This document shows, one piece after another, positions 1 to 33,653 of a stretch of DNA of 33,653 bases. The notes beneath the pieces are model-generated. The model was not told the origin of the DNA, searched no databases, and saw only the letters and a program-made list of their open reading frames with translations. Made by a program: the position numbers and the translations under genes. Position 1 is the first letter of the stretch. Each line of letters starts with the position of its first letter. Source of the DNA: Bullifex porci (lineage in GTDB: Bacteria; Spirochaetota; Spirochaetia; Sphaerochaetales; Sphaerochaetaceae); assembly GCF_009695635.1 (NCBI RefSeq), contig NZ_VUNN01000024.1, positions 1 to 33,653 of the forward strand. The letters are read 5' to 3'.

Positions 1-45
1 TATTTACATCATGTATTAATTTATTGATATTTTGGACAAAATTGA

Positions 46-85
46 AGGCGAATGCTCGCTTATATGCTCGCATTCGCCTCTTTTT
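46..85. terminator. Intrinsic terminator, possibly bidirectional
   Basis: A 10-bp perfect stem pairs AGGCGAATGC (46-55) with GCATTCGCCT (70-79) around a 14-base loop. A run of five T follows on the plus strand, so it would end a plus-strand transcript entering from the left. On the minus strand the hairpin lies 50 bases past the purB stop and is followed by a weaker T-rich tract, so it may also end the purine operon. Confidence 0.75.
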
Positions 86-133
86 CATTTAGCACTATTT
101 GTTTTTAAAGGCTCGTGCAACAGCCCCATAGCT

Positions 134-1519
134 TTAAGCTCTAGATAGAACTAATTCACAACGTTTTTTCGCGTCTCCCGTATAAAGAGAAGCATCCATA
201 AAGGCTTTTATTTCATCATCATTCATAAAGGCTTTAATTTCATCTCTACCTGATAGATATTCAAGTAATCTATTTTCCTTACCATTTTGAACATCTGCCC
301 AGGCTCTGAGACTTTCCTCTCTGATAACCTCATGCATCTCCTGTCGATTTGCTCCTCTCTTTCCAAGCTCCATTAATAGTCTTTCTGTTGCACTAAATAG
401 GCCATAGGAGGACATAAGACGATTGATACCTGTCTGATGAATTTGCATTCCTGCAACTACCTTAGTAAGAGTAAGAAGAGCTTCCTCTGTTGCTAAGAAG
501 CTTTCAGGAAGGAGTATTCTTCTATTTGCTGAATCATCTAAGGTTCTCTCTAGAAAGGTTGTTACACTGTTTTGCCAAGCGACATTGTACTGTGCTGAGA
601 CAAAGCGAGTGAGGGAATCAATTTTTTCACAGTTTATTGGATTTCTCTTAAATGGCATTGCAGATGAGCCAACCTGCTTTTTGCCAAATGGCTCAGACCA
701 CTCACCAATAGGAGGAGACTGCATTATTCTGAAGTCTGCTGCAAATTTATACATTGTTGCACAGAGACTTGAGAGAGCTGCAACTACTCTTAAATCCTGC
801 TTTCTTGTATATATTTGAGTTGCTGCATCGTAGGCCTCAAGACCAACCTCATCCATAACAGCCTTTTCAAGCTCAATAGCAGAAATATTTGAGCCCTTAA
901 CTAGCTCACAATAGCTTGCTGCAGTACCTACGGCACCCTTCATACCCTTTCCTCTAATTGACTTAAGAGTTATTTCTAGCTCCTTTCTATCATCAATTAA
1001 ATCCTGAAGGGTTTGAGCAAAGCGATATCCAACAGTTGTGATCTCAGCTGGCTGAAGATGTGTAAAGGCCATACATGGTACATCCTTATACTCATCTACC
1101 TTTCTTTTAAATTCCTCAATAAGAGTATTTAAGCGAGTGAGTATTAATCCAAGAGCTTCCTTTAATCTAACTGCATCCATGTTATCTAAAACATCCATGC
1201 TAGTTGCTCCAAGGTGGATGATAGCACCCGCCTTAGGACATTGCTCTGCATAGGTCTTAATTTCTGCCATTAGATCATGCTTAATTTCATTCTCGATTTC
1301 AGTCGCTCTTTCTATATCGATATCATCCTTATGCTCTTCAAGCTCTTTAATTTGCTCCTCTGTAACTAAGCCCGCCTTAGCCTCAGCCTTAGCGAGGGCG
1401 ATCCAAAGGCGTCTAAGGAGCTTTCTTTTATGGACCTCAGAGTAAATCTCCTTCATCTCATCAGAGCCATAGCGCCAAGTGAATGGGGATATGAATGTAT
1501 CGTGTGTAAATGTGTTCAT
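134..1519 (-). CDS. purB: Adenylosuccinate lyase
   Basis: This cytosolic enzyme of the fumarase/aspartase superfamily eliminates fumarate from SAICAR and from adenylosuccinate, serving both IMP synthesis and the IMP-to-AMP branch. The 461-residue length is normal for the family. The superfamily signature is visible as GSSAMPFKRNP at about residue 285, and the region with THLQPAE at about residue 155 carries the conserved active-site histidine. It is the last gene of a four-gene minus-strand operon and starts 7 bases after the purA stop. Placing purB directly behind purA puts the two consecutive steps from IMP to AMP on one transcript. The product is clear from the motifs. Confidence 0.97.
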   Translation of the reverse strand: MNTFTHDTFISPFTWRYGSDEMKEIYSEVHKRKLLRRLWIALAKAEAKAGLVTEEQIKELEEHKDDIDIERATEIENEIKHDLMAEIKTYAEQCPKAGAIIHLGATSMDVLDNMDAVRLKEALGLILTRLNTLIEEFKRKVDEYKDVPCMAFTHLQPAEITTVGYRFAQTLQDLIDDRKELEITLKSIRGKGMKGAVGTAASYCELVKGSNISAIELEKAVMDEVGLEAYDAATQIYTRKQDLRVVAALSSLCATMYKFAADFRIMQSPPIGEWSEPFGKKQVGSSAMPFKRNPINCEKIDSLTRFVSAQYNVAWQNSVTTFLERTLDDSANRRILLPESFLATEEALLTLTKVVAGMQIHQTGINRLMSSYGLFSATERLLMELGKRGANRQEMHEVIREESLRAWADVQNGKENRLLEYLSGRDEIKAFMNDDEIKAFMDASLYTGDAKKRCELVLSRA

Positions 1520-1526
1520 AAAACTC

Positions 1527-2801
1527 CTATCTGATAATAAGCTGGTCTCTCTCTGGGCCTACAGAGATAAAAGTAATGTGTGTGCCAAGCTTCTCCTCGA
1601 TCATGAGGACATAATCCTTTGCCTTCTGAGGGAGCTCATCCCAGGTTCTGCACTTACTTGTATCACACATCCAGCCTTCCCACTCCTCATAAATAGGTTT
1701 AGCCTGCTCCTGAAGTAGTGTGTTTGGAAGATATGTATAGTATTCTCCATTAATCATATAGCCAGTACAAACCTTAATTTTTTCAAAGCTATCTAATACA
1801 TCGAGCTTGGTAAGTGCTAAATCTGTAATTCCATTCATGTAGCAAGCGTAGTCAGCCGCTACTAAATCTAACCAGCCACAGCGTCTTGGGCGACCTGTTG
1901 TTGCTCCATACTCTCCACCAATATCTCTGAGCTTATCACCATCACTATCAAAAAGCTCTGTCATGTATGGGCCACCACCAACACTTGTTGAGTATGCCTT
2001 TACAACACCAACTACCTTGTTAATGTATCTTGGAGCAATTCCTGCACCTACACATGCACCTGCTGATGTTGGGTTTGATGATGTTGTATATGGATAAATA
2101 CCCCAGTCGTTATCTCTCATGATACCAAGCTGACCCTCAAGAAGAATCTTCTTTTCAGATTCAATAGCCTCTCTAATGATTGGAACTGTATCGATGATGT
2201 AATCGCCAAATCTATCCTTCCAAGCCTTACATACATCCATTAATTCCTCAACTGTAAAGGTCTTTAAGCCATAGTACTCAAGGTCTCTATTCTTTTTAGG
2301 GAGTAAAAGCTCAATTCTCTTCTTAAGCCAAGCTTCATCCTTTAAATCTCCCGCTCTAATTCCCATACGAGCACCCTTATCGCTGTAGCAAGGGCCAATA
2401 CCTCTCTTGGTAGTACCAATTTTCTGATCTGAGGATCTCTTACTCTCCTCTGCACCATCAAGTAGAGTGTGGTAAGGCATAATTAAATGAGCTCTTTCAT
2501 CGATAAATACATTAGTTACCTTTTCTCCTGTTACCTTCTCGATGTTCTCAATCTCCTGCTGCATTGTAGTAAAGTTTACTACTGTGCCAGCTCCTACGAT
2601 ATTCATTGTATCATCGTTGAATACTCCAGATGGAATGATATGTAGAGCAAATTTACCCTTATCATTGATTACTGTGTGACCAGCATTGTCACCGCCCTGG
2701 AAGCGGATAACCATCTCTGCATCTTTAGCAAGGTAATCGACAACACGTCCTTTACCTTCATCTCCCCACTGAACACCTACTACTGCTGTAACATTACTCA
2801 T
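1527..2801 (-). CDS. purA: Adenylosuccinate synthetase
   Basis: It joins IMP and aspartate using GTP to form adenylosuccinate, the first committed step to AMP. The N-terminal GTP-binding loop GVQWGDEGKG is at residues 9-18, with the catalytic aspartate inside it. The family sequence GDNAGHTV follows at about residue 37, and TTGRPRRCGW at about residue 301 is the conserved IMP/GTP-binding segment. At 424 residues it is full length. The start is ATG with an AAGGA-type ribosome site about 10 bases upstream. It sits between a phosphoribosyltransferase gene (57-base gap holding a hairpin) and purB (7-base gap), consistent with an operon for purine salvage and AMP synthesis. Confidence 0.97.
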   Translation of the reverse strand: MSNVTAVVGVQWGDEGKGRVVDYLAKDAEMVIRFQGGDNAGHTVINDKGKFALHIIPSGVFNDDTMNIVGAGTVVNFTTMQQEIENIEKVTGEKVTNVFIDERAHLIMPYHTLLDGAEESKRSSDQKIGTTKRGIGPCYSDKGARMGIRAGDLKDEAWLKKRIELLLPKKNRDLEYYGLKTFTVEELMDVCKAWKDRFGDYIIDTVPIIREAIESEKKILLEGQLGIMRDNDWGIYPYTTSSNPTSAGACVGAGIAPRYINKVVGVVKAYSTSVGGGPYMTELFDSDGDKLRDIGGEYGATTGRPRRCGWLDLVAADYACYMNGITDLALTKLDVLDSFEKIKVCTGYMINGEYYTYLPNTLLQEQAKPIYEEWEGWMCDTSKCRTWDELPQKAKDYVLMIEEKLGTHITFISVGPERDQLIIR

Positions 2802-2832
2802 CTTCTTTTATTCCTTATGTATAAAAAGATAT

Positions 2833-2853
2833 AAGGAGGTCTTGGACCTCCTT
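2833..2853 (-). terminator. Intercistronic hairpin between the phosphoribosyltransferase gene and purA
   Basis: A perfect 9-bp inverted repeat, AAGGAGGTC/GACCTCCTT with a 3-base loop, lies just after the phosphoribosyltransferase stop. On the minus strand it is followed by ATATCTTTTTAT, so it resembles a weak intrinsic terminator or processing hairpin inside the purine operon. It would lower purA-purB relative to the two upstream genes. One arm carries a Shine-Dalgarno-like GGAGG, but no start codon uses it. Confidence 0.5.
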
Positions 2854-2858
2854 GTATA

Positions 2859-3398
2859 CTACTTATTAATATTCTTTAACATCTCAGCCTCACAAGCTGT
2901 ATGTTCGTCTATATCTATAGCATCCCATGGATATTTAATCCACATATCCTCAATTTCGAGTGCTGGATAGTATCTCTTAATCTCTGGTGGAAACTCTACA
3001 TCCTTTTTCTTTAGCTTATTATGTAATACGAGAACTGCTATTTCCTCTGGCTCATAGCTTAAAAGCTCTCCAACGCAATATGCAAGAGTTGCTCTAGTAT
3101 CATCAACCTCATCGATTAATAGGATCTTCTTTCCCTTAAGCTGCTCAGCTACCTCATCAATCCACTGAATCTTTGTAGGATGTGTTTTATGCTTATTATC
3201 CATTCCATAGTATGAAATACCAACAGCATAAATTGGTCTATTAATAAATGTTTTAATCATTCTTGCTGGGATAAAACCGCCAGAACCAATTGCAACAATA
3301 ACATCTGGATCAAAACCGCTTGCATTAATTTTTTCTGCAAGACCCTTTACTAGCTTATGAACTGTGTTATAGCTAACATAGAACTTATCAGCGTCCAT
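2859..3398 (-). CDS. Purine phosphoribosyltransferase (xanthine/guanine/hypoxanthine type)
   Basis: This is a 179-residue type I phosphoribosyltransferase. The PRPP-binding loop is visible as ILLIDEVDDTRATL (about residues 92-105), with two acidic residues before the DTRAT turn, and the N-terminal VAIGSGGFIPAR is typical of XGPRT/HGPRT-like proteins. It should transfer ribose-5-phosphate from PRPP to a purine base, and xanthine or guanine is a reasonable guess. The exact base cannot be read from sequence. It lies 17 bases behind hpt in the same operon, so the cell has two differing salvage transferases side by side. It is more like yeast/archaeal XGPRT-type proteins than E. coli Gpt, so no gene symbol is given. 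Confidence 0.85.
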   Translation of the reverse strand: MDADKFYVSYNTVHKLVKGLAEKINASGFDPDVIVAIGSGGFIPARMIKTFINRPIYAVGISYYGMDNKHKTHPTKIQWIDEVAEQLKGKKILLIDEVDDTRATLAYCVGELLSYEPEEIAVLVLHNKLKKKDVEFPPEIKRYYPALEIEDMWIKYPWDAIDIDEHTACEAEMLKNINK

Positions 3399-3415
3399 TA
3401 TATTACTCCTTTAGC

Positions 3416-3979
3416 TTAGTGAACTGGATACATCTCTGCGATGTAAGGTAGTGTTCTATACTTCTCTTTATAGTCAAGGCCATACCCTACAACCCATACA
3501 TCAGGAATGGTAAATCCCATGTAATCAAGCTTTAAGTCAATTTTATGTCTTTCAGGCTTATCGAGGAAGGTTGCTATTCTAACAGATTTAGCACCTCTAG
3601 TTGCAAAGTTTCTCTGCAAATATGCAAGTGTATTACCACTATCAAGAATATCCTCAACAATTAATACATCGCGACCTGCCATGTCTTCTCTAATATCCAT
3701 AAGCATTCTTACGTTACCTTGGACTTCACCTTTATTACCATAGGATGAGATAGCGATAAAATCTACGACATGAGGAATAGTAAGCTTACGACATAGATCA
3801 GAGAGGAAAATAAAAGAACCTTTCAATACGCCAATGAGTATTAAAGGTTCAGTAATATCTCTGTAATCGTTGTTAATCTGGATAGCAAGCTCTGTGACTC
3901 TACGATTGATTGTATCAGCATCAATTAATACCTGAGCTAGGTCCTCTGTTAGTGGTGGAATCGTTAGTGATTTAGCCAT
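3416..3979 (-). CDS. hpt: Hypoxanthine phosphoribosyltransferase
   Basis: It salvages hypoxanthine (and usually guanine) to IMP (or GMP) with PRPP. The 187-residue length is typical. Recognisable segments are LIGVLKGSFIF near residue 48, the PRPP motif VLIVEDILDSGNTL at about residues 105-118, and the C-terminal VVGYGLDYKEKYR, which closes over the purine. It is the first gene of the minus-strand purine operon. The start codon has a strong AAAGGAG ribosome site 7 bases upstream. Its promoter must lie in the 146-base divergent gap shared with the dehydrogenase E1 gene. The IMP it makes is the substrate of PurA two genes downstream. Confidence 0.95.
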   Translation of the reverse strand: MAKSLTIPPLTEDLAQVLIDADTINRRVTELAIQINNDYRDITEPLILIGVLKGSFIFLSDLCRKLTIPHVVDFIAISSYGNKGEVQGNVRMLMDIREDMAGRDVLIVEDILDSGNTLAYLQRNFATRGAKSVRIATFLDKPERHKIDLKLDYMGFTIPDVWVVGYGLDYKEKYRTLPYIAEMYPVH

Positions 3980-4083
3980 TAATAAACTCCTTTGTTTGAT
4001 TACGTGAATATATTATTGAAAAAAGTTTATTTATAAAAGAGTAAAATAAGAGAATATTGCAAACATATTAATGGAGATGTATT

Positions 4084-4125
4084 ATGAATTTATCTTTTGA
4101 AAGACTCTACATCTGGGGAAAGTGA
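4084..4125 (+). CDS. Short in-frame upstream ORF (13 codons) before the E1 gene
   Basis: An ATG with a good GGAG ribosome site seven bases upstream opens a 13-codon reading frame (MNLSFERLYIWGK). It ends at TGA, which is immediately followed, in the same frame and with no gap, by the ATG of the E1 dehydrogenase gene. It could be a leader peptide that couples translation of E1 by termination and reinitiation, or simply a chance ORF. The peptide resembles nothing I know. Confidence 0.35.
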   Translation: MNLSFERLYIWGK

Positions 4126-6057
4126 ATGACTGATAATACAGAGATACTCGTTGGGATGTATCTTTCTCGTTTTTTTGAGGAAAAAATACAAGAGCTCTTT
4201 GATAAGGGCATCATGTATGGTACTACCCATTTAAATATTGGACAGGAGGCCAGCCATTTTGGCCTATGCTCAGCACTAGATCGTTCTGATTGGATTGTTC
4301 CAACTCATCGTACACATGGCTTTAATATAGCTAGAGGCTCATCAATTTATAAAATGTTTTCAGAGATGCTTGGTAGTAAGCATGGCCTATGTAAGGGGCT
4401 TGGTGGCTCTATGCATATGACAGATAAGGCGAGTAATAATGCGGGCTCCTCAGCTGTAGTCGGCTCAGGAATTGCTATTGCCTGTGGAATTGCCTTTGCT
4501 CTTAGAAAGCAAAAGAAGAGCTCAATTGCAGTAGCTATCTTAGGAGATGGTGCAACTAGTAGAGGTGTTTTGCATGAGTGTATGAACCTTGCATCTGTAT
4601 GGAACCTTCCTGTAATGTTTTATTGTGAAAATAATCACTATGGAATGAGTGCCTCTGCAGAAAGAATGATTAGTACTCCAGATATCTCCTCTAGAGCTAA
4701 GGGCTACTCTATGAAGGCCTTTAAGTGTGACGGTAATGATTACGATGCAGTCTATGATACAGTTAAAAAGGCACGAGCCTATATGATTAATAATAGTGAG
4801 CCTGTATTTGTAGAGGTCGATACATATCGCTACTGTGGACACTCAAAGAGTGATAAAAGAGTTTATAGAAGCGAGGAAGAGGAGAAGAAGTGGAAGGAAA
4901 AGGATCCTCTTACTGCCTATGAGCGAAAGCTCTACATGGATAGAAATACTATTAGAGAGCTAAGAAGTAAGGTTAGAGAATTTGTAGACTCAGAATTTAA
5001 TAGAGCCTTTGAGAAGAAGGATGAGGTGTTAACACTAGAGGAGACTAAGGAATATGTTTATGGCACAGCTCCTGATATTAAGGTTCATAAAAGTGGAATG
5101 CATCCTTCAACGTATCGCTTAGCAATTAGAGAAGCTCTTAGTGAGATTCTAAGAGATGAAAAAGCAACCTTAATAGGGGAAGATGTTGGTAAGTATGGTG
5201 GCTGCTTTGGCGTTACAGGACCTCTATATAATGAGTTTAGTGAGAATATTTTAGAAACTCCCGTAAGCGAGGAGGCCTTCACTGGTGTTGCTGTCGGTGC
5301 AGGTATTATGGGTGAGAGAGTTATTGAAGAGATTATGTATGGTGATTTCTTAACTCTTGCAAGTGATGGTCTTGTAAATCATGCAGCTAAAATAAGATAT
5401 ATGTCAGCAGGACAGCTATCATGTCCAATGGTTATTAGAGCTCCAATAGGCTCTGGCACAGGACATGGCTCACAGCATACACAATCCTTAGAGGGAATGT
5501 TTTTAAATATTCCTGGCTTAAAGATTGTTGCTCCATCAGATCCATTTACTGCTAAAGCTCTATTAAAGAGTGCTTATGAGGACCCAGATCCTGTACTTTA
5601 CTTAGAGCATAAGGCTCTTTACGGCTTTTCAGGTGAGTGTGGAGACTCCTTAGCTTCATTCCCAATTGGAAAGGCCCAGCTGCTCTCAACTGGGGATGAG
5701 ATGACAATTATCTCCTATTCAAGAGCAACACTTACAGTCAAAAAGGCTTTAAGTGAGAGTAATAGAAAGGTAGATCATATAGATTTGCTATCACTAAGGC
5801 CAATAGATTTTGAAACAATTAAAAAAAGTGTTATAAAGACTGGTAAGGTACTTCTTGTAGAGGATCCTTCCTTTATGGGCTCTGTAATGGCTACTATTGC
5901 AGCCCTAATTTCCTGTGATGAGGAGTGCTTTAAGGCCTTAAAGAGTTCTATTAAATGTATCTCAGGAGAGGATACTCCTATTCCTTTCTCAAGAGAGCTA
6001 GAAAGAGCGGTAGTTCCTCAAAAGGACAAGCTAGTTGAAATCATTTCTACATTTTGA
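4126..6057 (+). CDS. Fused alpha/beta thiamine-pyrophosphate dehydrogenase E1 component (pyruvate/acetoin/branched-chain type)
   Basis: One 643-residue chain carries both E1 subunits that are usually separate. The alpha part (about residues 1-320) has the TPP motif starting ILGDGATSRG near residue 137 and ending with CENN about 30 residues on. The beta part (about 325-643) starts REALSEILRDEKATLIGEDV and contains EAFTGVAVGAGIMG and the GTGHGSQHTQS segment. It would decarboxylate a 2-oxo acid (or acetoin) and pass the acyl group to a lipoyl E2. No E2, E3 or lipoate-ligase gene lies in the window, so the partners must be elsewhere. The substrate cannot be assigned from sequence. The start ATG has GGGGAA 5 bases upstream, inside the short upstream ORF. 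Confidence 0.9.
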   Translation: MTDNTEILVGMYLSRFFEEKIQELFDKGIMYGTTHLNIGQEASHFGLCSALDRSDWIVPTHRTHGFNIARGSSIYKMFSEMLGSKHGLCKGLGGSMHMTDKASNNAGSSAVVGSGIAIACGIAFALRKQKKSSIAVAILGDGATSRGVLHECMNLASVWNLPVMFYCENNHYGMSASAERMISTPDISSRAKGYSMKAFKCDGNDYDAVYDTVKKARAYMINNSEPVFVEVDTYRYCGHSKSDKRVYRSEEEEKKWKEKDPLTAYERKLYMDRNTIRELRSKVREFVDSEFNRAFEKKDEVLTLEETKEYVYGTAPDIKVHKSGMHPSTYRLAIREALSEILRDEKATLIGEDVGKYGGCFGVTGPLYNEFSENILETPVSEEAFTGVAVGAGIMGERVIEEIMYGDFLTLASDGLVNHAAKIRYMSAGQLSCPMVIRAPIGSGTGHGSQHTQSLEGMFLNIPGLKIVAPSDPFTAKALLKSAYEDPDPVLYLEHKALYGFSGECGDSLASFPIGKAQLLSTGDEMTIISYSRATLTVKKALSESNRKVDHIDLLSLRPIDFETIKKSVIKTGKVLLVEDPSFMGSVMATIAALISCDEECFKALKSSIKCISGEDTPIPFSRELERAVVPQKDKLVEIISTF

Positions 6058-6148
6058 AAAGAATTCTTTATGTGTGATACTTTTAATTTTTGTTAAATCT
6101 ATTTAATATGGATGTACTTGTTTTGTTAATAAAATGGAGAACATTTTT

Positions 6149-7687
6149 ATGGATATCGATGTAAAGAATCTGCATCCACTTGAAGTCAGACTTCTTAGAG
6201 CAGTAAAAATGGGTGAGGATATCACCGCTGAACGCATTATTAAGGAGCTCGATTACAAGGTTGGACAGTGCAACCAGGCATTCAGTTGGCTCTCTGCAAA
6301 GGGTTTAATCGTTGAGAAAAATAGAGTCAAATATGCTTTTTATGAGCTTACAGACACAGGTAAAAGTCAAGCAGAATTAGGTCTTCCTGTTGAAAGAATT
6401 TTTACTTTCTTAAAGGAAAATGGCGCACATACTCTTCCTGAGATTGCAGCTAGTTTATCTCTTGAGCAGAGTGATGTTGGTTCTTCCTTTGGTCAGCTCT
6501 CTGGCGCTAAATGTGCAGCTCTTAATGGAGAAAGAAAGGCTGAGCTTATTTCAGATTCCCTTCCTAATGATGTTGTAATTGCAAGAGCATTAATTAATAA
6601 GGCTCTAAATGCTCCTTTGATGGAAGCTGATCTTACTAAGGAAGAGAAGAATGCAATTAAGGGCTTAGCAAAGAAAAGAGGAGCTGCAGCTTCTACATTC
6701 AAATATGTTGAAAAGGAAGATGTAACTTATACTCTTACTTCTGATGGACAAGAGGTAAAGGACGCACTTTTAAAGGCAAATATCACAGGTGAGGAGTTTG
6801 GTCTTTTAACACCTCAAATGATTCAAAGTGGATCTTGGAAGAATGGTACCTTCCGCCCATATGGCTTAAATGCTCCAGTAAGTAGAATTATTCCTGGTAG
6901 AACTAATGCCTATGGTGATTACCTAATGTGGGTAAAGGATAAGCTTGTTTCCTTAGGCTTTGAGGAATTTGATGGACCACTCGTTGAAAATGAGTTCTGG
7001 AATGGCGATGCACTCTTCATGCCTCAGTTCCACTCTGCACGTGATATCCATGATGTTTATTACATTAAGGACCCAGTACATTGTAAAGAAATTGAGGAGC
7101 CATGGCTTAGTAGAGTTGCTAAAACTCATGAGGATGGTGGGGACACAGGCTCTAGAGGCTGGGGATATACCTTCGACCACGAATTTACACGCCGCCAAGT
7201 AATGAGAAGCCAGGGTACTGTACTATCAGCACACCAGCTTCCAAAGGCAAAGGTACCAGGAAAGTACTTTGGTGTTGCTCGCTGCTTCAGATATGACCAG
7301 GTAGATGCAACTCATGGTGCAGATTTCTATCAGACAGAGGGTATCGTTGTTGGTAAGGATGTAAATCTTAGAAACCTTCTTGGCTTATTAAAGATGTTTG
7401 CTGAAGAGGTTGCAGGTGCTGAGGAAGTAAAATACGTACCAGGATATTTCCCATTCACAGAACCTAGTATTGAGGTACACATTAAGCACCCTAAGCTTGG
7501 TTGGTTTGAGCTTGGAGGAAGTGGTATCTTCCGTCCTGAGGTTACAAGAGCTATGGGACTTGATGTACCTGTACTTGCTTGGGGCCTTGGTATCGATAGA
7601 ATGGCTCTAATGCATCTTGGTCTAAATGACCTTAGAGAACTCTTTACTCCAGATATCGAGAGCGTAAGAATGAGGAGAGGAAACTAA
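6149..7687 (+). CDS. pheS: Phenylalanine-tRNA ligase alpha subunit, archaeal/eukaryotic type
   Basis: It charges tRNA-Phe as an alpha2-beta2 enzyme with PheT. The N-terminal ~200 residues contain winged-helix-like repeats (KGLIVEKNRVKYAFYELTDTG) typical of archaeal/eukaryotic PheS, which is longer than the bacterial form. The class II catalytic core follows, with motif 2 around CFRYDQVDATHGADFYQTEG and motif 3 in AWGLGIDRMAL near the C-terminus. I place the start at 6149 rather than the in-frame ATG at 6134: GGAGAA at 6137-6142 is spaced correctly for 6149, and nothing like a ribosome site precedes 6134. Its stop codon overlaps the pheT start by one base. Archaeal-type PheRS in bacteria is a known spirochaete trait. 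Confidence 0.96.
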   Translation: MDIDVKNLHPLEVRLLRAVKMGEDITAERIIKELDYKVGQCNQAFSWLSAKGLIVEKNRVKYAFYELTDTGKSQAELGLPVERIFTFLKENGAHTLPEIAASLSLEQSDVGSSFGQLSGAKCAALNGERKAELISDSLPNDVVIARALINKALNAPLMEADLTKEEKNAIKGLAKKRGAAASTFKYVEKEDVTYTLTSDGQEVKDALLKANITGEEFGLLTPQMIQSGSWKNGTFRPYGLNAPVSRIIPGRTNAYGDYLMWVKDKLVSLGFEEFDGPLVENEFWNGDALFMPQFHSARDIHDVYYIKDPVHCKEIEEPWLSRVAKTHEDGGDTGSRGWGYTFDHEFTRRQVMRSQGTVLSAHQLPKAKVPGKYFGVARCFRYDQVDATHGADFYQTEGIVVGKDVNLRNLLGLLKMFAEEVAGAEEVKYVPGYFPFTEPSIEVHIKHPKLGWFELGGSGIFRPEVTRAMGLDVPVLAWGLGIDRMALMHLGLNDLRELFTPDIESVRMRRGN

Positions 7688-9378
7688 TGCCAAAGATTGA
7701 AACACATGAGAATCTATTCTACAGCCTTTGTGGAAAGAGATATACAGATGATGAGCTTGTAGATATCTTCCCTGTTGCTAAAGCTGAGCTTGATGGACGT
7801 GAGGGTGATAAGCTTAAAATTGAGTTAAATGATACAAACCGCCCAGACCTTTGGTCTGCTGCTGGTGTTGCTAGAGCTCTCAGAACCTATGAGAGTGGAA
7901 AGAAGTATGAGTATAACTTCTTCTCTACTAAGGATGATGTTAAGGATAGCGGCAATAGATGTATCATCGATGATGCTTCTGCTCTTGGTATTCGTGATTA
8001 CTCAATTGCCTTTGCAGCTAAGGGTTGTAAGGTAACAGAGGAGATTCTATTAACCTTAATCCAGAGTCAGGAAAAGCTTTGCTCTAACTTCGGTAGAAAG
8101 AGAAAGACTATTGCTCTTGGTATTTATAGAAGTGATTTAATCACATATCCTGTTCACTACTGTGGTGCAGATCCTGATAAAACAAGATTTGTTCCACTTG
8201 GTATGACTGAGGAGCTCTCTCTTAGAGAGATTTGTGAAAAGCATCCAAAGGGTAAGGAATATGGATATATCGTAAGTGATAAGCCTCTTTTCCCATACCT
8301 TTATGATGATAAGGGCGAGACACTTTCATTTCCACCTGTAATTAACAGTGCAAAGATCGGTGCTGTTGAGGTTGGTGATGAAAATCTCTTTATCGAGCTT
8401 TCAGGTCCTATCCTTGATGACCTTCTTCTTACAGCTTCAATCCTATCCTGCGATATGGCTGATATGGGCTTTGAAATTCTTCCTGTAAGAGTAAAGTTTG
8501 CTAAAGAAACAAAGTATGGAAGTGAGATAACAGTTCCATATTACTTCCAGTCCTCTCAGAGCTGTGATATTGCATATGCAAGAAAAACTCTAGGTGAGGA
8601 ACTCACAGAGGATGAGTGTAAGGCTGCTCTTACTAACATGGGTGTTGATAGCTCAATTAATGATGGTGTTATCACAGTAAAGGTTCCTGAGTATAGAAAT
8701 GACTTTTTACATGCAGCTGATATCGTAGAGGATATCATGATTGGTCATGGCCTACTTAACTTCGCTCCAGTATTATCTGCTGAGTTCACTAAGGGCTCTC
8801 TATCACCTGCTGAAGAGTATTCTAGAAAGGTTAAGCGCTTAATGGTTGGCTTAGGCTTCCAGGAGATGATGTACAACTACCTTGGCTCAAGAAAGGAATA
8901 TGTTGATAACATGCACATCTCTGATGAGAAGGTAGTATTTATTGCTAACCCAATGAGTGAGAACTATGAGGTAGTAAGACCTTCTGTTCTACCTTCACTT
9001 TTAGAGAGTGAGAGTGTTTCTGGTCATGCTCAATATCCTCATAACATCTTTGAAATTGGTAAGGTAGTTTATAAGGATGAGAATGATAACAGTGGAACTG
9101 TTACTAAAAACCACCTTGGCTTTATGTCTAGTGATAACCAGGTAGGCTTCAATGAAGCAATTTCATATGTTAATACATTGATGTACTTCCTAAATAAAGA
9201 GTACACACTCCAAGCTGTAGAAAATGATGGAAGATTTATCCCTGGTAGAGCTGCTAAGGTATTAGTAAATAATGTTGAGGTAGGCTTATTTGGTGAGGTT
9301 CACCCACAGGTTCTTGAATCATGGGGCTGCTCAATGCCAGCTATAATGGCTGAATTCGATATCGATGCTTTACTTTAA
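7687..9378 (+). CDS. pheT: Phenylalanine-tRNA ligase beta subunit, archaeal/eukaryotic type
   Basis: This is the partner of PheS, required for tRNA binding and editing. At 563 residues it is the short archaeal/eukaryotic form. The ~800-residue bacterial beta subunit carries an N-terminal OB-fold tRNA-binding domain and a C-terminal anticodon-binding domain, and neither is present here. Readable landmarks are an N-terminal EINDTNRPDLWS-like segment (seen as ELNDTNRPDLWSAAGVARAL, residues ~46-65), the B5-type region near KVPEYRNDFLHAADIVEDI (~residue 332) and the C-terminal core ending GLFGEVHPQVLESWG. TAATG overlap with pheS shows translational coupling. Confidence 0.96.
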   Translation: MPKIETHENLFYSLCGKRYTDDELVDIFPVAKAELDGREGDKLKIELNDTNRPDLWSAAGVARALRTYESGKKYEYNFFSTKDDVKDSGNRCIIDDASALGIRDYSIAFAAKGCKVTEEILLTLIQSQEKLCSNFGRKRKTIALGIYRSDLITYPVHYCGADPDKTRFVPLGMTEELSLREICEKHPKGKEYGYIVSDKPLFPYLYDDKGETLSFPPVINSAKIGAVEVGDENLFIELSGPILDDLLLTASILSCDMADMGFEILPVRVKFAKETKYGSEITVPYYFQSSQSCDIAYARKTLGEELTEDECKAALTNMGVDSSINDGVITVKVPEYRNDFLHAADIVEDIMIGHGLLNFAPVLSAEFTKGSLSPAEEYSRKVKRLMVGLGFQEMMYNYLGSRKEYVDNMHISDEKVVFIANPMSENYEVVRPSVLPSLLESESVSGHAQYPHNIFEIGKVVYKDENDNSGTVTKNHLGFMSSDNQVGFNEAISYVNTLMYFLNKEYTLQAVENDGRFIPGRAAKVLVNNVEVGLFGEVHPQVLESWGCSMPAIMAEFDIDALL

Positions 9379-9380
9379 TT

Positions 9381-10151
9381 ATGTCGTTTTCTAAGAAGGA
9401 TAATTACTATATTCTAGATGGCCGAGAGCTAATGCCCTCGGCTATTTTAGCTGAAGTACAAAGGCTAGATGATGAAAAAAGAGGAAAGCTCCTCCTTGAT
9501 GAAAAGGTCGCAGAGAAGCTAAATAAGCTTTTTTCTAAATACATCAATGCGCCTCGCTTTGACAAGCTTTACTTTATGCATGCCTCTTACGAGCTATTTT
9601 GCTATTTAGCAGAAAGCTCTGATGATGTTTTACTCGATATGGTTTCTAAAAATATGGGATTAAAAACCTATGAGCAAAGTAAGAGTGAGCTACCATTTTC
9701 CTCCTCATACCGTGATTACTGGTTAAAAATGAGTGAGGAGGTTTTAACTAGTGAGGGCTTTGATAGCTACCGCTTTGGCACTGTAAAGATAGATAGAAAT
9801 GGGTGCTATCTTTATGATGATGAAAAGGCAGTAATGTATATTGAAATCTCAAGAGATGGAGATGATAGTCGTAATGCTCTATTAAGCTTTTCACTTCTTG
9901 GAAACCCAGAAGCAATAGTAAGTGAGGATCAGGAGAGAGAGTTCGAATGGTGCTGTTACTTTGATGATATGCTATCTAAGGAAGACCCTAGATTCTTAGG
10001 AGGAAAGCTTTCTACTGTAGATCCATATGGAGAGAGTAGTGTGACCTTTAGACGCTATGATGTGCATTTTAATAGCCTTGATGCTATTACTCTTGGCTTA
10101 ATAGTAAAGGAGGCTGCAAGACTTCTTGCAATATATCCTCCTCTAGAGTGA
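9381..10151 (+). CDS. Conserved-looking protein of unknown function, pheT-coupled
   Basis: This is a 256-residue soluble protein starting 2 bases after the pheT stop. There is no clear ribosome site, so translation is probably coupled to pheT. It has no signal peptide or membrane segment. It is rich in aromatic and acidic residues (FEWCCYFDDML near residue 190; YDVHFNSLDAITLGLIVKEA near the end), and I recognise no catalytic motif or family. Base composition matches the neighbouring housekeeping genes. The position says only that it is co-transcribed with pheST and followed by tRNA-Gly. Confidence 0.8.
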   Translation: MSFSKKDNYYILDGRELMPSAILAEVQRLDDEKRGKLLLDEKVAEKLNKLFSKYINAPRFDKLYFMHASYELFCYLAESSDDVLLDMVSKNMGLKTYEQSKSELPFSSSYRDYWLKMSEEVLTSEGFDSYRFGTVKIDRNGCYLYDDEKAVMYIEISRDGDDSRNALLSFSLLGNPEAIVSEDQEREFEWCCYFDDMLSKEDPRFLGGKLSTVDPYGESSVTFRRYDVHFNSLDAITLGLIVKEAARLLAIYPPLE

Positions 10152-10184
10152 TTTTTTGATATAAATTTGGTATTATTACCATAT

Positions 10185-10256
10185 GCGGTAGTAGTATAGT
10201 GGTTATTATGTTGGCTTCCCAAGCCGAGGATACGGGTTCGATTCCCGCCTACCGCT
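10185..10256 (+). tRNA. trnG(ccc): tRNA-Gly (anticodon CCC)
   Basis: The 72-base gene folds as a cloverleaf. The acceptor stem GCGGTAG pairs with CTACCGC, the anticodon stem is TTGGC/GCCGA around the loop TTCCCAA (anticodon CCC at 10218-10220), and the T arm has the loop TTCGATT with one mismatched closing pair. The discriminator base is T, as usual for glycine. CCA is not encoded. It lies 33 bases behind the pheT-linked ORF and is followed by a T-rich tract. Confidence 0.95.
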
Positions 10257-10339
10257 TTATTTTTTATAGTAAACAAAGCAATCGAGCTTGTGTTTTAGCT
10301 TTGAAGTATAGAATTAATAGCTCCTTTAGCGATTTTAGC

Positions 10340-10960
10340 TTATCCTTGAACGTTGAATTTCTTCTTTATAGCCTCAGCTAGTAACTTGGCTGTTTTTTCA
10401 ATTCCCAAAAAATCTGAATTAATTAAAATATCTTTATGTAAGGGATCTGCGGGCTTATACCCAGCGTAGTTTAAATGATATGCATCTCTTGCCTTATCCA
10501 ATTCCATTATAGTTTTCTTAGCTACAGCTTCCTCCAATTTTAAATCATTCACACAATGCATTAATCGTACATCGTATGGCGCATAGATATAGATATTAAC
10601 AACATTATCCATATCCTCAAGGGCAAAATCTGCACATCGTCCTACAATAATGCAGCTCTCCTTTTTTGCAAGAGATCTTATAATTTCCTGTTGAGAATTA
10701 AATATTCTATTCTGTATGTCACTAGCAGAAGATAGTTTTTGTGGAAAATTCATATGTTTAAACCAACCACTTTGTGAAATGGCAGACTCTTCATTGTCAT
10801 CGACAAGTGATACTGGTATATTAAGCATCTTAGCTGCCGCAGCTATTATTTCATTATCATAGCACTTTATCCCAAGTAGCTCAGAGAGCTTTCTTGCAAT
10901 CGGTTGTCCCATGCTTCCAAACTGTCTCTCAATTGTAATTACATACTTTATTTCACTCAT
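10340..10960 (-). CDS. Cytidylate-kinase-like family protein
   Basis: This is a 206-residue P-loop protein of the cytidylate-kinase-like (AAA_26) group. The N-terminal ITIERQFGSMGQPIARKLSE has the RQ-G-S-G-x-x-IA pattern of this family in place of a classical Walker A. IIVGRCADFAL near residue 105 and the HLNYAGYKPADP region fit the lid and substrate side. Members are often annotated as cytidylate kinases but lack proof of CMP activity, so I do not call it cmk. The start is 18 bases past the stop of the NhaC gene on the same strand, so the two probably form an operon. Confidence 0.8.
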   Translation of the reverse strand: MSEIKYVITIERQFGSMGQPIARKLSELLGIKCYDNEIIAAAAKMLNIPVSLVDDNEESAISQSGWFKHMNFPQKLSSASDIQNRIFNSQQEIIRSLAKKESCIIVGRCADFALEDMDNVVNIYIYAPYDVRLMHCVNDLKLEEAVAKKTIMELDKARDAYHLNYAGYKPADPLHKDILINSDFLGIEKTAKLLAEAIKKKFNVQG

Positions 10961-10978
10961 ACCTCTAGTAAATCCTTT

Positions 10979-12337
10979 TTATATCATGAATCCACATATC
11001 AAGAAGCTGATACATGTCAACGCTGCCCCAATAGATACATATGGCAGCTGGGAAATTGCATGCTCTAAATTGTCAATTCCCGAGGCTTGGGATGATAGCA
11101 GAGTTGCATCTGTATAGAAGCAGGCATGGGAGCCGAAGGCACCGCCTGATACAATGGCTGCCATAATAAGTAATGGATTAGCTCCGATAGCTGCTCCTAC
11201 AGGAAATAGAATCGGTGCAACAATAGCACTCATTCCCCAAAGAGAACCGGTAGCAAAACACAATGAAGACACTAAAATAAATGCTGTCATAGGGAAAAAT
11301 GCACCCTTTAACAAAGGTGTAAATACGTCCAAGACAAAGGCTGTCATATTCATTTTGTCACAAATTCCAACTAGGACAAAAGAGACTATAAGCAAAAAGA
11401 GGACTGGTAACATCTCAGCAAATCCCTTGATTACTCGATTTAGAAAATCATCCAAGGTGACTACTTTTCTTGGTACATAAAGAATGAAGCATACACACAA
11501 TGATACAATTACAGCCATTAAAAGATTTTTTGCCAAGATAGATACTGCAACAAGAACAACCATTGGGATTACAAAATCCCATATGTTTCCATCTTCCTCA
11601 AATCCTTTTGACTCCTCGTGATTATACTTTCTAGATGCATCGGAATATACCTTACCAGTGGTTTCTACCCTTTGAAATGCTTTTTTCATAGCACCAAGCT
11701 TTGGCATTGCACCTACAGCAAAAAGAAATACAATTAAAAGACAGAACATTGGATAGAAGAAAAAGGGAATTGCATGTATATATGTATGCATTCCTGTAGG
11801 GTATCCAAGCGCCTGCACACTCTCTTCTTCAAAAAATAGGGATGCATAAAATGCTGCCCATGTTGAAAAGGGTAACAGAACACAAACCGGTGCCCCGGTG
11901 GCATCAAGCAAATAGGCAAGTGACTCTCTAGGAAGCTTTCTGTCATCATATACATTTTTTATGCATACACCGATTGAGAGCACGTTGAGGTAGTCATCAA
12001 CAAAAATGACAATACCCATGAGAAATGACATTAACATAGTTTTTCTTTGGGTGTTGCATATTTTAGTTACCACTTTTGAAAATCCGAAGCTTCCTTTCGA
12101 TGCTCGCAATAAGACTATCAAGGAGCCAAAAAGGCCGCATACTAAGATAATCCAGACATTTTCTGAAACCTCTCTCTGGAGCATCGATGCCCAGTTGGCT
12201 AAAAAGCTCTTAGGTCCCCATAAGAAGAAGGCAGCTATCATAGAACCGATTATTAGTGACTCAGTACATCTCTTTGTAAGCACAGATGTTACGATGATAG
12301 CTAAAACAATTATTAGTGCTATTAATCCAGTATTCAT
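10979..12337 (-). CDS. NhaC-type Na+/H+ antiporter family permease
   Basis: This is a 452-residue inner-membrane protein with about 11-12 hydrophobic segments. The NhaC-family core is visible as MGIVIFVDDYLNVLSIG near residue 110 and the following LDATGAPVCVLLPFSTWAAF, with a second repeat FATGSLWGMSAIVAPI near residue 370. Members exchange Na+ for H+, sometimes coupled to organic anions (malate/lactate); the substrate cannot be told here. A second, longer relative lies at 15.1 kb. It is the first gene of a two-gene minus-strand unit with the cytidylate-kinase-like gene. Confidence 0.85.
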   Translation of the reverse strand: MNTGLIALIIVLAIIVTSVLTKRCTESLIIGSMIAAFFLWGPKSFLANWASMLQREVSENVWIILVCGLFGSLIVLLRASKGSFGFSKVVTKICNTQRKTMLMSFLMGIVIFVDDYLNVLSIGVCIKNVYDDRKLPRESLAYLLDATGAPVCVLLPFSTWAAFYASLFFEEESVQALGYPTGMHTYIHAIPFFFYPMFCLLIVFLFAVGAMPKLGAMKKAFQRVETTGKVYSDASRKYNHEESKGFEEDGNIWDFVIPMVVLVAVSILAKNLLMAVIVSLCVCFILYVPRKVVTLDDFLNRVIKGFAEMLPVLFLLIVSFVLVGICDKMNMTAFVLDVFTPLLKGAFFPMTAFILVSSLCFATGSLWGMSAIVAPILFPVGAAIGANPLLIMAAIVSGGAFGSHACFYTDATLLSSQASGIDNLEHAISQLPYVSIGAALTCISFLICGFMI

Positions 12338-12619
12338 ATTTTATGAGTGTATTTTTAATCCCAAAAGATTAATTTATCAACACTTTAGCAAATGACTTGA
12401 GTCAATATCCTTTATCTCCGGATATTTGTTTATTAATGTATTAAGTAAAGATACTTCTTTAATTTAGTAGCTATTATTTTAATTGCTACACATTCTTAAT
12501 CTTTTTTCTCTTTTAATAATCGAGTATTTTTTATTTTTATAGTATAAAACTTGATAACAAAAGTGATGCGATAAAGAGCTTTATTTGAATGATATTATAT
12601 ATTATATGGAGGTAATTAA
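12338..12619. other. Divergent intergenic region
   Basis: This 282-base AT-rich gap separates the divergent NhaC gene and beta-barrel gene. It holds a weak hairpin ATATCC/GGATAT near 12409-12430 and several TATTAT-like hexamers, the last just before the strong GGAGG ribosome site of the beta-barrel gene. I see no ORF or RNA gene that I can support. Confidence 0.4.
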
Positions 12620-13327
12620 ATGAGGAAGCTCATTACTCTATTTTTACTTCTTACGTTAATGTTCACTCTGTGGGCATCTCCTGATGGGACATGGAGCATC
12701 GGCTTTTCCTCTGGCTATAGCAACAATGCAGTCCTTTATCAGAAGGGATATAGAATCGATACGGGATATGAGAATGGTAACGGATTTTCCATTTCCATCC
12801 CTGTTAACTATAAGGTGAATGATTTCTTCAGTGTTGAAACAGGAATTACATATGTTCAGAAAAACTTCACTTGGTCCAAGACACTCCGTACTGATTCAGA
12901 AACCTTGACGTTTTCACAAAAGCAGATAAATGGTTTTGTAGAAATTCCACTGTCACTGAGCTTTTCTATCACAAACTCTACAGTGTCGGCAGTTGCTTCG
13001 GCAGGACCTTATATAGGCATTTGGGCACACTCTTACAGGACTGACAGCCCTTATAACTCTTCTGTTGGCCTAAACGGTGAAGGAAAGTATGATACAGTAT
13101 CTGGATTTCATAGCTTTAATAAGGCAGATAACAGGTTTGAGTTCGGCTTTATCTTCACTGCAGGTGTGGAAGTGGAGATATCAAGAACAGTGATGTTCCT
13201 AAGAGGAGTATATGATATCTCAATTACAGACCTTTCATCTGACTACCAGATTAGCCGTGTGGTAAGGCATAACAGCACGTTCCGCGCTGAAGCCGGAATG
13301 AGATTCTTGATTGGAGGTGCAGAATGA
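12620..13327 (+). CDS. Outer-membrane beta-barrel protein with signal peptide
   Basis: The 235-residue protein begins with a Sec signal peptide (MRKLITLFLLLTLMFTLWA, cleavage near residue 19-20). It then shows alternating hydrophobic/polar stretches separated by short turns, such as FFSVETGITYVQKNFTW, FVEIPLSLSFSI, VSAVASAGPYIGIWA and RFEFGFIFTAGVEVEI, ending FRAEAGMRFLIGG. This is the pattern of an eight-stranded outer-membrane barrel (OmpA/PorT-like, outer membrane beta-barrel domain). The ribosome site GGAGG is strong. The stop overlaps the start of the S41 lipoprotein by four bases (ATGA), so the two are co-translated. Codon use is richer in G+C than in the pheST or manA genes. The function of the pair is unknown. 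Confidence 0.8.
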   Translation: MRKLITLFLLLTLMFTLWASPDGTWSIGFSSGYSNNAVLYQKGYRIDTGYENGNGFSISIPVNYKVNDFFSVETGITYVQKNFTWSKTLRTDSETLTFSQKQINGFVEIPLSLSFSITNSTVSAVASAGPYIGIWAHSYRTDSPYNSSVGLNGEGKYDTVSGFHSFNKADNRFEFGFIFTAGVEVEISRTVMFLRGVYDISITDLSSDYQISRVVRHNSTFRAEAGMRFLIGGAE

Positions 13328-14889
13328 GAAAGATTATAACGCTATTACTTTTAATTGCGGTTCTTTTCACATCATGTAGCGGTGACTTCAAGCAGAAGAT
13401 GCCTTACGAGTATTCAGATGATGGCACCTGGGAAGGTATCTTCTTAGGCTTCTGGCACGGTATGAACGAAAACTACGTATTCTGGGATGTAGACAAAACT
13501 GATTGGGATAATGTTTACAGAACTTATCTCCCACTCTTTAAGGATCTTGGAAAATACGAAAATGATGAAGAAAAAAATGAAAAGGCTGCACGCTACTTCT
13601 TTGATATCGTTAAAGGTCTTTCCGATGGACACCTTTCTGTTACACTGAATCTGGAGGACGATATACAAGGAATAAAGGCTTTTAATATCTCACCTGGGTT
13701 CATTAGACTTGCAAAGAGAACCGGTACGAGTGATGATGACATTTTCAATGAAAACTACGAAGATGGTTCTCTAATAAATGTCATTCAATATCTTCCACCG
13801 GAAGCAATGAGAGAAAATGCATATAATATCCTAGCATATGACTTTGGATTTAGTTTTCGTGATGCAAGCCATAATCTGAAAACAGATATTAAGAACCACT
13901 CTGACTTTATAAATGCAGAAGGTAAAACCATACTGCTTTATTCTAGTCGTTATCCGATAGGAACGACGGTGACAAGAAGCTGGGGCAATGTAACGTATTA
14001 CAACACAGCGGAAGTAATTGGGAGTAGTGGGAAGGTTAATGACTGCTTCTCTTCCTGGACACTAATGATAGTTCTGAAAAATACTTTGAAAGATGCAACA
14101 AATCCTGATGGAACACATATTTACAATACAGATATTGAATCAATTCACTTTGCAGGTCTTTCAAAAGCAAATGAGAATATACCATCAGATATCGTGTACA
14201 CTTGCTTCTCAGACTTTTTTATTACAGGATATGTAGAGGATGAGAAAACAAAGCCTGGAGTATATGAGTATCTTTCTTCATTTCACGATATCAAGGCAAA
14301 TCCTAATGCAAAGGGTATGATCGTTGATATTAGGAGTAACGGAGGCGGATACAATCTTGATAGGGAGTATCTTTTTGGTGACATCATGAAGGAAAAGCAA
14401 CTCTTCGGCTATCAGAAGACAAAGACAGGAGACAACAGGCTGGACTTCTCCGGACTCCTTCCAGTATATGTCTATCCTGAGGCAGAAAACATGTCTTCAG
14501 TATATAATAACACCGATGCAACCCATCTATATAACAAGCCTTTTGCGGTATTAACTAACTGCTACAGCGTGTCAAATGCTGAAATGACAGTTTTTCTTGC
14601 AAAGAGCATGCCTAAAGGGTGTCATATAGGGGCAACAACTTTCGGAGGTCAAGGTACGCTTGGTTCAACATTCCTTGAATTAAATGCAGGGCAATTCACA
14701 GTCGGCAAGTACATTTCGCAGGTATATACACCTTTTGCACAGATTGTTGATATCAACGGAGTTTCTCATGAAGGAGAGGGGTGCGTTCCTGATATTGAAG
14801 TTGAATTTAACCAATCGAACTTTGAGCAAGGTATTGATAACCGTCTTGATAAGGCCTTTTCTTGGGTGGATGAAAACAGTATAAAATAA
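13324..14889 (+). CDS. S41-family (C-terminal processing peptidase-like) lipoprotein
   Basis: The 521-residue protein has a lipoprotein signal (MRKIITLLLLIAVLFTSC, lipidated cysteine at residue 18). The peptidase S41 fold is shown by KGMIVDIRSNGGG near residue 330 and the catalytic-serine region YSVSNAEMTVFLAKSMP near 414-430, followed by FGGQGTLGS. A PDZ-like domain is not obvious, and the region before residue 300 is family-specific. It probably acts in the periplasm or at the cell surface, anchored by lipid. The overlapping beta-barrel gene suggests a common envelope role. Whether it is an active protease depends on the Ser/Lys pair, of which I can see only the serine confidently. Confidence 0.85.
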   Translation: MRKIITLLLLIAVLFTSCSGDFKQKMPYEYSDDGTWEGIFLGFWHGMNENYVFWDVDKTDWDNVYRTYLPLFKDLGKYENDEEKNEKAARYFFDIVKGLSDGHLSVTLNLEDDIQGIKAFNISPGFIRLAKRTGTSDDDIFNENYEDGSLINVIQYLPPEAMRENAYNILAYDFGFSFRDASHNLKTDIKNHSDFINAEGKTILLYSSRYPIGTTVTRSWGNVTYYNTAEVIGSSGKVNDCFSSWTLMIVLKNTLKDATNPDGTHIYNTDIESIHFAGLSKANENIPSDIVYTCFSDFFITGYVEDEKTKPGVYEYLSSFHDIKANPNAKGMIVDIRSNGGGYNLDREYLFGDIMKEKQLFGYQKTKTGDNRLDFSGLLPVYVYPEAENMSSVYNNTDATHLYNKPFAVLTNCYSVSNAEMTVFLAKSMPKGCHIGATTFGGQGTLGSTFLELNAGQFTVGKYISQVYTPFAQIVDINGVSHEGEGCVPDIEVEFNQSNFEQGIDNRLDKAFSWVDENSIK

Positions 14890-14905
14890 ATTATGGATTA
14901 AAGAG

Positions 14906-14942
14906 GCATAGGGGGATAATGCTCCTTATGCTTTCCTTTTTT
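14906..14942 (+). terminator. Intrinsic terminator after the S41 lipoprotein
   Basis: GCATAGGGGG (14906-14915) pairs with CTCCTTATGC (14922-14931) through a 10-bp stem with two G-T pairs and a 6-base loop. A T-rich tract (TTCCTTTTTT) follows. It ends the beta-barrel/S41 transcript. Confidence 0.8.
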
Positions 14943-14990
14943 CTATTCAGATTTTTATAGTAATTATTTATACCTAAAAAGCCAAAAATA

Positions 14991-15018
14991 TTGTAATTAT
15001 ATCGATTCTTGTTAAAAT
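14991..15018 (+). promoter_or_regulatory. Predicted sigma-70-type promoter of the NhaC gene
   Basis: TTGTAA (14991-14996), a 16-base spacer and TAAAAT (15013-15018) lie about 100 bases before the antiporter start, giving a leader of roughly 90 bases. The match is fair and the region is AT-rich, so this is only a prediction. Confidence 0.4.
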
Positions 15019-15116
15019 ACTAACATAATGGTGATTATTTTTACAAAAAGTTCAAAATTAACTAGTATTCTAAGTTCTTTTATTGTAGAGTATGTAAAAA
15101 GGAAATTTGATAATTT

Positions 15117-16733
15117 ATGGCTCATTTTGGAATTTGGGGTCTTATTCCCCCTGTATTAACAATTACACTAGCATTTATTACTAAGGATGTAATTGTATCT
15201 CTATTTTTAGGAATTATCTCTGGTGCATTAATTGCAGCAGGTGGAAATCCTATCGTTGCTATTCTAAACCTTACAGATTTAATGGCTGATGTGCTTTCTG
15301 ATGGTTGGAATATTAGAATTTTCCTATTCTGTGCTCTACTTGGTGGCTTAGTTGGTATGCTTAGTAGAACAGGAAGTGCTAATGCATTTGGTCTTTGGGC
15401 AAGAAAGAAAATTAATAGTCCAAAAACAAGCCTACTCCTTGCATGGCTTTGTGGTATCATCATCTTTATTGATGACTACTTCAACTCTCTTGCTGTAGGT
15501 ACAGTCATGAGACCTATCGCTGATAAAAACAAAGTATCAAGAGCAAAGCTTGCATGGGTTCTTGACTCAACTGCCGCTCCAGTTTGTATCTTGGTTCCTA
15601 TTTCCTCATGGGTTATTACAGTAATGTCTATTGTTAAGGGTAGTGAAGGCTTTGAGAGCTTTGGAATGAGCGAATTTGCATTCTTCATCAAAGCTGTACC
15701 ATACAATATCTATGCTATCTTAACCTTAATTATGGTATTAACAATTATCTTCACTAATCGTGATTATGGTCCTATGAAGAAGAGCCAAAAGCTAGCTGAA
15801 CAGGGTAAGCTCTTTAATGAAGCCTATGGTGATGCTCCAGGTGAAGTAGAAATTGTTACAAGTGGTAGAGCTAAAAACGCTAAGATGTTTGATATGTTAC
15901 TTCCTATCATAGTTCTTATCATCTCTGCATTAATTATGTTCCCATTTACAACCTATCTATTAACTGTTGATGGCGAGACTATTACAAGTGTTTCTCAAGC
16001 AGCTGCAAGTATGTCTCTTGGTGATGCTTTTAATAATACCGATGCTTCAATGGCTCTTTGGTATGCAGTTATTATTACAGTAGCTTTTACATATATTTAC
16101 TATATCTGTAGAGGTCTATTTAAGATTAAGGACGCTAGTGAAGCACTCATTAATGGTATTAAATCAATGGTTCCAGCTCTAGTAATTCTAGTTATGGCTT
16201 GGTCTATTGGTACTATTATTAAGTCATCTCCTGCTGATGGTGGCTTAGGTCTTGCTTCCTTCCTCTCTGAGGTAGTAGTTGGTGGTGGCTTCCCACTTGC
16301 TTTAGTTCCAGCTATTGTATTTATTCTTTCTGCTTTAATTGCATTTGCAACTGGTACCTCTTGGGGTACATTCGCAATCATGATTCCAATCGTAATGCCT
16401 ATCGCAGTTGGCTTAAGTGCTGGTAAGGGTCTTGGTTCTGCAGAAGCATTAAATGCTACTTTAATTTGTGTTAGTGCAGTTCTTGGTGGCGCTGTATTTG
16501 GTGACCATGCATCTCCAATTTCAGATACAACAATTCTTTCCTCAACTGGTGCGGGCTGTCCTCACCTCGAGCACGTAGCAACACAGCTTCCATATGCATT
16601 AACAGTTGCAGTCTGTGCCTTTATTGGATTTATTGTTGGAGGCTTTACACTTTCAGCAGTTGCAGCTTGGATTACATCTTTAATTTGTTTTGCTCTTGCA
16701 ATTATTTTCCTTCCAAAATTTATCAAGGAATGA
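15117..16733 (+). CDS. NhaC-type Na+/H+ antiporter family permease (longer paralogue)
   Basis: This is a 538-residue inner-membrane protein with 12 or more hydrophobic segments. The NhaC-family core CGIIIFIDDYFNSLAVG near residue 113 is followed by LDSTAAPVCILVPISSW, and the second half has FATGTSWGTFAIMIPIV and FGDHASPISDTTILSS. It shares this architecture with the 452-residue protein encoded at 10979-12337, but it has a long insert of about 60 residues in the middle (KKSQKLAEQGKLFNEAYGD onward) and differs enough not to be a recent duplicate. Probable sodium/proton exchange, possibly with an amino acid or organic acid. Transcribed alone, between a predicted promoter and a palindromic terminator. 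Confidence 0.87.
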   Translation: MAHFGIWGLIPPVLTITLAFITKDVIVSLFLGIISGALIAAGGNPIVAILNLTDLMADVLSDGWNIRIFLFCALLGGLVGMLSRTGSANAFGLWARKKINSPKTSLLLAWLCGIIIFIDDYFNSLAVGTVMRPIADKNKVSRAKLAWVLDSTAAPVCILVPISSWVITVMSIVKGSEGFESFGMSEFAFFIKAVPYNIYAILTLIMVLTIIFTNRDYGPMKKSQKLAEQGKLFNEAYGDAPGEVEIVTSGRAKNAKMFDMLLPIIVLIISALIMFPFTTYLLTVDGETITSVSQAAASMSLGDAFNNTDASMALWYAVIITVAFTYIYYICRGLFKIKDASEALINGIKSMVPALVILVMAWSIGTIIKSSPADGGLGLASFLSEVVVGGGFPLALVPAIVFILSALIAFATGTSWGTFAIMIPIVMPIAVGLSAGKGLGSAEALNATLICVSAVLGGAVFGDHASPISDTTILSSTGAGCPHLEHVATQLPYALTVAVCAFIGFIVGGFTLSAVAAWITSLICFALAIIFLPKFIKE

Positions 16734-16756
16734 TTTAAGTACTTTGATTTAGTTTT

Positions 16757-16788
16757 AAATGCACCATGAATTCATGGTGCATTTTCAT
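16757..16788 (+). terminator. Palindromic intrinsic terminator
   Basis: A perfect 28-base palindrome (16757-16784; half-site AAATGCACCATGAA) follows the antiporter stop and runs into TTTT on the plus strand. The mirror-image sequence also has a T run on the other strand. It would form a long stem with a tiny loop and end the antiporter transcript before manA. Confidence 0.75.
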
Positions 16789-16822
16789 TATGTTAATGGT
16801 AAGATTATTTTAGGAGTCGTAA

Positions 16823-18010
16823 ATGGAAATTAAAAAGATAAAAGGTGTAATCAAGGAGTATGATTGGGGAAGCTTAGATTTTCTACCATCCTTATTTAAA
16901 TATAAATCAAATGGAAAGCCACAGGCTGAGGCTTGGTTTGGTACTCACCCATCTGGTGAAGCTGTCTTAGAGGATGGGACCCTGCTTTCTGAATTAATTA
17001 AGAGTAATCCTGAGAAATATCTTGGAAAGATTTGTATTGATCGTTTAGGTGATAAGCTACCTCTTTTATTAAAGGTGCTTGCAATAAGAACTCCTCTCTC
17101 TATTCAGTGCCATCCAACTAGAGAGCAGGCTAAAGCAGGCTTTGCTAAGGAAGCTCCTTTAAGAGAGAAGGGTGTGCTTCCAAAGGATCTTAATTACCAG
17201 GATGATAACCAAAAGGCAGAGGTTTTATATGCATTAACTCCTGTTACTGCAATGTGTGGCTTTAGAAGCTTTGAAGCAATAAACTACAATTTAAAGAAGC
17301 TAATTCCATCAGCTTTTGAATCATATTTTGAATCCTCAAAGGATATAGCAGATTTATTCTATAGACTCTATACACTCGATGTAGATTCTTTAAAGGGTGT
17401 AATTGATGAATTCTTAGCTAACATTGAAAAGAGTGAAGAGGAGTCAACAATTAATGGCTCTTACCTAACAGCTAGAGGCATTGTAGAAAATGTTTATCCT
17501 CTCTACGGTGTAGATCCAGGTGTATTAATGCCTTATCTATTAAATGTTATTCATCTTCGCCCAGGTGAGGCTGTATATTTAAAGCCTACTGTATTACATG
17601 CATATGTTAAGGGTAATGGTGTTGAGCTTATGAGCCTTTCTGATAATGTATTAAGAGGTGGCTTAACACACAAAAAGGTTGACGTTCCTGAGCTTATTAG
17701 TGTTATGACTAAGAGTGCATCAAGCCCTAATATTTGTAAAAAGAGTACAGATAGATTCCTAAGAGAAAGAATTGAAACTCCTACAGATGATTTTAATCTT
17801 TTAGTTCTTAAGAGTGGTAGCTACGATATTAATGAAGCTGTGCCTTCACTAATTTTGTGTACAGATGGTGTTGCTAGAGTTGGAACCTCAAATGACCATA
17901 TAGAGCTTAAGGAAGGTGAATGCTGCTTTGTTCCATCTTGTGATGAAGAGTACCATGTAAGAGTAAATGGTAAGGTATTCCAGGCAGTAGTTCCAGAGAC
18001 TCTAAAATGA
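16823..18010 (+). CDS. manA: Mannose-6-phosphate isomerase, class I
   Basis: It interconverts mannose-6-phosphate and fructose-6-phosphate with one zinc ion in the cytosol. The 395-residue length is normal for type I PMI. Visible family blocks are an N-terminal YDWGS segment and AEAWFGTHPSG, then SIQCHPTREQAK at about residue 93 (zinc ligands Gln and His), and KPTVLHAYVKGNGVELM with SDNVLRGGLTHKKVD at about residues 254-290 (further zinc ligand and signature). The start follows a TAGGAG ribosome site. The last four bases overlap the exonuclease gene. Confidence 0.96.
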   Translation: MEIKKIKGVIKEYDWGSLDFLPSLFKYKSNGKPQAEAWFGTHPSGEAVLEDGTLLSELIKSNPEKYLGKICIDRLGDKLPLLLKVLAIRTPLSIQCHPTREQAKAGFAKEAPLREKGVLPKDLNYQDDNQKAEVLYALTPVTAMCGFRSFEAINYNLKKLIPSAFESYFESSKDIADLFYRLYTLDVDSLKGVIDEFLANIEKSEEESTINGSYLTARGIVENVYPLYGVDPGVLMPYLLNVIHLRPGEAVYLKPTVLHAYVKGNGVELMSLSDNVLRGGLTHKKVDVPELISVMTKSASSPNICKKSTDRFLRERIETPTDDFNLLVLKSGSYDINEAVPSLILCTDGVARVGTSNDHIELKEGECCFVPSCDEEYHVRVNGKVFQAVVPETLK

Positions 18011-18582
18011 TATTTGTTGCTATCGATTTTGAGACAGCGAATCAAAGGAAGGATTCTGCGTGCTCAATTGGTTTAAAGAAAATGAATGAAAAGGGTAAGG
18101 TACTCTCTGAGTACTATGCCCTAATTAGACCAAAATACCCATATTTTGATCCTCGCTGTATGGCTGTTAATGGATTAGCAGAATTATCGATATTAAGGTC
18201 TCCAACCTTTGATGTACTATGGCCTGAGATTAAGGCCTTTATCGGTGATTGTCCTTTAGTTGCTCATAACGCATCCTTTGATATGAGTGTTTTAAAGTAT
18301 TCATTAGCAGCATGTGATATTGTTGTGCCAGAGTATGAGTACTACTGTACTCTTCAAATGAGTAGAAAGCTCATGCCTCTTCATAGAAGCTATGCACTTA
18401 CTTCGATTGTTCCCGAGGTATTAGATCTTACATACAATGCTCATAATGCAGCCGATGATGCATATGTTTGTGGCCTTCTATTTTGCTATATGCTTTCAAA
18501 GGAAGCTATTAAAGAAAAGGAAGATTTAGATGACTACCTCCTTTTTAAGGGTAGTCACTATCCTAAAACTATTTGTTTTTAA
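18007..18582 (+). CDS. 3'-5' exonuclease, DnaQ/DEDDh type
   Basis: The 191-residue protein has all exonuclease motifs of the DEDDh group: AIDFET at residues 5-10 (Asp7, Glu9), LVAHNASFDMSVL near residue 85 and HNAADDAY near residue 150 (His and Asp). It is a stand-alone domain, not a polymerase, and could be a proofreading epsilon-like subunit or a general DNA/RNA exonuclease. The start overlaps the manA stop by four bases, so translation is coupled. The final 14 bases overlap the convergent membrane-protein gene. Confidence 0.85.
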   Translation: MIFVAIDFETANQRKDSACSIGLKKMNEKGKVLSEYYALIRPKYPYFDPRCMAVNGLAELSILRSPTFDVLWPEIKAFIGDCPLVAHNASFDMSVLKYSLAACDIVVPEYEYYCTLQMSRKLMPLHRSYALTSIVPEVLDLTYNAHNAADDAYVCGLLFCYMLSKEAIKEKEDLDDYLLFKGSHYPKTICF

Positions 18583-19144
18583 TACTTATTTTTAAAATTA
18601 TTAATGCATAGACAAAGCCTGTAATTAATATTACAGGTATTGCTATGCTTGGCTTTACTAAATTTAAAAATATTAATATAGAAAAAATAAGCATCTCACA
18701 AGAAAGTGTTATGAACATAAAGCATCCAGCCTTTTGAAGACGTTTATATATAAGCTCGCTTGTGACATATTTAAGATTAATTTTTACTTTGCTATCCTCT
18801 TTTTTTATTAATAGTGCGATAGCAAGCATGCAAAGACTTAAAACAAACAATACTAATGCTTCTACAGGAATAGCTATTCCAAAAGAGGATAGTACTATTA
18901 GAGCTATATAAAAAGAAATAAATACTAGGAAGGAGATAGAAATAGCATAGGAAAGCTTTGAAATCGATATGATATAAGCTGTTACTAATGGTATTAAAGA
19001 GAGAAGTATTAGATAATACCGTGATTTCTCTCTACCTCCTGTTAGTGTTAAGCTAATATTATTTGGTAGAAAAAATGTTAATACAGTAGTTACTACTATT
19101 AAGAGAGCTGATATTGTATATATCTTCTTTTCTACCTTATTCAT
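18569..19144 (-). CDS. Small integral membrane protein, unknown
   Basis: The 191-residue protein has about five hydrophobic helices (for example SALLIVVTTVLTFFLP near the N-terminus and ISFLVFISFYIALIVLS in the middle) separated by short charged loops such as KKEDSKVKINLKY. No family is recognised. It starts within the last four bases of the PAP2 gene (ATGA), so it probably works with or after that phosphatase. Its 3' end overlaps the exonuclease gene on the other strand. Confidence 0.7.
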   Translation of the reverse strand: MNKVEKKIYTISALLIVVTTVLTFFLPNNISLTLTGGREKSRYYLILLSLIPLVTAYIISISKLSYAISISFLVFISFYIALIVLSSFGIAIPVEALVLFVLSLCMLAIALLIKKEDSKVKINLKYVTSELIYKRLQKAGCFMFITLSCEMLIFSILIFLNLVKPSIAIPVILITGFVYALIILKISIKNK

Positions 19145-20028
19145 TTCTTTAATAATCCTACCTTAGTTGCAAATAGTGGATATAGATAGAATACAGTAAA
19201 GCTTATTGTTGATAACCTAAATAGGTGTCTAAAATACTTATCTCCAATTAAATTTGAAATAGCGTATAAAAGAAGTAAAAATACTATACAAATAAGAGTA
19301 TTTATTAGTGTAGCTTTAAAATTCCTACACTCCTTAAAGCTAATATATTTTCTCTCAAGGTATGCTCCTAGATATGCTCCTCCTGCAATTGTTGTGATGT
19401 CAACAAGAGGAGAGAATGCTAGCGTATCAACAATATTAAAGGTCATTAATGGTGTTAATACTATTGAAAATACTAAAGAGATGGCTCCTACTAAGAGGCA
19501 AAAGCGGTTATACCACTTAATATCATCATAATGCTTTAGGATATATGGAGTTAATAGTAGTGCTGTTGCAGTACCTAAAATATAACCAACTACTACATCT
19601 ATTGGCCAGTGTACTAATAAATAATTTCTAGAGAGCCCTACAAATAGTGATAGTATAAAGGCTCCAATAAATAGTGCTTTTGAGCCAATAGCCTTTGCAA
19701 AGGAGATATAAAAGGAGGTGGCCGTTGTTGTATGCCCCGATGGAAATGAGTATCCATCCGCTGTTTCAACTCTATCTGCTAATAAATCGTTGTGAACTAC
19801 AAATGGTCTTGGACTTCTAAATATAGCCTTTAACCCATTAGTTCCAATTAATGCAAAGAGCATAGATGAGATAAATGAAAAGGCCTTTTTCTTATCTATT
19901 CCATAGTAAAATACTATTGCAACTACAATCAGAATTAAGGCTTCTCCCAAAAAGGAAAGACAGTTAGCGATTACTGATAAAAAAGGATTTTGAATACTCT
20001 GGAAAAACTTTAATATTTGATACTGCAT
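19141..20028 (-). CDS. PAP2-family membrane phosphatase
   Basis: The 295-residue membrane protein carries the three-part lipid-phosphatase signature: KAIFRSPRP (K-x6-RP) near residue 66, FPSGHTTT near residue 95 and SRNYLLVHWPIDVVVGY near residue 135 (SR-x5-H-x3-D). It likely dephosphorylates a lipid pyrophosphate such as undecaprenyl diphosphate or phosphatidic acid, with active residues on the outer face of the membrane. The C-terminal third adds three or four extra helices beyond the core domain. It is the first gene of a two-gene unit, divergent from lnt across a 73-base gap. Confidence 0.88.
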   Translation of the reverse strand: MQYQILKFFQSIQNPFLSVIANCLSFLGEALILIVVAIVFYYGIDKKKAFSFISSMLFALIGTNGLKAIFRSPRPFVVHNDLLADRVETADGYSFPSGHTTTATSFYISFAKAIGSKALFIGAFILSLFVGLSRNYLLVHWPIDVVVGYILGTATALLLTPYILKHYDDIKWYNRFCLLVGAISLVFSIVLTPLMTFNIVDTLAFSPLVDITTIAGGAYLGAYLERKYISFKECRNFKATLINTLICIVFLLLLYAISNLIGDKYFRHLFRLSTISFTVFYLYPLFATKVGLLKK

Positions 20029-20101
20029 ATTAACCCCATTTCAAATTTAATAAAAAATTATATATTTGTCACATTATTCTTTTTAAGGCATTATTAATAG
20101 T

Positions 20102-21715
20102 GTGAAACGTCTTTTTAAGTTTACAATTCATCTATTTGTATTATTGTTATATTCAGTTTTAGCCTCCTTTGCTTTTCCAAACTACTTTAGCGAGAGTGGC
20201 TATGCCTTTTTAGCCTTCATCTATTTAATACCTATATTTTTTATTATCAATAGATCCTCAATATTTGAGTGTATAATACTAGGACCTATTTATGGCTTTA
20301 CATTCTTCGTTTGCTATAACTATTGGCTTAGTACCTTCCATCCACTTGCTATATTAATCGCACCAATATTAAAGAGTGCTCAATATTTAATTTTATTTCC
20401 TGCAATAAAGCTCGTACAAAAGATCTTTAAAAGAAGATACTATATAGGTCAAACATTAGTATATGTTTCATATCTATATTTAACTCAGCAGGGCTTCTTA
20501 GGATATCCATATGGAAATCTTACAAGTGCTGTTTATTGTTATACTACACTTATTCAAATTGTTTCTATAACTGGTATTTGGGGTCTTGCCTTTATAATGG
20601 TATTCTTGCAAACACTAATTGCAGAAATGCTCAATGAAGCTGAGCTAAAGTATTATTTAGTTGATATCATTATTTCGGTTTTATTATATGCTTTTACTCT
20701 TACCTTTGGTTTCTTTGCTAAGGATTATTATGATAAAAAGGAAGCAGATAGAAGTGTTAAAATAGCTGCTATTCAGCATGTTAATGATACCTGGAAGGCC
20801 GATTACTATGAATGCTTTAAGCGACTCGTTGCATTAACAGACGAAGCAATAGCGGCTTGTCCTGATGTTGATCTTGTTGTTTGGTCAGAAACTGCCTTTG
20901 TACCATCTGTTAGATGGAACTTGGAGGTTCTTGATAACTCCTCAAGAGCATGGCTATGTAAACAATTTGTAGAATATGGTACATCTCTTCCTGTTCCATT
21001 AATTACAGGAAATCCTGAGGGTGTAATTGATGACCCAACTAAGCCACCTATAAATGAGGATTTAACATATAACTGGAAAACCTATAATACTGTTTTATTC
21101 TTCAATAGAGGTGAGATCGCTGGTAGCTATAGAAAGCAGCATCTAGTACCATTTACTGAGCATTTCCCATATAAGGAACAGCTCCCTTGGCTATATGAGC
21201 TTTTATTAAAGAATGATTATAAATGGTGGGAGAAGGGATATGAAGCAACCGTCTTCGAATATGATGGATTAAGGTTCTCAACTCCTATTTGCTTTGAAGA
21301 TACCTTTGGATATCTTTCTGCTGAGTTTGTACAAAATGGAGCAGATATCTTAATTAATCTTTCAAATGATTTCTGGTCGCAGGCTGTTAGTGCAGAGGTG
21401 CAGCATATGAATCTTTCTGTATTTAGAGCTGTTGAAAATAGAAGACCATTGCTAAGAAGTACAAATAGTGGGATTACCTGTTTAGTTTTACCTAGTGGAG
21501 AAATAGTTGGTCAGCTAGAACCTTTTGAACAAACCTATGGAATATATGATATCCCAATAGGTCAAAAGGGAGGTTTAACTTTCTACACAAAATATCCAGA
21601 TTTGTTCGCTAAGCTGTTTGTTTTTGCTTCATTAATGATTTATTTTTATGGAATTGTGAATATTATAATTCATTGCTATAAAAGGAATAAATATAAAGAA
21701 GTAGAAAATATATAA
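20102..21715 (+). CDS. lnt: Apolipoprotein N-acyltransferase
   Basis: It adds the third acyl chain to the N-terminal cysteine of lipoproteins at the outer face of the inner membrane. The 537-residue protein has six or seven N-terminal helices (to about residue 210) and then a nitrilase-like domain with the triad glutamate in VVWSETAF (~263), lysine in SYRKQHLVPF (~345) and cysteine in TPICFEDTF (~397). The start is GTG with AAGG upstream. The gene fits the several lipoproteins in this window, which would be its substrates, and supports a diderm cell. Confidence 0.95.
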   Translation: MKRLFKFTIHLFVLLLYSVLASFAFPNYFSESGYAFLAFIYLIPIFFIINRSSIFECIILGPIYGFTFFVCYNYWLSTFHPLAILIAPILKSAQYLILFPAIKLVQKIFKRRYYIGQTLVYVSYLYLTQQGFLGYPYGNLTSAVYCYTTLIQIVSITGIWGLAFIMVFLQTLIAEMLNEAELKYYLVDIIISVLLYAFTLTFGFFAKDYYDKKEADRSVKIAAIQHVNDTWKADYYECFKRLVALTDEAIAACPDVDLVVWSETAFVPSVRWNLEVLDNSSRAWLCKQFVEYGTSLPVPLITGNPEGVIDDPTKPPINEDLTYNWKTYNTVLFFNRGEIAGSYRKQHLVPFTEHFPYKEQLPWLYELLLKNDYKWWEKGYEATVFEYDGLRFSTPICFEDTFGYLSAEFVQNGADILINLSNDFWSQAVSAEVQHMNLSVFRAVENRRPLLRSTNSGITCLVLPSGEIVGQLEPFEQTYGIYDIPIGQKGGLTFYTKYPDLFAKLFVFASLMIYFYGIVNIIIHCYKRNKYKEVENI

Positions 21716-21743
21716 AAAAAGACAAAAAATATCACAAGAACTG

Positions 21744-21772
21744 TTGACAGTTTTTCCATATTCGTGTAACTT
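21744..21772 (+). promoter_or_regulatory. Promoter of tRNA-Asp
   Basis: A perfect -35 hexamer TTGACA (21744-21749), a 17-base spacer and TAACTT (21767-21772) end 12 bases before the tRNA. This is a strong stable-RNA-type arrangement. Confidence 0.7.
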
Positions 21773-21784
21773 AATGTCTGTCAT

Positions 21785-21858
21785 GTGGGAGTAGCGAAGC
21801 TGGTTATCGCGCTGGCCTGTCACGCCGGAGATCGCGGGTTCGATCCCCGTCTCTCACG
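21785..21858 (+). tRNA. trnD(gtc): tRNA-Asp (anticodon GTC), island integration site
   Basis: The 74-base cloverleaf has an acceptor stem GTGGGAG/CTCTCAC (one G-T pair), an anticodon stem CTGGC/GCCGG with the loop CTGTCAC (GTC at 21819-21821), T loop TTCGATC and discriminator G. CCA is not encoded. The last 24 bases are part of a 27-base sequence repeated exactly at 26778-26804, so the 3' end was rebuilt when the island integrated and the tRNA stayed functional. Confidence 0.95.
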
Positions 21859-21861
21859 AAC
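21835..21861 (+). repeat. attL: 27-bp direct repeat in the tRNA-Asp 3' end
   Basis: This block covers the 3' half of the T arm, the acceptor stem and three more bases (begins CGGGTTCGATCCCC, ends CTCACGAAC). It matches 26778-26804 at all 27 positions, and identity breaks off on both sides. A tRNA 3' end as core is the usual target of tyrosine recombinases. Confidence 0.88.
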
Positions 21862-21896
21862 AAGACTCTAGGTATAATGCTTAGAGTCTTTTTTTT
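21862..21896 (+). terminator. Terminator behind tRNA-Asp (island copy)
   Basis: AAGACTCTA pairs with TAGAGTCTT (9-bp stem, 11-base loop) and is followed by TTTTTT. It lies immediately after attL and therefore inside the island. A sequence of the same design, with compensating base changes in the stem, lies after attR. Confidence 0.85.
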
Positions 21897-21915
21897 GTCC
21901 CCGTAAAACCTGATA

Positions 21916-21955
21916 TTGAGAAAAATTGAGAAAAAAGCTGCGAGAAAATGGGAAA
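21916..21955 (+). repeat. Left-end short repeats (possible recombinase arm sites)
   Basis: TTGAGAAAAA occurs twice in tandem at 21916-21935, and CTGCGAGAAAATGGGAAA follows at 21938-21955. Copies of both occur near the right end of the island (26337-26346, 26624-26641, 26667-26676) in the same orientation. This is the layout of arm-type sites of a tyrosine-recombinase element, though the motifs are A-rich and could be coincidental. Confidence 0.4.
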
Positions 21956-22102
21956 AATGTGTAAATTGTGGCAAAAAGCTTTAATAAGTTTAGCCTTCTT
22001 GTCAAATGTGTAGACTATCTAAGAATAATGAAGAGAGACTTGTAGATAAACAATTGCACATTTTATCGATGAAGTAAGGTTGTATTGAAGAAAATCAAAT
22101 GA

Positions 22103-22132
22103 TTGACGCAATAAGCTTTGAGAGGTTATTAT
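22103..22132 (+). promoter_or_regulatory. Promoter of the antisense RNA (antitoxin)
   Basis: TTGACG (22103-22108), an 18-base spacer and TATTAT (22127-22132) form a good sigma-70-type promoter reading toward the 3' end of the small toxin gene. A transcript would start near 22139. Confidence 0.6.
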
Positions 22133-22138
22133 ACAAAT

Positions 22139-22245
22139 AGGAAGTGGCCTGTCGATAGACGGCGTTCACTCCAAGTTATTAACAGCAAAAATCGCCGCTA
22201 TAGATCTTGGCAGAACTAGTGGCGATTATTTTTATCTTTTTTACC
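22139..22245 (+). ncRNA. Predicted antisense RNA antitoxin of a type I system
   Basis: Between the promoter at 22103-22132 and the T-rich tract near 22230-22242 lies a GC-richer segment of about 105 bases without an ORF. It begins with GCCTGTCGATAGACGGCG, which can fold as GTC-GATA-GAC, and ends with the 11-bp hairpin shared with the toxin mRNA. It is complementary to the 3' end of the toxin reading frame and its 3' untranslated region. This is the geometry of the known txpA/RatA-like loci and of loci coding for 'holin-like' small toxins. The exact ends are inferred. Confidence 0.6.
22190..22227. terminator. Shared bidirectional terminator of toxin and antitoxin
   Basis: AATCGCCGCTA (22190-22200) pairs with TAGTGGCGATT (22217-22227) in an 11-bp stem with one G-T pair and a 16-base loop. 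On the minus strand it overlaps the last codons of the toxin and runs into TTTTTG. On the plus strand it runs into ATTTTTATCTTTTTT. Confidence 0.75.
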
Positions 22246-22326
22246 AATAGTAATTCCAAGCGAAATTGCTGAAATTACTAAACCGATAAGCAATATTATT
22301 AAACTAAAAGTTTCATAATCTGACAT
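22216..22326 (-). CDS. Small hydrophobic toxin-like peptide (holin-like, type I toxin)
   Basis: This 36-residue peptide starts MSDYETFSLIILLIGL, has one membrane helix (about residues 8-27) and a short charged tail KKDKNNRH. The M-(S/T)-x-Y-E-x-(L/F)-S-L start, single helix and K-K-D-K tail are the layout I know from 'putative holin-like toxin' peptides of Firmicutes, which poison the cell membrane. The ribosome site is unusually strong, AAGGAGGTGA spaced correctly before ATG. The leader is long and GC-rich, with two mutually exclusive hairpins. A convergent RNA overlaps its 3' end. Together these point to a type I toxin-antitoxin pair that would stabilise the island. Family membership is by pattern, not alignment. 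Confidence 0.7.
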   Translation of the reverse strand: MSDYETFSLIILLIGLVISAISLGITIGKKDKNNRH

Positions 22327-22334
22327 ATCAGTCA

Positions 22335-22393
22335 CCTCCTTCAACATTAAGTCTATGGAGGAAAGACCTCCACGCCGTAAGAGCGACATGGAG
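22335..22393 (-). promoter_or_regulatory. Structured leader of the toxin mRNA
   Basis: Two alternative hairpins share bases 22368-22372: TGGAGG/CCTCCA (22356-22372) and a 10-bp stem with two G-T pairs (22368-22393). In the mRNA the CCTCC arm could also pair with the Shine-Dalgarno AAGGAGG (22335-22341), so the leader may hide or expose the ribosome site. Long structured leaders are typical of type I toxin mRNAs, which need processing before translation. Confidence 0.5.
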
Positions 22394-22507
22394 CGAACAA
22401 CCGCCTACCGTTTCGAATCAGGCCACGTATTAAGTAAAAACTATTATTCTTCTGTGGTCAATAATAATTCTATTGCACTTGTCCTTTGCAAAAAGGTGGA
22501 GTAAAGA

Positions 22508-22750
22508 CTATTTTCTTGGAGTAGGAATGGTAACAAAATCATCAAACAATGATGAATCCTTCTCATCCTCTGTAATATCCCTCAGAGATGGCTTCCAAAG
22601 CCTACAGGCTTCTTTAGAGAGCTTAACAATGTTGTAATATGATTTATGCTCAACCTGCTCATTCTTGCAAAGTCTCATGTGTGATCCATTTGTCTTTAAA
22701 CACGAAGAGCACCAGATATATCTTCCAAATGTTAGCGTCCGCACTCCCAA
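22508..22750 (-). CDS. Small cysteine-containing protein, unknown or remnant
   Basis: This is an 80-codon frame (TTG start; an alternative GTG lies two codons on) with WCSSC at residues 18-22 and a further Cys near residue 35, followed by YYNIVKLSKEACRLWKPSL and an acidic tail. The Cys spacing hints at a small metal site, but no family is recognised. It has no convincing ribosome site, and an in-frame stop lies a few codons before the start. It may be a fragment of a longer gene. It lies 40 bases behind the zinc-module frame on the same strand. Confidence 0.4.
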   Translation of the reverse strand: MGVRTLTFGRYIWCSSCLKTNGSHMRLCKNEQVEHKSYYNIVKLSKEACRLWKPSLRDITEDEKDSSLFDDFVTIPTPRK

Positions 22751-22790
22751 ATGGTTAATTCAAGCGGACTCTAACAATATTTCTCTCCTT

Positions 22791-23042
22791 TTACCATTTA
22801 TACTTTCCTTTCTTTGATTTATACCTGTTTCCATATGATTTTTTCTTTTGATATGAATAATTATTTTGATAACCATAAAATGGTGTTCTTATTTGCTTGA
22901 CTAAATTTTCCTTGATAGGTTGTAATTTTGGAAATAGATATTTCCCCCAATCCTTTGATGATCGAAAGTCATACAAACAATCAACATGATTATCGCTTAA
23001 CCCTACACAGTAAAAGCAACTTCTACATGTTTCTATTGTCAC
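22791..23042 (-). CDS. Zinc-binding C-terminal module, probably the -1-frame extension of the CoiA-like gene
   Basis: This 83-codon frame opens with GTG, but no ribosome site precedes it. The frame is actually open further upstream, back to the A8 run at 23107-23114 inside the CoiA-like gene. Read in that frame the sequence runs KINDCPQAQPRKNVTIETC, then RSCFYCVG and HVDCLYD. The cysteines (CP; C-x2-C-x2-C; DC) look like a zinc ribbon such as often follows a CoiA-like nuclease domain. The last 30 residues are a Lys/Tyr/Asn-rich basic tail suited to nucleic-acid binding. A -1 shift gives one protein of about 321 residues. A separate short protein is less likely. Confidence 0.55.
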   Translation of the reverse strand: MTIETCRSCFYCVGLSDNHVDCLYDFRSSKDWGKYLFPKLQPIKENLVKQIRTPFYGYQNNYSYQKKKSYGNRYKSKKGKYKW

Positions 23043-23074
23043 ATTTTTTCTAGGTTGAGCTTGTGGACAATCAT

Positions 23075-23755
23075 TTATTTTCTGATTTGGCTTAGAGATT
23101 GGATAGTTTTTTTTGTATTGTTGAAATTCTGTTCCTTAATAACAGCTATTGGCATATGAATCCAGTTCATTCTAGCTGTCTCTCTTAAGTGTAACCTCAA
23201 ATCTTCTTTTGTCATGTCATCATGAACAAATTCGCTGAGATCAATCTCAATTACGGGTAGATTGGCCTCAATGATTTTATTCTTCTTATTTTCATCTACA
23301 GCATGTGTAACATATATTTCAATGAGAAGAGTGGCGTTGCCTTTCTTCAGTATTATATCTGGAATAAAGTCTGAAATTTTCTTTTCCAGTTCGACTTCTT
23401 CAATTTGCCATTTACCCCCGCGGAAGAAATAAGCAATATAATTTCCTGCTTGAGAAGACAACGATGGCAACTCGATTTCCTTTTCCTCTAGGAAAATCTG
23501 TTCTGCCATAGCATGGATATTTGTCTGCTTTATATATTCAGGATGGGTACATGGAGAATCTTGTTTGTGGGCAAAGTGAGGAACTTTTCCTCCATTACCT
23601 TTTTTTGCAATCAGACTTTCTCCACAGATTGGACATGTACAGTTACATGCTAAACCATTATGTGATTTATCAATCTGTTTGATATGAATAGGTTCTCCTT
23701 TTTCGTTTAGTGCGTATTCTTGAATCTCATTAGCTATATGTCTCTTTGCTTCCAC
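23075..23755 (-). CDS. CoiA-like nuclease-domain protein
   Basis: In its own frame the protein has 226 residues. An N-terminal zinc knuckle, CNCTCPICGESLIAKKG near residues 38-54, is followed by VPHFAHK, the CoiA-family landmark for a preserved Cys/His module. The nuclease core follows, with DFIPDIILKKGNATLLIEIY near residues 128-147 (D-x-n-E-x-Y of a PD-(D/E)xK-like fold) and LPVIEIDLSEF. CoiA itself acts in competence; island-borne relatives are of unknown role and may act on incoming DNA. The start is GTG with TAGGAG 9 bases upstream. Near the 3' end a run of eight A allows a -1 shift into the zinc-module frame. It lies 93 bases behind the HTH gene. Confidence 0.75.
   Translation of the reverse strand: MEAKRHIANEIQEYALNEKGEPIHIKQIDKSHNGLACNCTCPICGESLIAKKGNGGKVPHFAHKQDSPCTHPEYIKQTNIHAMAEQIFLEEKEIELPSLSSQAGNYIAYFFRGGKWQIEEVELEKKISDFIPDIILKKGNATLLIEIYVTHAVDENKKNKIIEANLPVIEIDLSEFVHDDMTKEDLRLHLRETARMNWIHMPIAVIKEQNFNNTKKTIQSLSQIRK
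23107..23114 (-). other. Possible -1 slippery site (A8 run) in the CoiA-like gene
   Basis: On the coding strand the codons are ACA AAA AAA ACT, giving the heptamer A AAA AAA in the right phase for tandem -1 slippage. After the shift the reading continues AAC TAT CCA into the zinc-module frame, and without it translation stops 10 codons later. The same run could cause transcript slippage, or may mark a recent one-base deletion (or a sequencing error). Confidence 0.5.
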
Positions 23756-23848
23756 TTAATATTCTCCTAATGTAATTCTTTGTTCCACGATAAAAACTTT
23801 CACAATTATGTATCCATCCCCTATATAAAAGTCTGGAGCTTATAGCAA

Positions 23849-24691
23849 TTAGAACAAATTCTCATTCCAATCATCTGGAAGTCTCATAGAACCCGAACGG
23901 TAATTTGATACAAGTTTTTCAACTTCTTTAACTTTTGGCCATGTACCGACTACCGATGCTGAATTGGTTATATTTGAATTGCTTATCAACATAAGCTCTA
24001 TCTTTTCTCTTTCCGCATCTGTAAGGACTTTTTCATGGATAAATGCAGGAACATAATCAAAAAGTATCAAGTACCCTTTTTCAGCTTTTGATTTATTTAT
24101 ATCAATGACACATGGATTTTGATTAATTGAAACACCAATCTCTTTTGGAAGAGATAAGTAATGGCCATTGTTATAATATCTTACAGGAGTAAATCCTCTT
24201 GTTGGGGGATCAGTAATTTCTGGTATTCTCCATTCCCCACCGACTTTGATAGCATTTCTTAGCTTTCCTCTTCTAATCCACTGGCGGACGGTTACTTCCT
24301 CAATCTTAGAACGTATTGCAAACTGCTCAACTGTTAGTAATTTAACAGGGTAGTTGATTAATCGAAATCTCTCGTCGATATCAAGAACAAGATTACCGTC
24401 TTCATCTTCCTGAATATCATTGATATGCCTAATATATAGGGATGCACTTTTGTTTGTCACCTCAAATGAATAGAACCATCCTTCAGGTGCATCGAATATG
24501 TTCCTCGATGAAATTTCTAGAATTACCTTATCCAAGAGCAAAAGCAAGGCATTATAGTATTGTAAAGTGTGCTGAGGATTGTTTCTCATTTCAGATACAA
24601 TGTCTCCACTGGCATTATTTAAAGTCGCAATGATTGTCTGTTTCTTGTTTGGAAGGTTCTTCCAGACTTCTACTGATTCTTTGGAAAACAT
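23849..24691 (-). CDS. Helix-turn-helix (excisionase/MerR-like) DNA-binding protein
   Basis: The 280-residue protein has one recognisable domain in the middle: LLTVEQFAIRSKIEEVTVRQ, followed by WIRRGKLRNAIKVGGEWRIP (about residues 117-156). This is the HTH_17/excisionase pattern, in which a winged helix ends with a W-R-I-P strand. The N-terminal 110 and C-terminal 120 residues match nothing I know. It has no Cys cluster or nuclease motif. The start ATG has AAAGG nine bases upstream. Directly upstream are repeated and inverted AATACA motifs that may be its own operator. As the first gene before the CoiA-like nuclease it may regulate that unit. An excisionase role alone would not need 280 residues. 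Confidence 0.6.
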   Translation of the reverse strand: MFSKESVEVWKNLPNKKQTIIATLNNASGDIVSEMRNNPQHTLQYYNALLLLLDKVILEISSRNIFDAPEGWFYSFEVTNKSASLYIRHINDIQEDEDGNLVLDIDERFRLINYPVKLLTVEQFAIRSKIEEVTVRQWIRRGKLRNAIKVGGEWRIPEITDPPTRGFTPVRYYNNGHYLSLPKEIGVSINQNPCVIDINKSKAEKGYLILFDYVPAFIHEKVLTDAEREKIELMLISNSNITNSASVVGTWPKVKEVEKLVSNYRSGSMRLPDDWNENLF

Positions 24692-24709
24692 TCTAATTAC
24701 CTTTTTTTT

Positions 24710-24745
24710 GTATTATAACAATACATTATTATAAAAACAATACAT
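24710..24745 (-). promoter_or_regulatory. Candidate operator upstream of the HTH gene
   Basis: AACAATACAT occurs twice in direct orientation at 24717-24726 and 24736-24745, 19 bases apart. TGTATT at 24710-24715 makes an inverted repeat with AATACA of the first copy. The segment lies just upstream of the HTH gene, where a repressor would bind. The region is very AT-rich, so this is tentative. Confidence 0.3.
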
Positions 24746-24748
24746 AAA

Positions 24749-24997
24749 TCAATATAAATTCTGATAAAGACGATGGTATTCAAAGACGGGTAAAAGTTTA
24801 TAGTGTATAATATACAATTGGGATTCAAGTGAATAGAAATCTTCAACGACATCTTTGAGAGTAAGACTAGCAACATCTATAGATTCTCCTTCTTTCTTTA
24901 ATAATGGGTTGAGCTTTCCATAGATGAAAGATGCGAGTACAACTTCTTCATATTTATCATCTCTACCAATAAACGTAATGATTGCCTTATGATATTG
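24749..24997 (-). pseudogene. 5'-truncated gene fragment, unknown family
   Basis: An 82-codon open stretch has no start codon: an in-frame stop lies immediately upstream, and no ATG or GTG occurs early. The peptide reads like real protein (AIITFIGRDDKYEEVVLASF; then IYGKLNPLLKKEGESIDVAS), with normal amphipathic pattern and codon use. Its 5' end meets the 5' end of another fragment on the opposite strand. I do not recognise the family. Confidence 0.45.
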
Positions 24998-25308
24998 TTA
25001 AGCAGTTTGGAAAAAAGTTTAATATTCATCCTTATACCAAACTTTACCTGGCTCCATTTGATAGAGAGATGGAAGATCAACTTTGGAACCAGTTTATAAC
25101 AAGTGAACAAGATTTATTATCAAAGAAAGTGCTGCAGCTTGAAGTTGCTCTTGATATCCAATCTCAAAGATTAGTTAAAAAGATCCTTCGTCCGGTAGAT
25201 GAAGCTGATGCATACTTCGATAAGGCCAATATTGATAAGGCTCAATTGATAGATAAACTAGCAGCAACACTCGATGAGTATACAAAAATAGAGCAGATGC
25301 TGAAGTGA
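24982..25308 (+). pseudogene. Gene fragment or small protein, unknown family
   Basis: The 108-codon frame can start only at TTG, which directly follows an in-frame TGA, and no ribosome site is visible. The peptide is protein-like: FNIHPYTKLYLAPFDREMED near the start, then a helical, charged C-terminal half (LLSKKVLQLEVALDIQSQRL; DEADAYFDKANIDKAQLIDK). It is most likely the 3' part of a gene whose beginning was lost at the junction with the fragment at 24749-24997. A genuine small protein is possible. Confidence 0.4.
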
Positions 25309-25345
25309 ATAGGGGGTTACATCGAACTTATTCCGATGCATCAGC

Positions 25346-25425
25346 AAACATCGGAAAACATCGGGAAACATCGGGATAACTTTGGGATAACTTTAGGATA
25401 ACTTTGGGATAACTTTGGGATAAAG
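25346..25425. repeat. 10/11-bp tandem repeat block
   Basis: Three copies of AAACATCGGG-like units spaced 10 bases apart (25346-25375) run directly into four full copies plus a partial fifth of GGGATAACTTT spaced 11 bases apart (25373-25425; the third full copy begins with A). On the minus strand each 11-bp unit reads AAAGTTATCCC. The spacing of one helical turn suits a row of protein-binding sites (iterons or operators). Because 10 and 11 are not multiples of 3, the block is unlikely to code in its present form. It lies in a 234-base gap without a gene between the fragment and the DUF3800 gene. Confidence 0.7.
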
Positions 25426-25542
25426 TATTACTTATCGCTATGATTGAGGATTATATATCAAAGAAGTTATCTATAAACAAAGGGGTGATTACCTTTATAC
25501 AGAATAGGAATTGATGGATAGCAAATAACGTTTGAATGCAAT

Positions 25543-26223
25543 CTAAGATAACTTTTCTTTATCTTCTAACACTTTTAGATACTTTCTATTCAAAACTCTT
25601 TCTTGTTCAAAAAACAACAACTCATTTTTTGCAAGTTCATGACTTTCCATCTTCAACTTGAGTAGTTTCAGTGAACACACAAGATCTGCAACTTGGAACA
25701 ATCTGTAGTCAGAAGGATATACCCTTCTGAATTCGACGTTATCAAGAAGGGCATTGAATACAGAGGAAAGCAACTTCGTGATTTCAACCTGTCCATTATC
25801 GTAATAGACTTTTACAACATCATAGTCTATGAAGAATTCATAATTATCCTTAATGAATCTTGCAAGCAACTTAGATAGTTTAGATACAGCTTCAAGCGGA
25901 TCTACTATATGTTTTTTCTCAATAGCTATTGTTTTGCAGGAAATTTCAAGATGCCTGAAAAACACCATTATCGCTTTCAGTAATTTACGTCTGTTATCAA
26001 GTGTGTCTTTTCTATACTCTTGCTCATTTCGGATGATAGGTCCTGAGTGCATGCAATGATTTGGATAACCAAGGTCTGCAAGTTTGCTTTCTAACCAGTC
26101 CACATCTTTTGTTATATCAATTGATTGGTCATGAAGAATCATTGATATGATGTAGTATGAAGAGTGTTCAGCGTAATCGCCAAAATCCCCTGATTCGTCA
26201 ACGAATATGCTTAGCTCTTTCAC
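25543..26223 (-). CDS. DUF3800 family protein (RNase-H-like fold)
   Basis: The 226-residue protein opens with LSIFVDESGDFG, the DUF3800 hallmark: a D-E-S-G-(D/N) strand-turn that holds the first acidic residues of an RNase-H-like site. Downstream, VVKVYYDNGQVEI (~residue 138) and FQVADLVCSLKLL (~residue 178) supply the other conserved aspartates. Members are common on mobile elements and near defence genes. Their activity is unproven, but a nuclease is expected. The start is GTG with GGGAG six bases upstream. An intrinsic terminator ends only four bases before that ribosome site. Upstream lie a short structured RNA and a promoter, so expression is probably set by read-through of that terminator. 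Confidence 0.8.
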   Translation of the reverse strand: MKELSIFVDESGDFGDYAEHSSYYIISMILHDQSIDITKDVDWLESKLADLGYPNHCMHSGPIIRNEQEYRKDTLDNRRKLLKAIMVFFRHLEISCKTIAIEKKHIVDPLEAVSKLSKLLARFIKDNYEFFIDYDVVKVYYDNGQVEITKLLSSVFNALLDNVEFRRVYPSDYRLFQVADLVCSLKLLKLKMESHELAKNELLFFEQERVLNRKYLKVLEDKEKLS

Positions 26224-26237
26224 TAGTTACTCCCTGG

Positions 26238-26267
26238 AAAATAAAAATAGCGGGCGTCCTGCCCGCT
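26238..26267 (-). terminator. Intrinsic terminator in front of the DUF3800 gene
   Basis: On the minus strand AGCGGGC pairs with GCCCGCT (7 bp, nearly all G-C, 5-base loop) and is followed by ATTTTTATTTTCC. It faces the DUF3800 gene and would stop most transcripts from the promoter at 26324-26352. Confidence 0.8.
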
Positions 26268-26317
26268 CTTGAGGGGGACCCGGGTCTATCGACCAGCCCC
26301 TAACTGGTTATCCAGCT
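26238..26317 (-). ncRNA. Predicted short structured RNA upstream of the DUF3800 gene
   Basis: This GC-rich island of about 80 bases lies between a good minus-strand promoter and a strong terminator and has no ORF. Predicted elements in order are CTGG-ATAA-CCAG; a GGGG/CCCC stem enclosing GGTC-GATA-GACC; and the terminator hairpin. The segment CTGGTCGATAGACC shares nine bases (TCGATAGAC) with the antisense RNA at 22139-22245, which also ends in ATTTTTAT. It may be an orphan type I antitoxin, an attenuator or a type-III-like RNA antitoxin; ends are inferred. Confidence 0.55.
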
Positions 26318-26323
26318 ATCTAT

Positions 26324-26352
26324 AATATATGCTAAATTGAGAAAAAAATCAA
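26324..26352 (-). promoter_or_regulatory. Promoter of the short RNA/DUF3800 unit
   Basis: On the minus strand TTGATT (26347-26352), a 17-base spacer and TATATT (26324-26329) form a good sigma-70-type promoter. The predicted start is near 26317, at the beginning of the GC-rich structured segment. Confidence 0.6.
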
Positions 26353-26777
26353 TTTAGATTAATTTGGATTAATTGAAAATAGTAAAGCTTCTATTGTAGA
26401 AATAGCCTAATAATGACTATGTGAATCAAAACGATACGATTTACATGTTGAGGAGAATTGAAAGAAAAACATAGATAGGGAAACAAATAGATATGGATTC
26501 CCAAATTGCATGTTTATGCAAAGGAGTCAGAACCAAAAGCACAACAGAAGGGGTTATGATTGTAGGAAAAACCGCATTTCTTGGTGTTGATAAAGCCTAG
26601 ATTTCGTAGTTCAAAAAATTCATCTGCGGGAAAATGGGAAACTTTTAATGGTGCTTTGAGGAAACTTTGAGAAAAACTTTTGGAATATAATAGAGGAAAT
26701 TAAAGCAAAAGGAAGAAATTAAGTATAAATAAGGAAAGCAAATATTTCTCTAATTTCCCTAATTTATCAAAAGCTCT
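26353..26777. other. Gene-free AT-rich right end of the island
   Basis: No ORF longer than about 35 codons is convincing here, and no integrase remnant could be read in any frame. The region holds copies of the left-end motifs: CTGCGGGAAAATGGGAAA at 26624-26641 (17 of 18 bases as at 21938) and TTGAGAAAAA at 26667-26676, with a related TTTGAGGAAAC just before it. Another TTGAGAAAAA lies just outside this stretch at 26337-26346. Confidence 0.5.
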
Positions 26778-26804
26778 CGGGTTCGATCCCCGTCTCTCAC
26801 GAAC
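26778..26804 (+). repeat. attR: 27-bp direct repeat of the tRNA-Asp 3' end
   Basis: This sequence is identical to 21835-21861. Upstream of it there is no tRNA structure, only AT-rich sequence, so it is a displaced fragment and not a second tRNA gene. Confidence 0.88.
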
Positions 26805-26805
26805 G

Positions 26806-26840
26806 AATAACTCTAGGCACTGCTTAGAGTTATTTTTTTT
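26806..26840 (+). terminator. Terminator after attR (probably the original tRNA-Asp terminator)
   Basis: AATAACTCTA pairs with TAGAGTTATT (10 bp) around a 9-base loop and runs into a T tract. The loop-side bases CTCTAGG...GCTTAGAG match the terminator after attL, while the outer stem pairs differ in a compensating way. Confidence 0.8.
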
Positions 26841-27037
26841 CAATGAAGAAAATCCTCTTGAACCTTGTCATATACATGTCAGAAAGCATGGTGCTTTGGC
26901 TAAATACTGGATAGGAGAAAAAGTTATGTTTGCTGATAATATAGGTTTTTCTGCAAAAAGAGCTAAGGGAGATTGAGTCCATTATTATTTCAAATACTAA
27001 TCTGATAAAGGATGCCTGGAATGGATTTTTCTCTTAA
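26833..27037 (+). pseudogene. DUF4160 gene, 5'-truncated and frameshifted
   Basis: The open frame begins in the T tract of the terminator, which reads as FFF, and continues FNEENPLEPCHIHVRKHG, KYWIGEKVMFADNIGFSAK. This is the DUF4160 pattern (P-x-H-I-H-V; GFS-x-K). The frame breaks near 26967, and the rest of the domain is found in another frame (EIESIIISNTNLIKDAWNGF) up to a TAA at 27035-27037. No start codon or N-terminus remains. It overlaps the DUF2442 gene, its common neighbour in other genomes. Confidence 0.75.
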
Positions 27038-27287
27038 TAATGCAAAAGCTGTAAGAGTATGGAGTGATGATAATAACCTTTGGTTACTTCTGGTGTATGG
27101 CAGACAGCTTTCCATTCCGATTGTTTGCTTTCCAAGGCTAAAGAATGCCACTTCAGAACAGATTCTGAATTATAATCTCAGTGGAGGTGGCCTGGGTGTT
27201 CATTGGGACGAGCTTGATGAAGATCTCTATGTCCCTAATCTCCTGCTGGGGATAACATCAATTCCCGATAGGGAACATACTGCATGA
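27021..27287 (+). CDS. DUF2442 family protein
   Basis: This is a small protein of 88 residues from ATG 27021. I prefer this start to ATG 27012 because AAAGGA at 27007-27012 is spaced for it. The DUF2442 pattern is clear: LSIPIVCFPRLKNAT, then GLGVHWDELDEDLYVPNLL (the G-x-G-x-H-W-x-x-(L/I)-D-E-D-(I/L) core). DUF4160 and DUF2442 genes are often adjacent and have been suspected to form a toxin-antitoxin-like pair, without firm proof. Here the partner is broken, so this gene is probably a leftover. Confidence 0.75.
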   Translation: MDFSLNNAKAVRVWSDDNNLWLLLVYGRQLSIPIVCFPRLKNATSEQILNYNLSGGGLGVHWDELDEDLYVPNLLLGITSIPDREHTA

Positions 27288-27310
27288 AAAGGGATTGATT
27301 CACGAATCAT

Positions 27311-27532
27311 TTGGGCAATCATGGTAGTGCTCAGCTCTTTTTCTTACAGTCAGGTTTGCCGTGTGGTACAATTAAATCCACATATGGAGAAAAGAAGAAT
27401 GGCTGGCATGTGTTCTTCAGCACAGCGCTAGATAAAAATATTGTTGCTGTGCAGTGCTTTATGCCTGATTTACCATTGCATGTCATCACTGAACACCTTT
27501 CATTCGAAAAAAAATCGTTTTGGGGGATTTGA
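27311..27532 (+). CDS. Unrecognised short ORF, probable gene remnant
   Basis: The 73-codon frame starts at TTG without a clear ribosome site. The peptide GLPCGTIKSTYGEKKNGWHV and IVAVQCFMPDLPLHVITEHL looks like protein, but I do not recognise it. It lies between DUF2442 and the first large lipoprotein gene in a region of debris. Confidence 0.3.
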   Translation: MGNHGSAQLFFLQSGLPCGTIKSTYGEKKNGWHVFFSTALDKNIVAVQCFMPDLPLHVITEHLSFEKKSFWGI

Positions 27533-27582
27533 AATATTGTAACTCGAAAAAGCCGTGAGTATTATAAATAACGGTAAAAAAT

Positions 27583-30018
27583 ATGAAGAAATCCCTCATA
27601 ATGATAATGATTGCCATAGTGGCTTTGATGGTTTCCTGTGAACCAGTGCATGTTGATAATCTGCCTCATTCCATCATCTATACACTGGATGGAGGCTACT
27701 GGACGGAAGAAGCACCGATGACGAGTGCCGTATTCAACAACAGGGTAATACTCCCTGTTTGCGAGAAACGCGGTTATACGCTCACGGGATGGAAGAGTGA
27801 GCAGGTTAAAGTTGAAGGTACCACTGAGACTGAATTCTCATTCATCATGCCTGCCGAGGACGTGAATGTCACACCCATATGGAGTGCCAACATTAACCCG
27901 ATCAGTTATGACCTTTCAGGAGCTGCCTGGCCTTCACTGTATGAGCCTGCAACCAAGGCACGTACAAATGATACGGTCATCATATCAAAGGACCCGGAAC
28001 TGACCGGAAGTGAGTTCGTGCGCTGGCAGTCCAATGATGTTGACATCTCTCTGACAAAGGACGGATGGTCCTTCGTCATGCCTACAGAAAAAGTTTCCCT
28101 GAAAGCGGTTTTCAGTGATAAGGCCTTCATGATTTCATACATATTAGGGGAAGGTGCCGTCTGGGACGGAAGCTACTTCGTGGACTTTGCGGGATATGGA
28201 CAGAATGTAGAAATTATTGCTGAACCAGTTAGAAAGGGTTACACCTTTATTGGCTGGATAAGTGAAGATGTAGAGTTAAGTCATAATAAAATTTGGTCCT
28301 TTACAATGCCAGGAAAGGATGTTGATATTGAAGCTAAATGGAGAACAAATAGTAATAGCATTACATATACAGGAACTGAAGGCTCTGATTTTAATCCAAG
28401 CCAATATCCAACTATTGCTTTTACTGGTGATGTAATTACTCTTCCTGATTTAACTAAAGAAGAAAGAAACTTTAGAGGTTGGAAAATAACAGGTGCAGAA
28501 GTTTTTCTTGCAGAAGATGGAAAAATACAATTTAAGATGAGTGGTGAGGATGTTATTGCTAAAGCTCTATGGAAGGGTAATGAATATAGTATTACTTATA
28601 ACAATGTTGGTGAAAGTGTTTCTGGACAAGATAAATTACCAGTTAAAGGCTTTGCTGGTGATATCATCGATTTACCAAGGTTAACTTATGATAACCATGT
28701 ATTAACTGAATGGACTAGCAATCCTCAAATAATTTTTAATTTAGGAGCAATAGAAGGAACATATACATTTGAAATGCCTAAATCAGATGTAGTATTAACA
28801 GCTAACTGGGAAGTTAAAATCAATTACGAAGGTATTGATAATGCTGCTGCAGATGGTTTCTTACCTGAAAGTATTAAAAACGGCTCAACAATTTACTTAC
28901 CATCACTTTCAAAGTATGGATATAAATTTGATGGATGGTATATAGGTGATGAGCTACTTACTAAAACAGATAAAGGCTATGAATTAACACAGCGTTCTGA
29001 TGCCCCACAGACTATTACAGCAAAGTGGAAAAATGTCTATAAAGTCGTTTACTACTGTTATGGACAGAGAATGACAACCGATAATGTAATTGCAGGAGAA
29101 GCATATAAAGTAAGGGAAAATCTCAAACCTGCACTGGAGAACTTCGCAGGCTGGGTTGATAATAATGATGAATATAAATTGTATACGAGTAATGAAGTGA
29201 TAACAGAAGTAAATAAAAACATTACTCTAAATGCAGTTTATGCAACCCCGATTAACGGAAGAATTTTCTATGATGATTTTGATCCGAATATAAACAAAAA
29301 TCAGTATCTGTTCTTCGATAAGGATCTTAAGAAAATAGATTATCATTTTACGCTTGATTATGGATATTCATGCTATAAGGATCTGGCAGATGCCGTATAT
29401 TACTGGACAAGTAGCAGGGACAGGAAAAAGGACAGGTTCTACGCGTATGATACCGTAAAACATGAAGATAATCTTTACTGGGTACCGGACCACTTCGATG
29501 TAAGGGAACTAACGAGGTCATTTGATACTCGCCTGGGTGTTAATTCGACGGAAGGAAGCGTAATGGGGGCCGGAAAGTATAACACCGAGTATCTGTTTGG
29601 CATTATAGAGAAGGATAAACCGATTTTTTATAGTGATTATCTCATCGGTAACAGCACATACGCTACTACGCTTCATGACTCAGACAGGCAGTCCGTCTGG
29701 TTTTATGTCAACAGCAAGAATGAGGACATGAATTATTCAACAGACTGGTATGTCGGAAGCTATGGCGATTATAAAAAGCTTATTGATGTCCTCTATAATA
29801 AAGATTCAGATGAATATAATCGTATCCTTTCAAGAGATGTGATATCAAGTTCTGAAGCAGGAAAGGTGGGAGGAGAGGATCCATTTGTTGCAGAATATAC
29901 TTATTACAAGATGTGGAATGGAGATGGTAAAACCTCTCAAGGAAAGTATGAAACCCCTCAATGGGAAAATGTATATAAAGACATTGGTGGATATGTAATA
30001 CCTCTAAGGTCATTTTAA
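27583..30018 (+). CDS. Large InlB-repeat lipoprotein
   Basis: The 811-residue protein has a lipoprotein signal (MKKSLIMIMIAIVALMVSC, Cys19), then about seven repeats of 65-80 residues of the Listeria-Bacteroides (InlB B-repeat, beta-grasp) type. Each repeat has a G-Y/F-x-x-x-G-W strand and an F-x-M-P-x-x-D-V-x-x-x-A-x-W end (for example GYTFIGWISEDVEL and FTMPGKDVDIEAKW at about residues 219-252). From about residue 550 a different C-terminal domain follows, ending KDIGGYVIPLRSF. It is probably displayed on the cell surface for adhesion or binding. Codon use and G+C switch within the gene: higher to about 28.2 kb, low to about 29.0 kb, higher to about 29.75 kb, then low. Confidence 0.85.
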   Translation: MKKSLIMIMIAIVALMVSCEPVHVDNLPHSIIYTLDGGYWTEEAPMTSAVFNNRVILPVCEKRGYTLTGWKSEQVKVEGTTETEFSFIMPAEDVNVTPIWSANINPISYDLSGAAWPSLYEPATKARTNDTVIISKDPELTGSEFVRWQSNDVDISLTKDGWSFVMPTEKVSLKAVFSDKAFMISYILGEGAVWDGSYFVDFAGYGQNVEIIAEPVRKGYTFIGWISEDVELSHNKIWSFTMPGKDVDIEAKWRTNSNSITYTGTEGSDFNPSQYPTIAFTGDVITLPDLTKEERNFRGWKITGAEVFLAEDGKIQFKMSGEDVIAKALWKGNEYSITYNNVGESVSGQDKLPVKGFAGDIIDLPRLTYDNHVLTEWTSNPQIIFNLGAIEGTYTFEMPKSDVVLTANWEVKINYEGIDNAAADGFLPESIKNGSTIYLPSLSKYGYKFDGWYIGDELLTKTDKGYELTQRSDAPQTITAKWKNVYKVVYYCYGQRMTTDNVIAGEAYKVRENLKPALENFAGWVDNNDEYKLYTSNEVITEVNKNITLNAVYATPINGRIFYDDFDPNINKNQYLFFDKDLKKIDYHFTLDYGYSCYKDLADAVYYWTSSRDRKKDRFYAYDTVKHEDNLYWVPDHFDVRELTRSFDTRLGVNSTEGSVMGAGKYNTEYLFGIIEKDKPIFYSDYLIGNSTYATTLHDSDRQSVWFYVNSKNEDMNYSTDWYVGSYGDYKKLIDVLYNKDSDEYNRILSRDVISSSEAGKVGGEDPFVAEYTYYKMWNGDGKTSQGKYETPQWENVYKDIGGYVIPLRSF

Positions 30019-30030
30019 AGGAATAATGAT

Positions 30031-32178
30031 ATGAAAAAGATTACGTTAATTTTATTTAGTTTACTAATATTTTTCTTGTTCTCCTGTGATAATGAACCTC
30101 CTAAGGAGCCTGGAAATCTTTACAATATTAAATATGAAAAAAATGGAGGAGAATGGGTAACAACTCCTCCTGAAGATACTGCACAAACAGATTCTGATGT
30201 TTATCTTGATGAAAAACCTAAATTAGCTGGTTTTCATTTTGTCAAGTGGACAAGTGATGATGTTAAACTTGATTTAACAAAGTTTGGTTACCACTTTAAA
30301 ATGCCAAGCCATAGTGTTTCTTTAAAGGCTGAGTATTCAGCAGACAGATATGGAATAACATATGTCCTGGGCGGCGGTGATTTCGCTGAGCAGTGGTATC
30401 CTGAGAGTGCATATAAGGATGAGGAAGTGTTCATAGTGGCTTCCCCCGAAAAGGCCGGATATGTGTTTGCCGGATGGGAGTCAAGTGATGTTGAAGTTGA
30501 AATAAAAAAGGATGATGATATTTATTCCTTTAAAATGCCTGATGAAGATATTGCGCTTAAAGCAAAATGGGAGGCTAATCTCATTGAGTTAAAGTGGTTC
30601 GAAATCGGGGATATAAGTGTTGCCCGTCAGGCTTATACGGATCAAGTGATTACTCTTCCCACAGGCCTTACCAAAGATAATTATGATTTTGTTGGATGGC
30701 GTGTAGTTCCAAATACAGTATCAGAAGATGGTACTACCTTCACTGTATGGCAGATTGATGAAAAAAATAAGTACATGACCATAGAGGCATTATGGGTGGG
30801 TAAAAAATATAACATCCAGTATAACATCGGGGAAGGTGCAGTCTGGAAAGAGCCACCTAAGACAGAAGGAAAGCTCTTCAGCGAGGTTATAATCCCTGAA
30901 TTGAATAAAGAAGGTGTTGTCGTAACCGGGTGGAACAGCAGTGATCCGAATGATGACATTCAGAAACTTCCAAGTGAGGATGTCAATGCATACCGCTTAT
31001 TCAGGGTGAGCGGAGATGATATAACCCTCACTCCTATTTATGAAGTAGAAATTAATTATGATCTTGTGCATAATAATGCGAAGATAATTGAGGATTATGA
31101 TACTACTGCAAAACAATATTCTGTAATACGCCTTCCAAGGTGTGAGTGTGAAGGCTACCGTTTCTTAGGTTGGAAGTATAAATCAACAGAAATACCTATC
31201 GCTGAAATAGATGGAAAGTGGCATATCGCTGTTGGTAATGAAAGAGTTTCGGTCGAAGCCGTTTGGCAGAAGGTAAATACCATTAAATTCTATGATGGTG
31301 ATAATCTATTAGCTACTTTTGAAGTTGAGGATGGAGATAATATTAAGATGCTATATCCTGATCCATCAAGATGGCCAAAGGGATCTAAATTCATGTCATG
31401 GTATAATATGGATGCAGGCAAGGGAAACTATATTAAGGCTTTTGAGAATTATATTCCTTCAACTAGTGTGTCGTTTAAGGCTGTATGGGGATATCCGATC
31501 GGAGGTGCCCTTATGTATGATGATCCCGAGGCAAGGGATGAGAATATTGTTTATTCATTCTTTAAATCCGATGGTACCTGGCAGAATTATGAACCGGGTA
31601 TGATTCATACCATAGGATTCACCCCGGATTATTACTCTGTTGAACTGAAGAATGGTGCAACAATAACAAAGGACAGATTCTATGTGTATCGTCCTGGTTG
31701 GGAAAGGACAGATGCTACGTGGACCTACTCCGTGAATGGAACATTCCAGTTCCCGATAACAGGGGCAAACAAAACCGAAATAGGTGGAGGTAAGTACAAT
31801 ACTCAGCTGGTTTTGGGCCTTATAAAAGAAGGAGAAGAGGCAAAGAGGGGTATTGCGAACATCAATACTTCATCACCTTATACTCAGCCTGATCCTAAAG
31901 GGATGGGAGACAACTACACGATATGGAGCTGTCTGCAGGTACTGAATAAGACCAATAAATGCAATGACTGGTACATTCCATCACCTGAAGAGGCCAGACT
32001 GATAAAAGAATATCAAGGATCAAGTACGCCTATATGGACCAGTGCTGAGGCCCGTATTACACCTCAGAACAGTGTCTTTGTCGCCTGCTTTGATACTGAT
32101 GTGAAAGAATCGTACATCGACTCATGGTCAAAAGTCAATTTGGGGCACGTAATGATTGACTATATGAGATCGTTCTGA
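30031..32178 (+). CDS. Second InlB-repeat lipoprotein with DUF1566-like C-terminus
   Basis: This 715-residue paralogue of the preceding gene lies 12 bases downstream with an AAAGGA ribosome site. It has a lipoprotein signal (MKKITLILFSLLIFFLFSC, Cys19) and about six InlB B-type repeats (for example GFHFVKWTSDDVKL, FKMPSHSVSLKAEY). From about residue 485 (GGALMYDDPEARDENIVYSF) comes a C-terminal domain with CNDWYIPSPEEARLIKEYQG, PIWTSAEAR and a final MIDYMRSF. The D-W-Y-(L/I)-P-S and W-T-S-(S/A)-E pattern fits the DUF1566/Lcl C-terminal fold of bacterial surface proteins. The first lipoprotein has a divergent version of the same end (TDWYVGSYGDYKKLI). Base composition is again mosaic. Confidence 0.85.
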   Translation: MKKITLILFSLLIFFLFSCDNEPPKEPGNLYNIKYEKNGGEWVTTPPEDTAQTDSDVYLDEKPKLAGFHFVKWTSDDVKLDLTKFGYHFKMPSHSVSLKAEYSADRYGITYVLGGGDFAEQWYPESAYKDEEVFIVASPEKAGYVFAGWESSDVEVEIKKDDDIYSFKMPDEDIALKAKWEANLIELKWFEIGDISVARQAYTDQVITLPTGLTKDNYDFVGWRVVPNTVSEDGTTFTVWQIDEKNKYMTIEALWVGKKYNIQYNIGEGAVWKEPPKTEGKLFSEVIIPELNKEGVVVTGWNSSDPNDDIQKLPSEDVNAYRLFRVSGDDITLTPIYEVEINYDLVHNNAKIIEDYDTTAKQYSVIRLPRCECEGYRFLGWKYKSTEIPIAEIDGKWHIAVGNERVSVEAVWQKVNTIKFYDGDNLLATFEVEDGDNIKMLYPDPSRWPKGSKFMSWYNMDAGKGNYIKAFENYIPSTSVSFKAVWGYPIGGALMYDDPEARDENIVYSFFKSDGTWQNYEPGMIHTIGFTPDYYSVELKNGATITKDRFYVYRPGWERTDATWTYSVNGTFQFPITGANKTEIGGGKYNTQLVLGLIKEGEEAKRGIANINTSSPYTQPDPKGMGDNYTIWSCLQVLNKTNKCNDWYIPSPEEARLIKEYQGSSTPIWTSAEARITPQNSVFVACFDTDVKESYIDSWSKVNLGHVMIDYMRSF

Positions 32179-32195
32179 TGACGCATGAAAAATGT

Positions 32196-32219
32196 ATACT
32201 GCCGGAATCCCGGCAGTAT
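32196..32219. repeat. Intercistronic 10-bp hairpin
   Basis: ATACTGCCGG pairs with CCGGCAGTAT around AATC between the second InlB-type lipoprotein and the metallopeptidase gene. No T tract follows on the plus strand, so it is more likely an mRNA-stability or processing hairpin than a terminator for these genes. On the minus strand a short T run does follow. Confidence 0.6.
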
Positions 32220-32241
32220 GTAAGGGATTAAAGGCAGTGTT

Positions 32242-33318
32242 ATGATTAATAGAAGAAGAGTTACGTTTTCAATCATTCTCATTTCCATTTTAATGGTTCT
32301 GTTTTCATGCAGCGGTGAGCAGAATCCTCCAAAGAATAACGAGCGGACTTTCTGCTTTACGGATTCAGGTCCAAGGTACATGATCCGTTACAACTCCTCT
32401 CCGGATAAGACAGTTTCCCTTTCTGATACCGGGTACATAAAGTCCTATTCTTCGGCTGTTTCAGAAAAACCGGCAGAAGATGTGAGTGTCAGAATGGCCT
32501 CACGGGGCTTATCGGGCGCTGTGGGAGGAGAAGGCGTCAGGGTGACCCTCACTGATTCCGGTGATAAGATTGGAGCGGTTAAGCAATTCTTTGTCTATGA
32601 CAGTGATGAAGAAGGTAATAAAGCTTTCCGTGAAGTTTCCATGACACTGAAGGAATCAGGTGAGCACTGTCTTATCTGGTGTAAGGACAGCCTGGAGGTG
32701 CCTGAGGGTTCTCTTAAGACACTTCAGGAGAAGTTTGACACTATTTATGCTTTGGAAACAGCGCTTTTCGGCACATGTTCAGATTATACGGTAAAGGATA
32801 CGAAAAAATTCATAACCTATGCCAATGAGAAGATATACATCATTGTTGTGCCCATGACCGATGACTCCATTGGTGGCTATTTCAGTACCCTTGATATGTA
32901 TACTAAATCATACATTGGTAAATACAATTTAGAAAACAATACTGATTACGAAACCAATGAGGCCCGGATGTTCTACATCAATTCCGATATGCTGGATGAG
33001 ATGGAAGAGTGTGCTTCAGCCCTGACCCATGAGTTCCAGCACATGCTGAGATTCATCTGTGATGAGATAGTAAAGGGTGTGAAAACACCTGACTGGTACG
33101 ATGAGATGCTTTCCCAGCTTGCGGAGGATATCTTCTCCGGCTACCTGAACCTGAAGACTGAATCAACAGCGATATCAAAGCTTGAGTTGTTCAAGATGTT
33201 CACCAATTTCGGTGTCACATACTGGAATAATGATGATCCTGTTAATAATCAGGCATCATATTCCGTAAACGTAAACGTAATTTCACCGCTTATTTATTTA
33301 AAAAGGACAGCTCTTTAA
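32242..33318 (+). CDS. M30-like zinc metallopeptidase lipoprotein, C-terminus lost to an IS66 insertion
   Basis: The present 358-residue frame has a lipoprotein signal ending at Cys23 (ISILMVLFSC), a variable region, and a gluzincin active site ALTHEFQHMLRF (HExxH) near residue 262, followed by WYDEMLSQLAEDIFSGYLN, which supplies the usual downstream glutamate region. This looks like the M30 (hyicolysin-type) peptidases found in treponemes. Those continue well beyond this point with a Y-x-x-G-x-x-(F/L)-x-x-Y-L block. Here native sequence stops after NNQASYS at about 33264 and the last 17 codons are IS end sequence. The zinc site remains, but the fold is probably incomplete. The gene follows the two InlB-type lipoproteins and may share their transcript. 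Confidence 0.75.
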   Translation: MINRRRVTFSIILISILMVLFSCSGEQNPPKNNERTFCFTDSGPRYMIRYNSSPDKTVSLSDTGYIKSYSSAVSEKPAEDVSVRMASRGLSGAVGGEGVRVTLTDSGDKIGAVKQFFVYDSDEEGNKAFREVSMTLKESGEHCLIWCKDSLEVPEGSLKTLQEKFDTIYALETALFGTCSDYTVKDTKKFITYANEKIYIIVVPMTDDSIGGYFSTLDMYTKSYIGKYNLENNTDYETNEARMFYINSDMLDEMEECASALTHEFQHMLRFICDEIVKGVKTPDWYDEMLSQLAEDIFSGYLNLKTESTAISKLELFKMFTNFGVTYWNNDDPVNNQASYSVNVNVISPLIYLKRTAL

Positions 33319-33327
33319 ACTGTCCTT
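33298..33327 (-). terminator. Terminator of the IS66 transposase gene
   Basis: On the minus strand AAGGACAG pairs with CTGTCCTT (8 bp, 9-base loop) and is followed by TTTTTAAAT. It lies 33 bases past the transposase stop. Confidence 0.75.
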
Positions 33328-33360
33328 ATGAATAAAAGATTTAATTGTTTAAATACCAAC

Positions 33361-33653
33361 TTAATGGTTACAACCTCTGAGAACATAAGGCTCTGTTCTT
33401 CCTTCAAGAGGTTTAGCTTCAGCTATTTGTTTTCTAAGTTCAATAACATCATCAAGCTTACACTTTCCAGGCAACAAAGCTCTCCAAGCTTCCCTGTCAC
33501 CATTTTTAATCCTATTACAATTAAGAAACAAATGAGCCAAGTAATCAGTTGGGTTAATACCAAGGTTTCTACAAGATGCAATCAAAGAGAAGAAGAATGC
33601 AGAAACATCAGCTCCTGTTTCAGTAATACAGAAAAGGAAATTATTTAAATTTA
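33361..33653 (-). CDS. IS66-family transposase, C-terminal part (runs off the window)
   Basis: About 97 codons are visible and the frame is open to the window edge. The sequence NFLFCITETGADVSAFFFSL, IASCRNLGINPTDYLAHLFL and AWRALLPGKCKL is the standard IS66 C-terminal stretch, with the N-F-L-F-x-x-(T/S)-x-x-G-A start, Y/F-S-L-I helix, N-G-(I/V)-N-P-x-x-Y-L block and terminal L-L-P. The catalytic DDE residues lie further upstream, outside the window. Whether the element is intact cannot be judged. Confidence 0.88.
   Translation of the reverse strand, partial: NLNNFLFCITETGADVSAFFFSLIASCRNLGINPTDYLAHLFLNCNRIKNGDREAWRALLPGKCKLDDVIELRKQIAEAKPLEGRTEPYVLRGCNH

What the first reader, a model, noticed from the sequence alone, without database searches (positions are those of the whole stretch)
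26221..26352. Promoter - structured RNA - terminator - DUF3800: a possible RNA-controlled nuclease module resembling type III toxin-antitoxin loci
Seen: a good minus-strand promoter (TTGATT-17-TATATT), about 80 bases of GC-rich hairpin-forming RNA without an ORF, a strong intrinsic terminator, and four bases later the ribosome site and GTG start of a DUF3800 gene. Known: type III systems (ToxIN, CptIN, TenpIN) have exactly this order, with an RNA antitoxin made from a short promoter unit and the RNase toxin expressed by terminator read-through. DUF3800 has an RNase-H-like fold and is common on mobile elements. Inferred: the RNA may inhibit or guide the DUF3800 protein. Against: I see no clear tandem repeats in the RNA, which type III antitoxins have, and DUF3800 is not homologous to ToxN.
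Basis: partly seen in the sequence, partly recalled or inferred. Interest (0 to 1): 0.68.

Follow-up and report, generated by a model that had tools for sequence, protein, structure and literature searches.

The report
Known DUF3800-XI RNA before nuclease-like gene
The stretch makes a short folded RNA of an already catalogued family (DUF3800-XI) that is found just in front of a gene for an RNase-H2-like protein; what the pair does has not been tested, but the layout fits an RNA that holds a nuclease in check.

Summary
Window 26300-26252 (-) is a full-length match to Rfam RF02975, DUF3800-XI RNA (47.9 bits, cut-off 37.8), so the leader RNA is not new. Promoter, core hairpin, intrinsic terminator and DUF3800 gene recur in dozens of loci in Spirochaetota, Lachnospiraceae, Actinomycetota and viral contigs. 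Core hairpin and terminator stem both covary, and the promoter is conserved far above shuffles. All 28 near-full-length DUF3800 genes of this clade in 393 genomes carry this RNA or a sister RNA upstream. The protein is predicted to have an RNase HII-like fold with an invariant D-E...D...D set. It is not a type III toxin-antitoxin locus by definition: no RNA tandem repeats and a different toxin fold. It may still work like one, as the AbiF/RCd22 pair does (PMC12373285). No antiterminator fold was found and no pairing to its own ribosome site. Direct repeats of the tRNA-Asp 3' end bracket the locus as a 4.9-kb island. By-product: a second RNA, not matched in Rfam, precedes a sister DUF3800 clade. 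Function remains inferred.

The parts
26324..26352 (-). sigma70-type promoter TTGATT-17-TATATT
   Evidence: 9/12, alone not above chance; conserved across relatives
26302..26317 (-). 5' accessory hairpin AGCUGG-AUAA-CCAGUU, found in one of the two promoter-distance classes
26252..26300 (-). DUF3800-XI RNA (Rfam RF02975), full-length match
26275..26300 (-). core hairpin: 4 bp, 2-nt bulge, 6 bp
   Evidence: fold; covariation
26249..26267 (-). terminator stem-loop AGCGGGC-AGGAC-GCCCGCU; stem covaries although Rfam leaves it unpaired
26238..26248 (-). U-rich tract of the terminator
26230..26235 (-). ribosome binding site AGGGAG
   Evidence: read by eye
25543..26223 (-). DUF3800 gene (226 aa, GTG start), RNase HII-like predicted fold, invariant D9, E10, D142, D180
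21829..21861 (+). left copy of the repeat: 3' end of tRNA-Asp (tRNA 21784-21859)
26772..26804 (+). right copy of the tRNA-Asp 3' end (31/33 identical), followed like the left copy by a terminator; brackets a 4943-bp island holding the module

Best explanation
It is a DUF3800-XI RNA module. From one promoter a terminated RNA of roughly 65-85 nt is made in excess, and read-through of the terminator gives a little DUF3800 mRNA. The RNA most likely binds the RNase HII-like DUF3800 protein and restrains it, so that the pair behaves as an RNA antitoxin and nuclease toxin (or abortive-infection effector) carried by mobile DNA. Shown here by computation: RNA family, structure, promoter, terminator, linkage, predicted fold and acidic set. 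Inferred: excess of RNA, read-through, direct RNA-protein binding, nuclease activity, inhibition, defence or addiction role.
For: RF02975 match. RNA-first and protein-first searches meet at the same loci, RNA upstream and on the same strand wherever the gene is intact. Covariation in both hairpins, lost when partners are slid. Conserved promoter placing the RNA 5' end at or just before the hairpins. Start codon 7-29 nt after the RNA model's end in the 33 loci measured. 28 of 28 near-full-length genes in 393 genomes keep an upstream RNA, whereas RNA persists where the gene is broken or gone (7 and 8 of 29 loci). RNase HII-like fold with invariant D9, E10, D142, D180. No alternative antiterminator fold and no pairing to its own ribosome site, which argues for a protein-binding RNA rather than a switch or antisense. 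Carriage on a tRNA-bracketed island and on viral contigs. Precedent: abiF RNA RF03085 binds and neutralises its downstream nuclease-family protein (PMC12373285).
Against: No toxicity, binding or transcript data exist for this family in the papers found. The RNA is a single unit, unlike repeat antitoxins. The asymmetry (RNA kept, gene lost) is weak evidence, because the gene is about ten times longer and a larger target for decay. Other DUF3800 proteins are proposed accessories of CRISPR effectors (PMC10910872, PMC12669027), so the family may not be toxic by nature. No common defence partner in the neighbourhood and no PADLOC hit.
Confidence: 0.45

Rival explanations
1. Cis autoregulation: the DUF3800 protein binds (and perhaps cleaves) its own leader RNA to set read-through or stability of its mRNA. 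The RNA is a leader element with no role in trans.
For: RNA always in cis and on the same strand when the gene is intact; terminator directly before the ribosome site.
Against: Terminator stem is so stable (11-20 kcal/mol gap) that no intrinsic switch is seen; the core and terminator persist, still foldable, at most loci without the gene.
Confidence: 0.25
2. RNA as cofactor or guide: the RNA forms an active ribonucleoprotein with the RNase H-fold nuclease, directing or activating it against invading nucleic acid.
For: RNase HII-like fold and intact acidic set; DUF3800 proteins accompany Cas12a2-type and VI-F systems (PMC10910872, PMC12669027).
Against: RNA is about 65-85 nt, almost wholly paired and strongly conserved, with no variable stretch that could serve as a guide; the terminator keeps most transcripts from the gene.
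Confidence: 0.2
3. Metabolite- or tRNA-sensing attenuator (riboswitch-like leader).
For: Structured RNA plus terminator before a gene.
Against: No competing antiterminator in 59 loci; where a full-length gene follows the RNA it is of the same family; apical loop variable in sequence and size.
Confidence: 0.05
4. The unit is a small transposable element (like IscB/HEARO) whose RNA is part of the mobility machinery.
For: Several copies in some genomes (G283, G197), internally deleted copies (L060, L075).
Against: Copies within a genome are diverged, with similarity mostly confined to RNA and gene and no shared terminal borders; only 2 integrase and 2 DDE transposase hits among 117 neighbours.
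Confidence: 0.05

Closest known systems
DUF3800-XI RNA, Rfam RF02975 (one of the DUF3800 RNA motifs; Weinberg et al. 2017, cited by PMC10910872)
   Same: Full-length match over the gathering score; same position before a DUF3800 gene
   Different: Rfam leaves the terminator stem unpaired; here it covaries. This genome's RNA also has a 5' accessory hairpin shared with spirochaete relatives
AbiF / RCd22 (abiF RNA motif, Rfam RF03085) of Clostridioides difficile (PMC12373285)
   Same: Promoter, structured RNA not cut into repeat units, terminator, nuclease-family gene, on mobile DNA; RNA shown to bind and neutralise the protein
   Different: Protein is of the Abi_2/AbiD/F family linked to Cas13, not RNase H-like; RNA carries two abiF motifs; no known homology to this RNA
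Type III toxin-antitoxin systems ToxIN, CptIN, TenpIN (PMC5086642)
   Same: Order promoter, RNA, terminator, gene
   Different: No tandem repeats, no ToxN-type toxin
RNase HII
   Same: Best fold match (VIA Z 8.4, rmsd 4.0, 161 aligned, 1eke_B; Foldseek E 3e-5); DE.G motif in strand 1 and two later aspartates
   Different: No detectable sequence homology by profile comparison; the genome has its own true RNase HII

Membership tests
Rfam RF02975 DUF3800-XI RNA | covariance-model score above gathering cut-off, full length | tested here: met
   47.9 bits against 37.8, model 1-48
Rfam RF02975 DUF3800-XI RNA | located near a DUF3800 gene | tested here: met
   DUF3800 start codon 29 nt after the RNA match; PF12686 E 5.7e-9
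Type III toxin-antitoxin | antitoxin RNA made of tandem repeats processed into monomers | tested here: not met
   single RNA unit in the window and in aligned relatives; definition from PMC5086642
Type III toxin-antitoxin | toxin of the ToxN/CptN/TenpN family with MazF/Kid-like fold | tested here: not met
   protein is PF12686 with RNase HII-like predicted fold
Type III toxin-antitoxin | promoter, RNA, Rho-independent terminator, toxin gene in that order | tested here: met
   (by sequence; transcripts not measured)
Type III toxin-antitoxin | RNA binds and inhibits a toxic endoribonuclease | not testable with these tools
   needs expression and co-purification
RNase HII-like nuclease | RNase H fold with D-E, D, D acidic set | tested here: inconclusive
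   fold match and four invariant acids in the right order, but superposition of the residues not checked and profile comparison fails
Attenuator or riboswitch | mutually exclusive antiterminator fold | tested here: not met
   11-20 kcal/mol gap in 59 loci
Genomic island at a tRNA gene | direct repeat of the tRNA 3' end at both ends | tested here: met
   31/33 identical, 4943 bp apart
Genomic island at a tRNA gene | integrase gene inside and an empty site in relatives | tested here: inconclusive
   no integrase ORF seen among the ORFs, an excisionase-like HTH gene is present; flanks too diverged for an empty-site test

The most novel reading that the evidence does not exclude
DUF3800 clades and their several unrelated upstream RNAs (DUF3800-XI here, and a sister RNA not matched in Rfam found here) form a second large superfamily of RNA-restrained nucleases built on an RNase H fold, parallel to ToxIN and AbiF.
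Probability: 0.35. Interest if true: 0.75.

Novelty: new member of a known kind. Interest (0 to 1): 0.38.

Why it matters
DUF3800 RNAs have been catalogued since 2017, and none of the papers found here tests their function. The conserved promoter and terminator, the RNase HII-like fold and the observation that intact genes are not found without an RNA turn a vague association into a testable prediction: a nuclease held in check by its leader RNA. DUF3800 proteins also accompany some CRISPR effectors, so the answer would bear on those systems too.

Tried and rejected
Antiterminator or switch folding: rejected. RNA pairing with its own ribosome site: own pairs no better than swapped ones (-13.7 against -13.5 kcal/mol). 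Transposon hypothesis from multi-copy genomes and internally deleted copies: copies diverged, no shared borders. Common neighbouring partner gene: none (117 ORFs, most frequent HTH_3 in 5). Solved structure of a relative by sequence: none. Profile-profile comparison with RNase HII: only the DE.G motif aligns, not significant. PADLOC, NCBIfam and PHROGs gave nothing for the DUF3800 protein. Empty-site comparison of the island: flanks not conserved. The original 2017 paper is not held. RNA-kept/gene-lost asymmetry as proof of antitoxin: not accepted, target size alone could explain it.

Full report
What is there. Reading the minus strand from 26352, the window holds a sigma70-type promoter (TTGATT-17-TATATT), a small 5' hairpin, a core hairpin, an intrinsic terminator, a ribosome site and the GTG start of a 226-aa DUF3800 gene. 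The core and terminator fold far better than shuffled sequence (z = -3.4). A scan against Rfam names the RNA: RF02975, DUF3800-XI, full length, 47.9 bits against a cut-off of 37.8. This genome holds one copy of the RNA and one DUF3800 gene, at the same locus. DUF3800-associated RNAs come from the 2017 comparative study of intergenic regions (doi 10.1093/nar/gkx699), which is cited for this association by PMC10910872; the paper itself is not held.

Conservation. Searching genomes with the protein brought 52 loci from Spirochaetales, Lachnospiraceae, Eggerthellaceae, Atopobiaceae and others. RF02975 lies directly upstream on the same strand in most of them. A model built here also recognises the RNA in several loci below the Rfam cut-off (L028, L032, L034, L037, L043). 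Searching 393 genomes of the phylum with the RNA alone gave 28 genomes with matches. Of the 29 RNA loci read out, 14 are followed by a full-length DUF3800 gene, 7 by a broken one and 8 by none. Searching the same genomes with the protein gave 23 near-full-length genes of the main clade, all with this RNA, and 5 of a sister clade with a different RNA; none lacked an RNA. Three of these 28 hold one in-frame stop. Viral contigs carry the module too.

RNA structure and expression. In 29 distinct aligned RNAs, 94.8% of pair cells are standard pairs. Seven pairs change on both sides: three in the core and four in the terminator stem, which Rfam leaves unpaired. Sliding the partners removes the signal. 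The 2-nt bulge between the two core stems is nearly constant in size, while the apical loop varies. Promoters are conserved: 37 of 65 upstream regions have a match of 10/12 or better, against 3.8 (sd 2.0) in shuffles. The -10 mostly ends either 4-8 nt or about 20-32 nt before the core, the second class having an accessory 5' hairpin as in the window. The start codon follows the RNA model's end by 7-29 nt in the 33 loci measured; in a few others (L014, the L021 group) it lies further away. Together this indicates a short RNA unit transcribed and terminated by itself, with the gene reached by read-through. That last step is inferred, since no transcript data were available.

Protein. The model is confident (pLDDT 94.9, pTM 0.91). 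The best solved matches are RNase HII (Foldseek E 3e-5; VIA Z 8.4, rmsd 4.0, 161 residues; a Z near 8 alone would be modest). Four acids, D9, E10, D142 and D180, are invariant across 33 relatives. They lie in strand 1, at the end of a central strand and in a late helix, which from general knowledge is the arrangement of RNase HII. Sequence profiles do not align beyond the DE.G motif, so homology to RNase HII is not claimed. The fold agrees with the published statement that DUF3800 has an RNase H fold with a catalytic rearrangement (PMC10910872).

How it may work. Switch-like attenuation is disfavoured: forbidding the terminator stem costs 11-20 kcal/mol in all 59 loci tested. Antisense on its own ribosome site is disfavoured. 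What remains is an RNA that acts on, or with, the protein. The closest tested analogue is AbiF of C. difficile: the RNA RCd22, with a catalogued RNA motif (RF03085), is followed by a terminator and a toxic protein, and neutralises it by direct binding (PMC12373285). By that analogy the most likely reading is an RNA-restrained nuclease, at about 0.45. Cis autoregulation (0.25) and an activating or guiding cofactor (0.2) are the main rivals. Persistence of the RNA at loci that have lost the gene fits an antitoxin but is also what the larger mutational target of the gene would give.

Membership. It belongs to RF02975 and DUF3800. [quoted passage not shown] Gene order alone is met.

Surroundings. 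A 33-bp direct repeat of the tRNA-Asp 3' end (21829-21861 and 26772-26804, 31/33 identical), each copy followed by a terminator, brackets 4943 bp. Inside lie the DUF3800 module, an excisionase-like HTH protein, a CoiA-N-like protein and small ORFs. No integrase ORF was seen, and an empty site could not be shown because the flanks are not conserved. The module is most likely cargo of a small decayed island.

By-product. A sister DUF3800 clade in the same bacterial family is preceded by another RNA (AGGUCGGACACCAAGCCGAACAGGGGCGAGUCCCCGCC plus terminator), without a match in Rfam at E up to 0.5. It occurs in 15 genomes, in 3 of the 167 genera sampled, including one weak outlier match. Its three stems are 99% paired, with four pairs changed on both sides in 18 sequences, few independent events. 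In intact loci its CAAGCC loop is complementary to the GGCUUG next to the ribosome site (by eye), untested against chance.

Noticed in passing
L121:1407-1485, L123:2183-2261 (-), L125:1409-1488 and 2381-2458, L041:2752-2829, L158, L160, L165 and others: A second structured RNA before a sister DUF3800 clade (or orphaned), with no Rfam match at E up to 0.5; three stems with modest covariation; its loop could pair with the ribosome site region of intact genes.
   Followed up: partly
window 21784-26804: 4943-bp island bracketed by tRNA-Asp 3'-end direct repeats, with terminators duplicated as well; tRNA-Asp has extra copies or fragments nearby in G310 (C40) and G226 (C7), suggesting a hotspot.
   Followed up: partly
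L060, L075 (and L089): DUF3800 genes with internal deletions that keep only the first and last tens of codons (L089: only the first few codons) while the upstream RNA stays intact.
   Followed up: partly
L094, L096, L099: Orphan DUF3800-XI-like RNAs directly after the stop codon of an unrelated upstream gene; they may now serve as that gene's terminator.
   Followed up: no
L020:2893-2990: DUF3800-XI RNA with two successive GC-rich terminator-like hairpins instead of one.
   Followed up: no
L045, L046, L047 (upstream of DUF3800): More diverged DUF3800 genes with a multi-hairpin leader of similar layout that the models barely or do not recognise; possibly further RNA classes.
   Followed up: no
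L170:1501-1582: Weak match to the sister RNA in a different family of the phylum (28 bits), without DUF3800 nearby.
   Followed up: no
window 25367-25423: Four to five copies of an 11-bp tandem repeat (AACTTTGGGAT) just after the DUF3800 gene.
   Followed up: no
window 27583-32178: Two adjacent large lipoprotein-like genes (811 and 715 aa) with repeated GY.F.GW..SDV-type modules, right outside the island.
   Followed up: no
window 23849-24691 (-): Island gene with an excisionase-type HTH in its middle and no relative elsewhere in the genome.
   Followed up: partly
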